Source of the DNA: Thaumasiovibrio subtropicus | GTDB taxonomy: Bacteria > Pseudomonadota > Gammaproteobacteria > Enterobacterales > Vibrionaceae | NCBI RefSeq assembly: GCF_019703835.1 | Contig: NZ_AP023054.1 | Location: 3,285,580 to 3,349,579, forward strand | Direction of reading: 5' to 3' | DNA: 64,000 bases | In this document: positions 1-64,000 of the stretch, one piece after another | Layout: every line of letters begins with the position of its first letter | Position numbering within the stretch: position 1 is the stretch's first letter | The notes under the pieces: model-generated | Database searches by the model: none | Told to the model about the DNA's origin: nothing | Seen by the model: the letters and a program-made list of their open reading frames with translations, nothing else | Made by a program: the position numbers and the translations under genes

Positions 1-861
1 CAGGGCATCACCCGGTTGGTAAGACAGATCCGAACCATCAAGATCAATCTCAATATGACGCACATCTTTGCCTGAGCTACGGCCAGTAATTTTCTGGCTT
101 ACCAAAAACTCCGCTTCAAATGGGTTCTGCTTGTTGTAAGCAGAAGCGATCGGCGCAGCACTTGTTTGGCCGACAGGAAGTGTCACCACTTCAGCTTGCG
201 CTGATGCCAACGCGTCTTTTAGGAAAGTAATTGCTGAAGCGCACCATTCATCGGCAGGTTGCTCATAATCCACATCCAAATCTACTCGGGGTTGGAACGG
301 TGTCGCACCGAGCTTAGAAAGGAAGCTGTCAAAGTCTTTGCCTGTTTGGCAGAAGAACTCATAACTTGAATCACCTAAGCCGATCACGGCGTACTTCAAG
401 TTAGGAAGTTTTGGTGCTTTCTTTGACTGCAAGAATTCGTGCAGTTCAATGGCGTTGTCGGGTGCTTCACCTTCACCATTGGTCGAGGCAACAATCACCA
501 CATACTGCTCTTTGGCTAGATTTTTACCTTTGTAATCATCTGCCGAAAACAGTTCAACCTCGATACCTGCAGCAGCTGAGTCTTCTTTCAGTTTCTCAGC
601 AACACCTTTGGCATTCCCTGTTTGCGAGGCATAGATAATGGTGAGCTTGCCCGCAGGTTGAGCAGCAGGTGCAGTAGCAACAGGCGCTAACCCAGCTTGC
701 GCAACGGGTTGACCTGCGGTTTGCGTTTGACTAAGTCCCCAGAAATAACCACTCATCCACGCTAACTGTTGTGGCGAGAGTTCGGCGACGGTTTGTTGTA
801 ATTGACCCAATTGTTGGTCATTTATTGGACTGGCTAGAGCCGAGAGTTCCTTTGGTAACAT
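1..861 (-). CDS. cysJ: Sulfite reductase [NADPH] flavoprotein alpha subunit, N-terminal part (runs off the window)
   Basis: Feeds electrons from NADPH through FAD and FMN to the sulfite reductase hemoprotein CysI in cysteine biosynthesis. The visible 287 codons hold the N-terminal leader and the flavodoxin-like FMN domain, with the phosphate-loop motif [10 protein letters not shown] about 75 residues in and later [12 protein letters not shown] and [12 protein letters not shown]. The FAD and NADPH domains lie beyond the left edge, so the gene is partial only because of the window. The start is the ATG at 859-861, giving [11 protein letters not shown] as expected for the family. An alanine/proline-rich linker precedes the flavodoxin domain. 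Function is confident; cysI would be expected just outside the window. Confidence 0.95.
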
Positions 862-1012
862 GACACGACGATCCCTATACATTGCGTGAGGATAGATTAG
901 CCATTTCACCAAATAACAAGAAAGAATAGATAAGCATGTTTTATAACCTTTTGTTTGGTCAGGTTACGTACTCATTCCTCCTTTTCCGCACTAAAAAACA
1001 TGCGCTCATCGC

Positions 1013-1258
1013 TCAAAAATCATCCGCTATACGCACTTGCTGAAATCCTACCGCGAGCGCATTTTCAGTTGCTTGATCAATATCGTGATAGCACTTTTCA
1101 ACCCCAGCAGCGTCTGTTAGAGGTACAAAGCCGCCACGTCGATGACGAAATTCGACAATCCAACCGTCTGCGCTCAACGAAGGCTCGACAACCGCTTCCA
1201 CCAGTTCATGGGAGGTGTACAAGCGCTGTAACTCTGTCAACGTCATACCTTTGCTCAC
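1013..1258 (-). CDS. Small conserved-looking protein of unknown function
   Basis: An 81-codon frame. I do not recognise a family. The predicted protein is mixed and soluble-looking, with one short basic patch (FRHRRGG) and no signal peptide or membrane segment. The frame opens with GTG at 1258, but the ATG at 1246 (MTLTELQRLY) is an equally good start, with AAAGG just upstream. It lies between cysJ and an outer-membrane protein gene, and a strong terminator hairpin at 1311-1338 separates it from the latter. The normal amino-acid composition argues for a real gene. Confidence 0.55.
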   Translation of the reverse strand: MSKGMTLTELQRLYTSHELVEAVVEPSLSADGWIVEFRHRRGGFVPLTDAAGVEKCYHDIDQATENALAVGFQQVRIADDF

Positions 1259-1310
1259 TTTCGTTTTTATATTTCTTTTAAATCTGGCTCAGGAGTGAAA
1301 AATAGGCAAA

Positions 1311-1338
1311 AAAAAGCCGCACATTTGTGCGGCTTTTT
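1311..1338. terminator. Bidirectional rho-independent terminator
   Basis: A 7-bp GC-rich stem (GCCGCAC / GTGCGGC) with a 4-base loop, flanked by A-runs on the left and T-runs on the right. On the minus strand it ends transcription of the outer-membrane protein gene whose stop is at 1359. Confidence 0.85.
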
Positions 1339-1358
1339 GTAATCGTATCAATAACGAA

Positions 1359-1979
1359 TCAAAAATCGAATTCAATACCAGCAAATGGGCCACGGTTAAA
1401 CACTTCACCGTCACCGCTTATCCAATCCATATCATAATCCATTGCGCGGTATCCAGCGCGAAGCTTCATGTCAAACGCGTACATACCGAAGCTATACATC
1501 ACACCCGCCTGGCCATCGACCATGCTGGTTTTATTGAAGCTACTGAAGTTAAGATCAGTAAAAATAGTCAAGTTGGTCGCTGGAATACCAATTTCTACAT
1601 TGCCATAAACGCCAGGTTGCCAGTCACTAAACTGCTGCGTGTTAAAACGACCGCTGCTTAGGTTGGCAATATTTAGGCCCAAATCGAAACTGATAAGATC
1701 GTTATCTAAAATCTCATAATACGCGGTGATATCCGTTTGATTAAACGCGATACCACGTGTATCCAAGTTAGTTTGGCGTAAACGTACATTGGGTACCAGA
1801 GGAATGAAATGCTCTACTGCGACATAGAAGGAGCCTACTGCATCATCACCTGATTTTACATTATTGACTTTGGCGTCCATACCCCAAAAATCAGCGCCTA
1901 CTTTCGCGCCCAAAAACATATCCGCTTGAGCAGGTAAAGCGGCGACTAAAGCTAACATTGCCAGTGAGAATTTTTTCAT
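1359..1979 (-). CDS. Outer membrane beta-barrel protein (TIGR04219-like)
   Basis: A 206-residue protein with a typical Sec signal peptide (MKKFSLAMLALVAALPAQA, cleaved before DMF). Alternating hydrophobic/polar strands follow and it ends in an aromatic residue (GIEFDF), the C-terminal signature of outer-membrane barrels recognised by BAM. It resembles the gammaproteobacterial TIGR04219 family, whose role is not established. The ATG at 1979 is preferred over the upstream in-frame start at 1994 because it begins the signal peptide. It is a single transcription unit with a terminator at 1311-1338. Confidence 0.75.
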   Translation of the reverse strand: MKKFSLAMLALVAALPAQADMFLGAKVGADFWGMDAKVNNVKSGDDAVGSFYVAVEHFIPLVPNVRLRQTNLDTRGIAFNQTDITAYYEILDNDLISFDLGLNIANLSSGRFNTQQFSDWQPGVYGNVEIGIPATNLTIFTDLNFSSFNKTSMVDGQAGVMYSFGMYAFDMKLRAGYRAMDYDMDWISGDGEVFNRGPFAGIEFDF

Positions 1980-2064
1980 TCGGTCATCCCCCAAAATTAA
2001 TGGCTGCGACTATAGCAGACAGGAGACAACATGACTATTGAAGTGGGGAAGTTTCCCCACAAGA

Positions 2065-2316
2065 TCACCGACGATAGCGGTTACGACAGCGGTAGCGTCC
2101 ATAGTACATGCTCGGCTGCGGGTTACGTTGACGAACTAACCAAACAACCAACCACACCGCAAGCAACCAAGGTAACAATTTGAATACGACGCCGATCATA
2201 CCTGCTAATGCCATCACGAAAAAACCGACCGCTAAGGCAATGAGCAAACCAACCAGACTAATTCCGGTGACAAACAGCACACCCGCAAATCCAAGTACAA
2301 AAAGAAACTCAACCAT
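2065..2316 (-). CDS. pspG: Phage shock protein G
   Basis: An 83-residue inner-membrane protein with two or three hydrophobic segments (residues about 3-25, 27-45 and 48-62) and a short Arg/Tyr-rich cytoplasmic tail. FVLGFAGVLFVTGISLVGL and IKLLPWLL-like stretches match PspG. In E. coli pspG also sits next to dusA and belongs to the PspF/sigma-54 envelope-stress regulon. A sigma-54-like promoter lies upstream at 2369-2384, which supports the assignment. PspG is an effector of the Psp response to inner-membrane damage. Confidence 0.85.
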   Translation of the reverse strand: MVEFLFVLGFAGVLFVTGISLVGLLIALAVGFFVMALAGMIGVVFKLLPWLLAVWLVVWLVRQRNPQPSMYYGRYRCRNRYRR

Positions 2317-2368
2317 GACTTACCTCGTGTTTAACTGATGAATAGTGTTTTCACTTTCCTTACTTGTT

Positions 2369-2384
2369 ATCAAGAGGCATGCCA
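2369..2384 (-). promoter_or_regulatory. Sigma-54-type -24/-12 promoter of pspG
   Basis: On the minus strand the sequence reads TGGCATGCCTCTTGAT. The TGGCA of the -24 element is intact, and TTG of the -12 element follows with correct spacing; the usual GC dinucleotide at -12 is GA here. It lies about 53 bp upstream of the pspG start, as expected for a PspF-activated promoter. Confidence 0.6.
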
Positions 2385-2414
2385 AAATTTAAGTTATTGA
2401 TTTTAAATGGATAA

Positions 2415-2446
2415 CAAAAAAGCCTCATCGTTTAGCGATGAGGCTT
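2415..2446 (-). terminator. Terminator of dusA
   Basis: A stem AGCCTCATCG / CGATGAGGCT with a short loop. On the minus strand it is followed by a run of T, just after the dusA stop codon, and it separates dusA from pspG. Confidence 0.85.
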
Positions 2447-2476
2447 TCGTCAAATTAGCCAAGTAAATGGTAAAAA

Positions 2477-3487
2477 TTACACATCCAGTTCTGCTGGAAT
2501 CTTCGCTACCGCAGCCTCTAATACTTCAATACCAGCGCCTGGCTTATGAGCATTCTCACTAATGTAGCGACGCCACTGGCGCGCACCAGGCATATTCTGG
2601 AACAAGCCAAGCATATGCCGAGTAATATGGCCCAAATAGCTTCCTTTACTGAGCTGAGCTTCAATGTAAGGGTACATTGCTTCGACGATAGCACGACGTT
2701 TCATGACTTCCTGCTCAGCACCAAACAAGCGCTGATCGACTTCCGCCATCAAATACGGGCTTTGATATGCCTCGCGGCCAATCATCACACCATCCATATA
2801 TTTGAGATGTTCTAGCGCTTCATCCAATGACTTAATGCCACCATTGATCGCCATCGTTAAATGCGGGAAATCTTTCTTCAATTGATAGACACGAGGATAA
2901 TCCAATGGCGGGATTTCGCGATTTTCTTTCGGGCTTAAGCCGCTCAACCACGCTTTACGGGCATGGATTGTAAACATGTCACACTGACTTTTCTCATGGA
3001 CAGTCCCGACAAAATCCACCAAAAACTGATAAGAATCTTGCTCATCAATACCGATTCGCGTTTTAACCGTCACCGGGATATCAACCACATCGCGCATGGC
3101 AGAGACACACTCCGCTACTAGCTCTGGTTCAGCCATCAAGCACGCCCCAAATCGGCCATTCTGCACACGATCAGAAGGACAACCCACATTGAGATTTATC
3201 TCATCATAACCACGCTCTTGTGCCAACTTGGCGCAGTGAGCAAGATCGTGTGGATTTGAGCCGCCCAACTGCAACGCAACCGGGTGTTCCTCATCGTTGT
3301 ACGCAAGGAAGTCCCCTTTTCCATGAATAATCGCCCCAGTCGTTACCATCTCGGTATACAACAACGCTTCTTTACTCATTAAACGATGGAAGTAACGGCA
3401 ATGTCTATCCGTCCAATCGAGCATCGGCGCAACAGAAAAGCGCTGCATTGGGAAATTCGCTGAATTCGTTGATTTATCTGTATTCAT
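2477..3487 (-). CDS. dusA: tRNA-dihydrouridine(20/20a) synthase DusA, with a prophage-supplied 5' end
   Basis: A flavoenzyme that reduces uridine 20/20a in the tRNA D-loop. Its 336 residues show a TIM-barrel FMN enzyme with the catalytic-cysteine motif [19 protein letters not shown], then KTRIGID, the DusA-specific stretch [17 protein letters not shown], and AINGGI. The first 18 codons ([18 protein letters not shown]) come from the integrated prophage. The crossover repeat at 3413-3433 encodes VAPMLDW, after which the host sequence continues. The displaced native N-terminus (MLNTSETSINTED...) is found at 18657-18746. The protein should still be functional, but its promoter and leader now come from phage DNA. 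Confidence 0.95.
3413..3433. repeat. attL: left attachment core inside dusA
   Basis: This 21-bp sequence recurs exactly at 18657-18677. On the minus strand it encodes VAPMLDW, a conserved early stretch of DusA, so integration preserves the reading frame. Confidence 0.92.
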
Positions 3488-3552
3488 AGGGGTTTAGCTT
3501 GCTCTCTAAATTGCCAAGAGTAACGTTGAAATGCTATAAATTACCTAACGCG

Positions 3553-3595
3553 GTACGCCTTTAGTACGCCCAATAACGAGGCGTACGGTACACCT
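3553..3595. repeat. Probable arm-type integrase binding sites, left end
   Basis: GTACGCCT (3553), GTACGCCC (3564), an inverted GGCGTAC (3580) and GTACACCT (3588) cluster just upstream of the integrase gene. The first two are 11 bp apart, the same spacing as two GTACTCCT copies at the right end (18601 and 18612). That symmetry suggests arm-type sites for the integrase. Confidence 0.55.
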
Positions 3596-3609
3596 CAAAG
3601 GGGAAAGTA

Positions 3610-4683
3610 ATGGCATCGTATAGTATTCAAAAGCGCACGCTAGCAAGCGGCGAGTTACGCTACAAAGCGACGATTACGGTCAAAAAATTTGGGAAAATTG
3701 TACACCGATTCGCAAAGACTTTCAGGAAAAAGCAGCTCGCTACCGCGTGGGCAAAGAATCAGGTCAACGAGATTGAGGAAAATGGCGTTAACAGTCAACG
3801 TACTACGTCAATCGCAGAGTTGCTAGATTTGTTCATGAGCGAGGCGCACCTTTGGGATAACACGGGGCGTACCAAACAATATGTGATTCGAATGCTACGT
3901 GATTGCGATATCGCGACTGTAAAAAGTAACGAACTCACAACGCGAGACCTCATTACCCATTGCCAAAATCGCAAAGCAGCTGGAGCTGGACCAGCGACGA
4001 TTTACCACGATGTTGCCTACCTTCGAAGCGTGATGAAGAAGGCCAAGCCCGTGTTCAACATTGACGCCAATTATTCTGTTTTTGATGAGGCAGTACCGAT
4101 ACTTATCGAGATGCAGCTAGTAGGCAAAAGCCAGAAGCGCACTAGGCGACCAACAGAGGGCGAGCTGGACAAACTCAGGGAAGGACTAAAACAACGCGAG
4201 GGGTTTCGCCCAAACGGGAGTACACGCATTCCTTATCTCGATATTCTGGAATTCTCGATACTCACTTGTATGCGAATTGGTGAAGTGTGTGCGCTACGTT
4301 GGGAAGATCTTAACGAAGAACACAAGACCGTGTTAGTTAGAGATCGCAAAGACCCGCGCAAGAAAACAGGGAATCACATGATCGTGCCGCTACTGGGTGA
4401 CTCTTTCGACATCGCGTTAAAGCAACCCAAGCAAAGTGGACGCATTTTCCCTTATAACTCGCGTTCGGTAACCGCAGGCTTTCAACGAGTACGCAACGCA
4501 TTAGGGATTGAAGACTTGCGATACCACGACTTAAGGCGAGAAGGGGCAAGCAGATTGTTTGAGGCGGGGTACAGTATTGAAGAGGTTGCGCAAGTCACAG
4601 GACACCGGAACCTGAATATTCTGTGGCAAGTTTACACGCAATTGTTTCCTCACAAGCTCCATGAAAAACAACAGGGCGCATAA
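3610..4683 (+). CDS. int: Phage tyrosine recombinase (integrase)
   Basis: A 357-residue integrase. It has an N-terminal AP2/arm-binding-like segment rich in Lys/Arg (SYSIQKRTLASGELRYKAT), a SAM-like core-binding domain, and a C-terminal catalytic domain. The catalytic residues are visible: Arg in CMRIGEVCALRW, the HDLRR pair, His in TGHRN, and the nucleophilic Tyr in QVYTQ. A strong ribosome site (GGGGAAAG) precedes the ATG. It reads away from dusA and converges with the late operon, whose last stop is 7 bp downstream. It probably recombines at the 21-bp dusA core; no excisionase is recognisable by sequence. Confidence 0.93.
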   Translation: MASYSIQKRTLASGELRYKATITVKKFGKIVHRFAKTFRKKQLATAWAKNQVNEIEENGVNSQRTTSIAELLDLFMSEAHLWDNTGRTKQYVIRMLRDCDIATVKSNELTTRDLITHCQNRKAAGAGPATIYHDVAYLRSVMKKAKPVFNIDANYSVFDEAVPILIEMQLVGKSQKRTRRPTEGELDKLREGLKQREGFRPNGSTRIPYLDILEFSILTCMRIGEVCALRWEDLNEEHKTVLVRDRKDPRKKTGNHMIVPLLGDSFDIALKQPKQSGRIFPYNSRSVTAGFQRVRNALGIEDLRYHDLRREGASRLFEAGYSIEEVAQVTGHRNLNILWQVYTQLFPHKLHEKQQGA

Positions 4684-4689
4684 TGCGCC

Positions 4690-4782
4690 CTACTCTTTAA
4701 TGACTTTTGGCTTTATCCACGCCACGATGAGCAAGGTTGTGACGCCCACTGCGACTTGCCAGCCAAACTTATTCAATGTCAT
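4690..4782 (-). CDS. Tiny prophage membrane protein (30 aa)
   Basis: MTLNKFGWQVAVGVTTLLIV continues to a short Lys-rich end, giving one predicted membrane helix and a positive tail. Its ATG overlaps the stop of the gene upstream (4779), the translational coupling seen throughout this operon. PM2-type viruses carry several membrane proteins of this size in the internal membrane. No specific function can be assigned. Confidence 0.55.
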   Translation of the reverse strand: MTLNKFGWQVAVGVTTLLIVAWIKPKVIKE

Positions 4783-4904
4783 TTCTTTTTCGCCTTCACA
4801 ACACGGCCACCCTTAGCGTAACGGTAACCCTTTTTTAGTCGACCAGTTTTGCTATTGACGCCCACCGCTGAACGGCGGCGTGTTTTGCTGCGTTTCTTTG
4901 CCAT
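4779..4904 (-). CDS. Small, very basic prophage protein (41 aa)
   Basis: The product is about 40% Lys plus Arg (begins MAKKRSKTRRRS), with no hydrophobic segment. It sits between small membrane-protein genes at the end of the late operon and overlaps its downstream neighbour. Such composition suggests nucleic-acid binding or a membrane-surface scaffold inside the virion, but this is inference from composition only. Confidence 0.6.
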   Translation of the reverse strand: MAKKRSKTRRRSAVGVNSKTGRLKKGYRYAKGGRVVKAKKK

Positions 4905-5058
4905 ATGCAATCCTCTGTGCAAGTTCCTTTTCAAGTTTGAAGCAGTACATAGCGAGTTTCCCTATGCCCCATGTATTACCGATTATCATTAGAAAAAGCA
5001 GGATATCCGGTGCAGAAAAACCCAACGCGAGAAGGCTAGACGCTGCCGCTTGCTCCAT
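4852..5058 (-). CDS. Small prophage membrane protein (68 aa), possible lysis or virion membrane protein
   Basis: One strong hydrophobic segment (residues about 8-35, LLALGFSAPDILLFLMIIGN) is followed by an amphipathic region and a polar tail. The start chosen is the ATG at 5058 (MEQAAASS), because GGGGACAG lies just before it; a longer reading to 5118 would overlap the upstream gene heavily. Its place right after a holin-sized gene makes a lysis role possible. A virion membrane protein is equally likely. Confidence 0.6.
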   Translation of the reverse strand: MEQAAASSLLALGFSAPDILLFLMIIGNTWGIGKLAMYCFKLEKELAQRIAYGKETQQNTPPFSGGRQ

Positions 5059-5068
5059 ACTGTCCCCG

Positions 5069-5269
5069 TTATTGTTTTTCGTTACGTAACGTGTCCCAGA
5101 TGCCGACACCCAAACCAATCACCGCCGGAATGGCGCCGCCCACTTGAGCGCCGTTCTCACCAATGGTGACAGTCACCAACTCGCTATTACCTGTTAGCAG
5201 CCCACCGATAGCCCCAGCGAGTAGGAGTAATCCGGTGCGTGTGCTGCTCTGTTTCAAATGCTTAAACAT
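5069..5269 (-). CDS. Small prophage membrane protein (66 aa), holin-like
   Basis: Two hydrophobic segments (residues about 13-27 and 44-60) are separated by a polar loop, with basic N- and charged C-termini, as in small class II-like holins. A ribosome site AGGAAAG precedes the ATG. It follows the muralytic P5-like gene by 9 bp, which supports a role in lysis, but several virion membrane proteins of corticoviruses look the same. Confidence 0.6.
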   Translation of the reverse strand: MFKHLKQSSTRTGLLLLAGAIGGLLTGNSELVTVTIGENGAQVGGAIPAVIGLGVGIWDTLRNEKQ

Positions 5270-5278
5270 TGGCTTTCC

Positions 5279-5773
5279 TTATGCCATTGCGACGCCAGCG
5301 CGCGCGGTATCCATGTCGTAGTAACGCCCCACTTCCATGATGCTCATCGCATGCAACAACTTAGCGACCTGCTCTTTGTTGTACACATCGATCACCTGAC
5401 CACGGCTAAAGCCAGTCCAGCCACAGACCGAATTAATATAGTGCTCGGTGTTGTTTTCGTTAGACGGCGCCCAACGACTGATAATCCCTGCAACGGTGCT
5501 AATACCTTGGCGGTTATACGAACGCAGCACTTTTGTGGCTGCTCGGAAACCGTATTCCGCTGACTTGAAGGTTTCAAAAGCGTTGTCGCGAGAGATCGCA
5601 GCCTCGCCTTGCCAATCATTACCCACTCGAATGTTTAGCGGGTTGTTGTTTCGCACGCCGCGAGGCAGTGAGCTATTCGAAGGCAGCACGCTGCCCAGTG
5701 GTACGTCATTACGTTTCATTGTCCAGACTCCCAATAAAATCACCGGCACGGTGAATAGTAGAAATTTGCCCAT
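5279..5773 (-). CDS. Virion-associated muralytic protein (structural protein P5 family)
   Basis: 164 residues: an N-terminal membrane anchor (residues about 3-18), a linker, then a domain opening with RGVRNNNPLNIRVG and containing FETFKSAEYGFRAATKVL. That pattern is shared by phage proteins annotated as structural protein P5 or lysozyme-like peptidoglycan hydrolases. It probably opens the cell wall during entry or exit. The membrane anchor fits a virion with an internal membrane. The gene follows the spike gene by 6 bp in the late operon. Confidence 0.7.
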   Translation of the reverse strand: MGKFLLFTVPVILLGVWTMKRNDVPLGSVLPSNSSLPRGVRNNNPLNIRVGNDWQGEAAISRDNAFETFKSAEYGFRAATKVLRSYNRQGISTVAGIISRWAPSNENNTEHYINSVCGWTGFSRGQVIDVYNKEQVAKLLHAMSIMEVGRYYDMDTARAGVAMA

Positions 5774-5779
5774 AGCGCC

Positions 5780-6871
5780 CTACCCGTAGAAACCGCATTT
5801 CATGGGATAGCGCGACCAGTAGTACTCAAGGTCAGTCGACGGTGAATCTACGGTGATGACGTTGCCATCAATGCTGGCCGTCGTCGCCGTCGCTTGTGTC
5901 GACACACTCGGGCTTATCAATAAGTGGCGATGCGGCTCGGCGATAAACGGCACATTGGGCAGCGCGTAGGTATTCACGCCCGTTTTGTGCAACTTCCCCC
6001 AAGTCATCATCGGCGCTTGTGGTGATTCAAACGTCGGTGTTATCGGCTCTTGGCTCGGATTGAAGTAAACCCCCGCTTCACAGAACCACGCACGTTCAAA
6101 ACTGCCATGGTGACTGGCATCAAACTCAACAAAGAAGGCGTAGTTTTGCCCCGGCGCAAGGTACAAGCCGTGCAACCAGTTGGGGTGATAGACGCGCGGC
6201 AGTACGTCATGTTCGACGGTCTGCTCTTTAACGATGCGATTGAACTTCCAATCCTTGTCGAGTGCTATGACACCGAATCGAAACGAATTTTTCACTCGCA
6301 TATAGCCCGAGAAGTACGCACTAAAGGCGGCGTAATTCACCCCCGGGAACGGCCCATACTCCATGATGTTATCGATACGAAACGGCTGATACAGCATGGC
6401 TTTTTCGCTACCGGACAGCGCCATATTGAACACACACGGCTTGCGAATGTTCGTCGCTTCATCAATCAGTGACGAGCCACTGAACACCATGCCCGCTTCG
6501 GCATTGGCACCCAAGGTGCCTAAATCGCGGTCGGTCTCGATATTCCAATAAGCAGGTGCAGCAATATTGCGACCCTCCCCGATAACAATGCCAGTGGGGT
6601 TGGCAGCTTTGCTGTAAGTGCTTGGTGCATTGAACCACGCAGGACCACCGCCCGGTGCCATGTCATGGCTACGGGTAAAATTACCGTTCATCAGCAAGTT
6701 ACCGCTGCGAATCCCTAACGCTTCGGCTTCACCGCCGCCGAGATTAATCACCGTCTCGTTAATCGTCTTAATCTGCTGATTAACTTCGATTTCCAAGCCG
6801 CCGACATGGTCAGCAAGGAACTCGATTTTGTTGCGTGCATCCCCTGCGGGAAGCTGATTCTTTAAGCTCAT
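5780..6871 (-). CDS. Putative spike / receptor-binding protein
   Basis: A 363-residue protein with an N-terminal heptad-like stretch (EFLADHVGGLEIEVNQQIKT), typical of a trimerisation stalk, followed by a long beta-rich region with aromatic-rich strands. It has no membrane segment or signal. Size and position suit the PM2 spike P1 (about 335 residues), which sits on the vertex protein and binds the host. The gene overlaps the vertex-candidate gene by 4 bp (start 6871, upstream stop 6868). Assignment is by context and size; sequence similarity was not tested. Confidence 0.6.
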   Translation of the reverse strand: MSLKNQLPAGDARNKIEFLADHVGGLEIEVNQQIKTINETVINLGGGEAEALGIRSGNLLMNGNFTRSHDMAPGGGPAWFNAPSTYSKAANPTGIVIGEGRNIAAPAYWNIETDRDLGTLGANAEAGMVFSGSSLIDEATNIRKPCVFNMALSGSEKAMLYQPFRIDNIMEYGPFPGVNYAAFSAYFSGYMRVKNSFRFGVIALDKDWKFNRIVKEQTVEHDVLPRVYHPNWLHGLYLAPGQNYAFFVEFDASHHGSFERAWFCEAGVYFNPSQEPITPTFESPQAPMMTWGKLHKTGVNTYALPNVPFIAEPHRHLLISPSVSTQATATTASIDGNVITVDSPSTDLEYYWSRYPMKCGFYG

Positions 6872-7566
6872 CGCATCACCTCAATGATGTGGAGTGTGTC
6901 GTTATCCGTTCCGGTGAGTTGCAACTCGCCGAACGTGGCGAGGGTTTGCTTTTCACCCGGTTCAATTGGATAGTCACCAAGAAGGACAGGCGCGGCATTG
7001 CTCGACGGCGCTTTGATAAGGACATGTGCACGTGCGCTATCTGCGGCTAAGGTTGCCGCGCCTGACGTTATTGTTAAGGTTTGGGTTTTAACCGACGTCC
7101 CGCCAACGGGTTTCGATAACACCGGACTGGTCGCGTAAATCCGCACCGCTTGGCCGTTTTCAAGTTTTATGCTGGGTAAACTCTCAACGGCAACAGGCGG
7201 CATCGCCGAAACCACCGTTTCAGGCATTTCAGAGATCACGACATCTGGCATCGTTTCCACCACAACAGGTGGTAGCTTGGCGATCGTCATCTCGGGAATC
7301 TCAACCACACTCACAAATTGCCCATCGTTAGGTGGTACATATTCGCCGTAGCCGTAACGCAGCTCGATAGTGCCTTCGACATTCGCCATGTTTTCAACGG
7401 TAATGAGGCCGGACAACTGTGCATCTTTAATCTGTGCTCGCTCGGTAAGCTCATACTCACCGCGCTGGGTTCGAATACGCACTTTTCCGGGCGCACGTTC
7501 GACATAAATAAATTCCCCTACCGCAGTGAACTGCACTTGTTGGCGCGGGGCTAATATTTGCTTCAT
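6868..7566 (-). CDS. Putative vertex/penton-type virion protein with 8-residue repeats
   Basis: 232 residues from the ATG at 7566, whose ATG overlaps the TGA of the upstream gene. A beta-rich N-terminus is followed by a regular repeat around residues 100-140 (VVVETMPD, VVISEMPE, TVVSAMPP, VAVESLPS), then a beta-rich C-terminal domain. Such M/L-P-punctuated repeats form extended beta stalks in phage base or collar proteins. Directly preceding the spike gene, it may anchor the spike at the capsid vertex. A longer start at 7620 is possible but would run into the upstream gene. Confidence 0.55.
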   Translation of the reverse strand: MKQILAPRQQVQFTAVGEFIYVERAPGKVRIRTQRGEYELTERAQIKDAQLSGLITVENMANVEGTIELRYGYGEYVPPNDGQFVSVVEIPEMTIAKLPPVVVETMPDVVISEMPETVVSAMPPVAVESLPSIKLENGQAVRIYATSPVLSKPVGGTSVKTQTLTITSGAATLAADSARAHVLIKAPSSNAAPVLLGDYPIEPGEKQTLATFGELQLTGTDNDTLHIIEVMR

Positions 7567-8030
7567 CGTCCTTTCACTCCTATCACCACCATTGCCGCTA
7601 GCACTGCGAAGATCACCCACTTCATTTGCTCAGACGTGGCGGTTTGTCCGCCGTCGGCCGCAATCGTTGCGAGCTTCATCATGGCGTTGATGTTCTCGGT
7701 GTTTTGCGCTGCTTGGTTGCCCTGTAATCCAGCCATATGCGCAAGGTTTTCACTGTTCATCACCATCATGTTGTCAGCGAGTTCAGTCGTGGTAAGCATG
7801 GCTTTGCTCACTACATCGTTATTGCCTTGCACATACGCTTGCATTGAATCAGTGGCAAACTCTAAAGCCGCATTAATCGCGCCGTGGTCAGTGGCCGTGA
7901 GGTTTAAGTCACCCGCCATGTTTACGCCTGACACGTTGGTGCCGAGGTTGTCACCTTGAAACGCGATGCTGCCGCTCGTGTTGGTTGTCGTTGTCGTGGT
8001 ATTACTGGAACTTGAACCGCCCTTACCCAT
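7563..8030 (-). CDS. Prophage virion membrane protein with C-terminal anchor (155 aa)
   Basis: A Ser/Thr/Gly-rich N-terminus (GKGGSSSSNTTTTTTNTSG), an Asn/Ala-rich helical middle, and a C-terminal membrane helix (WVIFAVLAAMVVIGV). It overlaps both neighbours by a few bases. The design, with a soluble domain plus a single C-terminal anchor, recurs in three nearby genes (8607, 8958 and 12817) and fits proteins linking the capsid to an internal membrane. No family recognised. Confidence 0.6.
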   Translation of the reverse strand: MGKGGSSSSNTTTTTTNTSGSIAFQGDNLGTNVSGVNMAGDLNLTATDHGAINAALEFATDSMQAYVQGNNDVVSKAMLTTTELADNMMVMNSENLAHMAGLQGNQAAQNTENINAMMKLATIAADGGQTATSEQMKWVIFAVLAAMVVIGVKGR

Positions 8031-8451
8031 GCTTACTCCCTAACACCAAACGGTGAACCGTCTCCCGTTTACCGTCGAACTTGCGTAGCGTTTGCGCTTC
8101 AGCAAACCCAAAGCGGTTTAAGATGCGACGCATCCCTTTGCGATAGGTGTGATACTGGATCGCGTCATAACCACACTCACGAATTCGGTCGATGATGAAC
8201 GGGGCAGCAATCCCTAACCCTTTTCCTGTCATCGCGATGATGTGATAAGTGCTCTCTTCAAAACGCCCGACAAAGCGCAGTGAAACACCCTTGCCCGTGA
8301 CTTTGTAAAAACTGGCGTGTTGGCCTTCTACCCACTCGCGCAGTAAATCAAACTCCAATTTGGGGGAATCACTACCGTCATAAGCCGGACGCATCGCATT
8401 AAGATGCACATTCAAATCTTTCGCACTGGCGCGAATATGGGTGAAATTCAT
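8023..8451 (-). CDS. Prophage GNAT-like protein (142 aa)
   Basis: The middle of the protein (TYHIIAMTGKGLGIAAPFII, then a helix and GFAEAQTLRKF) has the look of a small GNAT-type fold, as in N-acetyltransferases and some phage internal proteins. The acetyl-CoA loop is not a clean Q/RxxGxG/A motif, so catalytic activity is doubtful. It starts inside the stop of a basic 48-residue gene and lies within the virion gene block. Function unknown. Confidence 0.5.
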   Translation of the reverse strand: MNFTHIRASAKDLNVHLNAMRPAYDGSDSPKLEFDLLREWVEGQHASFYKVTGKGVSLRFVGRFEESTYHIIAMTGKGLGIAAPFIIDRIRECGYDAIQYHTYRKGMRRILNRFGFAEAQTLRKFDGKRETVHRLVLGSKHG

Positions 8452-8594
8452 CGACGCCCCCGCGAGAAGCTAATCGCATTCACTTTTTCCGTTGGGAATC
8501 GGCGCATGTTGCGACGGTTCAAACGTACAATGCGGTTAACAAACAGATTGCGAGGCTGGCGGTTAACTGGCATTGATTTTCCATGTTTTGGCAT
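8448..8594 (-). CDS. Small Arg-rich prophage protein (48 aa)
   Basis: The predicted protein begins MPKHGKSMPVNRQPRN, and nearly a third of its residues are Arg, Lys or His, without hydrophobic segments. Its TGA overlaps the ATG of the GNAT-like gene (8451). A DNA-condensing or DNA-membrane linking role inside the virion is plausible from composition only. No standard gene prediction is likely to keep it unless small frames are allowed. Confidence 0.5.
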   Translation of the reverse strand: MPKHGKSMPVNRQPRNLFVNRIVRLNRRNMRRFPTEKVNAISFSRGRR

Positions 8595-8606
8595 CCGTCA
8601 AACTCC

Positions 8607-8804
8607 CTATTTTGCTTTCCACATCAGGTAGGCCAGCAAAGCGATAACTAACCAAATCAGGTAGTCATTGCCGCCCCCAAAATTCACCGCTCCGGTGTTT
8701 GCCCCAGCGGAAACATGCGAGTTGGCCGCAGATGGGCCCGCGTGCCCACCCGCCGCATTAATCGGCATGCTGCCGCCTGCATTGTTAATGTCAGGAATTA
8801 CCAT
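8607..8804 (-). CDS. Small prophage membrane protein, Gly/Ala-rich with C-terminal anchor (65 aa)
   Basis: A Gly/Ala/Asn-rich, flexible N-terminal 45 residues lead into one C-terminal membrane helix (YLIWLVIALLAYLMW) and a final basic KAK. Its ATG overlaps the end of the 52-residue gene upstream. Probably a virion membrane protein; function unknown. Confidence 0.6.
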   Translation of the reverse strand: MVIPDINNAGGSMPINAAGGHAGPSAANSHVSAGANTGAVNFGGGNDYLIWLVIALLAYLMWKAK

Positions 8805-8956
8805 GCGCCGCCCTTGTGGAAGAATTTGAAATAGAAGTACATCAGCGAAAGAATGATCGTGAGGTTCTTCAAGTCGTTAAGGCCATCACCAACGGTCAAG
8901 CCACCAAACACGCCCAGTGCTCCCGCCGCTAATACCGCGATAATGAGTACCTGCAT
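8798..8956 (-). CDS. Tiny prophage membrane protein (52 aa)
   Basis: Two hydrophobic segments (MQVLIIAVLAAGALGVFGG and NLTIILSLMYFYFKF) separated by a short polar turn. The start ATG at 8956 lies just before the stop of the 93-residue gene (8958), and its stop overlaps the next start at 8804. It is likely part of the virion membrane set. Confidence 0.6.
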   Translation of the reverse strand: MQVLIIAVLAAGALGVFGGLTVGDGLNDLKNLTIILSLMYFYFKFFHKGGAW

Positions 8957-8957
8957 G

Positions 8958-9239
8958 TCATCGCCCCTTCATCGCCAAATATCCCAACCCCGCAATGATG
9001 ACTGCTCCCATAACGTAAACAGGCATCATGTTGTTACCGCTTTGGGGTAGCGGTGTACCCTGCGGGGTTTGAGGTATCGGCGTGGGCGCACGATGCTGTT
9101 CAGGTGACGCGGATTGCAATAAGTTGGCTTGGTTATCTACCCATGCGTTGACGAGGTTTGAGCCCCCATCCACCACGGTATCGAACAAGCCACCCAGCGT
9201 TTCGCCTACACCGTCCCAGCTCCAAGAAAAGTCGCTCAT
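8958..9239 (-). CDS. Prophage virion membrane protein with C-terminal anchor (93 aa)
   Basis: An acidic, Trp-rich N-terminus (SDFSWSWDGVGETLGG), a Pro/Thr/Gln-rich linker, and one C-terminal membrane helix (VYVMGAVIIAGLGYLAM) with a basic end. It lies 13 bp after the capsid gene. The domain order suggests a tether between membrane and capsid. No family recognised. Confidence 0.6.
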   Translation of the reverse strand: MSDFSWSWDGVGETLGGLFDTVVDGGSNLVNAWVDNQANLLQSASPEQHRAPTPIPQTPQGTPLPQSGNNMMPVYVMGAVIIAGLGYLAMKGR

Positions 9240-9252
9240 TGCGCCCCCTAAG

Positions 9253-10086
9253 TTATGCGGCGGTCGGTAGTGGTTTCACCTGTTGAACCGCTTCAACGAT
9301 CACCGGAATGTTGCCCACTTCGGTTTTATCCAGTTCAAACGCCAACTGCATGTTTGCGGCCGTGTTTAGCTGGCCATCGTTACCGAAGCCATAGCGACAG
9401 AAGTCCAACGAGAACCAACCGGGGTTTTGTTCGAGGTCGGCGTGTGCCAAGTCGAATGCGTTATCCGCTTTGGTCACGTTGATCTCTTCCAAGTTGTCAC
9501 GCAGTACGCGGATGCGCTCTACGGAATCGTCTTTGAAGTGAATGCGCTTAATGTTTAAGAACGGGCTGCGCTCTTTCCAATCATGTGGAATACGGCCAGT
9601 TTGCGAACATGTCCAAGACAGTTCGTAGATACGCGGCAAGAAATAGCGGTCTTGCTGTGCTGCACCAAGATGAGCACGGGCACGAACAATTGGCGGTGTT
9701 ACATCAGCAGCTTTACTTTTTAGGGTGACGTAGATGATCCAAAGCTCACCGGGCAGCGTGACCAACTCACCATGACGAACACCCACCTTTGTACGCATGG
9801 TTTGATCACCTAGCGGAATGATATAGCGGCCTGCTTCAACGTAGTTTTTACGGTGCTTTTGCAATGCAACAAGCGTTTCACCCGTCACATTGATTTTTGC
9901 GTCACCGTTAAGGGTAACTTCAACGCGCTCGATGTCTTTCGGGTCAGTAATGTTAGTGATAAGTTCGATGCCGTAATAAGTAGGGCCAGCCGCCAAACTC
10001 AGCATGCTGCGGTTGCCCCAGCCAACACCCTCAAACGGGTCTAGCTCTTTCGGACGCGGGGCGAACGGAGTGGATACCATTTCCAT
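9253..10086 (-). CDS. Putative major capsid protein (PM2 P2-like, double jelly roll)
   Basis: 277 residues, close to the 269 of PM2 P2. The protein is beta-rich without membrane segments. It begins with a Pro/Arg-rich arm followed by NPFxG-like residues (LDPFEGVGWGNR), then PTYYGIELITNITDPKDIERV and VEAGRYIIPLGD. A second, similar half around IKRIHFKDDSVERIRVLRD fits a two-jelly-roll layout. Its ATG shares a base with the TAA of a 39-residue membrane gene. Position within the small-membrane-protein block and the lack of any tailed-phage capsid genes support the call. A structure prediction would settle it. Confidence 0.7.
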   Translation of the reverse strand: MEMVSTPFAPRPKELDPFEGVGWGNRSMLSLAAGPTYYGIELITNITDPKDIERVEVTLNGDAKINVTGETLVALQKHRKNYVEAGRYIIPLGDQTMRTKVGVRHGELVTLPGELWIIYVTLKSKAADVTPPIVRARAHLGAAQQDRYFLPRIYELSWTCSQTGRIPHDWKERSPFLNIKRIHFKDDSVERIRVLRDNLEEINVTKADNAFDLAHADLEQNPGWFSLDFCRYGFGNDGQLNTAANMQLAFELDKTEVGNIPVIVEAVQQVKPLPTAA

Positions 10087-10205
10087 TAGAACCAGCTCCC
10101 TTTGCCAAGTTTGTCTTTCACGAAGTCGACGTTATTCGACGCCCAGACCACCGCACAGGCGACGCCCGCAGTGATGGCAACTAACTTGATGGTTGTTTTT
10201 TTCAT
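10086..10205 (-). CDS. Tiny prophage membrane protein (39 aa)
   Basis: MKKTTIKLVAITAGVACAVV forms a signal-like or anchor helix, followed by a charged C-terminal stretch. The TAA and the capsid gene ATG overlap as TAATG, so translation of the capsid protein is probably coupled to it. It may be a virion membrane protein. After the accessory insertion it is the first gene of the downstream part of the late operon. Confidence 0.6.
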   Translation of the reverse strand: MKKTTIKLVAITAGVACAVVWASNNVDFVKDKLGKGSWF

Positions 10206-10294
10206 GTGTGCTCTACCGTTGTTGTTTGCAAGATTGCGTGTTTAACGAACGGTAGATACAAGAACACAGTCACAGATGTCTGATAAGACGGTTT

Positions 10295-10328
10295 AACCTA
10301 TTAGGTTAGAGGGGTAACCTAATAGGTT
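10295..10328. promoter_or_regulatory. Pair of palindromic sites (AACCTA-N-TAGGTT)
   Basis: AACCTATTAGGTT (10295-10307) and AACCTAATAGGTT (10316-10328) are each near-perfect 13-bp palindromes and are reverse complements of each other, so the whole can also form a hairpin. They lie between the accessory gene (start 10352) and the divergent 39-residue gene (start 10205). That place suggests an operator for a regulator, or a terminator-like barrier. Confidence 0.55.
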
Positions 10329-10351
10329 ATAAATTTAAGTTGGTTTGTGTC

Positions 10352-10882
10352 ATGATCGAACAGTTTACTAACAGAGACTTTGCCTTATTGTTTTCTATTG
10401 GGGCCTTCCTAGTATTTATGGCTATGTCGCCAAAATTAAGAAAACTCTTCTATGTTAACCTGATTTATAACTGCATACTAAAGACCCAGATAAAATACTT
10501 ACTACTATTTTGCACACTGTATACTTTAGTCTGCGTCATAATTCTTGATGCAATAAACTTCTGGACATTCCATCAAGTAAAAAACACCATATATTGGTTT
10601 TTCGGTTTTCTACTTGCCAACATTGGAAACATTTTCAAAAATGAAAAAATCAGTCACAGAAAAATAGCAATTCAAAACTGCAAAGCCTTGGTAATATTGC
10701 AAATCTGGATAAACACTCACGCATTTTCATTCTTCGCAGAACTATTGCTATTAACATCAATATCTTTCATTGTTTTACTAAAACACATATCAGAAAAAGA
10801 GGAAGAAAACAAAAAGTCACCCAGTTTATTGAATGGATACTGGCAACACTTGGTATATTTATTATTTCAGCATCATCAATAA
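10352..10882 (+). CDS. Accessory membrane protein of unknown function, N-terminal part (frameshifted)
   Basis: This is the N-terminal part of an AT-rich gene on the opposite strand to the surrounding virion genes. It shows about four membrane helices (for example LLFSIGAFLVFMAM, YLLLFCTLYTLVCVII, LLLLTSISFIVLL). The ATG at 10352 is preferred over the TTG at 10340. After about codon 155 the frame degenerates, whereas the -1 frame continues a further hydrophobic protein into the gene at 10960. The shift maps to the A-rich run at 10810-10816 (AACAAAAAG). The intact protein would be about 400 residues. I do not recognise the family. Confidence 0.6.
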   Translation: MIEQFTNRDFALLFSIGAFLVFMAMSPKLRKLFYVNLIYNCILKTQIKYLLLFCTLYTLVCVIILDAINFWTFHQVKNTIYWFFGFLLANIGNIFKNEKISHRKIAIQNCKALVILQIWINTHAFSFFAELLLLTSISFIVLLKHISEKEEENKKSPSLLNGYWQHLVYLLFQHHQ

Positions 10883-10959
10883 ACACACTTCAACACTACC
10901 AAAAAGTATTAACCCCAACTTTAATTCAAGACTTTTTAACTCCAATCTTACTATCAATA

Positions 10960-11550
10960 ATGGCTATTCCACTCTTTAAGCTAATTGTTGTCTACGGAAC
11001 CTATGAACAAACAAGAACACCTTTCAAAGGTGGTTTAAGTAGCCATATCTGCAGGGTCATGGCATTCACTTTCTTTTTATGTGACACTGAAAAATTAAAT
11101 CAATGGCGGTATCATCTTATTAGAAAGAATGGAGAACCCGGTTTTATTGACTCAATCGTAGCAATTAATAACGTTAGAAAGTCTTACAAAATTCTTGCTA
11201 CGGAAGGGACACCTCCGCCCAACGCTTGGGCTCCCAGCAAGGCTGCCAAGTTCATGGCAACAAAAGGAATTATAATCGACAAATATAGGCTTATCTCAGG
11301 TGAGCTTTGGCAGGGTAGATACGAAAAAGAATTCAATGAAGTGCATGAGAGCTACTTCATTGAGGGGAAAGAAAATAGCATTTATCGATTATCATTAAGT
11401 TTTACTATACACGAACGTTCTTTTTCCCCAAAAGACACGTCAACAATAGAAAGTAAAATAAAGCATCTAGTATCTAACTCATCTGGACAGCCTTGCTCTG
11501 ATTCAATGGTTAATATTGACTCCATATTAAAAATAAAAGCGCCCACTTAA
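10960..11550 (+). CDS. Accessory membrane protein of unknown function, C-terminal part (frameshifted)
   Basis: This frame is open back to at least 10801. It encodes VTQFIEWILATLGIF and LLSIMAIPLFKLIVV before the nominal ATG at 10960, so it is most likely the C-terminal half of the gene beginning at 10352. After the last membrane helix comes a cytoplasmic domain of about 170 residues (TPPPNAWAPSKAAKF, GELWQGRYEKEFNEV). Low GC and reversed orientation point to a recently acquired cargo gene, possibly for superinfection exclusion or defence, but nothing in the sequence proves that. Whether it is broken, a sequencing error, or uses -1 frameshifting is undecided. Confidence 0.6.
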   Translation: MAIPLFKLIVVYGTYEQTRTPFKGGLSSHICRVMAFTFFLCDTEKLNQWRYHLIRKNGEPGFIDSIVAINNVRKSYKILATEGTPPPNAWAPSKAAKFMATKGIIIDKYRLISGELWQGRYEKEFNEVHESYFIEGKENSIYRLSLSFTIHERSFSPKDTSTIESKIKHLVSNSSGQPCSDSMVNIDSILKIKAPT

Positions 11551-11669
11551 AAATAGAAGACATCAACCTCTATGTAATTTATGAGGATTTCGAGTTCATG
11601 AAAACCATAAAGATAAAAGTCAGTTTTTATGCGACAAGGATGTCAACAACCTCATTTATAATTAGCTTA

Positions 11670-12320
11670 TTAGCTATAAACTCGCCCTATTATTATATCT
11701 CGCCCCAACTCCTTCAAAACATACTCCCCCGGCTGTAACTTCTGGATTTCAGCAAGGGGGACACCTGTTTCTTCTGAGAGGTACTTAGCATCTTTCAGCC
11801 TCGCTTGAACGCCTATCCACTGGTAGCGGCTATTACCAATTATCGTTTTTGGCACTTCCTGCCCACGCTGAAACGCACTGTGGCACTCAATGGCATAGCG
11901 ACGGCCACCCGTAAAGCACTGACCTAACCGCCCTTCTGCTTTACCAACTCGGTTAGATGCAACTGCGAGTTCTTCGAAGATCGCAGCTAACGGTTTCTTA
12001 CCATCACCCAATTCCCACACGATCGCGGCGAAGCGCTCCAAGTTAACCGGATTCGGTTCAACCGTGATACCAAACTTAAACGGTTTTGACGAACGGCGCG
12101 CGTTTTTAGCAGCGGTGTAAAATTCCATCCAGTTAGTGAAGTGTTTGGTTTGTTGACGGTAGAACTTAATGCCTTTGTAGTCTTCATAAGGATCAAAGAA
12201 CAAAACCTGTTTAGCCGTCACAAGGTTTAGCTTTTTGATGGCGGTAGTCTTACCGCCAAAGCTGGTTGCCACATAAAACGCATGTTTTAGTGGCAGTTTG
12301 TTATTCGGGTTCTTTGCCAT
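11670..12320 (-). CDS. Packaging ATPase (PM2 P9 / PRD1 P9-like, FtsK-HerA type)
   Basis: A compact 216-residue ATPase. The Walker A-like loop is ATSFGGKTTA (residues about 18-27), where the first Gly of the classical motif is Ala. A hydrophobic strand ending in acidic residues (PLAAIFEELAVASN) serves as Walker B, and an Arg-containing segment (GGRRYAIECHS) follows. This size and order are characteristic of the genome-packaging ATPases of membrane-containing double-jelly-roll viruses, not of tailed-phage terminases. Its ATG overlaps the TAA of the gene upstream (TAATG). Confidence 0.8.
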   Translation of the reverse strand: MAKNPNNKLPLKHAFYVATSFGGKTTAIKKLNLVTAKQVLFFDPYEDYKGIKFYRQQTKHFTNWMEFYTAAKNARRSSKPFKFGITVEPNPVNLERFAAIVWELGDGKKPLAAIFEELAVASNRVGKAEGRLGQCFTGGRRYAIECHSAFQRGQEVPKTIIGNSRYQWIGVQARLKDAKYLSEETGVPLAEIQKLQPGEYVLKELGRDIIIGRVYS

Positions 12321-12820
12321 TATGCTGCCTCGGTTTCCGCTTCTTGCTCATCATTAGCGGCTTCCAGCGTAGCGAGGTCTTCCGCTTTCAGTTGCTTCAA
12401 CTTACTGGCTGAACTTCCGACTAACTGGACGGCGGCATACCCGGCGTTGATTTCCGCTTCATACTTGGCGAACCAATCCGGTATCACGTTACCGTACTTG
12501 ATCAGCAGTGGGCCAAATGCCTCAATGGTTTGCGCTCGCGCGTCATCATCAAAAGCAAAGCGAGGGTGAATGAACATTTTAATCGCGCCTTCAATCCCCA
12601 TTAGCGCGAGAGTCGCTTCAAACTGCGCTTTCTGAAACGGTTCAACTTCCGGTTCATCCGGTTTACTTTCGGTTAACTCGGTTTCATCCACTGGCGGCGC
12701 GTCATCAGCGATGTGTTCCGCGTCGGCTTGGGCTAAATCCTTCAATAAAGCCTGCTCGGATGCGGTTTCAGGGGCGATGGTTTCGGTTACCTGCTCGGTT
12801 TGGTTTTCGGTTTGGCTCAT
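12320..12820 (-). CDS. Acidic prophage protein of unknown function (166 aa)
   Basis: A highly acidic, Glu/Thr-rich disordered N-terminus (residues 1-60) is followed by a helical domain (KAQFEATLALMGIEGAIKMF ... IPDWFAKYEAEINAGYA) and an acidic tail. No membrane segment. It overlaps its upstream neighbour by 4 bp and the packaging ATPase by 1 bp. It might be an ATPase partner or virion scaffold, but I cannot name a family. Confidence 0.55.
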   Translation of the reverse strand: MSQTENQTEQVTETIAPETASEQALLKDLAQADAEHIADDAPPVDETELTESKPDEPEVEPFQKAQFEATLALMGIEGAIKMFIHPRFAFDDDARAQTIEAFGPLLIKYGNVIPDWFAKYEAEINAGYAAVQLVGSSASKLKQLKAEDLATLEAANDEQEAETEAA

Positions 12821-13323
12821 GACTGCATTCCTTGTGTCGTTGGGTTAGATTCGGTTTGTTGCGGTTTGTTTTTGGCTTTCACCAACCAAGAAACGGCGCC
12901 AATGAGCAACGCAACAAAGCCACCAATCAAAACCGGATTAACCGTTTTTTTCGGTTTAACCTCAGTTGCTTGTTGGGTATCTGTTTCGGTTAGAGCGGTT
13001 TGGTTTTCGGTTACCACTTCGGTTTCGACGGTTTCCAGTAACACATCGTCATTGGCCGCTGTCGGCTCGGTTTGGTTTCGCGCTTCCGCTTCGGTTTCAA
13101 CCATGTTGTGCTTGATGAATTCCTGACGCTCGGCACCGCTGCGCTGGTCTGCACCACATTTGGGGCAAAGCGTGTAGTACAACCCCAAACGGCGTTTGTT
13201 TTTCGGGGCTTCACCTTCCGTTGCGGCTTTGTGTGCGCCAACTTGGTGAACCGTACACACACAGCCGCAACCGGGTGTTGAACAGGGTAGGTAACCCACG
13301 GTTGGGTTTTTACTTTTGCTCAT
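12817..13323 (-). CDS. Zinc-ribbon protein with C-terminal membrane anchor (168 aa)
   Basis: An N-terminal metal-binding region with cysteines in CSTPGCGCVC and, about 35 residues later, CPKCGAD; then an acidic Thr/Glu/Gln linker and a membrane helix (VNPVLIGGFVALLIGAVSWL) with a basic end. PM2 P14, a late transcription activator, also carries a TFIIS-like zinc motif, but it is not obviously membrane-anchored. This gene could be related or could be a virion protein. The metal site is clear; the function is not. Confidence 0.6.
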   Translation of the reverse strand: MSKSKNPTVGYLPCSTPGCGCVCTVHQVGAHKAATEGEAPKNKRRLGLYYTLCPKCGADQRSGAERQEFIKHNMVETEAEARNQTEPTAANDDVLLETVETEVVTENQTALTETDTQQATEVKPKKTVNPVLIGGFVALLIGAVSWLVKAKNKPQQTESNPTTQGMQS

Positions 13324-13498
13324 GCTGTAGTTCCTTGAGTTGCTGTTCCATTTGGCTAACTTTTTGGTTAACCCCTTTCATCCAACGCACCACCGAACGC
13401 AGCACAGGGACAGCAGGTTTCAACATCATGTTGCTACTTGCCTTCTCTACCGAGCTTTCTAGCTGGTTGGTGACTTCCATCAGTTCAGTAACTTCCAT
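13310..13498 (-). CDS. Small coiled-coil prophage protein (62 aa)
   Basis: Predicted mostly helical, with heptad-like patterns at both ends (TELMEVTNQLESSVEKA and QKVSQMEQQLKELQ). It overlaps the zinc-ribbon gene by 14 bp and lies 18 bp after the replication gene. No family recognised. Confidence 0.55.
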   Translation of the reverse strand: MEVTELMEVTNQLESSVEKASSNMMLKPAVPVLRSVVRWMKGVNQKVSQMEQQLKELQHEQK

Positions 13499-13516
13499 TT
13501 CTCTCTCCGTTGCCCT

Positions 13517-15232
13517 TTAGTGCAATGACGGGCGCGTGGGCATTAGCGTTGCCCCGTCGAGGTAGTCGCGACAAAGCGCCGCGCAAATATCGTTTTCCCT
13601 ATCGTGCCAGCGCTCCTCAAATAGCGGCTCACGTAACACGGCCTTCCAGTAGGCGAGCTTTTCCCGCCATCGTCGCCGCTGCTCGGCATAATGCGTCCTC
13701 GCTGCATTACGCACTTCTAAGCAGTTATCACCGGACGTGGGCGTCATGCTCCAACCGCGCGCCCCCGCCGCCCACATCAGAAAATCATCCATCTTGTCTT
13801 CTGCATCCTCGCCATCAAAATGCAGACAAAACCGATTCTTGGTTGAAGCGAACACTCCCCGCGATTTCAGGGTTTTGCTGTTCTCGCTATAGGCTTCTTG
13901 AATGCGTTTGAGCTTGGCGCGGAGTTTGGCGAGTTGGTCGGGCGAATCCTTTTTTTGCTTTAGGACACCGATAGCCCTAATAGTCTCTTCGCGCTTTTTG
14001 GTGAGTTTGCGAAGTTGGCGTTCGTAAGGCTTTCGCCACTGTTCAAGCTTGTAACCACACTCTTTGATGATGGCGACCATGTTGTCGGCCTCAAACCGAT
14101 CAAGACATGTCCAACCGGGCGCGCGGCTCGGTTGAGCGATACCATAGCGATTACCTTTAATGAGCCCTTGGTTTGCGTTTCCGCCTTTCGCGGCATAACC
14201 AACGGCTTTGATGATGTAAGTCCCTGCGGCTTTGGGGTTTCGAATGCGCTCTAAATGCACCATGCCTTTGCCCCATAGCCCCTCGATACGTTCCGCCCAG
14301 GCATCGAAATGTTCACGTCCCACTTTCCAGTTGGTGAGTAAGTGAATGTGTGGGTTAGGCTCGCCGTCTTCGTTGGCTGGACATTCGGCCACCCAGAGGT
14401 AATGCAAATCATCGATTCGTTCTTCGTGCTCGAAGGGTTCGCCGTCTGCGTCTATGCCCTGCCAACCGCGACGAAACATTTTGCGAATGCCATCGATGAA
14501 GCGCGACACCTCTTTGCCAAGCGTAGTTTTGCCTTCAAAAATGGCGTTTCGCATTTCTGTTGTGCAAGTGAGGGTTGCGAAAGTGTTGAAGCCTTCATGA
14601 CACGTTGCGACGTATGCGGCGCTTTCAAAAATCTTACCCACGGCGCGAGGGGTTAACGCATCTGTGTAGCGGTCGCCGTCGTTGGCTTCCGGTGCATCAC
14701 TCGGTGCCATTTCAACAATGTGCTGTAGACGATATTTCCCTGACCATTCTTGGTGCAGCAATTGAATGGTGGAAACACGGGGCTTCATTTTCGCCCTGTC
14801 GGCGCTGTCGTAGAGCGATTCCGGTTGCATGGCCGTCCGGTCGTCAAACTCTTTTACGCCCTGTAGAGAGCGGCGGAGCGCGGTTAATTTGGTGATATGA
14901 CGCGGGTCTTTATTGCGTGTCGGACTTTTGCGGCCTTGGACAAGCCTATTCTTTTCGGCGCTTTGCGCCGCGCTTCGCGCTAAGATCTTCTCACGTTGAT
15001 AGGCGATAAATTTTGGATCGGGTTTAAAGGCTTCGGCTTCTTTGCGCGCATAAATTTCAGAATCACGAAAGACGCGATTCATCTCCCACCATTGCTCGTT
15101 TGTGGCGAGTTCAACAGGAGGCCCCATAAATCCGAAACCTAAAAAACCAGCATCATAGCTGGCTATATTTCTTTCGATGATATCGGCGGGTTTGACCGCC
15201 GATGCAATGTTGAGTAGTTCGTCTTTATTCAT
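13517..15232 (-). CDS. Replication initiation protein (HUH endonuclease, PM2 P12-like)
   Basis: A rolling-circle replication initiator of 571 residues; PM2 P12 is about 630. The metal-binding HUH motif is PHIHLLTN (residues about 292-299). The Tyr region TYIIKAVGYAAKGG follows about 45 residues later, giving two candidate nucleophiles, as in superfamily I Reps (phiX174 A type). The start ATG at 15232 (MNKDELLN) overlaps the previous stop. A longer frame to 15283 exists but would overlap by 59 bp. It nicks the double-stranded origin and begins strand-displacement replication of the circular viral genome. Confidence 0.85.
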   Translation of the reverse strand: MNKDELLNIASAVKPADIIERNIASYDAGFLGFGFMGPPVELATNEQWWEMNRVFRDSEIYARKEAEAFKPDPKFIAYQREKILARSAAQSAEKNRLVQGRKSPTRNKDPRHITKLTALRRSLQGVKEFDDRTAMQPESLYDSADRAKMKPRVSTIQLLHQEWSGKYRLQHIVEMAPSDAPEANDGDRYTDALTPRAVGKIFESAAYVATCHEGFNTFATLTCTTEMRNAIFEGKTTLGKEVSRFIDGIRKMFRRGWQGIDADGEPFEHEERIDDLHYLWVAECPANEDGEPNPHIHLLTNWKVGREHFDAWAERIEGLWGKGMVHLERIRNPKAAGTYIIKAVGYAAKGGNANQGLIKGNRYGIAQPSRAPGWTCLDRFEADNMVAIIKECGYKLEQWRKPYERQLRKLTKKREETIRAIGVLKQKKDSPDQLAKLRAKLKRIQEAYSENSKTLKSRGVFASTKNRFCLHFDGEDAEDKMDDFLMWAAGARGWSMTPTSGDNCLEVRNAARTHYAEQRRRWREKLAYWKAVLREPLFEERWHDRENDICAALCRDYLDGATLMPTRPSLH

Positions 15233-15569
15233 CGGCAATCTTTTCAGCTTGCTCGATAACCTTGCCAACATCGAAACCTTCATGCTCGATCAATACAAGA
15301 AAGTTGTGTAAGTCGGCCGTGTGGGAAGTCACTAAGTCTTCTCCCACTATTCCGGACAACAGTTGTCGGTTACGATACTCATAGGCAAATTCAAGGAACA
15401 TTTTAGCCCCTTTATCGTCTTGTATCGCTTCTAACTTCTTAGCCATCTGATAACAGGTCTCTCCAATCTCTCCCGCGTGACGACCGTTATCATCCTGTAC
15501 CAAGACATGAGTCACCCTTTTCTTTAAATCAGCAATCAAGGTTTCTATCGACCGAGTGAACATTTCCAT
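15225..15569 (-). CDS. Prophage early protein of unknown function (114 aa)
   Basis: A soluble, helical, charged protein (SIETLIADLKKRV, KMFLEFAYEYRNRQLL). It lies in the early operon directly before the replication gene and overlaps it by 8 bp. No recognisable motif. Its position suggests a role in replication or host takeover. Confidence 0.6.
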   Translation of the reverse strand: MEMFTRSIETLIADLKKRVTHVLVQDDNGRHAGEIGETCYQMAKKLEAIQDDKGAKMFLEFAYEYRNRQLLSGIVGEDLVTSHTADLHNFLVLIEHEGFDVGKVIEQAEKIADE

Positions 15570-15584
15570 TTTCGAATTCCTTAT

Positions 15585-15782
15585 CTAAGCCAGAACCACT
15601 ATCCGCTTATCCCCTTCGCAAGGGATAACCGCGATATTGGTTAACAGCGTGGTTGGTTCGTTACCTGTGAATTGTTGCGCCTCGGCAATGGTGCGGTGAT
15701 AGTTGGCATGAACCGGAAACGGCACCGCTTGATTAGGTAGAGGCAAACACTTTTCGTTTGAATAGAACTCAACGGTCGCCAC
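15585..15782 (-). CDS. Small prophage early protein (65 aa, GTG start)
   Basis: I place the start at the GTG at 15782 (VATVEFYSNEKC), because GAGGGGG lies just upstream and a longer reading would run over 100 bp into the DUF3850 gene. The protein is soluble and unknown. It overlaps the upstream DUF3850 gene by 14 bp. Confidence 0.55.
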   Translation of the reverse strand: MATVEFYSNEKCLPLPNQAVPFPVHANYHRTIAEAQQFTGNEPTTLLTNIAVIPCEGDKRIVVLA

Positions 15783-16014
15783 ATTTACCCCCTCGGATCC
15801 AATCAAAAGAGAAAACGACATTATCCGGCTTCTGTTGATAGTCAGTGAGAAACTTAATGCGAATCTCGATATAGCGCTCACCATCGATAAGCATCACACG
15901 ATCACCCACTTTAAAATTTCGGTCGTTTAGACGAATTTCGAATGTTTTGTCACCGCGAATAATGGCTTCAAGATACTTCGGTTGAATCTTTAACTCATGG
16001 ACTTGGACGCTCAT
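15769..16014 (-). CDS. DUF3850 (ASCH/PUA-like) protein
   Basis: 81 residues beginning VHELKIQPKYLEAIIRGDKTFEIR, then NDRNFKVGDRVMLI: the standard DUF3850 pattern, an ASCH-type small beta-barrel common in phage early regions and thought to bind RNA or modified nucleotides. Its ATG overlaps the previous stop by 4 bp. The exact role in the phage is unknown. Confidence 0.8.
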   Translation of the reverse strand: MSVQVHELKIQPKYLEAIIRGDKTFEIRLNDRNFKVGDRVMLIDGERYIEIRIKFLTDYQQKPDNVVFSFDWIRGGKCGDR

Positions 16015-16232
16015 AACAATCCCTTTTGCGCCTTGAATGCGCGCCGTGCTTGTACTTGATATTCACGGCTGTAACGGAAATCGCAGCCGCCTGTGAGGTT
16101 CGAGTGTGCTTTCAGTTGGTGCTTTGCCCTTAGCTTTCTTAACTGCTCAAGCGAACGGGCTTTTAGTGCTGGGTCGAAGTTCTTGCACCCTTCCATGTCA
16201 GGACATGGTTGATGAATCGGATGATTCGACAT
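16011..16232 (-). CDS. Small prophage early protein (73 aa)
   Basis: A short basic protein with three cysteines (CPDMEGC near the N-terminus, GGCDFRYSREYQ in the middle) and a helical Lys/Arg-rich centre (ARSLEQLRKLRAKH). It lies between the PrtN-like gene (12 bp upstream) and the DUF3850 gene (overlap 4 bp). No family recognised; a nucleic-acid-binding role is possible from composition. Confidence 0.55.
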   Translation of the reverse strand: MSNHPIHQPCPDMEGCKNFDPALKARSLEQLRKLRAKHQLKAHSNLTGGCDFRYSREYQVQARRAFKAQKGLL

Positions 16233-16244
16233 AGCCGCCCCCTG

Positions 16245-16499
16245 TTAGTGGTTCACCTGTTGCCATTCATGCTTGGCAGCGGCATAACACTCGTCGATGT
16301 GTTTTGCTAAATCTTCAATCTTGATTAGCGTCGGACTGCGTTCAGAATCACGCAATTTGAAGGTAGGGACTGGAAAGTCACACGCCTTTACCTTTTGTTC
16401 AGCTGTTTTTGGTGTGATGCCAAAGAATTCTTGGCAGACATTTCGAAGCTCAACCGTAGGGCTTCCGAATCGTGCTAGCAGTGCAAAATTTGTGTTCAT
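16245..16499 (-). CDS. PrtN-like transcriptional activator
   Basis: 84 residues matching the pyocin activator PrtN pattern: an N-terminal LLARFGSPTVELRNVCQEFFG, then ITPKTAEQKVKACDFPVP and a C-terminal helix with IKIEDLAKHIDE. In pyocin loci PrtN activates late genes when the repressor PrtR is cleaved during SOS. Here it is the first gene of the early operon, divergent from an S24-type repressor (16634), the same logic. It may equally act as the phage Cro-like switch protein. Confidence 0.7.
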   Translation of the reverse strand: MNTNFALLARFGSPTVELRNVCQEFFGITPKTAEQKVKACDFPVPTFKLRDSERSPTLIKIEDLAKHIDECYAAAKHEWQQVNH

Positions 16500-16581
16500 A
16501 ACTCACCCATGTAGTAGACTTGAGGTAACTCTAGTCGGCGTCAACGACTTCAAATCACCTGCATTAACCATATGCAGCATT

Positions 16582-16608
16582 ATTGCGGATCATTTTATGA
16601 ACCGCAAT
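16582..16608. promoter_or_regulatory. Repressor operator: 27-bp palindrome between repressor and early genes
   Basis: The left arm ATTGCGGATCAT and right arm ATGAACCGCAAT match at 11 of 12 positions around TTT. On the minus strand it spans a plausible promoter (TTGCGG, 17 bp, AATAAT) for the PrtN-like operon. It lies 26 bp before the repressor ATG, so repressor binding could silence early genes and regulate itself. Confidence 0.7.
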
Positions 16609-16633
16609 GTTTTTGCAGACATAGGCAGACTTC

Positions 16634-17239
16634 ATGAAGCACATAGATGAACAAATTGAACAGCTAAAAAAAATGACTCAAACCGCCAAGAACGTTGACT
16701 TGGCAAGGGCTCTAGAGGTTTCCCCGAAGACGATCCAGTCATGGAAAACGCGGGAAAAAATCCCAGAAGATATTTTCATAAAGGCGAAACGAGTCGCAGA
16801 AACGGGTGCAATAACTCCCAAGGGTTACATTGCATTACAGCTGTTTGATATCGAAGTGAGTGCAGGACATGGAGCGCTGGTCGAGAAGGAAGAAGAATCA
16901 AGCGCAATGGTATTCAGCGAACGCTATATCCGGCATGAGTTAGGTTTCAACCCTAACGATATTTTCTTAATGCCGATTCGTGGCGATAGCATGAGCCCTA
17001 CTCTCAAAAACCAAAGCATTGTCATGGTTAACCGTGTGGATGGATTCTCTACGGATGGGGTTTATGTGTTCCGCTACGACGGCCAATTGATGGTTAAACG
17101 TCTGCAGTTCTTGCCGGGCGGCATCAAGGTGGTCAGTGATAACACCGCTTATGAAGCATGGGAACTGAGCAAGGAAGATTTGAAAGGCACCGACTTTGAA
17201 ATCATCGGCGAAGTTGTTTGGTCTGGGCAGAGGATGTGA
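16634..17239 (+). CDS. Phage repressor (HTH + S24 peptidase, CI/PrtR-like)
   Basis: 201 residues: an N-terminal helix-turn-helix (VDLARALEVSPKTIQSWKTRE) and a C-terminal S24/LexA-like self-cleavage domain. The latter has the catalytic Ser in RGDSMSPTL and the Lys in LMVKRLQ. A cleavage region (VSAGHGALVEKEEE) precedes it. RecA-stimulated autocleavage during DNA damage should induce the prophage. It is transcribed alone and ends at the terminator at 17284-17311. Confidence 0.88.
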   Translation: MKHIDEQIEQLKKMTQTAKNVDLARALEVSPKTIQSWKTREKIPEDIFIKAKRVAETGAITPKGYIALQLFDIEVSAGHGALVEKEEESSAMVFSERYIRHELGFNPNDIFLMPIRGDSMSPTLKNQSIVMVNRVDGFSTDGVYVFRYDGQLMVKRLQFLPGGIKVVSDNTAYEAWELSKEDLKGTDFEIIGEVVWSGQRM

Positions 17240-17273
17240 GTTTCACAGTGTGAAACAGTCCCACATGTGGGAC
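17240..17273. repeat. Two adjacent perfect palindromes after the repressor gene
   Basis: GTTTCACAGTGTGAAAC (17240-17256) and GTCCCACATGTGGGAC (17258-17273) are perfect inverted repeats separated by one base, beginning directly after the repressor stop codon. They may be operators or RNA hairpins upstream of the terminator. Confidence 0.6.
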
Positions 17274-17283
17274 GACAAGATCA

Positions 17284-17311
17284 AAAAAGGAGCCGTTCGG
17301 CTCCTTTTTTA
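17284..17311. terminator. Bidirectional terminator between repressor and toxin operon
   Basis: A stem GGAGCC / GGCTCC with loop GTTC, flanked by A6 and T6, serves the repressor gene on the plus strand and the convergent toxin gene on the minus strand. Confidence 0.85.
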
Positions 17312-17322
17312 AAGTCTTGTAG

Positions 17323-17847
17323 CTATTCACCTACAATCGATAGTCTATACTGCTCTGCCCGACCAATAATAATCCTCATGGCTTCCTCATCCTTTTGGAA
17401 TTCATGACCTTGGGGATCAAGAACAAAGTTAAGCACATAAAAATAGTGGACATCTTTGAACTGAAAGTAAGAGTAGAAAAGTAGAGTATCGCAAACCCTA
17501 CGTATTTGCGCTTTGTTAATCCATTTATCATACTCAAACTCTGTTTCACCATCAAAGATGTGAACATGATGCAAGTTTTCTATTCCCGCATCAGGCTTAG
17601 GAAACTCATTTGGTTTATCTTTGCCAAAGATATCAACAAAAGAACAGTGATCTTTCTGAACATCCTCATCAGGACAGGGAATGTTACCCAAATCCGCACT
17701 TTCAGTTTTGTACTCAATAAAGTCAGAGTATAGGTCGTTGAAAGCGTCTTGCTGTTCAGCCTCTACTATGAGACTAGGATTTACATTGAAAACCAGCTTG
17801 TGACCGTCATCTTCTGATACGGTCTCTTTAAGATAAATTTCAGCCAC
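17323..17847 (-). CDS. YafO-like toxin (probable ribosome-dependent mRNA interferase)
   Basis: 174 residues. The blocks NDLYSDFIEYKTE, VDIFGKDKPNEFP, LHHVHIFDG and the C-terminal EAMRIIIGRAEQYRLS line up in order with E. coli YafO, a ribosome-dependent endoribonuclease; this protein is longer, with an N-terminal extension of about 35 residues and an insert. The start is GTG at 17847, with AAGGA upstream. A small gene (17868-18011) precedes it in the same operon and is the candidate antitoxin, unlike YafN in sequence. Recognised by eye only. Confidence 0.6.
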   Translation of the reverse strand: MAEIYLKETVSEDDGHKLVFNVNPSLIVEAEQQDAFNDLYSDFIEYKTESADLGNIPCPDEDVQKDHCSFVDIFGKDKPNEFPKPDAGIENLHHVHIFDGETEFEYDKWINKAQIRRVCDTLLFYSYFQFKDVHYFYVLNFVLDPQGHEFQKDEEAMRIIIGRAEQYRLSIVGE

Positions 17848-17885
17848 TTTAATCCTTATGAGCCACTTTAGTCCTTTTGAGCCAC
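17845..17885 (-). repeat. 19-bp tandem repeat across the antitoxin/toxin junction
   Basis: The unit GTGGCTCAAAAGGACTAAA occurs at 17885-17867, again with two changes at 17866-17848, and its first six bases open the toxin gene (17847). Each copy holds a GTG, an AAGGA ribosome site and a TAA stop. Confidence 0.75.
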
Positions 17886-18011
17886 TGCCTTATTCTCTTC
17901 TTTCAGTTGAGAAGCTGAAACGCGCATAGCACGAACTGCTGACGCAATACGCAGTGCACGAGGTGCGTTACGCTTACTGACAGAACCATTTTGCTTTACT
18001 AATTGTGCCAT
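17868..18011 (-). CDS. Candidate antitoxin or small regulator (46 aa)
   Basis: MAQLVKQNGSVSKRNAPRAL begins a basic, helical protein with an acidic C-terminus. The ATG at 18011 is preceded by a strong AGGAG. It lies 20 bp before the YafO-like toxin gene. No antitoxin family is recognised; the operon position is the main evidence. Confidence 0.5.
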   Translation of the reverse strand: MAQLVKQNGSVSKRNAPRALRIASAVRAMRVSASQLKEENKAVAQKD

Positions 18012-18136
18012 CTTTATCTCCTGCACCGAGAAGTGCAATTTCGAGAGAATCATCTATTTTAATTGACAGATAGTTTAGCTATTTGAGCTTCGTATCTTTC
18101 AGCCGTGCAACCAAACTAATCGCCAATACCTGAGCT

Positions 18137-18301
18137 TCATCCCACAAGATCGACTTCCTTTGAACGTTTTCTTGCATTTGCAAAGACTCGTTTGATGTTG
18201 ACCTTTGTCTCGGTCTTCGACGTCCCAGTAACTCGGTGTCCTTGGACGCCGTTACCAATAGCTACAAGTTCCTTAATAGCTTTCTGGGTTGAAGTGCTCA
18301 T
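18137..18301 (-). CDS. Small unknown protein (54 aa) at the head of the toxin operon
   Basis: The frame begins MSTSTQKAIKELVAIGNGVQ and ends with a basic helix (NIKRVFANARKRSKEV). A GAGGG ribosome site lies just before the ATG and AT-rich promoter-like DNA lies further upstream (18310-18370). It may belong to the toxin operon, 125 bp ahead of the 46-residue gene. Unknown function. Confidence 0.4.
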   Translation of the reverse strand: MSTSTQKAIKELVAIGNGVQGHRVTGTSKTETKVNIKRVFANARKRSKEVDLVG

Positions 18302-18547
18302 AAGACACCCTCTCGTTCGTCATCAAATAGATAGAGTTATATCTATGCTATACAGTATATATTATCTACCAATTTCGACGCAATTGCGAGCAGTTCAGTG
18401 AAACTCATTATTGGTTGATGATTGAAAATGCAGCAGGTAAGATCTTATGGATTAACTCAAAGTGAAACCTTCGAGTCTCAAGACTGCACTAAGCGTAGTG
18501 TAGCCAGCTTACAATAGCGATGACAAGTTTAGTAAGCCTGCTTTTCT

Positions 18548-18579
18548 AACCCTCGCCTCGGCGGGGGTTCTGTCTTTTT
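18548..18579 (+). terminator. Plus-strand terminator near the right prophage end
   Basis: AACCCTCGCC and GGCGGGGGTT form a stem with one G-T pair, followed by CTGTCTTTTT. No plus-strand gene precedes it within 1.3 kb, so it may end a small RNA or insulate the host from phage transcription. Confidence 0.55.
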
Positions 18580-18600
18580 AGGCCAAGAAGCTTTTTTTTG

Positions 18601-18619
18601 GTACTCCTATAGTACTCCT
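18601..18619. repeat. Probable arm-type integrase binding sites, right end
   Basis: Two GTACTCCT copies (18601 and 18612) repeat at the same 11-bp spacing as the GTACGCCT/GTACGCCC pair at the left end, 38 bp before the right attachment core. Confidence 0.55.
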
Positions 18620-18656
18620 CAACCCTTCTAAACCCTTATATAGCTTGAAAGTGAAT

Positions 18657-18677
18657 CCAATCGAGCATCGGCGCAAC
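18657..18677. repeat. attR: right attachment core
   Basis: An exact copy of the 21 bp at 3413-3433. It marks the right border of the prophage and the break point in the native dusA. Confidence 0.92.
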
Positions 18678-18746
18678 GCTAAAACGCTGCATAGGGAATT
18701 TAGGGGTATCCTCAGTATTTATCGAGGTTTCAGAAGTATTTAGCAT
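18657..18746 (-). pseudogene. dusA: Displaced 5' end of the host dusA gene
   Basis: From the ATG at 18746 the frame reads MLNTSETSINTEDTPKFPMQ, then [10 protein letters not shown], after which phage DNA follows. This is the native DusA N-terminus cut off by integration. Its promoter remains intact and now reads into the prophage end. Confidence 0.9.
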
Positions 18747-19034
18747 GCGTCGCAATTACCTGTTATTAAATTAAGCACCTTGAAAGTCAGTCTACAGCCC
18801 CCTTGGCGCCTTTCTGACGACATTGGAAATAGCTTCCATTACTGTAAAAAGCGCACTTTACCTATCGCGCACAATCAAGACAATGCTTTGTAAATTTCAA
18901 TTAGGGGGATTATACACCGAGAGTGGTAGACGTCTAAAGCGTAGGCATCGAGAGTAGACTCGGCCAACCACTTCGAGAGCGGCAACATAGCGAGAAGGTG
19001 TTATTGTGCCTCTATATCGATAGAAATATCGACG
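18747..19034. other. Non-coding region upstream of the original dusA
   Basis: No convincing frame. It presumably holds the native dusA promoter and leader on the minus strand. An imperfect repeat-like stretch with ATATCGA motifs lies near 19013-19032. Nothing further seen. Confidence 0.4.
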
Positions 19035-19340
19035 TCAGGGCTGCTTGTCGATCTTCGAGTAAAGAAAGTGTTTCTTTTCCTCAAAACGCATGCTTGAACG
19101 ACGGTTGGTAAAGATAAAAAAGCACTCGCCCTCATAGGATGGCAATTTCGTCGCTAACTCATAACCCTCCAGAAGAATGCGACTTACAGGCGGCTCATGA
19201 ACTTTCGTCGTCTTATCTCCTAACACCACCACGTGATCTTTCCCGTAGATTTTTTCATGCTCTGGCAGACCATCACCCAAGAAATCAAGACGATGAAGCA
19301 TGTATCGAGCACAACGCACCAACTTGTAAAATCGACTCAT
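19035..19340 (-). CDS. Small hypothetical protein (101 aa)
   Basis: A basic soluble protein, beginning MSRFYKLVRCARYMLHRLDF, with a middle rich in beta-type residues (DHVVVLGDKTTKV) and a C-terminal EGECFFIFTNRRSS. No family recognised. It lies alone between dusA and zur, in the host sequence outside the prophage, with codon use like its host neighbours. Confidence 0.55.
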   Translation of the reverse strand: MSRFYKLVRCARYMLHRLDFLGDGLPEHEKIYGKDHVVVLGDKTTKVHEPPVSRILLEGYELATKLPSYEGECFFIFTNRRSSMRFEEKKHFLYSKIDKQP

Positions 19341-19910
19341 TTAAGCCACCCGCCAACTAAGAATTACGATATTATCAATACTAACTATAGGGTCTAATCA
19401 CACGCCACTGAGCACTATAATCACCTAGTTTTATATAAATTAAGAAAGACAGATATTTATGTTTTCGGCATTCTCTTTGGCACAAGCCATGTTCACAGGA
19501 CTAAAACAGACACACAGGCATTCAGTTTAGAAATGGTTCGCCGATAGAGAGTAAGGATAAGCGTGCTGTCGATGCCATTTTTGCTGACACACCTACACTT
19601 GAGTGTATGGGCTGCGATAAGGTATTGGCTTGAAGCAGCACGAATAGTCGATAAAAATTGCGCATTCCAATGCACAATACTGTGTCGCAAAGGAAAAACA
19701 ACGCGCTGATTTAGCAATAATTCATAACAGCTAACATGCGCAACTTGGTACGGCTCATCTATACTGAAAACGGTGGGAGAATAGAGTGAATGTCTAAGTG
19801 TCTAGTACCTATCTTAGGTTTGATTCACATTCTTGTTTACTTCTCTCCCCCCCGAGCTCTGATGCTATGGTAGAATGAGAGACTTACACTGTTTTAGATT
19901 TAGAGGTTAC
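19341..19910. other. Long non-coding region upstream of zur
   Basis: AT-rich, with no frame of convincing composition. A 23-codon frame at 19459 and a minus-strand frame at 19493-19717 look random. The zur promoter presumably lies near 19770-19880. Confidence 0.4.
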
Positions 19911-20357
19911 ATGGGCGAGTCTTCTCAGATTCTCGATAAAGCGCGCCAGCTCTGCGATGAGCGTGGAGTGCGTTTAACGCCGCAGCGTTTTAAAACATTA
20001 GAATTGATAATCGAATACGGTCGTTCAATCAGTGCCTATGAACTGTTAGATCTGCTTAAAGTGACTGAACCACAGGCAAAACCACCGACGGTGTATCGTG
20101 CCTTAGATTTCTTACTTGAGCAGGGGTTTGTACACAAGGTTGAATCAACGAATAGCTACATTGCATGTTGCTCCTTAGGACACGCAGATCATTGTTCTCA
20201 ATTATTAATTTGTGACAATTGCGGCTTTGTGGAAGAATGTCACGATAATGAATTAGCTGCATTGTTGCTGAGACGTGCTCAGCATCAAGACTTCAGCGTC
20301 AAGCACCATGTGGTTGAAAGCCACGGCGTCTGTCGAAAATGCAGGGACAGCAACTAA
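19911..20357 (+). CDS. zur: Zinc uptake regulator Zur
   Basis: A Fur-family repressor of zinc-import genes, 148 residues from the ATG at 19911 (MGESSQILDKARQLC). It has a winged-helix DNA-binding domain with VRLTPQRFKTLELI and PPTVYRALDFLLEQGFVHKV. The C-terminal metal domain has CDNCGFVEEC, a His pair in KHHVVESHGVC and CRKC, the usual structural zinc cysteines. The longer frame from 19875 is less likely. The neighbours give no direct hint about its targets. Confidence 0.88.
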   Translation: MGESSQILDKARQLCDERGVRLTPQRFKTLELIIEYGRSISAYELLDLLKVTEPQAKPPTVYRALDFLLEQGFVHKVESTNSYIACCSLGHADHCSQLLICDNCGFVEECHDNELAALLLRRAQHQDFSVKHHVVESHGVCRKCRDSN

Positions 20358-20394
20358 AACTTTTTACAGAGATTGAAACGGCCAGATTTAAATT

Positions 20395-20859
20395 ATGCGT
20401 GCAGAATTTGTGAATCCATTTTTAGCCTCCCTTTTAAACGTGTTAAAGACCATGGCATCAATGGATCTTGCACCCCAGAAGCCGAGGATTAAGAAAGATG
20501 AAGTCGCTCGGGGTGATGTTTCCGGCTTGATCGGTATGGTTGGTCCACAAACCAAGGGCTCGCTTTCCATTACATTTGAGGAAAACCTCGCGCTTGAAAT
20601 CATGCAGCGTATGCTTGGTGAACGCCCGAACGGTATTAACGAAGAAGTCACTGACATGGTGGGTGAAATCACCAACATGGTAACCGGTGGAGCAAAGCGT
20701 ATTCTTGCCGAGAAAGGGTATGATTTCGATATGGCAACGCCAGCCGTTGTCTCTGGCCGTGGCCACACCATCACTCATAAAAGTGAAGGCTCTATCATTC
20801 TAATGCCATTCGAATCCGAGTTTGGCAGCGCTTACATCGAAATCAGTTTCGATACCTAA
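20395..20859 (+). CDS. cheX: Chemotaxis protein CheX-like phosphatase
   Basis: 154 residues of the CheX/CheC fold: GLIGMVGPQTKGSLSITF, then the phosphatase-type helix EEVTDMVGEITNMVTGGAKRIL with the E-x2-N signature, and GSAYIEISF at the end. CheX-type proteins dephosphorylate CheY-P or related receivers. It stands alone downstream of zur by 37 bp, and a GC-rich inverted repeat (20872-20900) follows. Common in Vibrionaceae. Confidence 0.8.
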   Translation: MRAEFVNPFLASLLNVLKTMASMDLAPQKPRIKKDEVARGDVSGLIGMVGPQTKGSLSITFEENLALEIMQRMLGERPNGINEEVTDMVGEITNMVTGGAKRILAEKGYDFDMATPAVVSGRGHTITHKSEGSIILMPFESEFGSAYIEISFDT

Positions 20860-21094
20860 GTGTCACCTTTATCAGGCAGCAAACCCTCCCCGCTGCCTGA
20901 ATATCTGCTGAAGACCTGCTATTAACCACTTCAAAAATAAGAAAAAATCGATCTTCGTCCTATTATCTGTCACAAAAAAATCCTAGACTGGGTCATGGTT
21001 GCATATTTTAGTTCATCAAGATGATGAAGATGTAACCTGCTAGGCAAAGCGATTTCGCTTAAAGCAACACCCTACAAGAAAGGAATTTGGAAAA

Positions 21095-21304
21095 ATGAGT
21101 AACAAGCAGACTGGTACGGTTAAGTGGTTTAACGATGAGAAAGGCTTCGGATTTATCTCTAGTACAGATGGTAAAGACGTTTTTGTTCACTACACAGCAA
21201 TTCAAGCCGACGGTCGTCGTACCCTGACAGAAGGTCAAAACGTCCAGTTTAATGTTGTAGATGGACAGAAAGGTCCTCAAGCAAGTGATGTAAGCCCAGC
21301 TTAA
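21095..21304 (+). CDS. Cold-shock protein, CspA family
   Basis: 69 residues of a single cold-shock domain with RNP1 (KGFGFI) and RNP2 (VFVHY), the usual RNA-chaperone surface. A 5' region of about 150 bp before the ATG contains no other gene and is AT-rich. That fits the long thermosensor leader of cold-inducible csp genes, although I cannot identify a cold box with certainty. Terminator at 21329-21356. Confidence 0.93.
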
Positions 21305-21328
21305 TTTGCGACAACAGAGAATTAGAAC

Positions 21329-21356
21329 AACGCCGCGAATACATCGCGGCGTTTTT
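21329..21356. terminator. Terminator downstream of the cold-shock gene
   Basis: A stem ACGCCGCGA / TCGCGGCGT followed by T6 on the plus strand. It lies between the convergent csp and pgi genes. Confidence 0.85.
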
Positions 21357-21416
21357 TGTTTTAGCTGATTTGAGAGAGCAATTGGCCGCTATCCTGCTGA
21401 CAACAGCCTTTGGCTA

Positions 21417-23066
21417 TCATGCTCGCCACGCCTTAAACGTATTGATCAGGCCGTTCGTCGAGCTGTCATGGCTCGCCACTTCACCTTCTTCCTTCAACTC
21501 TGGCAAGATTTGGTTTGCAAGCTGCTTACCTAGCTCTACACCCCATTGGTCAAAGCTGAAAATATTCCAGATGATACCTTGCGCGAAAATTTTGTGCTCA
21601 TACATCGCGATCAAGGCACCTAACACCTTAGGCGTTACTTTCTTGACAAGAATCGAGTTCGTCGGCTTATTCCCTTCAAAAACTTTGAACGGTACTAAGT
21701 GAGCGACCTCTTCAGCGGTTTTTCCGGCCGCGTCAAATTCCGCTTCTACTTGTGCTTTCGACTTACCAAATGCCAGTGCCTCTGTCTGTGCAAAGAAGTT
21801 TGCCATCAGCTTCTGATGATGGTCACCAGTTGGGTTGTGGCTTAATGCAGGGGCGATAAAATCACATGGAATGAGTTTTGTCCCTTGGTGAATCAGCTGG
21901 TAAAACGCATGCTGGCCGTTTGTACCCGGTTCACCCCAAATGATTGGCCCAGTCTGATAAGTGACTTCTTCACCATTACGATCCACATATTTACCGTTCG
22001 ACTCCATATTTCCTTGCTGGAAGTAAGCGGCAAAACGGTGCAAATACTGATCATAAGGCAGAATAGCTTCTGACTCTGCGCCGTGGAAGTTGTTATACCA
22101 GATACCCAATAGCGCCAGAATCACCGGTAGATTGTCTTTCCATTCAGCGGTTGCAAAGTGCTGATCCATCTCATGCGCACCTTCCAGAAGCTCGATAAAG
22201 CGCTCATAACCGATTGCCAGACAAATACTCATGCCAATCGCTGACCACAATGAATAGCGACCACCAACCCAATCCCAAAACTCAAACATGTTGGCAGTAT
22301 CGATACCGAATTCAGAAACTGCCTTACCATTTGTTGAGAGTGCTGCGAAATGCTTAGCAACGTAGGCGCTATTGCGCGCTTCTTCTAAGAACCATTCGCG
22401 CGCAGTATGCGCATTGGTCATGGTTTCTTGTGTAGTGAACGTTTTTGAGGCAATCAGGAACAAGGTTGTTTCAGGATTAACACGCTTAAGTACTTCGGTG
22501 ATGTGAGTGCCATCCACATTGGAAACAAAATGCATGTTGAGGTGATTTTTATAGGCCGCCAATGATTCTGTCACCATAAATGGCCCGAGATCAGAGCCAC
22601 CGATCCCAATATTGACGACATCTGTGATCGCTTTGCCAGTATAGCCTTTCCACTTACCGCTAATAATACGGTCAGAGAAAGACTTCATTTTTTCTAGCAC
22701 TTCATTAATGCCAAACATGACATCTTCACCGTCCACCATAATCGGTGAGTTACTGCGATTACGCAGGGCGACATGCAATACCGAACGGTCTTCTGTTTGG
22801 TTGACTTTTTCACCACTAAACATAGCATCAATGGCTGCTTTTAATTCAGTGTCATCAGCCAAAGCGAAGAGCTTTTCCAGTGTTTCGTCGCTAACTAGGT
22901 TTTTTGAATAATCCAGCAAGATTTCGTCGCCGAATTGCGCAGAGTAGCGTTCAAAACGCTGCGCATCCGCGCCAAATAACTCACTGAGCTTGTAATCTTG
23001 CGCTTGTTCAAAGTGCGCGGTCAAAGCCTGCCAAGCTTGGGTCTGAGTTGGGTTAATGTTTTTCAA
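21417..23066 (-). CDS. pgi: Glucose-6-phosphate isomerase
   Basis: Interconverts glucose-6-phosphate and fructose-6-phosphate in glycolysis and gluconeogenesis. 549 residues, the normal length. It shows the two family signatures: [13 protein letters not shown] and, near the C-terminus, [13 protein letters not shown]. The sugar-phosphate site [13 protein letters not shown] and [16 protein letters not shown] are also present. The start at 23066 ([13 protein letters not shown]) matches the family; an upstream frame to 23126 is not part of it. Confidence 0.97.
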
Positions 23067-23337
23067 CATAGTTACTGTTCCTGATTGGTAGTTTTTACTG
23101 TCTACGTCTTTTTCCCTGCGCAGCACAGCTCCCCGATATGAAATGTTATGATTATACCTTTACCGCACAACGGCAAAGAAGCAACAATTTACCACAGGTT
23201 CCCTTATTCCCAATATTAACCTGAGGACTCTTTGTTTTAGGTCAGTTTCACCCACTCAAGGAAACCCAATAGCGCTGACCTCAAACTGGAATTACAGTAT
23301 GCTTGTGGCATTTCACGCATCGCAGCGAGTCCTTTTT

Positions 23338-23760
23338 ATGTGGCAACAACAGACACTTTCTCTTTCACCGCAACGACGCGGTTTTCACCTCATTACTGAT
23401 GAGATTACGAATGCAATTGAGCCGATGATCAGTCACCTCAACATCGGCTTAGTGAACTTGTTTATTCAGCATACCTCTGCCAGTTTAACCTTAAATGAAA
23501 ATGCCGACCCGACGGTAAGAACGGATATGGAGGCGCATTTTAATCGCTATGTCCCTGAAGACGCGCCATATTATGAGCATACCTATGAAGGCAGTGATGA
23601 TATGCCGGCACATATCAAAGCGTCGTTGTTGGGAAACAGTGTGACGATACCAATCCGTCAGGGCGAACTCGCATTAGGGACTTGGCAAGGGATCTATTTA
23701 GGGGAACACCGCAACCATGGGGGCCATCGTCGCATCATCATCACAGTGCAGGGCGAGTAG
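23338..23760 (+). CDS. YjbQ/UPF0047 family protein
   Basis: 140 residues from the ATG at 23338 ([16 protein letters not shown]). The family signature [24 protein letters not shown] and the C-terminal [19 protein letters not shown] are clear. Members are compact trimeric proteins; some have weak thiamine-phosphate synthase activity, but the physiological role is unsettled. The earlier frame at 23299 lacks support. Confidence 0.88.
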
Positions 23761-23799
23761 CCGCGAGCAAGGCGTTACATCACGCCTTGCTTTGCCTAA

Positions 23800-25032
23800 C
23801 TAGAACGGCTGATTCACCATGACTCGGAAGACACTGTCTTGTTCACTCCACGCCATTTCGGTCCTCACCACAATACCTTCTACTTGAAAGCGTACGGCTG
23901 CCCCTAGGCTCCAATGCATAGCTTGATGCAAAGTACTAAGATCGAAGCTATCTGCGACACGGCCAACATCAGCGAACATCACCCATTGCCACCAAGGCAC
24001 GTCATACCACCCAAAGACTGGCCATTCAGATAGAGGTTGCCAGTCAGGCAAGAGACGATATTCCATGCTGTAATGCAGTGCGGAGCGACCAACATAACGC
24101 CCCCCCGCATAGCCACGTAATCGATACAGCCCACCGAGTCGGCTTGCGGCATAGTCGGGAGGCCTCCGCCATGCACTCTCACCATCAACCGATTCACGTT
24201 GATTCCAACTGGGGACATCGGAAGCGTAAACATTGAAGGCAAGCACTTGGCTGGTTGCCCATTCGGTCCAATCAGGCAGGGCATGAAACCAGCTTTGACT
24301 TAACTCCCATTTCCACCAACTCGCCCGCTCCCGACTACCAAAATCCTTGTGAAGATGCAGCTTCGTTCGGCTGCCCTGTGTCGGGTTTCGGCTATCATTG
24401 CGATTATCCCAGTCAAGGATCGTTTCCAAACCCCAGATCGTATCAGGCAATGCGGAGTCAGGCACTTCTCCCTGCGTATTGGAGAGGGCTTGTTTCTGAT
24501 AGAAAGGACGAAACTCAAGTGATGAGACACCACTACTCCATGGGTGTTTGCCGGTAATGTCGCGTTGAGGCAATAGCCCTTGCATTACGCCTGTTTGACC
24601 AGCACCCATCGGCAAGACATAGCGAGCAGACAACCGATACTGTGCTTCATCAGCATCAGTCAATACACGCTGACTCAGCACGCTGTCATGATTATTCGCA
24701 TCGCCTAGGTAGTAATAGTTATCTTGGTATGACGCTTGGTAAGCCTCAACGCCAAAAATCCAGCGATGTTGTGGTGAGAGAAGATAATTATTCGCGGATG
24801 CATAAAGAATATGACTACCTTTATCAGATAGAACGGCAGCACCCAACACTCCGGCTTGAGGTTGACCAAAACCTTTTACCACGCCAGCCACCCCAACGGA
24901 GTTACCTATCGACTCACTGGTAAACACGAAAGGTACCGCCGCAGTCTCAGGCAACCAAGCAGGCCAACCATCAGCGAATATTACAGAAGAGAAAAACAGT
25001 GAAGTAACGAAAGTGATGGCGCGGCGAATCAT
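23800..25032 (-). CDS. Omp85-like outer-membrane protein (surface antigen / D15 domain)
   Basis: 410 residues with an N-terminal signal peptide (cleaved near FADG) and a C-terminal beta-barrel ending in Phe (FRVMVNQPF). The barrel resembles the BamA/TamA surface-antigen domain, with RLGGLYRLRGYAGGRYVGR holding the conserved RGY/F motif of strand loop 6. It has no POTRA repeats, so it is a short, barrel-only member, possibly a patatin-like or porin-type relative. Its stop overlaps the alr stop region: it starts 4 bp within the end of alr. Confidence 0.78.
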   Translation of the reverse strand: MIRRAITFVTSLFFSSVIFADGWPAWLPETAAVPFVFTSESIGNSVGVAGVVKGFGQPQAGVLGAAVLSDKGSHILYASANNYLLSPQHRWIFGVEAYQASYQDNYYYLGDANNHDSVLSQRVLTDADEAQYRLSARYVLPMGAGQTGVMQGLLPQRDITGKHPWSSGVSSLEFRPFYQKQALSNTQGEVPDSALPDTIWGLETILDWDNRNDSRNPTQGSRTKLHLHKDFGSRERASWWKWELSQSWFHALPDWTEWATSQVLAFNVYASDVPSWNQRESVDGESAWRRPPDYAASRLGGLYRLRGYAGGRYVGRSALHYSMEYRLLPDWQPLSEWPVFGWYDVPWWQWVMFADVGRVADSFDLSTLHQAMHWSLGAAVRFQVEGIVVRTEMAWSEQDSVFRVMVNQPF

Positions 25033-26120
25033 ACGTACTGCATAACAACGCGAGAGGTCAACTTTGTCACTAATTCATAGGCAATCGTTCCTATGTGTTC
25101 AGCGACTTCTTCTGCTGGTAGTCCGTCGCCCCAAAGTACGGCTTTATCACCGACTTTATCTTTTGCATCTGGCCCTAAATCGACGCTCAACATGTCCATG
25201 GAAACACGCCCAGCGGTCACGACTCTGCGACCATTGACCAAAACAGGCGTACCATTCGGCGCCATTCGGGGGTAACCATCACCATAACCGATAGCAATAA
25301 CACCAATACGTGTATCTCGTTCCGCTTGCCAGCGCGCCCCATAACCCACTGTTTCACCTTTCTTGACGTCATTGATAGCAATCAAACTGGCAGACAGGGT
25401 CATAACAGGCTTTAGCCCTAACGATGCCGCAGAACGCGTTTCAACGGGTGAAACACCATAAAGCATAATGCCCGGGCGTACCCACTGATAATGGCTATCT
25501 GGCCAAGCCACGATGCCCGCAGAGGCCGCAAGTGAGCGTTCGCCCTGATACTGACTCGACACTTGGTCAAAACAGGTGATCTGTTGAGCGCTGAATGGAT
25601 TATCCAGTTCATCAGCACAACAGAAATGACTAATAAAGCGCAAGGGTTTTGCGACATTCGGGCAGGCTTCTAAGCGTTTAACCACGGCCTCAGTTTGCTC
25701 AGGTCGAACACCCAGACGATTCATGCCAGTATCAATTTTTAGCCATACTTGAGCGGGTAAGTCGAGCTGTGCTTGTTCAAGCGCTTCCAACTGCTCAACA
25801 GTATGTACAACGGTATGAATGTTGTTTGTCACCGCTATCGACAAGTCGGCTAAGGAGTAGAAGCCTTCAAGCAACAGTATGGGTTTAATCACACCACCCG
25901 CACGCAAAGTCAGCGCTTCTTCAATGCGAGCGACACCAAAAGCATCCACTTCATCAAGATGATTTGCGACTGGCAATAGGCCGTGCCCATAAGCATTCGC
26001 TTTGACAACGGCGAGTACTTTACAGTTCGGCGCGAACTCTTTTACGCGTTGCAAGTTATGATTCAGCGCCGCGGTTTTAATCGTCGCGGTTGCAGCCTGA
26101 AGTTGCAGTCCTTTCGGCAT
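25029..26120 (-). CDS. alr: Alanine racemase
   Basis: A PLP enzyme that makes D-alanine for peptidoglycan. 363 residues, TIM barrel plus C-terminal beta domain. PLP-binding Lys in VVKANAYGHG, catalytic Tyr in GYGARW, and SMDMLSVDLG. The start at 26120 (MPKGLQLQAATATI) overlaps the dnaB stop; an in-frame ATG at 26132 is also possible. The dnaB-alr order is conserved in gammaproteobacteria. Confidence 0.95.
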   Translation of the reverse strand: MPKGLQLQAATATIKTAALNHNLQRVKEFAPNCKVLAVVKANAYGHGLLPVANHLDEVDAFGVARIEEALTLRAGGVIKPILLLEGFYSLADLSIAVTNNIHTVVHTVEQLEALEQAQLDLPAQVWLKIDTGMNRLGVRPEQTEAVVKRLEACPNVAKPLRFISHFCCADELDNPFSAQQITCFDQVSSQYQGERSLAASAGIVAWPDSHYQWVRPGIMLYGVSPVETRSAASLGLKPVMTLSASLIAINDVKKGETVGYGARWQAERDTRIGVIAIGYGDGYPRMAPNGTPVLVNGRRVVTAGRVSMDMLSVDLGPDAKDKVGDKAVLWGDGLPAEEVAEHIGTIAYELVTKLTSRVVMQYV

Positions 26121-26121
26121 A

Positions 26122-27519
26122 TTATTCTTCATCAAATGCAGGCCCTGCATAATTATCAAAACGAGACCATTGCCCTTGGAAGGTTAAGCGCACAGAGCCA
26201 ATCGGGCCGTTACGTTGCTTACCGATAATGATTTCCGCGATACCTTTTAAGGCGCTGTCTTCGTGGTACACCTCATCACGGTAAATGAACATGATCAAGT
26301 CGGCATCCTGCTCGATCGCACCAGATTCACGCAAGTCAGAGTTAATCGGGCGTTTGTCTGCGCGTTGCTCCAACGAGCGGTTTAGCTGGGAAAGGGCGAC
26401 GACAGGGCATTGAAGTTCTTTTGCAAGCGCCTTCAACGAGCGAGAAATCTCCGCGATTTCTAGGGTACGGTTCTCTTGTAATCCAGGTACACGCATCAAC
26501 TGCAAATAGTCGACCATGATTAAGCTAATGCCACCATGATCACGTGCGATACGTCGCGCTCGAGAGCGTAATTCCGTTGGCGTCAGGCCAGAACTGTCAT
26601 CAATGAACATGTTCTTTTTCTGCATGAGCAAGCCCATGGTCGACGAAATACGCGCCCAATCTTCATCATCTAGCTGACCTGTTCGAATCTTGGTTTGATC
26701 AACTCGCGACAAGGAGGCCAACATACGCATCATGATCTGTTCTGATGGCATCTCAAGCGAGAAGATAAGCACCGGCTTATCTTGATCCATTGCCGCATTT
26801 TCACACAAGTTCATCGCAAAGGTGGTTTTACCCATCGATGGACGTGCGGCCACAATGATCAAATCCGAAGGCTGCAAGCCTGCTGTTTTCTTATTGAGAT
26901 CGGTAAACCCAGTCGAGACCCCAGTCACACCATCTTGTGGTGTTTGATAAAGCAGCTCGATGCGCTCTAACGTTTTCTCAAGAATACTCTCAACGTTTTG
27001 CGGCCCTTCATTTGCTGTAGTGCGCTGCTCTGCAATGGCAAACACTTTACTTTCAGCTAAGTCTAGAAGGTCTTCACTGGTACGGCCTTGCGGGTCATAT
27101 CCCGCATCAGCAATCTCATTCGCGACGCTGATCATGCCGCGAATCAACGAACGTTCTTGAACGATATCTGCATACGCAGTGATGTTAGCCGCACTCGGGG
27201 TGTTTTTAGCCAACTCAGCGAGGTAAGCAAACCCGCCAACTTCATCTAGCTTATCTTGACGCTCCAGTTGTTCTGAAAGCGTAATGAGATCCAGTGGCTG
27301 CCCCGCATCAAGCACCACCTTGACGGCCTCATAAATCACGCGGTGGGGACGACTGTAGAAGTCGCTTGCCATCAACTTTTCAGCAACGCTATCCCACTTC
27401 TCATTGTCGAGCATCAAGCCACCCAATACGGATTGCTCGGCTTCCAGTGAGTGGGGAGCCATTTTTATCGCGTCTACTTGTTTGTCTTTGGACGGATTTA
27501 CTTGTCGTTGTTCAGCCAT
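26122..27519 (-). CDS. dnaB: Replicative DNA helicase DnaB
   Basis: A hexameric 5'-3' helicase at the fork. 465 residues: an N-terminal primase-interacting domain (PPHSLEAEQSVLGGLML-like start, here APHSLEAEQ), a linker, and a RecA-like ATPase with Walker A ARPSMGKTTFAMN, Walker B IMVDYLQLM, and the conserved ALSQLNRSLEQRADKRP. No intein. It lies upstream of alr in the same direction. Confidence 0.97.
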   Translation of the reverse strand: MAEQRQVNPSKDKQVDAIKMAPHSLEAEQSVLGGLMLDNEKWDSVAEKLMASDFYSRPHRVIYEAVKVVLDAGQPLDLITLSEQLERQDKLDEVGGFAYLAELAKNTPSAANITAYADIVQERSLIRGMISVANEIADAGYDPQGRTSEDLLDLAESKVFAIAEQRTTANEGPQNVESILEKTLERIELLYQTPQDGVTGVSTGFTDLNKKTAGLQPSDLIIVAARPSMGKTTFAMNLCENAAMDQDKPVLIFSLEMPSEQIMMRMLASLSRVDQTKIRTGQLDDEDWARISSTMGLLMQKKNMFIDDSSGLTPTELRSRARRIARDHGGISLIMVDYLQLMRVPGLQENRTLEIAEISRSLKALAKELQCPVVALSQLNRSLEQRADKRPINSDLRESGAIEQDADLIMFIYRDEVYHEDSALKGIAEIIIGKQRNGPIGSVRLTFQGQWSRFDNYAGPAFDEE

Positions 27520-27670
27520 AAATCGAATGCGGTTACCAGAAACTCAGCTAGTCAGTATACCTTAGTTTGGAAACTGAAAGGATATTGACTGATAAATAGA
27601 TTATGTGTGACGACTCGCCTATCGAAAAGGTAAATCATGAGATTTCACACAACGCTGACGAGAAGCAAAA

Positions 27671-27696
27671 AAAAACCAGCCCGAAGGCTGGTTTTT
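27671..27696 (-). terminator. Terminator of the rpsF-priB-rpsR-rplI operon
   Basis: A stem AAAAACCAGC / GCTGGTTTTT with a 6-base loop, just after the rplI stop. Confidence 0.85.
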
Positions 27697-27714
27697 CACT
27701 ATCGTAAAACGTTA

Positions 27715-28167
27715 TTACTCAGCAGGAACAACGTTTAGGTTGATAGTTGCGAATACATCAGAGTGCAGTTGTAGGCTGATTTCGAACTCACCAGTGGTAC
27801 GTAGCGCACCTTCTGGAAGACGAACTTCGCTCTTAGCAACTTCAACGCCAGCAGCAGTTACTGCATCAGCGATGTCACGAGTACCGATAGAACCGAATAG
27901 TTTACCTTCGTCACCCGCTTTAGATGCGATAACAACCGCTTCTAGTGCGCTCACTTTCTCAGCACGCGCTTCAGCAGCAGCTAGTTGCTCAGCAACTTTT
28001 GCTTCTAGCTCAGCACGACGTGCTTCGAACATTTCAACGTTCGCTTTAGTCGCCATTACAGCCTTACCTTGTGGGATAAGGAAGTTACGTGCGAAACCCG
28101 CTTTAACGTTAACCTGATCGCCAAGACCACCTAGGTTACCGATTTTATCAAGTAGAATAACTTGCAT
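27715..28167 (-). CDS. rplI: 50S ribosomal protein L9
   Basis: 150 residues: an N-terminal domain with [19 protein letters not shown] and [16 protein letters not shown], a long connecting helix, and a C-terminal 23S rRNA-binding domain with [15 protein letters not shown]. Last gene of the rpsF operon. Confidence 0.97.
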
Positions 28168-28204
28168 TATCTTGTCCTCTTAATCTAATTGAACCAGCTA
28201 CCGA

Positions 28205-28751
<547 letters not shown>

Positions 28752-28757
28752 AAAGGA

Positions 28758-29147
28758 TTACTCAGCTGCTGCTTCGCCTTCAGATTGTGCAGGTGCTGCA
28801 CGCTCTTCGCGACGTGGTGCACGCTCTTCCTTCGCCTTCATCATTGGAGATGGCTCAGTGATTGCACCTTTAGTACGCATGATCATGTTACGGATCACTG
28901 CATCGTTGAAGCGGAAAGTAGATTCCAGCTCATCAACAACAGCCTGCTCAGCTTCAACGTTCATTAGAACGTAGTGTGCTTTGTGCAGTTTGTTGATTGG
29001 GTAAGCCATTTGACGACGGCCCCAATCTTCTAGACGGTGGATTTGACCGCCAGAGTCTTTGATAGCAGCTGTGTAACGCTCGATCATGCCAGCAACCTGC
29101 TCGCTTTGATCAGGGTGCACCATGAATACGATTTCGTAATGACGCAT
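28758..29147 (-). CDS. rpsF: 30S ribosomal protein S6
   Basis: 129 residues. [39 protein letters not shown] and [12 protein letters not shown] are S6 signatures. The C-terminus carries a Glu/Ala/Arg extension (residues about 108-129) where RimK-type glutamylation occurs in E. coli. First gene of the operon. Confidence 0.97.
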
Positions 29148-29200
29148 TGGTTGCTCCTTACGGATTATTCAGCTTCCACAATTGGCTCGGTCATCCAGAG
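29148..29200 (-). promoter_or_regulatory. Probable S6:S18-binding leader of the rpsF operon
   Basis: The leader just before the rpsF ATG reads ATAATCCGTAAGGAGCAACC. The CCGTAAGGAG core is the conserved element of the known S6:S18 autoregulatory RNA motif in gammaproteobacteria. Structure was not computed. Confidence 0.5.
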
Positions 29201-29290
29201 GAAGCAAGGAACTAAAAACAAAGAACCGAGAATTTGGACGCTGAATAGTACAGAATTGCACCGTTGATAGCAAACAAAATTTGCAGGGAT

Positions 29291-30196
29291 TTAAACATGC
29301 CCTGATAGCAGTGAAAATGCCTGTTTCTGGTGCTGTTTTGGTGTCTGGCCAAAATAGCGTTTATAGGCAGTAACAAAGTTGGCAGGGTAGTCATAGCCCG
29401 CTAGCAAACTTGCCTCGATCAAACTAAGGCCTTCTTGGCACATGGCATCATGTGCGCGCTGTAAGCGACGATGTTTTAAATAGTTGACAAGGCTCTGCCC
29501 AAACGCTGCCCGGCAATGGCGTTGCAGTGTGGCGACACTCATCCCCAACTGTTCACCAATCTCAGCGACAGAGAGATAATCGGCTTCACCACTTTGTAAA
29601 AACATCTGTAAACGCGTCGTTGAGCGAAAAGCGCGAGCATTATCTAGAGGTAGCGACTCAAGCCCAGCCAAAAATTGCCACAAGAGTTCAACAAAACTCG
29701 CCATCACTTGGCGCTCTGCAACACCTTGCCCCGGCAGTTGATTCACCGCCTCGGCAAGATGTACCAAATGAGACGGTAATTTGGCTTGATGAAGTGCGCG
29801 TTTGCCATGGATCAATTGCGATACCTGCGGGCTTTCTAGCGATTGATGACGCCCCTCTAACCACTCAGGTTCAATACGCACCAATAGATTGCGATCATGA
29901 CTTCCCGCTTCACCCACTCCAGAGACGAGACTATCTGACGTCAGATTAACCATAGACGCAATCACTGGAGAGGCGTGACAATGACGTGCAGTTTGTAAAC
30001 GCGCATGACCATAATTGACATCCACTTTTCCGGCGAGGGGAATCACAATCGTCAATCCTTCACTCGGCACGCGTTCAAGGAAGACATCAGCGGTGCGATA
30101 AATGTCTTTGCTATGGAAAAAAAGCCCTTTTTCCAAATACAAGTTGGTGACTTTCCCTTGGTATGTTTGCTGCGCCACGCTGCTGCCCTTACTCAA
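29291..30196 (-). CDS. AraC-family transcriptional regulator
   Basis: 301 residues. The C-terminal third has the two AraC helix-turn-helix units: VAEIGEQLGMSVATLQRHCR, then YLKHRRLQRAHDAM and SLLAGYDYPANFVTAYKRYFGQTP. The N-terminal sensor (VIPLAGKVDVNYGHARLQTA) resembles effector-binding cupin-like domains. The start is uncertain: TTG at 30196, with GGA upstream, or GTG at 30178. It diverges from a secreted esterase gene (30402), which may be its target. Confidence 0.8.
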   Translation of the reverse strand: MSKGSSVAQQTYQGKVTNLYLEKGLFFHSKDIYRTADVFLERVPSEGLTIVIPLAGKVDVNYGHARLQTARHCHASPVIASMVNLTSDSLVSGVGEAGSHDRNLLVRIEPEWLEGRHQSLESPQVSQLIHGKRALHQAKLPSHLVHLAEAVNQLPGQGVAERQVMASFVELLWQFLAGLESLPLDNARAFRSTTRLQMFLQSGEADYLSVAEIGEQLGMSVATLQRHCRAAFGQSLVNYLKHRRLQRAHDAMCQEGLSLIEASLLAGYDYPANFVTAYKRYFGQTPKQHQKQAFSLLSGHV

Positions 30197-30401
30197 TATT
30201 GTCCATGAGGTGTACGTAATAATGAGAAAAGCACAAACAAAACTGCGTCATTTGCAAAATCTTCTCAATGCCACCCTGTGCGATAATGCCTTTAATGAAA
30301 ACAATTCTCAACTCGCCATCCACAGGCACGTTGTTAACCATCAACAAACCATCAGCACAACAGACTCAGGAGCACAGGCAATAGCCTGTGGCAACAAGCA
30401 T

Positions 30402-31460
30402 ATGGACATTCGAAAAATCGCATTGCGTGGCTGGTTACTGCTCTGTTGCTTTACCGCACACGCAGCTTCAGAGGTCACTATCGCCCAGCGTTTCTCACAT
30501 CAATCAAAGATTCTCAACACAACGTTGAGTTATCAAGTCTACCTGCCGGAAAGCTACCACAGTGACAAAAAAGCACACTTTCCTGTTGTTTATCTTTTAG
30601 ATGGTGAGGCGCACTTCACCCATGCAGTCGGTATGCTGGAATCACTGCATAGTGGAATGTGGCCGCAAGTGCCGGAGATGATAGTGGTCGGTGTGAGTAA
30701 TGAGAACAGAATGGCAAACTATACGCCAACAAAAGCCACGCAGCTTCCCAATGGCGAGTCAGCACCAGCGCCCTATAAACAGACAGGCCAAGGCCCTGAC
30801 TTCCTTCGTTACCTTGAAAATGAACTCGTGCCTGTGATCGACGATGTGTTTCGAACCCAAGCTCCCAACATTTTAGTTGGTCACTCTTTTGGAGGCATTA
30901 TGGCGTTAAGTGCCTTAGCACAAACGCATCGATTTTCAGGCTTGGTCGCACTTGATCCTAGCCTATGGTATGACTACCCCAGACTAAACGATCAACTCAT
31001 CGCTTCACTCTCGCAACCTGTCACCCGCCCTGTTGCACTCTTCGTGGCAGCCGCAGATATGCCCATCACACCCAGTCTCGGACGTTCAACGGTCCATCGC
31101 GATTATATTGTCGCTTTTAACGATCGATTAAACGCACACAAAACAGACAACACTGAACTGGCCATTGAAAGCCAAGGTGTGTTTTATCCCGGCACGAATC
31201 ATCATGACATTTATCATTGGGGGTTTTACGACGCCATGAAATGGCTATTTGACGGCTATCGCATCAATTTCGGTTACCAAACAATCAATGCCGAAGCCGT
31301 GATAGCTGACTATGCAGCGATGAATAAAAGGCTGGGCGCCAATCTTAAACCCTCGCTTCCTTATCTCAAACGCGCCGTTGCAAAGCTCAGCCGAGACAAA
31401 GCGCTCAATGAGAACCCTGATGAGGTGCGAAAACTGATCCATCACTTTTACTCAAAGTAA
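30402..31460 (+). CDS. Secreted esterase (PF00756, IroE-like alpha/beta hydrolase)
   Basis: 352 residues from the ATG at 30402. A signal peptide (RGWLLLCCFTAHAAS) is followed by an esterase-D-type hydrolase domain: PVVYLLDGEAHF, the nucleophile elbow LVGHSFGGIMAL, a His in GTNHHDIYHWG, and a C-terminal helical tail. The family includes siderophore esterases and feruloyl esterases; the substrate here is unknown. Divergent from the AraC-type gene, which may respond to the same substrate. Confidence 0.8.
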   Translation: MDIRKIALRGWLLLCCFTAHAASEVTIAQRFSHQSKILNTTLSYQVYLPESYHSDKKAHFPVVYLLDGEAHFTHAVGMLESLHSGMWPQVPEMIVVGVSNENRMANYTPTKATQLPNGESAPAPYKQTGQGPDFLRYLENELVPVIDDVFRTQAPNILVGHSFGGIMALSALAQTHRFSGLVALDPSLWYDYPRLNDQLIASLSQPVTRPVALFVAAADMPITPSLGRSTVHRDYIVAFNDRLNAHKTDNTELAIESQGVFYPGTNHHDIYHWGFYDAMKWLFDGYRINFGYQTINAEAVIADYAAMNKRLGANLKPSLPYLKRAVAKLSRDKALNENPDEVRKLIHHFYSK

Positions 31461-31518
31461 TTTCTGGGTCAAATTCCGACGGATTATAATAACGTCAACA
31501 TCACCGTTGGCTAGGCAA

Positions 31519-31546
31519 AGAAAAGGCCCTCGTTGAGGGCCTTCTC
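31519..31546. terminator. Bidirectional terminator between esterase and rlmB
   Basis: A stem AAGGCCCTC / GAGGGCCTT with loop GTT and short T- and A-runs. It lies between two convergent genes. Confidence 0.75.
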
Positions 31547-31560
31547 TCTCATATCAATAC

Positions 31561-32301
31561 TTAGTTCGACTGTCGCTGGCGAACTGCTTCAAATAGGCAA
31601 ATCCCAGACGCCACCGACACATTCAAGCTCGACACCGCTCCAGCCATTGGAATTTTAATCAGTTCATCACAAGTCTCGCGCGTTAAGCGTCGCATGCCAT
31701 CGCCTTCGGCACCCATGACGATCGCCATCGGACCAGTTAACTTAGCTTGATAAATGTCTTGCGTGGCTTCGCCTGCCGTGCCGACAACCCAAACGCCTTT
31801 TTCTTGTAACGCACGTAACGTTCTCGCTAAGTTCGTTACGCGGACGAGAGGCATGACTTCTGCAGCCCCACAGGCGACTTTGCTCGCCGTTGCGTTCAAT
31901 TGTGCTGACTTATCTTTAGGGACAATCACCGCTGCCGCCCCTGCCGCATCGGCGTTACGTAGACATGCCCCTAAATTATGAGGATCTGTCACACCATCCA
32001 GCACAAGCAATAACGGTTGAGGCTTGCTGGCCAAAATCGCATCGAGATCATTCTCGTTGTACTGTTTAGCGGGTTTCACACGAGCAATAATACCTTGATG
32101 AACCGCACCTTTGGCACGGTCATCCAGCACTTTTCGACCCGCTTCTTGAATCGTAATACCTAACGCTGTGAGCTCATTCAGTACGGGTAATAAACGTTCA
32201 TCTTGACGCCCTTTCAAGACTAAAACTTCAATAAAACGGGCTGGGTCATTTTCCAATACGGCTTTCACTGCGTGAATGCCATATAGCATGTCGTTACTCA
32301 T
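31561..32301 (-). CDS. rlmB: 23S rRNA (Gm2251) 2'-O-methyltransferase RlmB
   Basis: 246 residues of a SPOUT methyltransferase: an N-terminal substrate-binding domain ([15 protein letters not shown]) and a knotted C-terminal domain with [30 protein letters not shown] and [17 protein letters not shown]. The start at 32301 ([10 protein letters not shown]) is the family start. Lies downstream of rnr, as in E. coli. Confidence 0.96.
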
Positions 32302-32358
32302 AGTGATTTCAATCTTCTCTTCGCGCGGCAGCGATGATAACGCTGCCACTATCAATGA

Positions 32359-34947
32359 CTATTTCGTTTTTTTAGTGCGAGCCTTTTTCTTTTTGCGCGC
32401 TTTTTCTGTCTTGGATTTCTTAGGAGCTGGGTTATCTTTCTTGCCCTTGTTTACTCCAGGTTTCTTTCCTGCTGGCTTTTTCTTCTTCGCAGGTGGCTTT
32501 CCTCCCAGCGAGGGCGGCAAATCATCTTCAATTACGGGTTTCGCTTTAGGCATCACACCTTGCTTTAAAGATTGGCGCACACTGCGGCGCTCTTTTTTCT
32601 TCTTCGCTGTTTGCGCTTCTACTTTCCCATCAGCACCAACTTTAAAGGCGCGGCTATTCTGACGTAACCCTTCCGCCTTACGCATTTTCTGCTTGGCTCT
32701 ATCACGTTCGGTTTTACCTGCGCGACGCGGTTTACGGTTACTGCCCACCATATCAAAGTCGATCATACGATCGTCGAGGTTCACCGCCAAGACGCGGATT
32801 TGAACGGTATCGCCAAGGCGATACACCTGACCACTACTCTCACCAATCAAACGCTGGCCTATAGGATCGTATTGGTAGTAATCATTGGCAAGATTTGAAA
32901 CATGCACTAACCCATCAATGTTGAGTTCATTGAGACGTACAAAAAAACCGAAGCCGGTAACGTTAGCAATGACGCCTTCAAACTCATCGCCGACATGATC
33001 TTGCATGTACTCGCACTTCAGCCAATCAGAGACATCACGGGTGGCATCATCTGCACGGCGTTCAGTGGTGGAACACTGTTCACCCAGTACATCCATATCA
33101 TCAACAGAGTAATGATAGCCCCCAGTTGGCGTCCAACGATCCGCATTGGTTCCTGCTTCTTTGGCAATCAGGTATTTAATCGCACGGTGCAAGGTGAGAT
33201 CCGGATAGCGGCGAATCGGTGAGGTGAAGTGTGCATACTGATTCAATGCCAACCCAAAGTGCCCCATATTGTCAGCTTGGTATACCGCCTGCTTCATAGA
33301 TCGCAGCAACATGGTTTGGATGAGTTCCTTGTCTGCACGCTCATGTATCGCGTGAGCCAACTCTGCGTAATCTCGCGGCGAAGGCTCTAACCCACCACCA
33401 AGATGAAGGCCTAACTCACCCAAGAAGTCACGGAACCCGACCAAGCGTTCTTCTCCCGGCGTTTCATGTACGCGGTAAAGTGAGGGCTCTTTTAACTTTT
33501 CGACATACCGTGCAGAGGCGATGTTAGCCAAAATCATGCACTCTTCGATGATTTTGTGGGCATCATTACGCTCATAAGGCTCAATACGGTCGATCTTCCG
33601 TTGGCTATTGAAAATGAACTTCGTTTCTACGGTTTCAAATTCAATCGCGCCACGCTCTTCGCGGGAGCCTTTTAGCACCTTATACATGCTATACAGCTCT
33701 TCAAGGTGGGGCACTAACGGCGCATACCGTTCACGCAGTTCCTCATCACCTTCGAGCATTTTATGCACTTTATTATACGTTAGACGCGCATGCGAGTTCA
33801 TGACCGCTTCGTAATGCTTATAACCTGACAAACGCCCATTGGCCGAAATAGTCATTTCACACACCATACAGAGGCGATCAACTTGCGGGTTCAATGAACA
33901 TAAACCGTTAGAGAGCACTTCTGGCAACATAGGCACGACTTGCGAAGGGAAGTAGACCGAGTTGCCTCGTTGCACTGCTTCTTTATCTAATGCAGAGTCA
34001 GGTCGAACGTAATAACTCACATCAGCAATAGCCACCCACAAGCGCCACCCACCAGAACGTTTTTTCTCACAATACACAGCATCATCGAAGTCACGTGCAT
34101 CTTCGCCATCGATAGTAACGAGTGGCAAGTCTCTAAGATCAACACGCCCTTTCTTTGCATCTTCTGGTACGTCTTCCGTCAGAGTAGAAATCTGTTTTTC
34201 AACTTCTTTAGGCCATACATGCGGGATATCATGGGTACGTAAAGCAATTTCAATTTCCATGCCCGGCGCCATGTTCTCGCCGAGTACTTCGACGATTTTA
34301 CCCACGGCATTATATTGGCGAGTGGCTCGCTGAGTCACTTCCACGACCACCACATTGCCCATTCGCGCGCCCATACGTTGGTCTTGCGGTATAACAATAT
34401 CTTGCGCGATACGAGAATCGTCAGGCACGACGTAGCCCATACCATTTTCAATAAAATATCGACCAACAATTTGTCCGGTACGTTCTTCCAAAATACGCAC
34501 CACACGCGCTTCCGGTCGGCCACGCTTATCAACGCCGACTTGCTGCGCGAGGACGTAGTCACCATGCAGTACACCACGCATTTGATGAAATGGCAGCACG
34601 AGATCATCTTTGGTGCCAACACCTTCAGGCCGTAAAAAGCCAAACCCTTCGCGATGGCCGATGACATGCCCTTTAATAAGATCGATGCGCTCAGGCAAGG
34701 CATAGCACTGACGACGAGTGAAGATGAGTTGACCATCTCGCTCCATTGCGCGTAGGCGTCGACGTAAACCTTCATACTGGTCATCACCGGATAAATTCAG
34801 CACTTCGAAAAGGTGGTCGCGGCTCACCGGCGTTTCAAACCCTTCAATGACACTGAGGATTTGTTCGCGGCTTGGTATAGGGTTTTCGTAATTACTCGCC
34901 TCACGATCCGCAAACGGATCTTGAGGTAATTGTTGGTCTTCTGACAT
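32359..34947 (-). CDS. rnr: Ribonuclease R
   Basis: A processive 3'-5' exoribonuclease that degrades structured RNA. 862 residues: an N-terminal HTH-like and cold-shock region ([20 protein letters not shown]), the RNB domain with [15 protein letters not shown] and [19 protein letters not shown], an S1 domain ([20 protein letters not shown]), and a long Lys-rich tail of about 140 residues ([21 protein letters not shown]). The start is the ATG at 34947 (MSEDQQLPQ). Confidence 0.96.
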
Positions 34948-35137
34948 GTAATGATCCGTAAATGGCGGATAATAGTGCAAGTATATCTGAGCTACTGCTA
35001 TTCAGATAGCTTCAGGCAGTATTATTAATAGAGTGAAAAACAGTGTTACGAGACGACTTTCTCGCCAGTAACAGAAAAGAGGATAATTGACAGGCTTGGC
35101 GATAATATACGCTGAATTGCGACAGCGCAATGCTTAA

Positions 35138-35767
35138 TTACCAGAAGGTATCACGCATCTTAGCACGATGAATAATGTTCTCTGGCATGCGGCGCTCTAA
35201 ATCTCGTCGCAATTGAGCAATACGTTGGTAGGCGGCATCATTGGCCGTTACCGAGTTGTATAACCAGCGGTAAGCGTCTTCATAGTCCAACGGACTACCA
35301 AAGTCATTCAAAAGCAGCTCAGCGAGTTGAATACGCGCAGGTAAATTCCCTAACGCCGCAGCTTCGCGAAGGTAAGGTATTGCGCGTTCACCATCTTGCT
35401 GGACTAAGGTGCCTTTGGCGTAGTAACGCCCGAGCTGTTCCAACGCTGCTGGTAACCCTTGTCTCGCAGCTTGGTTAATATAAAACACCCCGAGTTCAAC
35501 ATCACGCTCTACACAGACTCCCCATGCCAGCATGTCACCATAGAGAAACTGAAACGCTGGATATTCGACCACACGAGCGCGGGCTTCTATATCTTGCACC
35601 AACTGACATTCATCCTGCTCTACCTGACGCAGGTGCTGATTGGTTTCAAACCAGCGGATCAGTTGCGTCTCCGAGTAGACCTCCACAGCACCTTCGTGCT
35701 CATCGGCGGCTACTGTCGGCAGCAAGCTTGCTATCAATGTAGTGAGTAAGGCTAAACGTCGCTTCAT
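35138..35767 (-). CDS. motX: Sodium-type polar flagellar motor protein MotX
   Basis: 209 residues with a signal peptide (ending near VAADE) and Sel1-like repeats (AARQGLPAALEQLGRYYAKG, AAALGNLPARIQLAELLL), plus the CQLVQDIEARARVVEYPAFQFLYGD block and the FW end seen in Vibrio MotX. It forms the periplasmic T ring with MotY around the Na+-driven stator of the polar flagellum. Its place between purA and rnr is the Vibrio arrangement. Confidence 0.9.
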   Translation of the reverse strand: MKRRLALLTTLIASLLPTVAADEHEGAVEVYSETQLIRWFETNQHLRQVEQDECQLVQDIEARARVVEYPAFQFLYGDMLAWGVCVERDVELGVFYINQAARQGLPAALEQLGRYYAKGTLVQQDGERAIPYLREAAALGNLPARIQLAELLLNDFGSPLDYEDAYRWLYNSVTANDAAYQRIAQLRRDLERRMPENIIHRAKMRDTFW

Positions 35768-35863
35768 AATACTTCTCAGGTTGAACCATTATGTCTATCG
35801 GCGCGGTGTCAGATTCCTTTAGTAATTATTGGCGCAATGGGGTCAATATTTTGGCATCCAGAT

Positions 35864-35894
35864 CAAAAAAGCCAGCACGAAGCTGGCTCTTTTT
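35864..35894 (-). terminator. Terminator of purA
   Basis: A stem GCCAGC / GCTGGC, with short loop ACGAA, flanked by A6 and T5, just downstream of the purA stop. Confidence 0.82.
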
Positions 35895-35895
35895 A

Positions 35896-37245
<1,350 letters not shown>

Positions 37246-37341
37246 CTAGCAGTTTCAAGCGCCGCTTGCAGTCACTTTTTAACCATACGTCCATTTTTTT
37301 GCAAGGGTAATGTCATGAAAGCAGTAGAGAGCATTTTACAT

Positions 37342-37527
37342 TCAACCAATAATGGTATAGACAATCACGAGTCCAGCTACGACTAAGCAACCGCCAACTC
37401 GACGTAACTGATTGTTATCAAAACGACTAATCTCAGCCATCATGGCTCGCCAACCTCTTGGCGCAAGCATTGGCCCCAAGCCCTCTAAAATGAGTACTAG
37501 CCCTATCGCTATCCAAAATGCCTTCAT
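37342..37527 (-). CDS. DUF2065 small inner-membrane protein (YjeT-like)
   Basis: 61 residues with two membrane helices (FWIAIGLVLILEGLGPML and VGGCLVVAGLVIVYTIIG) and the conserved LEGLGPMLAPRGWR turn. It sits between hflC and purA, as yjeT does in E. coli. Function unknown. Confidence 0.88.
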   Translation of the reverse strand: MKAFWIAIGLVLILEGLGPMLAPRGWRAMMAEISRFDNNQLRRVGGCLVVAGLVIVYTIIG

Positions 37528-37602
37528 TCCACTTTCCTACCCTAGCCCTATCCGAGTCGATTTCTCCCCAATAAGGCCACCTTAACATGAAGAAATAGAC
37601 AT

Positions 37603-37632
37603 AAAAAAAGCAAGGCAGGCGCCTTGCTTTTT
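37603..37632 (-). terminator. Terminator of the hfl operon
   Basis: A stem AAAAAGCAAGGC / GCCTTGCTTTTT around a 4-base loop, just after the hflC stop. Confidence 0.85.
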
Positions 37633-37649
37633 AAGTCTTGTAACAAATG

Positions 37650-38543
37650 TTACTCAGCGGCTTTACCACCCAGAGGATCCTTCATGAAACGGAAGAATTC
37701 ACTGTTTGGATCGAGCACCATAACATCATTTTTGCTGCTGAAGCTCGCTTCATAAGCACTCAATGAGCGGAGGAATGCAAAGAACTCAGCATCTTTGTTG
37801 AAAGCGTCCGCATAAACACGTGCCACTTCGGCATCAGCTTCACCGCGTTTGGTCAAGGCTTCACGCTCTGCTTCTGCCAATGTTATCGCAACTTCTAGTT
37901 CAGCCTGCGCTCGCAGTACTTCAGCTTTCTCACGACCTTGTGAACGGTGACGACGCGCCACAGCTTCACGCTCAGCACGCATACGCTGGTAGATAGACTC
38001 TGAGATTTCATCCGGTAAGTTGATCTTCTTGATTCGAACATCAACCACAGTGATACCTAAGTCCTCTGAGCTACGCTGCGCCGATACCAACACGGCATCC
38101 ATGACTTGGTCACGCTTTTCAGACACTAACTCTTGAATCGTCTTACTACCGATCTGGTTACGCAAACCATCCGCAACACGACGCTGTAGTAGCGCTTCTG
38201 CCGTTAAGATGTTACCGCCACCCGTTGCCAAGTAGAACTTACCAAAATCGGTAATACGCCACTTAACGAAAGAGTCGATAATAACGTCTTTTTTCTCTGA
38301 CGTGACGAAGCGATCCGCAGAGCCATCCATCGTTTGTAGACGCGCATCAAGCTTATGTACCGTATCAAAAATAGGCAGCTTAAAATGCAAGCCCGGACCA
38401 CGTATTTTCGCAGTACCTGCGCCATCATCCAAGATTCGACCAAAACGGACCACGATTCCACGTTCAGCCTGATCAACCACGTACATCGAGCTTAACAATA
38501 CACCCACTAGGAAAATCGTAAGCGGTAATAGTAACTTACGCAT
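37650..38543 (-). CDS. hflC: FtsH modulator HflC
   Basis: 297 residues: an N-terminal membrane anchor (LLLPLTIFLVGVLLSSMYV), then an SPFH/prohibitin domain (ERGIVVRFGRI, PGLHFKLPIFD). With HflK it surrounds the FtsH protease in the inner membrane and tunes its activity. It lies 2 bp after hflK. Confidence 0.95.
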   Translation of the reverse strand: MRKLLLPLTIFLVGVLLSSMYVVDQAERGIVVRFGRILDDGAGTAKIRGPGLHFKLPIFDTVHKLDARLQTMDGSADRFVTSEKKDVIIDSFVKWRITDFGKFYLATGGGNILTAEALLQRRVADGLRNQIGSKTIQELVSEKRDQVMDAVLVSAQRSSEDLGITVVDVRIKKINLPDEISESIYQRMRAEREAVARRHRSQGREKAEVLRAQAELEVAITLAEAEREALTKRGEADAEVARVYADAFNKDAEFFAFLRSLSAYEASFSSKNDVMVLDPNSEFFRFMKDPLGGKAAE

Positions 38544-38545
38544 GC

Positions 38546-39712
38546 TTAGAACCTCCCTTGACGCGTTGAAGTACGGCCTTCATTGACCGCGGGTAACACT
38601 GGCTTCTGCTCAAGCTCAATGCCATGTGTGCTAGATGGTGCGACCGGATTTGCGGGTGCTGATGCGTCACCGCTATTCATCAATCGATCCAACGGTAAAT
38701 ACATGATATTGCCACTCGACTCAGCATCAATCAGCACTTTGCTGGTATTGCCAAACACGCGCTCCATCGTCTCTAGGTAAAGACGACTACGCGTCACTTC
38801 TGGTGAGGCTTTAAACTCAGGCAACAGCTGCTCAAAACGCGCCACATCACCCAATGCTTGATTAGTGGTGGTTTCGTAATAGCCCTGCGCTTCTTTCTTT
38901 ATACGCTCAGCGCGACCTTGCGCTTTCGGCAACACATCATTGGTATACGCTTCTGCTTCACGTACGTAACGTTCTTCATCCTCACGCGCTTTAATCGCAT
39001 CGTCAAACGCGTCGTTCACTTGTTGTGGCGGACGTGCTGACTGGAAGTTAACATCAACAACCAGAAGACCAAGGTCATAACGTTCAATAATGCGATTGAT
39101 CATTTCTTGGGTTCGATCCCGCACTTCCTGACGACCGGTGGTCAAGATGTCATCCATCTTGCCGTCACCAATCACTGCTCGCAGCGCTGCATCTGTCGCT
39201 TGGCGTAAGCTATCGTCCGCATTCGTCACGTTAAACAGGTATTTTTGCGGTTCAACAATACGATATTGAACATCCATATCGACGTTCACGACATTCTCGT
39301 CACGGGTCAGCATTAAACCAGAACCTCGCAATGAGCGAATCGCTTGTACGTTAATTGGCACGACTTCATCAACAAAACGTGGCCGCCAGTTCAGGCCAGG
39401 ACCAACCGTTTTGTAATATTCACCAAAACGCTTCACTACACCTTGTTCGGCTTCGCCGACTGTATAGAAACCCGTTGCACCCCAAACAATCGCGGCCACA
39501 GCCAGAACGACAGCACCGAGTCCGCCAGTCCCGCCTCCGCTATTGCCAGAAGATCCTTTGTTATTCCCTAAAACACCACCCAGTTTCTGGCTCAGCTTGT
39601 TAAAGACTTCATCCAGATCAGGTGGTCCTTGATCACGGCCACCACGATTTTTGTTCCCCCAAGGGTCCTTATCGTTGTTTCCGCCGTTATTACCAGGCTC
39701 ATTCCACGCCAT
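38546..39712 (-). CDS. hflK: FtsH modulator HflK
   Basis: 388 residues. A Gly/Asn-rich cytoplasmic N-terminus (MAWNEPGNNGGNNDKDPWGN) precedes one membrane helix (about residues 68-86), then an SPFH domain (AEQGVVKRFGEYYKTVGPGL, VDVNFQSARPPQQV) and a coiled-coil C-terminal part. Partner of HflC in the same operon. Confidence 0.95.
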   Translation of the reverse strand: MAWNEPGNNGGNNDKDPWGNKNRGGRDQGPPDLDEVFNKLSQKLGGVLGNNKGSSGNSGGGTGGLGAVVLAVAAIVWGATGFYTVGEAEQGVVKRFGEYYKTVGPGLNWRPRFVDEVVPINVQAIRSLRGSGLMLTRDENVVNVDMDVQYRIVEPQKYLFNVTNADDSLRQATDAALRAVIGDGKMDDILTTGRQEVRDRTQEMINRIIERYDLGLLVVDVNFQSARPPQQVNDAFDDAIKAREDEERYVREAEAYTNDVLPKAQGRAERIKKEAQGYYETTTNQALGDVARFEQLLPEFKASPEVTRSRLYLETMERVFGNTSKVLIDAESSGNIMYLPLDRLMNSGDASAPANPVAPSSTHGIELEQKPVLPAVNEGRTSTRQGRF

Positions 39713-39767
39713 TAGATAACTCCATCAATATGATATGACGACAGTTTTTTTATACTCTAGCAGTCCA

Positions 39768-41057
39768 TCACGAGACGATAAAGCCTTCGATCAAACTACT
39801 TTCCCTTTTTTGTAACCGCTGCCAATCGGTTTGTTGCATACGAACATCGATGACCAATGTGCCATCAGGCTCATATTCTTCCTTCAAAATACAGTCAAGC
39901 TGGCAAAAGTGACTGCGCAAGCGTCCTGCATATTGAGGCGGTAATGCAAGGCGGTGTTCCACCATGGTTTCCGCCAATAGCTCCTGCAGTGCTTGGAACA
40001 GAAGATCGATACCCAACCCATCGCGGGCAGATACCCACACTTTTACCGGCACTCCTTCATCATTACGTTCAATGAAGGGCTCGCGATTTTCCATATTGTC
40101 AATTTTGTTCATCACTAACAAAGATGGAATGTCGCTAGCGTCAATTTCTTCTAGCACAATGTTAACTGCATCAATGTTATCGCGAAAACGATCATCGCTT
40201 GCATCAACAACGTGTAATTGAAGCGTCGCTTCCTGTGTCTCTTGCAGCGTGGCTTTAAACGCAGCAACAAGATCGTGGGGAAGATGACGAATAAAACCAA
40301 CGGTATCGGCCAAAATTGCAGGGCCAACGTCCGCGACTTCAATACGCCTTAATGTCGGATCCAACGTCGCAAACAGCTGATCAGCAGCATAAACGCCAGA
40401 TTCTGTAATTCGGTTGAATAAAGTGGATTTTCCCGCATTGGTATAACCAACTAAGGAAAGAGTAGGAATTTCCGCCCGTTGCCTTGCTCGACGTCCTTGC
40501 TCACGCTGCTTTGCGACTTTCTCCAAACGGCGGAGAATCGTTTTAATACGATCGCGCAGCAATCGTCGGTCAGTTTCAAGTTGCGTTTCACCGGGACCAC
40601 GAAGACCTATCCCGCCTTTTTGACGTTCTAAGTGCGTCCAGCCTCGGATTAATCGGGTAGAAATATGACGTAATTGGGCCAGTTCTACTTGCAGTTTACC
40701 TTCGTGCGTTCTGGCACGTTGGGCAAAAATATCGAGGATCAAACCCGTACGGTCTAACACGCGACATTTACACAAGCTTTCCAAATTACGTTCTTGTGCT
40801 GGTGACAGCGCATGATTGAAGATGATGATATCAGCACCTTCAGCCATCACTGCTTGGGCTATTTCTTGTGCTTTGCCTTCCCCAACGAAGTATTTAGGAT
40901 GCGGAGACTGTCGGCTACCAGTGATCACTTGTAGCGTATTTACCCCCGCAGAAGACACCAGCATTTCACATTCACTGAGATCTTCCCACTCCTCTTCTTG
41001 ATTGAAGTTGATATGGACAAGAATAGCCTGTTCACCGGCTTCATAACGGTCAAACAA
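39768..41057 (-). CDS. hflX: Ribosome-rescue GTPase HflX
   Basis: 429 residues: an N-terminal HflX domain (SPHPKYFVGEGKAQE) followed by a GTPase with G1 GYTNAGKST, G3 DTVGFIRHLP and G4 NKID. It splits stalled ribosomes under heat stress. It lies between hfq and hflK in the conserved cluster. Confidence 0.95.
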   Translation of the reverse strand: MFDRYEAGEQAILVHINFNQEEEWEDLSECEMLVSSAGVNTLQVITGSRQSPHPKYFVGEGKAQEIAQAVMAEGADIIIFNHALSPAQERNLESLCKCRVLDRTGLILDIFAQRARTHEGKLQVELAQLRHISTRLIRGWTHLERQKGGIGLRGPGETQLETDRRLLRDRIKTILRRLEKVAKQREQGRRARQRAEIPTLSLVGYTNAGKSTLFNRITESGVYAADQLFATLDPTLRRIEVADVGPAILADTVGFIRHLPHDLVAAFKATLQETQEATLQLHVVDASDDRFRDNIDAVNIVLEEIDASDIPSLLVMNKIDNMENREPFIERNDEGVPVKVWVSARDGLGIDLLFQALQELLAETMVEHRLALPPQYAGRLRSHFCQLDCILKEEYEPDGTLVIDVRMQQTDWQRLQKRESSLIEGFIVS

Positions 41058-41082
41058 GCATTAACTCCTTCGAAGACACTAA

Positions 41083-41400
<318 letters not shown>

Positions 41401-41433
41401 TTAAAATACGCAAACAATTGATAGTATACACCT

Positions 41434-42375
41434 TTACTTACTGTCACAACCCATTGCGTCGATCACAGTCTGTAAAGCCAAATCAGGCTGATTGCTATCA
41501 AGCCAAGTTAACGATTCCCAACTACGTAACCACGTAATTTGACGTTTCGCCAATTGGCGAGTGGCACAAACACCCCGATAAATAGCCTCATCAAAAGAGG
41601 CATTCCCCGCCAGATAATCCCACATCTGTCGGTAACCTACACAACGGATCGATGGCAGATCAGGGTGTAAATCACCGCGATCATAGAGCTGCTTTACCTC
41701 TTGCTCAAATCCTGCTGACACCATGTTTTCAAACCGTTTTTCAATACGCTGATGTAAAACGGCTCTGTCCTCTGGTGCAATTGCAAATTGATGCACGCGA
41801 TAAGGCAGTGCTTCACCTTTCTGCTGTGTTAAGTCTGTTAAAGTGTTACCCGAAATACGAAAAACTTCCAATGCGCGCGACAATCGTTGTGGATCATTTG
41901 GATGGATCCGCTTTGCCGACACAGGGTCAATAGAGGCCAATTCGTCATGTAGATGCTGCCAGCCTTTTTGCTGAGCCTCAAGTTCTATTTCTGAACGAAT
42001 CGCCGGGTCTGCCGCGGGTAACGGCGACAAACCTTCCAAAAGTGCTTTGTAATACAGCATAGTGCCACCGACAAGCAGTGGGATCTTTCCATCATCAACG
42101 ATGGATGCCATCTCACGTAATGCGTCTCGTCGGAAGTCAGCAGCAGAATAGCTCTCTGCTGGATCCAATATATCGATCAATCGGTGCGGCGCTAATGCCA
42201 ACTCTTCTTGTGTTGGCTTTGCCGTACCAATATCCATTCCCTTATAAATCAGAGCGGAATCCACACTGATAATTTCTACAGGCAAAGTTTGACGTAATCT
42301 TATCGCCAAGTCCGTCTTGCCAGATGCAGTCGGCCCCATCAAAAACAGTGCCGTCGGTAATTGCTTACTACTCAT
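41434..42375 (-). CDS. miaA: tRNA dimethylallyltransferase MiaA
   Basis: 313 residues. The P-loop [11 protein letters not shown] and [17 protein letters not shown], with ALEVFRISG and the DMAPP transferase core, are all typical. It isoprenylates A37 of tRNAs reading UNN codons. Its start overlaps the mutL stop by one base. Confidence 0.96.
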
Positions 42376-44363
42376 TATTCAAATGCTTTCTTGGCTGCGG
42401 ACAGGTCAATGGCTTGCAGCAGGAATGGAAGATACCGCTTAAGCCTATGTTGCCACAGCTGTTCAACTTCAGTCACTAAGGCGATTGCTTGAGACAGACT
42501 ATAGGGTTCTGTGTGACCCAGCAATGCTTTTGCAACATTATCTAGCAAACTTTCTGTCAAGCTTTCAGGGGTATCGACAAAAAGTTGTAGCAGTTTAGGT
42601 ATAAATACCTGCAAATTCTGCTGCCGCATTGGTTGCGGCACGCCCATCACCATCAGCTGTTTGTGACCTTTAGGTTGTAAGATCACTCCTAGCTGTTGCA
42701 GTACTGGCTGGGCGCGTTTCGTCACCTCCAGCATCGCGTCGTCAACCGGTAACGCCAATGGTATTAACAATGGCTGAGGCTTCAAGCTTTCACCATCATG
42801 ACACGCGAGTTGGCCACGCACTTGCAAGAAGGTTAACCGTTCCAGTGATGCAAGGAATAACGCGCCTTGATGTTCAACCACCAAATAGCGTCCATCTATT
42901 ACACTGATTGCTTTGCCTATCTCATCCCCCAGCACCCCCTCGGTCAGGGTCGTATCCGCTGGCGCATCATAAGACATCTTTTTTTCTGATGCTGACTGAG
43001 TAAACTCCGGCACCGAGCTTGGAGATGTCACTGTCTCGGAGACTGGGGGTGATGCTTGTGGCAATGCCTCACTGCTTGGCGTCATGAGCGCCTGATAAGC
43101 ACGGCTTGCTTGTGGAGAGGGGGATGACGAACCATATCGGCCTTGCTGTCCCGAATCTCGAACTTGACTCGATGATTGGCGACTAAACTGTTCGCGCCAC
43201 GCCTGCTCTGGCGCTTGTTGCGGATAACTGGTCGTCGTCGCGATTGCATCCCGATAAACCTCTGAGGCTCGATTTTCCTCAGGCTTTCTTGAGGTTTCGG
43301 TTGTCGCGGGTGCCGATGTTGATGACGCTACCACCGACTCACGCTGAGCAGGTACTGCAAGATCTTGCCCTTGGTTTAGCGCATCGAACACTGTCTGATA
43401 AATAAAGTCATGTACGAGTCGCGCCTGATGAAAGCGAACCTCATGTTTGGCTGGATGAACGTTGACATCCACTTGGTGAGGATCAACTTCAATGTAAAGC
43501 ACAAACGCCGCATACTGTTCAGCTGCTAGGCGGCCTTCATAGCCTTGGCGGATCGCATGATTAATCAGTTTGTCTTTCATCATACGGCCATTCACATAGC
43601 AGTATTGGATGTCATTCTGCGCGCGCGCGCCTTCCGGCGCACAAATCCACCCTTTTAATGTTAAATCACCGTGCTCAAGTTCAACCGTTAGCGCATGCTG
43701 CAAGAAAGGGCTGCCGCACACTGCGGCTAATCGACGTTCCAATTGTGCATCTGTGTTCGCTGGACGGTATTGGCGAATAACTTTACCGTTATGCCGCACA
43801 ATAATAGTCGTATCAAACCGGCTCAATGCTATTCGCTTCAGTAGCTCATCAATATGGCCAAACTCGGTTTTATCCGTTCGGAGAAACTTACGGCGCGCAG
43901 GTGTATTGAAGAAAAGATCATGCACTTCAACGGTCGTACCGACGGGATGCGCAGCTGGCTTGAGCTGCACTTCCATATTTCGGCCTTCTGCATAGGCCAT
44001 CCATGCTTCTTGCTGTTCGGCAGTACGTGACGTTAAGGTAAGTCGCGCCACAGAGCTAATACTCGCTAACGCTTCCCCCCGAAAACCCAAACTATCGATG
44101 GCTTCTAAATCATCTAGCGTACTGATCTTTGACGTGGCATGACGACTCAGCGCCAAACCCAGTTCATCTTTGCGAATACCCGAGCCATTGTCGCGAATTC
44201 GAATAAGACGGCTACCGCCTTTATCAATATCAACTTCAATGCGGTTTGCGCCCGCATCAAGGCTATTTTCGACCAACTCTTTAACCACCGAAGCGGGTCT
44301 TTCGACCACCTCTCCGGCGGCGATTTGGTTAGCCAATCTGGCGGGTAAGATCTGAATAGGCAT
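42375..44363 (-). CDS. mutL: DNA mismatch repair protein MutL
   Basis: 662 residues: a GHKL ATPase N-terminal domain ([39 protein letters not shown]), a long disordered Pro/Ser/Gln-rich linker, and a C-terminal dimerisation domain without an endonuclease DQHAxxER motif, as in E. coli. It links MutS to MutH and UvrD. Confidence 0.96.
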
Positions 44364-44391
44364 TTCAACTACTTGATATCTAAATTAAAAT

Positions 44392-46440
44392 TTAAGAGCT
44401 CGGAATTTGGAGCACTTGACCAATGGTAATGCGATCAGAGCTTAACGAGTTTGCATCTCGAATACTTTTTACCGACACGCCATACTGCGAAGCAATTTTA
44501 CTTAAGAAATCTCCTCGCTGAACAGTATGAGCGATGGGCTGTGACACGGCGACAGCAATCTTTAACTTCTGCCCCACCAGCAACTTGTCACTTTTTAAGT
44601 TATTTTGCACTCGAATACTCTGCGAGCTCACGCCATGCTGTTCAGCAATCTTTCCGAGATAATCACCACGCTTGACTGTATAAGTAATCAATTGACTACG
44701 CTGAGTTTGCGTGCTGCTACCTCCGACAATCTTCAGCTTTTGTCCGACAAGCAGCTGATCACTTTTCAAATTATTCTGGCTTCGAATAGCACTCACACTG
44801 ACGCCATATTGCTCAGCAATCTTGCCCAAATAGTCACCACGGGCGACCGTATGGGTCACCACTTCAGATCTCGGCGTGCTATTGCCGCCCACACCACGAG
44901 TGGCTCCCTCGATAGTCAGCTTTTGACCGACAGCGAGGTTATCGCTACGTAATTGGTTGGTATCGCGAATACTCTGCACGGTCACACTGTACTGCTGTGC
45001 AATTTTACCCAAGAACTCACCACTTTTAACTACGTGCGTAACAGTTTGTCCTTGCGAAACGGGTTGAGCCGAAGGCGAAGGCGCACGAGTATCCGGGATC
45101 GTTAATACCTGCCCCACTCTCACTGTGGTTGATTTGAGTTTGTTTCTGTCCTGAATCGCTTTCACTGTTGTGCCATACTGTCGTGCAATTTTTCCTAATG
45201 AATCACCAGAAATTACCGTGTGCTTGATACCTCTGCGACGTGCCGCCCATAACGTTCCATCCGGCGGACTTACGTCAAAGTAATCTTCGACACCGGCGAG
45301 AATAGCATTCACAAGTTTATCCTGATGAGTGCGATTAAACAGCAATTGCTCTTCCGTTGGGTTAGTAATAAACCCTGTTTCGACCAACAGTGACGGGATA
45401 TCTGGCGATTTAAGCACAGCCAAACTCGCGTGTTCTGGCTTCTTTTTATGCAGCGTGGTCACCTTGCTAAGCTCTCGCAATACCCGCGTCGCAACATCGT
45501 ACCCTTCGCGTTGAGAGTGACTAAACTGCAAGTCCAACACTGCCATGCTGAGGTACTGATCATCTTGGCTTCCTGAGAGCACATCACCACCTCCGAGCAA
45601 CTCAGACTGCTTCTCATGCTGCTCTAGCCAACGACCAATTTCGGTATTTGCTCGGCGCGTGTTCAATACCCATACCGATGCCCCGCGAGGTTGCGGCTTG
45701 TGGAAGCCATCAGCATGGACGGAAATCAGTAGGTGAGCTTTATTTCGTCTCGCAATCTCCGTGCGCGCATTGAGGTTGACATAGTAATCACCATCTCGAG
45801 TCAGGATGGCTCTCATCCCTTCAATGGCGTTGATCTTTCGTGCCAATTTTCGAGAGACCGTCAGGTTAATATCTTTCTCAAATCGCCCTGTAGGGCCAAT
45901 AGAACCCGGGTCTTCGCCACCATGACCGGGGTCAATCGCAATAATAATGTCCTCGGTACCATAGGGTGTAGAGACATTTGTCGGCGAGGCCGGTTTAGGC
46001 GTATCAACAACTTGCGCAGGTTTAGTTTTATGCGGTAAATCGAGCACCAAGCGATGGCCGTAAGTGCCATCTGGTGTTGGGGCCAAAACAAAAATATTGG
46101 GTTTGGTTAAATCGTTAAGTTCAAAGACAAGTCGGTATGTCGATGGTTCCGGTGGCGTGCTCTTGCGGATACGCGTCAACACCTCACTACGCTCAACATT
46201 GACCGGTAGTGGAGCGTTGAGATTAGTTTGTTTCAAATCGACCACTAAACGATTCGGTTCAGTCAGGGTAAAAAAACTGTAATCAGGTTTTCCACTCATG
46301 TCGACCACTACCCGGGTTTTATCCGGTGCTGGCCACGTTCGAATTCCGTTTAATTGATTACTCCATGCCTGATTCGCAAACAGACACAAAAATCCGGCAA
46401 CCCAAAGCCACCGGATCAGAAAACCTAATCGTTTCAACAC
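44392..46440 (-). CDS. amiB: N-acetylmuramoyl-L-alanine amidase AmiB with five LysM domains
   Basis: 682 residues: signal peptide, N-terminal AMIN domain ([19 protein letters not shown]), zinc amidase_3 domain ([24 protein letters not shown]-like [16 protein letters not shown]), then five tandem LysM domains (approximate starts at residues 410, 468, 533, 593 and 638). It cleaves septal peptidoglycan during cell separation under EnvC control. Five LysM repeats are more than the one or two usual in close relatives. Confidence 0.93.
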
Positions 46441-46904
46441 AACTCCAATCGTTGAATCAAGCGCGTGCCATACTCCGTATTCGCACGTATCGTTACATTG
46501 CGCTGCTCTCCTTCGTAGCGAATCTCGATATCAAGATCCGGCGGAGGCAACAATCCTTCACCTTTTTCAGGCCATTCGACAATACAAATTGCATCAGCAG
46601 TAAAGTAATCACGAATTCCCATGAATTCCAACTCTTCTGGATCCGCAAGTCGATACAGATCAAAGTGATAGACTTGCCATGGTGCCAAAGCATAAGGTTC
46701 CACAAGTGTATAAGTCGGACTCTTTACGTTTCCGGTATGGCCAAGAGCACGAATGAAGCCTCGACTAAACGTCGTTTTTCCTGCCCCTAAGTCACCATGT
46801 AAATAAAGGGTTGTCTGGGTACTGCATGCACTTGCTAGCTGATGGCCTAAGTTAACGGTTGCCGCTTCATCTACAAGCTTGGCTTCAAATACTGTTTGCG
46901 TCAT
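46434..46904 (-). CDS. tsaE: tRNA threonylcarbamoyladenosine biosynthesis ATPase TsaE
   Basis: 156 residues with the Walker [16 protein letters not shown] and the [12 protein letters not shown] block characteristic of TsaE. It drives t6A37 formation together with TsaB/TsaD. It overlaps nnr by 20 bp upstream and amiB by 7 bp downstream. Confidence 0.95.
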
Positions 46905-48399
46905 GTCTGTCTGGATTCACTAATTGTCTAATGTATGGAAACAAATCACTGGCCAACATGCCTCGCTCTCCCGCTTGGCTGCTTAAGTCTGCCGCCTGGC
47001 TATGAAGCCAAGTACCGCATACACCCGCTTGAGAAAGGGAAAGCCCTTGAGCGACCAGTGCTCCGAGTATACCAGAGAGAACATCCCCCATCCCACCACT
47101 CGCCATACCGGGATTGCCCGCTGAGACCAACCAACACTGATGCCCATCGTAAATGAGACTACCAGCGCCTTTTAGCACGACAACACCGCCATATTTTTGC
47201 TGAATATGAACAACAGCATCAAATCGATCACGTTCTACATCTGCGACACTGCACCCTAATAGACGCGCCGCTTCCCCAGGGTGTGGGGTCAGCAAGCGAT
47301 TAGGATTATAGTCCGGTGACAGGGCTAATAAGTTCAATCCATCGGCATCGAGAATTGTGTTTTTTTGTTCACTTTGTAAGTGGAAGGTCAGCGCCTTACT
47401 CCAGTCACTTTGTCCAAGGCCCGGACCGATTAACAGCACATCCGCCCATTCACACTGTCCCGCCGCAATATGGGCTTTATCTTGCCAGCCTTGGACCATT
47501 AACTCAGGTCTCGCTGCTAACAGTGGCGTCAGGTGTTCAGGTCGGGTCAATACCGAGACCAGCCCTGCCCCTGTGCGCAAGGCCGCTTCACTCGCTAAAC
47601 GAATCGCGCCGCCCATACCGTGATCGCCACCGACACATAGTAAGCGACCATGATCCCCCTTATGCGCGGTTTTCTTTCGCGGCAACAAATAGGGCTCTAC
47701 ATCCATCGGCATGACACGCAAACAATCAGGCGTCACGGATGCCGTAAACTCCGCCTCAATCCCTAGGCCCGAATAGTGCAAGCTACCGGTATAATCCGCG
47801 GCTTTGCCCGTCATCAAACCACGCTTAACACCAATAAAGGTGATGGTCAGATCCGCTTTAACCGCGGTTGTCGCAACATGCCCGTTATCTGCATGCAAAC
47901 CAGAAGGCACATCAAGACTGATCACTTGCGCAGCACTATGATTAATCGCAGCGATAACATCCGTCACTTCTTGACGCATCTCCCCCTTTAATCCGGTTCC
48001 GAGTAATGCATCAATCACACACTCGAATTGATCAGCAACAGTCGCGTCTTGGCGAGTGATCATGCCTCCACTCTCCAACCAGCCCTCTCGGGCACGTTGG
48101 CAATCTGGCGCGAGCTTACTCTCATCGCCAACATGCCACACAGTCACTTCCAACCCAGCTGACCTTGCGAGACGAGCAAACACATAACCATCGCCACCAT
48201 TGTTACCAGAACCGCAACAGACCAATAAGCACTTAACCTCGGGCAACTGCTCTCGTAACAGCACAAAGGCTGCTTCACCAGCACGCTCCATCAAGGTATA
48301 AAGTTCAATATCTCGCTGCTTAGCAATTCGGCGTTCTCCCTGCTTAACCTGATCGGCGCGATAGAGAGAATGTGGTAAACTTAACGACACTTTTGTCAT
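46885..48399 (-). CDS. nnr: Bifunctional NAD(P)HX epimerase / dehydratase
   Basis: 504 residues: an N-terminal YjeF epimerase domain ([20 protein letters not shown]) and a C-terminal ADP/ATP-dependent dehydratase ([48 protein letters not shown]). It repairs hydrated nicotinamide cofactors. The ATG at 48399 ([10 protein letters not shown]) is chosen; a longer frame to 48429 would cross the queG start. Confidence 0.95.
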
Positions 48400-48415
48400 T
48401 TCTGTATTCCTTACC

Positions 48416-49555
48416 ATGTCTATCCACACTATTGATTACACAGTATTAGCGCAAAATATCAAGAAATGGGGAAAAGAACTGGGATTCCAGCAGGTTGGGA
48501 TTACAGATGTCGATCTACAAAATCAAGAAAAAGCCCTGCAAGATTGGCTAGATAACGGTTATCACGGAGAGATGGAGTGGATGGCGAGACACGGCATGAT
48601 GCGTGCCCGTCCAGATGAACTCTTACCGGGGACACTGCGCGTTATCAGCGTGAGCATGGACTATCTCCCTCCTGAAGCCGGCTTTGCCGAGACCTTAAAA
48701 CAGCCGCATAAAGCCTATATTAGCCGTTATGCGCTTGGACGAGATTATCACAAACTCTTGCGCCAACGACTTAAACAGCTGGGCCAAAAAATTTCGGCTG
48801 AAGTGGAGCAACTGGGATTTCGTCCTTTCGTTGATTCCGCTCCAATACTTGAACGCCCTCTCGCAGAAAAAGCCGGATTAGGGTGGACGGGAAAGCACTC
48901 GTTAATCCTCAATGCACAAGGCGGCTCTTGGTTCTTTCTCGGCGAATTGCTGGTAGATATTCCTTTACCAGTAGATTCGGCCGTCGAAAATGAATGCGGT
49001 CGTTGCGTCGCTTGCAAAACCAGTTGCCCAACAGGCGCAATCGTTGATGATGCCGTGATTGATGCAAGACGATGCATCTCCTACCTGACTATTGAACTAG
49101 ACGGCATCATTCCAGAGGAATTCCGCACCGCAATAGGAAACCGCATATATGGATGCGACGACTGCCAGCTTGTTTGCCCGTACAATCGCTACAGCAGCCT
49201 AACCAACGAGAAGGACTTTCACTGTCGCCCACAGTTGTATCAACAAGACTTACTCACTTTGTTCCTTTGGGATGAAAAAACCTTCCTTTCAAAAACAGAA
49301 GGTAGTGCGATTCGACGTATTGGGCACGAAAAGTGGCTACGAAATATTGCCGTCGCCTTAGGGAATGCCCCTTATTCGGATAAGTTTGTGGATGCGCTTG
49401 AGTCAAGGCTCGGCTTTTCGGAAATGTTAGATGTGCATTTACATTGGGCAATTCAACAACAGATACAACATCGCAAAGCAGCAACGCATACCCGTCAAAA
49501 CAAAACCGCACGCTTGATCCGCATTGTGGAAAAAGGCTTGCCACGCGATGCATAG
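48416..49555 (+). CDS. queG: Epoxyqueuosine reductase QueG
   Basis: 379 residues. A cobalamin-dependent iron-sulfur enzyme: final step of queuosine formation in tRNA. Two 4Fe-4S clusters: CGRCVACKTSCPTGAI and CDDCQLVCPYN. The DUF1730 N-terminal part contains DSAPILERPLAEKAGLGWTGKH. It diverges from nnr with only about 16 bp between starts, as in E. coli. Confidence 0.96.
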   Translation: MSIHTIDYTVLAQNIKKWGKELGFQQVGITDVDLQNQEKALQDWLDNGYHGEMEWMARHGMMRARPDELLPGTLRVISVSMDYLPPEAGFAETLKQPHKAYISRYALGRDYHKLLRQRLKQLGQKISAEVEQLGFRPFVDSAPILERPLAEKAGLGWTGKHSLILNAQGGSWFFLGELLVDIPLPVDSAVENECGRCVACKTSCPTGAIVDDAVIDARRCISYLTIELDGIIPEEFRTAIGNRIYGCDDCQLVCPYNRYSSLTNEKDFHCRPQLYQQDLLTLFLWDEKTFLSKTEGSAIRRIGHEKWLRNIAVALGNAPYSDKFVDALESRLGFSEMLDVHLHWAIQQQIQHRKAATHTRQNKTARLIRIVEKGLPRDA

Positions 49556-50128
49556 CCCCCTTCGACTATTCACAAAAAAGTCACAAACTCGGAGCAACAT
49601 CAAATTTTAAATTCAAATGTGGAAAACGTTTTCAGATCTGGTGTAATTGGCGCGCTTTTTGGATTTTAAACACAATTGGGGATTACGGCCTTTATAACAA
49701 ACTCACAAGTTGGATAACATTTTAGTAAGCTGTTCACGACCTCTTAAGATAGTCACAAGACACTGTTTTTAATACAAAAAATAAAACGAAAATACTTGTG
49801 GAAAAGTTCAGTAACTTGTTAAATCTAGTCTCTTACGAAGAAAGAAACCCACCGATAACACTGAATATCACCAGAGTTATCCACAAAAAACAAGCTGTGG
49901 ACAAGTCTGTGAAAGAATGATTCAAAAACAGCTAAACCTCAGAGAATATAAGGCTTCGCATAGCTTCTTAGCACATGATTACCTATGCACCAAACAAGTG
50001 CGTCCATGTACTGATTGAGAAAGATATAATGAGTATGTTGTGTCGACCTAGCATAAGGCCATTAGATGATGCTTCACAGCATTAACGCCTTACGGCGGAA
50101 GCAGCGATACACGCTGACGAGTTGAATT
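49556..50128. other. Non-coding region with DnaA-box-like sites (datA-like locus)
   Basis: No gene is visible. It holds one perfect DnaA box (TTATCCACA, 49877-49885) and four near-matches: TGTGGACAA (49896), TGTGGAAAA (49618 and 49797) and GTTGGATAA (49709). It is AT-rich. In E. coli the DnaA-titration site datA lies in the same place, between queG and the glyVXY tRNA genes. Confidence 0.6.
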
Positions 50129-50188
50129 TGGTTGCGGGGGCCGGATTTGTACCGGGCGGCGCATCCGTCGACGGCCTGAGGGTTATGA
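50129..50188 (-). pseudogene. Degenerate tRNA-fMet-like copy 1
   Basis: Keeps the 3' acceptor strand with CCA and the T-arm sequence, but the anticodon-to-5' half is lost and the region between is enlarged (GGGCGGCGCATCC insertion). Confidence 0.75.
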
Positions 50189-50219
50189 CATTGATAACAC
50201 CCAAACTATCGAAATATGT

Positions 50220-50296
<77 letters not shown>

Positions 50297-50334
50297 TCCG
50301 TATTCATCGTTAAGCACGATGAGAGCTTTTTGTT

Positions 50335-50410
50335 TGGAGCGACACACGAGGTTCGAACTCGTGACCTCAACCTTGGCAAGGTTGCGCTCTACCAGCTGAG
50401 CTAGTGTCGC
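50335..50410 (-). tRNA. tRNA-Gly (GCC), copy 1
   Basis: 76 nt with CCA; GCGACACTAGCTCAGCTGG start, anticodon loop TTGCCAA, T-loop GTTCGAA. Confidence 0.97.
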
Positions 50411-50449
50411 ATCATTTTTCATCGTTAAGCACGATGAGAGCTTTTAATT

Positions 50450-50518
50450 TGGTGCGCACACGAGGTTCCCGTTCTTCAAGGCTTAGGCGTGACCTCAACC
50501 TTGGCAAGGAAGCTTGCC
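50450..50518 (-). pseudogene. Degenerate tRNA-Gly-like copy 1
   Basis: Retains the anticodon-stem segment CCTTGCCAAGGTTGAGGTCACG and a 3' CCA, but the T-arm region is expanded and the 5' acceptor and D-arm are absent. Confidence 0.75.
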
Positions 50519-50552
50519 TGCGCTTTCACTGATGACTCAATGAAATCAAATT

Positions 50553-50628
50553 TGGAGCGACACACGAGGTTCGAACTCGTGACCTCAACCTTGGCAAGGT
50601 TGCGCTCTACCAGCTGAGCTAGTGTCGC
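50553..50628 (-). tRNA. tRNA-Gly (GCC), copy 2
   Basis: 76 nt, identical in sequence to copy 1; folds as a canonical cloverleaf. Confidence 0.97.
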
Positions 50629-50667
50629 ATCATTTTTCATCGTTAAGCACGATGAGAGCTTTTAATA

Positions 50668-50737
50668 TGGTGCGTCACGCGAGGTTCCTGTTCTTCAAGG
50701 CTTAGGCGTGACCTCAACCTTGGCAAGGAAGCTTGCC
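50668..50737 (-). pseudogene. Degenerate tRNA-Gly-like copy 2
   Basis: Same degenerate form as copy 1, with small base differences and one extra base. Confidence 0.75.
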
Positions 50738-50771
50738 TGCGCTTTCACTGATAACTCAATGAAATCAAATT

Positions 50772-50847
50772 TGGAGCGACACACGAGGTTCGAACTCGTG
50801 ACCTCAACCTTGGCAAGGTTGCGCTCTACCAGCTGAGCTAGTGTCGC
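50772..50847 (-). tRNA. tRNA-Gly (GCC), copy 3
   Basis: 76 nt, identical to the other Gly copies; a degenerate fMet copy follows 2 bp to the right. Confidence 0.97.
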
Positions 50848-50849
50848 AT

Positions 50850-50908
50850 TGGTTGCGGGGCCGGGTTTGTACCGGGCGGCGCATCCGTCGACGGCCTGAG
50901 GGTTATGA
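50850..50908 (-). pseudogene. Degenerate tRNA-fMet-like copy 2
   Basis: Same form as degenerate fMet copy 1; one base shorter in the acceptor G-run. Confidence 0.75.
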
Positions 50909-50939
50909 CATTGATAACACCCAAACTATCGAAATATGT

Positions 50940-51016
<77 letters not shown>

Positions 51017-51054
51017 TCCGTATTCATCGTTAAGCACGATGAGAGCTTTTAATT

Positions 51055-51124
51055 TGGTGCGTCACGCGAGGTTCCTGTTCTTCAAGGCTTAGGCGTGACC
51101 TCAACCTTGGCAAGGAAGCTTGCC
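51055..51124 (-). pseudogene. Degenerate tRNA-Gly-like copy 3
   Basis: Same degenerate form and length as Gly-like copy 2. Confidence 0.75.
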
Positions 51125-51158
51125 TGCGCTTTCACTGATAACTCAATGAAATCAAATT

Positions 51159-51234
51159 TGGAGCGACACACGAGGTTCGAACTCGTGACCTCAACCTTGG
51201 CAAGGTTGCGCTCTACCAGCTGAGCTAGTGTCGC
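51159..51234 (-). tRNA. tRNA-Gly (GCC), copy 4
   Basis: 76 nt, identical to the other Gly copies. Confidence 0.97.
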
Positions 51235-51236
51235 AT

Positions 51237-51295
51237 TGGTTGCGGGACCGGGTTTGTACCGGGCGGCGCATCCGTCGACGGCCTGAGGGTTATGA
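51237..51295 (-). pseudogene. Degenerate tRNA-fMet-like copy 3
   Basis: Differs from copy 2 by a base in the acceptor region; same missing 5' half. Confidence 0.75.
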
Positions 51296-51326
51296 CATTA
51301 ATAACACCCAAACTATCGAAATGTGT

Positions 51327-51403
<77 letters not shown>

Positions 51404-51441
51404 TCCGTATTCATCGTTAAGCACGATGAGAGCTTTTTGTT

Positions 51442-51511
51442 TGGTGCGTCACACGAGGTTCCCGTTCTTCAAGGCTTAGGCGTGACCTCAACCTTGGCAA
51501 GGAAGCTTGCC
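51442..51511 (-). pseudogene. Degenerate tRNA-Gly-like copy 4
   Basis: Same degenerate form; acceptor-side bases ACACG instead of ACGCG. Confidence 0.75.
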
Positions 51512-51545
51512 TGCGCTTTCACTGATAACTCAATGAAATCAAATT

Positions 51546-51621
51546 TGGAGCGACACACGAGGTTCGAACTCGTGACCTCAACCTTGGCAAGGTTGCGCTC
51601 TACCAGCTGAGCTAGTGTCGC
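51546..51621 (-). tRNA. tRNA-Gly (GCC), copy 5
   Basis: 76 nt, identical to the other Gly copies. Confidence 0.97.
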
Positions 51622-51623
51622 AT

Positions 51624-51682
51624 TGGTTGCGGGACCGGGTTTGTACCGGGCGGCGCATCCGTCGACGGCCTGAGGGTTATGA
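51624..51682 (-). pseudogene. Degenerate tRNA-fMet-like copy 4
   Basis: First of two adjacent degenerate fMet copies, 90 bp apart. Confidence 0.75.
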
Positions 51683-51713
51683 CATTAATAACACCCAAAC
51701 TATCGAAATATGT

Positions 51714-51772
51714 TGGTTGCGGGGCCGGATTTGTACCGGGCGGCGCATCCGTCGACGGCCTGAGGGTTATGA
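51714..51772 (-). pseudogene. Degenerate tRNA-fMet-like copy 5
   Basis: Second of the doubled pair; the acceptor region resembles copy 1 more than its neighbour. Confidence 0.75.
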
Positions 51773-51803
51773 CATTGATAACACCCAAACTATCGAAATG
51801 TGT

Positions 51804-51880
<77 letters not shown>

Positions 51881-51918
51881 TCCGTATTCATCGTTAAGCA
51901 CGATGAGAGCTTTTAATT

Positions 51919-51988
51919 TGTTGCGTCACGCGAGGTTCCTGTTCTTCAAGGCTTAGGCGTGACCTCAACCTTGGCAAGGAAGCTTGCC
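51919..51988 (-). pseudogene. Degenerate tRNA-Gly-like copy 5
   Basis: Same form, but the terminal CCA is changed to ACA (plus-strand TGT instead of TGG). Confidence 0.75.
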
Positions 51989-52022
51989 TGCGCTTTCACT
52001 GATAACTCAATGAAATCAAATT

Positions 52023-52098
52023 TGGAGCGACACACGAGGTTCGAACTCGTGACCTCAACCTTGGCAAGGTTGCGCTCTACCAGCTGAGCTAGTGTCGC
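52023..52098 (-). tRNA. tRNA-Gly (GCC), copy 6 (first in the transcript)
   Basis: 76 nt, identical to the other Gly copies; it lies closest to the promoter at 52145-52172. Confidence 0.97.
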
Positions 52099-52144
52099 AA
52101 TATCTAACAGGAAATTGTTCAAAGTTCCCCGTTCAGGGCTGCGC

Positions 52145-52172
52145 ATTATACGAGGAATTTCTTCAGATGCAA
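52145..52172 (-). promoter_or_regulatory. Promoter of the tRNA operon
   Basis: On the minus strand TTGCAT, 16 bp, then a perfect TATAAT, followed by a GC-rich discriminator (GCGCAG) typical of stringently controlled stable-RNA promoters. It lies 47 bp upstream of the first tRNA-Gly. Confidence 0.75.
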
Positions 52173-52223
52173 GAGGTCGAATTCAATTTTTTTTATGACT
52201 TCAACTAATCGTACAAAAAAAAC

Positions 52224-52769
52224 TCAAACCTTAAAAAAGTGCTTTCTATAATGCTGCAATTCTGCAATTGACTCTCGGATATCATCCAACGCTAGGTGGG
52301 ATCCGCTTTTCTTAAAGCCTGACAAAATCTCAGGCTGCCAACGTCTTGCAAGTTCTTTCACTGTGCTAACGTCGAGATAGCGGTAATGGAAATATTGCTC
52401 TAACTCTGGCATCTGCTTATAAAGAAAACGGCGGTCTTGTCCAACACTATTCCCACAAATAGGTGAAACACCTGGTGCAACCCACTCTGACAAAAAGGCA
52501 ATCGTTTGTTGTTGTGCCTGTTCCAAAGTGACTTCTGATGCTTTGACACGATCCACCAATCCGCTCCCAGTATGCGTCGTGGTACACCACTCATCCATTT
52601 TATCTAACTCGTGCTGAGGCTGATGGATAGCAAGCACTGGACCTTCAGCGAGAATGTTCAATTCGGCATCTGTCACTATGGTGGCAATCTCAATAATCTT
52701 ATGAGTTTCTGGGTCTAACCCCGTCATCTCTAAGTCTATCCAAATCAAATTCTGTTCGCTGATTGCCAT
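52224..52769 (-). CDS. orn: Oligoribonuclease
   Basis: 181 residues of a DEDDh exonuclease that degrades 2-5 nt RNAs and pGpG. Motif [22 protein letters not shown], then [11 protein letters not shown] and the C-terminal [14 protein letters not shown]. Essential in many gammaproteobacteria. Divergent from rsgA, as in E. coli. Confidence 0.97.
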
Positions 52770-52846
52770 TGTAATTGCCTATTATGTGACTAAACCATGT
52801 ATGATACCGACCTTGAAGCGAAAGCCAAACAACAGATGAACGAATT

Positions 52847-53899
52847 GTGGCAAAAAAGAAAAAACTGACTAAAGGGCAGAGCCGTCGAGTTCGCTCTAAT
52901 CAAAACAAACGCTTGCAACGTCAGCAAGACGATGTGCAATGGGATGAGTCACTCTTGGAGGCCGCGAGGGAAGGACTCGTGATCACCCGATTTGGCCAAC
53001 ATGCCGACATCGAAGACAGCGAAACTGGTGACATTCATCGTTGTAACTTACGTCGTAGTATTCGAAGTTTAGTCTCTGGAGACCGAGTTGTATGGCGCCC
53101 AGGCATAGAAACTCTACAAGGTATTGCCGGGGTCGTAGAAGCAGTACATGAGCGCGAATCCATGCTGACTCGCCCTGATTACTACGATGGGGTTAAAGCA
53201 GTAGCAGCGAACGTCGACCAAATTATTATTGTCTCCTCAGTACTGCCAGAGCTTTCACTCAACATTATCGACCGCTACCTCGTCGCGTCAGAGACCATTG
53301 GCATCAAGCCCTTAATTGTGCTCAATAAAATTGATCTGTTGGATGACGCAGAGCTGGCAAATGTGAAAGCACAACTCTCTATCTATGAAACGATTGGTTA
53401 TCAGGTTCTTTACGTCAGCACACAGCTTGAAGGCGGCCTATCCGGTTTACAAGACGCGCTTAAAGACCACATCAATATTTTCGTGGGCCAATCCGGTGTC
53501 GGAAAGTCGAGCTTAGTGAATGAACTTATCCCCTCTGTTTCTGCCGAAGTCGGTGATGTATCAGAAAACTCAGGCTTGGGGCAGCACACCACAACTGCCG
53601 CCCGCCTCTATCATTTCCCTTATGGCGGTAAGCTGATTGACTCTCCTGGCGTCCGCGAATTTGGCTTGTGGCACTTAGACAAAGAAGATGTCACCAAGGC
53701 GTTTGTCGAGTTCCGTGATTACTTAGGTGGGTGTAAGTTCAGAGACTGTAAACACAAAGACGACCCCGGTTGCTTATTGCGTGCTGCGGCGGAAGACGGA
53801 AAAATTGCCCCTACTCGCTTCGAAAACTATCACCGTATTGTAGAAAGTATGGATGAGATGAAAGCCAACCGAAATTACTCTCGCAACAAGCCTGAATAA
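52847..53899 (+). CDS. rsgA: Small ribosomal subunit biogenesis GTPase RsgA
   Basis: 350 residues from a GTG start ([11 protein letters not shown]). An OB domain, then a circularly permuted GTPase: NKIDLL (G4) precedes [14 protein letters not shown] (G1) and [11 protein letters not shown] (G3). A C-terminal zinc site [14 protein letters not shown] follows. It checks late 30S maturation. Confidence 0.96.
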
Positions 53900-54022
53900 C
53901 AAATTGGCGCGGAAAACACTGACATTCCTCACTTGCTCGGTTAGTATGCCGAGCACTAATTAAACGATCACTCGCGAACAGGCGCTGCTAGCGGGCCTGC
54001 TCTGTGCAAAGATAGAGTTATT

Positions 54023-54910
54023 ATGTCTATTATTGATAACCTGAAGATTACTTTTCAATACCTACTACCTAAGCATGCCGTTACTCGCTTAGTCGGAAAA
54101 ATTGCCGCATGGGAAGGCGGTGGCTTCACGACCACGCTCATCAATGCGTTTATCCGCCAATACAAGATTGATATGAACGAAGCCGCCGAGTCAGACAGCC
54201 GCGCCTACGCGACCTTCAATCAGTTCTTCGTCCGTGAGTTAAAAGCGGGCGCACGTCCTATCGATGATGGCGACGATAATCTGTGTTTTCCTGCAGATGC
54301 TTGTGTGAGTCAGTTTGGTAAAATTGAAGCCGACCAACTCATCCAAGCCAAAGGCCATACGTTTGACGTCTGCGAATTAGTGGGCGGAAACAAGAAACTC
54401 GCGGCGCAGTTCACGGATGGTGAGTTTGCGACTCTCTACCTCTCTCCTCGCGACTACCATCGTGTACACATGCCATGTGACGCGACATTACGTCAGATGA
54501 TTTATGTACCGGGTGATCTTTTTTCTGTAAACCCACTTACCGCAGAGAACGTGCCGAATTTGTTTGCACGTAACGAGCGTGTCGTGTGTGTCTTCGACAC
54601 AGAGTTCGGTCCTATGGTACAAATTCTTGTCGGTGCAACGATTGTCGGCAGTATCGAGACAGTTTGGGCTGGCACAGTGACCCCGCCAACTGGCCCAGAG
54701 ATTCGCCGTTGGGATTACCCTGCGAGTGGTCAAGATGCCATTGCCCTCAAAAAAGGGGACGAGATGGGACGATTTAAACTTGGCTCAACCGTCATTAACC
54801 TTTTCCCACAAGGCATGATGGCATTTGATAACGCTGTCGCTATTAATGCAACGACTCGTATGGGTGAGGTTTATGGCCGCTTCCTATCAACTGAAGACAC
54901 CACAGATTAA
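54023..54910 (+). CDS. psd: Phosphatidylserine decarboxylase proenzyme
   Basis: 295 residues. It makes phosphatidylethanolamine at the inner membrane. The self-cleavage motif LGST (in [11 protein letters not shown]) generates the pyruvoyl cofactor at the Ser; [13 protein letters not shown] carries the active-site His. It follows rsgA, as in other gammaproteobacteria. Confidence 0.96.
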
Positions 54911-54928
54911 TTCTTAAATTTGTGAAGC

Positions 54929-54954
54929 AACGGGGCCTTTATGGCCCCGTTTTA
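54929..54954 (+). terminator. Terminator of the rsgA-psd unit
   Basis: A stem AACGGGGCC / GGCCCCGTT with a 5-base loop, then TTT, 18 bp after the psd stop. Confidence 0.82.
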
Positions 54955-55043
54955 GATCTAAAAATTGACGCAATCGATCCATCTAAAATAGAAAGTAGGT
55001 ATGCTGATTTACAGTTTTCACAATTAAATCAACGCCTACGACT

Positions 55044-56450
55044 ATGACAAAAATCTCGATCACCACTGTGCTGAGGTTATTGGTCGCGTTTGGGATCCCT
55101 TTATTGGTCCTAGCCATGCCCACTAGCGCACTCCCTATTGAGGGATTAACCATCATTCAACACCGGCTGTTAGCTATCTTTATTCTTGCCGCCTTACTTT
55201 GGGTTCTGGAGCCCGTCCCCGTTTTTGCTACATCCATTTTGATCATCGTGCTACAGCTGATCTTACTCTCTGATAATGGGCTGACGTTCCTCCGCCCAAG
55301 CGGCGAGCATGAAACCCTGCTCAGCTACACCGATATTCTCAATGCCTTTTCTTCCCCTATCATTATTCTCTTCATGGGGGGATTTGCGCTTGCTATCGCG
55401 GCTTCTCGCTACGAACTGGATAATAATTTAGCCCGTGTCCTGCTAAAGCCTTTCGGTACTCAGCCGCGCTATATTATGCTGGGCCTCATGCTGATTACCG
55501 CCGTTTTCTCAATGTTCATGTCAAATACAGCAACGACGGTCATGATGCTTGCGTTACTTGGCCCTATCGTGGCTTCAGTCCCTAAAGGCGACACAGGTAT
55601 CAAAGCCTTAGTGCTCTGTATTCCTATTGCGGCCAATACCGGCGGGATTGCAACACCAATTGGTACCCCACCCAACGCTATTGCGCTCCAATACCTTCAA
55701 GGTGAGCACGCTATCACCTTTGGTGGATGGATGATGATGGGCTTACCCTTTGTTATTGTTCAGCTTGCTTTTGCATGGTGGTTACTCCAAAAGCTCTTTC
55801 CAACCACCATGGACAAAATTGAACTCAACCTTGAGGGTAAGTTCCAGAAAAGCTGGCAAGCGATCGTGGTCTACATTACCTTCGCGATCACGATTTTACT
55901 CTGGATGACCTCGTCCTTTCACGGTATGAACGTGTATGTCGTCTCTGTCATCCCGCTCGCTGCTTTCACCCTAACGGGCATCATGGGTAAAGAAGAGCTA
56001 AAGCTCATTAACTGGGACGTACTTTGGTTGGTTGCGGGGGGTATCGCGATTGGTATGGCACTCGGAAAAACAGGCCTTGCTGAAGCGTTAGCGCACTCCA
56101 TCGACTACGCAACCCTTTCACCCATTGTCGTTGTCATTACGCTATCCATTGTGTGTTGGCTAATGGCAAACTTCATGTCAAACACCGCCACGGCAAACTT
56201 GTTGGTGCCTATTGCCGCCGCCGTTGCAGCGTCAATGGAGTCACTGGCTTCTATGGGTGGTCTAACGGGTGTCCTCGTTGTGGTCGCCTTCTCAGCATCA
56301 CTCGGTATGATTCTACCTGTTTCAACCCCACCTAACTCACTCGCCTACTCGACAGGCTTAATCGAAAGTAAAGATATGGCAAAGACGGGGGTAATTATCG
56401 GGGTTGTTGGTCTACTTATCGTTTATGCGGCAGCCTTAATCATCACTTGA
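55044..56450 (+). CDS. SLC13/DASS family sodium-coupled anion transporter
   Basis: 468 residues with about 11-12 membrane helices. The two SNT sodium/substrate motifs are present: MSNTATTVMMLALLGPI and FMSNTATANLLVPIAAAV. The associated AANTGGIATPIGTPPNAIAL also matches. The family imports dicarboxylates, citrate or sulfate with Na+; the substrate cannot be told from sequence alone. In E. coli mscM follows psd instead, so the neighbourhood differs here. Confidence 0.88.
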   Translation: MTKISITTVLRLLVAFGIPLLVLAMPTSALPIEGLTIIQHRLLAIFILAALLWVLEPVPVFATSILIIVLQLILLSDNGLTFLRPSGEHETLLSYTDILNAFSSPIIILFMGGFALAIAASRYELDNNLARVLLKPFGTQPRYIMLGLMLITAVFSMFMSNTATTVMMLALLGPIVASVPKGDTGIKALVLCIPIAANTGGIATPIGTPPNAIALQYLQGEHAITFGGWMMMGLPFVIVQLAFAWWLLQKLFPTTMDKIELNLEGKFQKSWQAIVVYITFAITILLWMTSSFHGMNVYVVSVIPLAAFTLTGIMGKEELKLINWDVLWLVAGGIAIGMALGKTGLAEALAHSIDYATLSPIVVVITLSIVCWLMANFMSNTATANLLVPIAAAVAASMESLASMGGLTGVLVVVAFSASLGMILPVSTPPNSLAYSTGLIESKDMAKTGVIIGVVGLLIVYAAALIIT

Positions 56451-56469
56451 TCCCGGCTATTCTCCTTTC

Positions 56470-56498
56470 AAGAAGCTCACAACACGGTGAGCTTCTTT
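56470..56498 (+). terminator. Terminator downstream of the SLC13 gene
   Basis: A stem AGAAGCTCAC / GTGAGCTTCT with loop AACACG, followed by a short T-run. Confidence 0.65.
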
Positions 56499-56656
56499 CC
56501 CCGTCAATGCACCAACATCCCCAATAATCCCCAAATTTCCTGACACTGTCGTTGGCACTATTAGTACACGCGTTGCCCGAGCGCTTTTTTTCTTGCGACA
56601 CGTATCTCGCGTCATGCATAGTGAAGCCCTTATTTCTTTCAAACATCAGTGGTTTT

Positions 56657-57544
56657 ATGGGATACGAGTGGCTCGCCTTACTCGCTGCCTTTCTCTGGGC
56701 ATTCAGTTCAATGATTTCGGTGACACCTGCGCGCCACTTAGGGACGTTTGCCTACAGTCGATGGCGAATGGCATGTGTCACGCTCATGCTCTGCAGTGCG
56801 GCAACGTTCATGAGTGGTTGGAGCTCCTTACTTCATCAGGACTACGCCGTGATGGCACTCTCTGGATTGATTGGCATTTTTATCGGCGATACCGCACTCT
56901 TTGCCTGTTTTAATCGCGTTGGCCCTCGTCGCGCAGGCCTTCTCTTTTCTTGCCATGCTGTCTTTTCTGCCATTCTTGGCGTCTGGTTGTTTGATGAGTC
57001 GTTGTACGGCTGGAAACTCGTTGGCGCTATCTTAGTATTCAGTGGCGTTTTACTGGCCGTCTTTTTTGGTCAAAACAAGCGTGCGCACAGTTGGGAAAAG
57101 GTGAATGGCAATCTCTGGATTGCGATTAGTCTTGGTCTCACCGCTGCGCTCTGCCAATCACTCGGCGCGATTATTGCCAAACCCGTTATGAGCAGTGGCA
57201 GTGATCCCATTGCGGCTTCAGCTATTCGCATGGCGACAGCCTTAACAGCGCACTGTGTACTCTTTTGCTGCGGGTTCAAGATAGCCAAAGCATCCAGTCC
57301 TATGAACTGGTCCATACTTGGGCAAGTCGCACTGAATGGTTTTTTAGCGATGGGGGTCGGTATGACTCTCATCATGATCGCACTAAGCCGCGGTGATGTC
57401 GGCATGGTCGGGCTACTATCCTCTACCACACCGATAATGATTTTACCTTTGATGTGGCTGTTTACTCGCCAACGCCCAAGTTTACTTTCTTGGGTAGGCG
57501 CAATACTTGCCGTCGCCGGAACCGGAATGATCTTGAAATTTTAA
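56657..57544 (+). CDS. EamA/DMT-family inner-membrane transporter
   Basis: 295 residues from the ATG at 56657 (MGYEWLALLAAFLWAFSS). Ten hydrophobic segments in two EamA repeats, with ALSRGDVGMVGLLSSTTPI near the second repeat. DMT exporters move amino acids or metabolites; the substrate is unknown. The longer frame beginning at 56552 overlaps no gene but lacks a plausible start region. Confidence 0.88.
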   Translation: MGYEWLALLAAFLWAFSSMISVTPARHLGTFAYSRWRMACVTLMLCSAATFMSGWSSLLHQDYAVMALSGLIGIFIGDTALFACFNRVGPRRAGLLFSCHAVFSAILGVWLFDESLYGWKLVGAILVFSGVLLAVFFGQNKRAHSWEKVNGNLWIAISLGLTAALCQSLGAIIAKPVMSSGSDPIAASAIRMATALTAHCVLFCCGFKIAKASSPMNWSILGQVALNGFLAMGVGMTLIMIALSRGDVGMVGLLSSTTPIMILPLMWLFTRQRPSLLSWVGAILAVAGTGMILKF

Positions 57545-57737
57545 TGAGAATAGTTTGCATTTCGATCTAACCCAGCATAGACTAGATCACTGTCTGTGGT
57601 TTACTTGAAATCCTGAACTTAAGTCACCCAGTACGAACACCTGTTTCGCTCACCGGAGAGAGCGACAGGGGTTCAAAATACGCTGTTCCCCCAAACCGCC
57701 AGCTGTGGCTCGCTGGCGGTGCGTATTCAATACGCGA

Positions 57738-58706
57738 TCAAGCTCGATTGATAGGGAATGCCATCACTTGATCGATATGCTCACAGCCTAGCGCTAACAT
57801 GATGAGCCTATCTACCCCCAGGGCAACGCCTGCGCAATCAGGTAACCCTGCTTCCAATGCCGACAATAGATGCTCATCAATCACCTGCTCAGGTAGGCCG
57901 TTTTCCTGTCGATAGTGATTGTCCGCTTCAAAACGTGAACGCTGTTCTACAGGATCAGAGAGTTCATGGAAGCCATTTGCTAACTCGATACCTTGGTAGT
58001 AAACCTCGAATCGTTCTGCTACTCGTGGGTCTGCCGCACTGATTCTAGCGAGTGCTGCCTGCGAGGCTGGGAAATGGTATACGAACGCCGGGGCATCCTG
58101 ACCTATCTTGGGCTCGACACCTACGCTGAAGAGTAGCTGCAACAGTGTATCGCGGTGGTTTTCTGGTTCAGCAATGTCAGCAAGCCCAAGCGCTGCGGCA
58201 ACAGCCTTTAGCTCGCTCATTGTCGCTTCCAAGGGACAAACCTTTAATGCGCGAAGGAATGCCTCTTGGTAAGTCATACGCTCAGCGGCCCCGCAATTCA
58301 ATACCATCTGCAATAGTGTATCCATCTCATCCATCAATGCATGGTGATTGAAGCCAACACGATACCATTCCAACATGGTGAACTCAGGGTTGTGATACCG
58401 ACCAGATTCTTCATTCCGAAAGGCTTTACTTATCTGATAGATACAGCCACTTCCCGCACACAGAAGCCGCTTCATATGAAACTCCGGACTGGTCATCATG
58501 CTCAATGTTTGCCCGTTCGCGAAACCTGGGCCAACAAACTGGGTTTGGAAAGTATGCAAGTGAACATCGGTCACTGTTGCCATGCTTAACGCTGGCGTAT
58601 CCACCTCCAAAACGCCCCTATTTTCAAAGAATTCTCTAATTTGCCTAATTAAATTGGCTTTTTTTCGTAAAAAGTGGATAGAAGCGGAAGGTTGCCAGTC
58701 GGCCAT
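57738..58706 (-). CDS. epmA: Elongation factor P--(R)-beta-lysine ligase EpmA
   Basis: 322 residues of a truncated class II lysyl-tRNA synthetase core without an anticodon-binding domain. It has the motif 2 stretch [21 protein letters not shown] and motif 3 [12 protein letters not shown]. It attaches beta-lysine to EF-P Lys34, easing translation of polyproline. Upstream and divergent of frdA, as in E. coli. The start at 58706 (MADWQPSAS) is chosen over 58739. Confidence 0.94.
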
Positions 58707-58739
58707 GTTTATTCCTAATAAAACGTATTTGTAGGGCAT

Positions 58740-59242
58740 TTTATCGCAAAGTATGCCTGTTCAGCGACCCTGAACACTTGCTGAATGGGTAGCGAACTAT
58801 TCTTGGGGTCAATATGCACAAAGGTTATACTTACCGCCATCGAGTGCCTTTGCACTTTCCCTGCTAGAACAGTGATGTTCGCAATAATTTGAACTGAGAT
58901 AGCAATTAAAAACAAACTATCGCTAAGCACCCTCTCTATAATGTGCTTAACGCATTGCTTTCCCTTTCTTTTTAATCTCCCTCGCAAGCACGCGAATGAC
59001 GGGTCACAAACCATTTAGATGTTTGATCACAACTCTGTAACCTACTGATATTGGTGACATCAATTGATTTAGATCACAGATGTTGCAATTTTTCATCGGA
59101 TTTGAACTTTTTGGACAAAAACACGCGTCAAAATCAAATATTTCGCAAGTTTTGTCCTCTAGAATGATTTTCAGGATTTCAAGGTAAAGGTGCGCATTTC
59201 GCGCCTTATTCGTTTTATTAGTCTTTCCTCCGGAGAATAGCT
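58740..59242. other. Intergenic region between epmA and frdA
   Basis: Minus-strand frames here have no convincing composition. It holds the epmA and frd promoters, including an FNR-like site at 59064-59077. Confidence 0.5.
59064..59077. promoter_or_regulatory. Probable FNR box upstream of frdABCD
   Basis: TTGATTTAGATCAC matches TTGAT-N4-ATCAA except for the last base. It lies about 165 bp upstream of the frdA start, consistent with anaerobic activation of fumarate reductase. Confidence 0.6.
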
Positions 59243-61057
59243 GTGAAAACAATCACCACAGATATCGCTGTCGTCGGTGCTGGCGGCGCAGGTCTTCGTA
59301 CTGCGATTGCTGCTGCTGAAGCAAACCCAGAGCTCGAGATTGCTCTGATCTCCAAAGTTTACCCAATGCGTTCGCACACTGTAGCAGCCGAAGGCGGCTC
59401 TGCAGCGGTTATCAAGGATGAAGATAGCCTAGACAATCACTTCAACGATACCGTTGGTGGTGGTGACTGGTTATGTGAACAGGATGTGGTTGAATATTTT
59501 GTTGAGAACGCTACCCGTGAGATGACCCAACTTGAACAGTGGGGCTGTCCATGGAGCCGCAAAGAAAACGGTGACGTTAACGTGCGTCGTTTCGGCGGTA
59601 TGAAAGTAGAGCGTACGTGGTTTGCCGCTGACAAAACTGGCTTCCACATGCTGCACACCCTCTTCCAAACGTCTATCAAGTATGACCAAATCAACCGCTT
59701 TGACGAGTACTTCGTTGTTGATTTGATCGTCTCTGATGGCCAAGTGCAAGGCCTGATTGCCATTCATATGGCAGAAGGTGAACTGATCTGCATTAAAGCA
59801 AAATCCGTCGTCCTGGCGACTGGTGGTGCAGGCCGAGTGTACAACGTCAACACGAATGGCGGCATCGTGACTGGTGACGGTATGGCAATGGCTTATCGCC
59901 ATGGTGTACCTTTGCGTGATATGGAGTTTGTTCAGTATCACCCAACTGGCCTACCGGGTACGGGTATCTTGATGACGGAAGGTTGTCGTGGTGAAGGTGG
60001 TATCATCGTCAACAAAAACGGTTACCGTTACCTACAAGACTACGGCATGGGCCCAGAAACCCCTGTTGGCCAACCAAAGAACAAATACATGGAACTTGGT
60101 CCTCGTGACAAGGTTTCTCAAGCGTTCTGGCATGAGCAGCAAAAAGGCAACACCATCGAGCACCCACTCGGTGACGTGGTACACCTTGATCTTCGCCACC
60201 TCGGTGAAGAGTACTTACAAGAACGCCTACCGTTCATTTGTGAGCTATCTAAAGCGTATGTCAACGTTGACCCAGCGAAAGAGCCAATTCCAATTCGCCC
60301 AACGGTTCACTACACCATGGGTGGTATTGAAACAGACAAGAACAACGAAACTCGCATCAAAGGCTTGTTCGCTGTTGGTGAGTGTTCTTCCGTTGGTCTA
60401 CACGGCGCTAACCGCTTAGGCTCTAACTCGCTTGCCGAGCTTGTTGTCTTTGGCCGTTTGGCCGGTGAGCAAGCCGTTGCTCGTACCGCTGAATTCAAAG
60501 GCTGGGATGACAATGCAGTAGAAGCGGCCATTGCTGATGTTCAAGCGCGTATCGACGCACTAATGAACCAAGAAGGCGATGAAAACTGGGCTGATATCCG
60601 CACTGAAATGGGTAAATCCATGGAAGCAGGTTGTGGTATCTACCGCCGTGAAGACTTAATGCAAGCGACTGTCGACAAATTGGCAGAGCTACGCGCACGC
60701 TTCAAAAACATCAGCATCAAAGATAAAGGCAAAGTGTTCAACACCGACCTACTTTACGCTATCGAAGTGGGCTATGGCCTTGAAGTTGCTGAAGCAATGG
60801 CACACTCAGCCATCTTACGTCGTGAATCACGTGGTGCTCACCAACGTCTAGACGATGGCTGTACTGAGCGTGATGACGTGAACTTCCTAAAACACTCTCT
60901 AGCTTTCTACAATGGTGACGACGCACCTCGCATTGAATACAGCGACGTGACCATCACTAAGTCTCAGCCTAAAGCCCGTCTATACGGTGCTGAAGCAGAA
61001 GCTGCAGAAGCTGCTGCCAAAGCTGCGAAGAAAGAAGCTGCAGAGAAGGAGGCTTAA
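59243..61057 (+). CDS. frdA: Fumarate reductase flavoprotein subunit
   Basis: 604 residues, GTG start with GGAG upstream. The catalytic subunit reduces fumarate to succinate in anaerobic respiration. The FAD-binding [15 protein letters not shown], the His-FAD attachment [13 protein letters not shown], the substrate site [21 protein letters not shown] and [10 protein letters not shown] are present. A short Ala/Glu/Lys-rich C-terminal tail follows. First gene of frdABCD. Confidence 0.97.
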
Positions 61058-61059
61058 TC

Positions 61060-61797
61060 ATGTCTGCGAATCGTATCCAAAAAGTCGATATCCTACGTTA
61101 CGACCCATTAAAAGATGCAGAACCTTACCTGCAAACTTTCGAAGTCCCGTTTGACGAAACAATGTCAGTACTGGACGCGCTAGGTTACATCAAAGATAAC
61201 CTAGATAAAGATCTGGCTTACCGTTGGTCTTGCCGTATGGCGATCTGTGGTTCTTGTGGTCTGATGGTCAACAAGGTGCCAAAACTGGCCTGTAAGACTT
61301 TCCTACGTGACTACCCGAACGGCCTAACTATTGAGCCGTTAGCAAACTTTGCTATCGAGAAAGACTTGATCGTCGACATGACGCCGTTCATCGAGCGACT
61401 AGAAGCCATCAAGCCTTACATCATCGGTAACGATCGTACGCCAGAAGAAGGGCCAAACAACCAAACGCCAGCGCAAATGGCGAAGTACAAGCAGTTCGCG
61501 AACTGCATCAACTGTGGCCTCTGCTACGCAGCATGTCCTCAGTTTGGTTTGAACCCTGAATTCATCGGTCCAGCCGCACTTACACTCGCTCACCGCTACA
61601 ACCTAGATAGTCGTGACAATGGTGCAGCAGAGCGTATGAAGCTTATCAATGGCGAAAACGGCGCATGGGGCTGTACCTTCGTAGGTTACTGTTCTGAAGT
61701 TTGTCCGAAGAGCGTTGACCCAGCAGGTGCTGTTAACCAAGGTAAAGTTGAGTCTTCTAAAGACTTCGTTATTGCCATGCTAAAACCGGAGGCCTAA
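61060..61797 (+). CDS. frdB: Fumarate reductase iron-sulfur subunit
   Basis: 245 residues with the [2Fe-2S] site ([12 protein letters not shown] ... C) and the [4Fe-4S]/[3Fe-4S] sites [13 protein letters not shown] and [11 protein letters not shown]. Transfers electrons from menaquinol via FrdCD to FrdA. Starts 2 bp after frdA with a GGAGG site. Confidence 0.97.
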
Positions 61798-61799
61798 TC

Positions 61800-62183
61800 A
61801 TGAGCAATCGTAAGCCTTACGTTCGCGAAATGAAACGTACTTGGTGGAAAGATCACCCTTTCTACCGCTTCTACATGGTGCGTGAAGCCACCGTGTTACC
61901 ACTGATCTTATTCACGCTTTTCCTCACCGCCGGTCTTGGCAGTTTGGTATTAGGTGAAGCGGCTTGGAATGGCTGGTTAGGCTTTATGCGTAACCCAGTC
62001 GTTATCGCCATCAACATTGTTGCGTTGGCGGGTAGCCTATTCCACGCACAGACCTTCTTTAGCATGATGCCTCAGGTAATGCCTATTAAAGTAAAAGGCA
62101 AAGCGCTGGATAAGAAGATCATCGTCCTTGCACAGTGGGCAGCCGTTGCAGCTATCTCACTCGTTGTTCTCGTTCTGGTTTAA
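61800..62183 (+). CDS. frdC: Fumarate reductase membrane anchor subunit C
   Basis: 127 residues with three membrane helices. An N-terminal region [32 protein letters not shown]-type stretch, with key [12 protein letters not shown], matches FrdC. It anchors the enzyme and binds quinone together with FrdD. Confidence 0.95.
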
Positions 62184-62193
62184 GGAGTCTATC

Positions 62194-62556
62194 GTGGTAA
62201 ATCGCAATCCTCAACGTTCAGACGAACCAGTTTGGTGGGGCCTATTCGGTGCCGGTGGTACTTGGTTCGCAATGATCACACCGATCACAGTGCTAGTACT
62301 GGGTATCCTCGTACCTATGGGTGTTATCAATGCAGAAGCATTGAGCTACGAGCGCGTCAGTGCTTTTGTTAGCAGCTGGATTGGTATGGCCTTCACTGTG
62401 TGTACGTTGGCACTACCAATGTGGCACGCAATGCACCGTGTTCACCACGGCATGCACGATCTTAAGTTCCACACAGGTGTGGTTGGTAAGATCGCTTGTT
62501 ATGTTGCTGCATACACTGTCTCTATCCTCGCGGTTGTGTTTGTCTTCATGGTCTAA
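62194..62556 (+). CDS. frdD: Fumarate reductase membrane anchor subunit D
   Basis: 120 residues from the GTG at 62194 ([12 protein letters not shown] when read as start), with AAGGAG upstream. Three membrane helices; [15 protein letters not shown] and [11 protein letters not shown] are typical of FrdD. Last gene of the operon. Confidence 0.94.
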
Positions 62557-62574
62557 GCTCACGCAAGGTAAAGA

Positions 62575-62604
62575 AAAACACCGCCAGACTGGCGGTGTTT
62601 TTTT
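62575..62604. terminator. Terminator after frdD
   Basis: A stem ACACCGCCAG / CTGGCGGTGT flanked by A- and T-runs. It lies between frdD and the convergent SPFH gene, so it probably works in both directions. Confidence 0.85.
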
Positions 62605-62637
62605 ATGTATTGCGCCTAGACGCAAAAAACATAGGCG

Positions 62638-63990
62638 TTAGTTTGAATGACCATCAATAATCTTTTCTGCTTGCTCTAGTATGCCTAACGCACCAAAGCC
62701 TGTAATGACATCTAAGTTAGTGGTTAGCTTGCCGCCATCACCACCACCAAAATAGTTTTTCGGCATTGTTACTTGGTACTCTTTCAGGTTGCTATAGAGC
62801 GAGACTGAAATGTCACGATTTAACTCTGCCAAATAAACATCACTGTTATTGCCAAAGACACTGTACTTAGCTTGCAGTACCTCAGCCTCTGCACGCCCTT
62901 TAGCAAGAATCGCCTTCGCTTCATACTCAGCGGCAAGCGCGTTCGCTTGCTGAATAGCCAGATTAGCTTCCGCGACCGCTAGCTCCTTCTCTTTTTCCAC
63001 TTCCGAGATGCGCTTGGTCTTTTCGACTTCAACCACTTCTCGTTCAGCGATTTGTTTAGCAACCTCGACTTCTTTTTGCTGCGCAATAATCGCGAGCTCT
63101 TTGGCACGCTGCGCATCTTGCACTTCTTTGGTACGCTGAATTTCCTTTCTCAACTGCTCCGTTTCCGCCTGCGCTTTTGATGTCTCTTGTTCTTGGATGG
63201 CACGAATTCTATCCGCAACTAAACGCTTTTTATCTGCGAGTAAGCGATTGAGTTGCTCTTCTGGTTTAGGGTCACCAATGGTTACTTGGGTCACTTCAAT
63301 ACCATACTGGCTCAACGGGTTTTCTTGGCGAATCGGTTGATCATTACGGTCCAACACCGGTACCGTCTTCCAGACGGCTTGTGAGCTACGCTGCAGTTGC
63401 TTGGAGTTCGCTTGATCAACCCCCACAGGCGCAAGCTCTAGCTGTTCCACTTCCACTTTGCGGCGCTCTGTCATGTATATTCCATCACGCAGTTGATCAC
63501 CCAGCTTCGCTTTGAACTGATTCAATCCGCCTTGGAAGAACTCCTCACCTGTATATTGGGTTGCCGTAATGACCGTCACGTTACGCGCATTTTTTACCAA
63601 AAGTGCATCAATTAAGTTGCCATTGTTTCGAAATTCGCGATGCATTTTTTTCACCGCATCAGGGTTCAATGAGAGCTTGAAGCGGAAAGTGACGGGGATC
63701 TCGCCGACATAGGTATCGGCAAAGCGCACCTGGATTGGTGGCAAGCGCTGATAAAAGTCTTCCCCTGTCGTATTGCCATACGAGACAGTGATGACTTGAT
63801 CATATTTAGTAATACGCGACAGAAAAGGGACACGAAAGTGTAAGCCCGGCTCTGTAAAGACGTCGAGTTTACCTGTGATGTTATTTTGATGAACATAGGT
63901 ATACCCGGCATCCGTCATCAATACTGACTGGCTCCCCACCCCCAATGCAGCAAGCAATAATCCGCCACCGACAATTGTCTTTACTGACAT
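62638..63990 (-). CDS. SPFH/prohibitin-domain membrane protein
   Basis: 450 residues: an N-terminal membrane anchor (VGGGLLLAALGVGSQSVLM), an SPFH domain (TEPGLHFRVPFLSRITKYD), and a long Glu/Lys/Ala-rich coiled-coil C-terminus (about residues 265-395), ending with a Gly-rich segment. Such proteins scaffold membrane microdomains or modulate proteases. It resembles HflC/HflK and stomatin-type proteins but has no obvious partner here. The 5' end lies just within the window. Confidence 0.85.
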   Translation of the reverse strand: MSVKTIVGGGLLLAALGVGSQSVLMTDAGYTYVHQNNITGKLDVFTEPGLHFRVPFLSRITKYDQVITVSYGNTTGEDFYQRLPPIQVRFADTYVGEIPVTFRFKLSLNPDAVKKMHREFRNNGNLIDALLVKNARNVTVITATQYTGEEFFQGGLNQFKAKLGDQLRDGIYMTERRKVEVEQLELAPVGVDQANSKQLQRSSQAVWKTVPVLDRNDQPIRQENPLSQYGIEVTQVTIGDPKPEEQLNRLLADKKRLVADRIRAIQEQETSKAQAETEQLRKEIQRTKEVQDAQRAKELAIIAQQKEVEVAKQIAEREVVEVEKTKRISEVEKEKELAVAEANLAIQQANALAAEYEAKAILAKGRAEAEVLQAKYSVFGNNSDVYLAELNRDISVSLYSNLKEYQVTMPKNYFGGGDGGKLTTNLDVITGFGALGILEQAEKIIDGHSN

Positions 63991-64000
63991 ACGAAATGAC

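Follow-up and report, generated by a model that had tools for sequence, protein, structure and literature searches.

Genomic context and DnaA boxes of the locus

The window analyzed here is a 64,000-nucleotide stretch of chromosome 1 of Thaumasiovibrio subtropicus (positions 3,285,580-3,349,579 of 3,621,685 bp). It contains tsaE-nnr-queG, a gap, a tRNA-Gly array, and orn-rsgA-psd, which is the mirrored order of E. coli K-12 (psd-rsgA-orn-glyVXY, datA, queG-nnr-tsaE) with the same relative orientations. A preliminary description of this DNA had called the gap gene-free, and no credible gene was found from the queG stop codon at 49555 to the first tRNA gene at 50220, which encodes tRNA-Met(CAT) and is followed by tRNA-Gly. 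A search of 49300-52300 found no Rfam families besides tRNA. The contig start, which is the oriC end, holds a DnaA-box cluster and the dnaA gene, so that the distance from the locus to oriC is about 286 kb. In E. coli, datA is about 467 kb from oriC. The features of the locus are listed in Table 1.

Within the array (50125-52100), tRNA-Gly(GCC) genes alternate with tRNA-Met(CAT) genes. The spacers of the array carry repeated tRNA-like remnants (e.g., 50130-50185 and 50460-50530), which were called by neither ARAGORN nor Rfam.

Table 1. Features of the queG-tRNA locus in window coordinates. Identity is the mean column identity in the Vibrionaceae alignment; the last two rows give the corresponding loci of two reduced genomes.
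Feature	Position	Strand	Sequence	Identity	Remark
queG	48416-49555	+			Left neighbor; stop at 49555
DnaA box A	49618-49626	-	TTTTCCACA	0.996	Perfect; strand and order like E. coli datA box 4
DnaA box B	49666-49674	+	TTAAACACA	0.962	48 bp from A
Place of the family IHF-like motif	49770-49784	+	WAWCAANNNNTTR in the family		Midway from B to C; degenerate in T. subtropicus
Extra box	49797-49805	-	TTTTCCACA	0.566	Perfect, yet unconserved in the family
DnaA box C	49877-49885	+	TTATCCACA	0.944	Perfect; TTACCCACA in many relatives
DnaA box D	49896-49904	-	TTGTCCACA	0.996	TTATCCACA in nearly all relatives
TCTGT flank and box 7-like site (7')	49906-49916	-	TCTTTCACA (7')		12 bp outward from D
tRNA array	50220-52098	-			6 tRNA-Gly, 4 tRNA-Met(CAT); read towards the element, like glyVXY in E. 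coli
orn	52224-52769	-			Beyond the tRNA array, as in E. coli
Reduced-genome locus L200	G003:C1:1094000-1101000				
Reduced-genome locus L201	G020:C9:32000-39000				

Five DnaA boxes had been described at 49618-49904, counted as one perfect and four near boxes. All five were found as placed, and the box at 49877 is perfect, but the count changed. When a perfect box is defined by the usual consensus TTWTNCACA, those at 49618 and 49797 are perfect too. Box D of T. subtropicus has one mismatch. A box 7-like site at 49908-49916 extends the DnaA signal slightly rightward past 49904. The 287 bp of the cluster contain three perfect boxes compared to 0.08 expected, and none of 2000 dinucleotide shuffles reached three. 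The A-B pair occurs only once in its own genome.

Four of the five perfect boxes in the entire 64-kb window fall in 49525-49885, within 360 bp. One of these four, TTTTCCACA at 49525, is within queG, at its 3' end. Only some relatives have a box there too, so that it is probably a codon coincidence.

Conservation of the box array in Vibrionaceae

The gaps between queG and the tRNA genes of Vibrionaceae were compared, with 68 loci used for spacing and 52 gaps aligned. The array A(-), B(+), C(+), D(-) was present in 67 of the 68 loci, among which a few species are possibly counted twice because two collections were combined. In the sole exception, L025, the array was absent after queG. The family pattern is TTTTCCACA(-) for A, TTAAACACA(+) for B, TTAT/CCCACA(+) for C, and TTATCCACA(-) for D. 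These four are the top-conserved 9-mers in a gap that is otherwise unalignable across the family: the box identities in the 52 gaps (Table 1) compare with 0.481 for the other 484 columns, and the TCTGT flank after D reached 0.996. The preliminary description had named lack of box conservation in close relatives as a result that would speak against it, and A, B, C, and D were found to be conserved family-wide. In the single sister species compared, 40 of 42 box and flank bases were identical versus 285 of 603 outside.

The spacing within each pair was nearly fixed. A and B are 48 bp apart in 64/67 loci and 47 bp apart in the other three, and C and D are 19 bp apart in 58/67 loci and 18 bp apart in nine. 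The distance between A and C varied from 243 to 263 bp (67 loci). A box near the offset of the 49797 box from A was also seen in several Photobacterium.

At the genome level, the string CCACA-N8-12-TGTGGAYAASTCTGT was matched in 105 of 121 family genomes, and the reversed control in none. Several genomes without the exact string still have the array with an altered flank. Three Vibrionaceae lineages (g2, g5, and g11) deviate from the array. No such array was found at queG in Shewanella, Pseudoalteromonas, Alteromonas, and the other families sampled beyond the Vibrionaceae and those of the Enterobacterales type.

These data bear on whether the boxes could have come together by chance in A+T-rich DNA. 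The boxes are themselves A+T-rich and the gap is moderately so, which would favor a chance cluster, but the shuffles, the family-wide conservation at fixed spacing, and the empty reversed control in 121 genomes all speak against it. We gave this explanation practically no weight and rejected it as already refuted by conservation.

In an Aliivibrio-like genus (g10, e.g., L126 and L127), the TCTGT flank was found on both C and D, so that the pair is palindromic around a 10-bp spacer. This arrangement resembles an inverted duplication of the box 2/box 7 module.

An IHF-like motif between the box pairs

IHF sites were scanned for with WATCAANNNNTTR. Between A and D of the window there were no matches at zero or one mismatch and eight at two mismatches; as IHF sites are degenerate, IHF may still bind here. 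The sister species also lacked a consensus-grade IHF match between the boxes. Across the family, an IHF-like motif, WAWCAANNNNTTR, was found; AAACAANNNNTTA is a common form of it, and some species have the exact IHF consensus. Under the strict pattern, 41 of 67 loci have the motif at A+138 to A+152, and 59 of 67 do with one position relaxed, while the other 19-bp bins had a median of 0 matches. In Photobacterium, its center is about 106 bp from B and about 108 bp from C. The motif is on the same strand as the IHF site of E. coli datA. The T. subtropicus genome encodes IHF-alpha and three relatives of IHF-alpha. Two parts of the first reading proved weaker than proposed: the IHF site of the family is degenerate in T. 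subtropicus, and the layout and spacing of the boxes are unlike those of E. coli.

One possible explanation for the boxes is pure titration, in which DnaA would be sequestered early after initiation and ATP hydrolysis would not be promoted. The presence of several near-consensus boxes close to oriC and the lack of a recognizable IHF site in Thaumasiovibrio fit this explanation. However, titration needs box number alone. It would call for neither the near-constant spacings within the pairs (47-48 and 18-19 bp) nor the placement of an IHF-like motif halfway between the pairs in 59/67 loci. We, therefore, regard pure titration as unlikely.

Retention of the array in reduced genomes

Two genomes of 2.1 and 2.6 Mb (G003 and G020) have no queG, and no tRNA gene was found in the 7 kb around the locus. 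In both, boxes A to D are retained downstream of orn, with A and B 48 bp apart and an IHF-like motif at A+150 or A+151. Since the array was kept after the loss of queG and the tRNAs, it appears to be selected for itself and not for its neighbors. That such small genomes have kept it suggests that the array is of importance to them as well.

It has been reported that DnaA at datA box 2 of E. coli hinders read-through from glyVXY (PMC10950094), and the boxes could similarly regulate or block transcription of queG or the tRNA array. Yet queG and the tRNAs are both transcribed into the gap, so neither gene starts there, and the array persists in the two genomes without these genes. With convergent neighbors and an array that survives their loss, control of transcription was judged highly improbable and was rejected.

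Comparison with DARS sites

A DARS-type site, which recharges DnaA-ADP to DnaA-ATP, was also considered. The strand order of C(+), D(-), and 7'(-) is the same as that of DARS core boxes I(+), II(-), and III(-), and the last two are 12 bp apart in both. The E. coli DARS1 and DARS2 cores are spaced I(+)14 II(-)12 III(-) compared to C(+)19 D(-)12 7'(-) here, so that the first spacing is 5 bp longer, which is half a helical turn. The address is also not that of DARS but that of datA, to which the box 2 flank likewise corresponds.

DARS2 was already reported in V. cholerae (PMC8682772). We found a DARS2-like core pattern in 84 of 121 Vibrionaceae genomes. In three loci that were checked, this core sits in the rppH-mutH interval and is near-identical to that of E. 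coli. The T. subtropicus genome has one as well, at G000:C1:524053-524082 between rppH and mutH, with three changes from the family consensus. Because of the spacing of 19 instead of 14, the datA address, and the presence of a DARS2 core elsewhere, at rppH-mutH, the identification of the element as a DARS site was rejected as very unlikely.

Proposed identity and function

The element is a selected site of predicted DnaA binding with a box layout unlike that of E. coli. The conserved and spaced boxes, the identity to box 2, the IHF-like motif, the retention in reduced genomes, and the separate DARS2 suggest that this selected element is almost certainly an orthologue of datA. As a whole, the sequence evidence makes it probable that the element serves as the Vibrionaceae datA, lowering initiator activity as a non-coding control site on chromosome 1 to which DnaA binds. 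Orthology with E. coli datA is claimed here, and not identical geometry.

The initiator itself is similar in the two species: T. subtropicus DnaA shares 86% identity with its E. coli counterpart, with 91 of 94 residues identical in the DNA-binding domain IV and R285 kept. The mechanism of DDAH in E. coli was taken from PMC10380432. By analogy, the element would be copied early and initiator activity would then be lowered. DnaA-ATP may load on A/B and on C/D/7', and IHF bending would join the two clusters; in Thaumasiovibrio, weaker IHF binding or HU could take this part. The resulting DnaA-DnaA contact would stimulate the hydrolysis of ATP, in line with the proposal for DDAH in E. coli. Read-through transcripts from the tRNA array may displace the bending protein, as in E. 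coli. The bending step in Thaumasiovibrio is in doubt.

A more far-reaching interpretation is that Vibrionaceae have a distinct datA built on the opposed pairs A/B and C/D, which in Thaumasiovibrio would need no dedicated IHF site and would operate by means of HU or direct DnaA-DnaA contact. DnaA inactivation would then have been rewired while the address was kept. We consider this doubtful.

Work on datA has so far treated it as a feature of E. coli. In the open-access literature searched, we found neither a Vibrionaceae datA nor the rearranged layout described; an earlier mention in subscription papers is possible. The timing of chromosome 1 in Vibrionaceae also sets that of chromosome 2. 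A layout that is fixed in the family and unlike that of E. coli at the same address provides natural variants with which the geometry of DDAH can be tested, namely the boxes, their spacing, and the need for IHF.

Comparison with E. coli datA and other DnaA-box clusters

DnaA-box clusters outside oriC repress untimely initiation in B. subtilis and Streptomyces, according to passages in PMC10950094 and PMC13220808 that cite this work. Those clusters have other addresses, and B. subtilis has no IHF. In E. coli, datA is the DDAH locus (Kitagawa 1996; Kasho and Katayama 2013, as cited in passages of PMC10950094 and PMC5835720).

In most relatives, box D and its flank read ACAGAGTTATCCACA (on the minus strand, with queG on the plus strand), which is letter-identical to E. 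coli datA box 2. Box 2 and box D have the same orientation relative to queG, and the box 2 core is also the most strongly conserved part of the Enterobacterales gap. TTGTAAACA is located 12 bp outward from E. coli box 2, and TNNTNCACA is often found at the same offset in Vibrionaceae. Box 7 of E. coli is described as a two-mismatch box adjoining box 2 (PMC5835720). TTGTAAACA fits this description, and its assignment as box 7 is our own. Many genomes of the order have one or two copies of the 15-mer TGTGGATAASTCTGT, and this also holds for families that lack it at queG. Since the core alone also occurs elsewhere, orthology is argued from the core, address, and orientation combined.

In Enterobacterales, box 4, the IHF site, and box 2 were found at stable spacings. 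Two other families of the order (f4 and f10) are of this type, with boxes 4 and 2 separated by 161-165 bp. The Vibrionaceae genus g11 looks intermediate between the two types.

The Vibrionaceae element differs from E. coli datA in several ways. Vibrionaceae add the inverted boxes B and C, so that the pair A/B faces outward and the pair C/D inward. The span from A to D is about 280 bp, while in E. coli boxes 4 and 2 together span about 160 bp. The E. coli IHF site is 69 bp from box 2, whereas the Vibrionaceae motif is about 126-129 bp from D, so the E. coli geometry is not matched. The motif itself usually differs at one position, with AAACAA in place of WATCAA, and Thaumasiovibrio has lost it. 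No E. coli counterparts were identified for B and C, and no counterpart of box 1 and no clear one of box 3 was seen in Vibrionaceae; A and B are on the side of the IHF site where E. coli has box 3.

The two elements share the address between queG and the tRNA-Gly array, the orientation, the ACAGAGTTATCCACA core with a weak box 12 bp outward, and a position near oriC. They also share a box on the same strand at the opposite end, with A similar to box 4, and an IHF-like site between the clusters. The proposal in the preliminary description that the datA position between queG and the tRNA-Gly array is conserved was, therefore, supported, as the address, the orientation, and the box 2/box 7 core are common to Vibrionaceae and E. 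coli.
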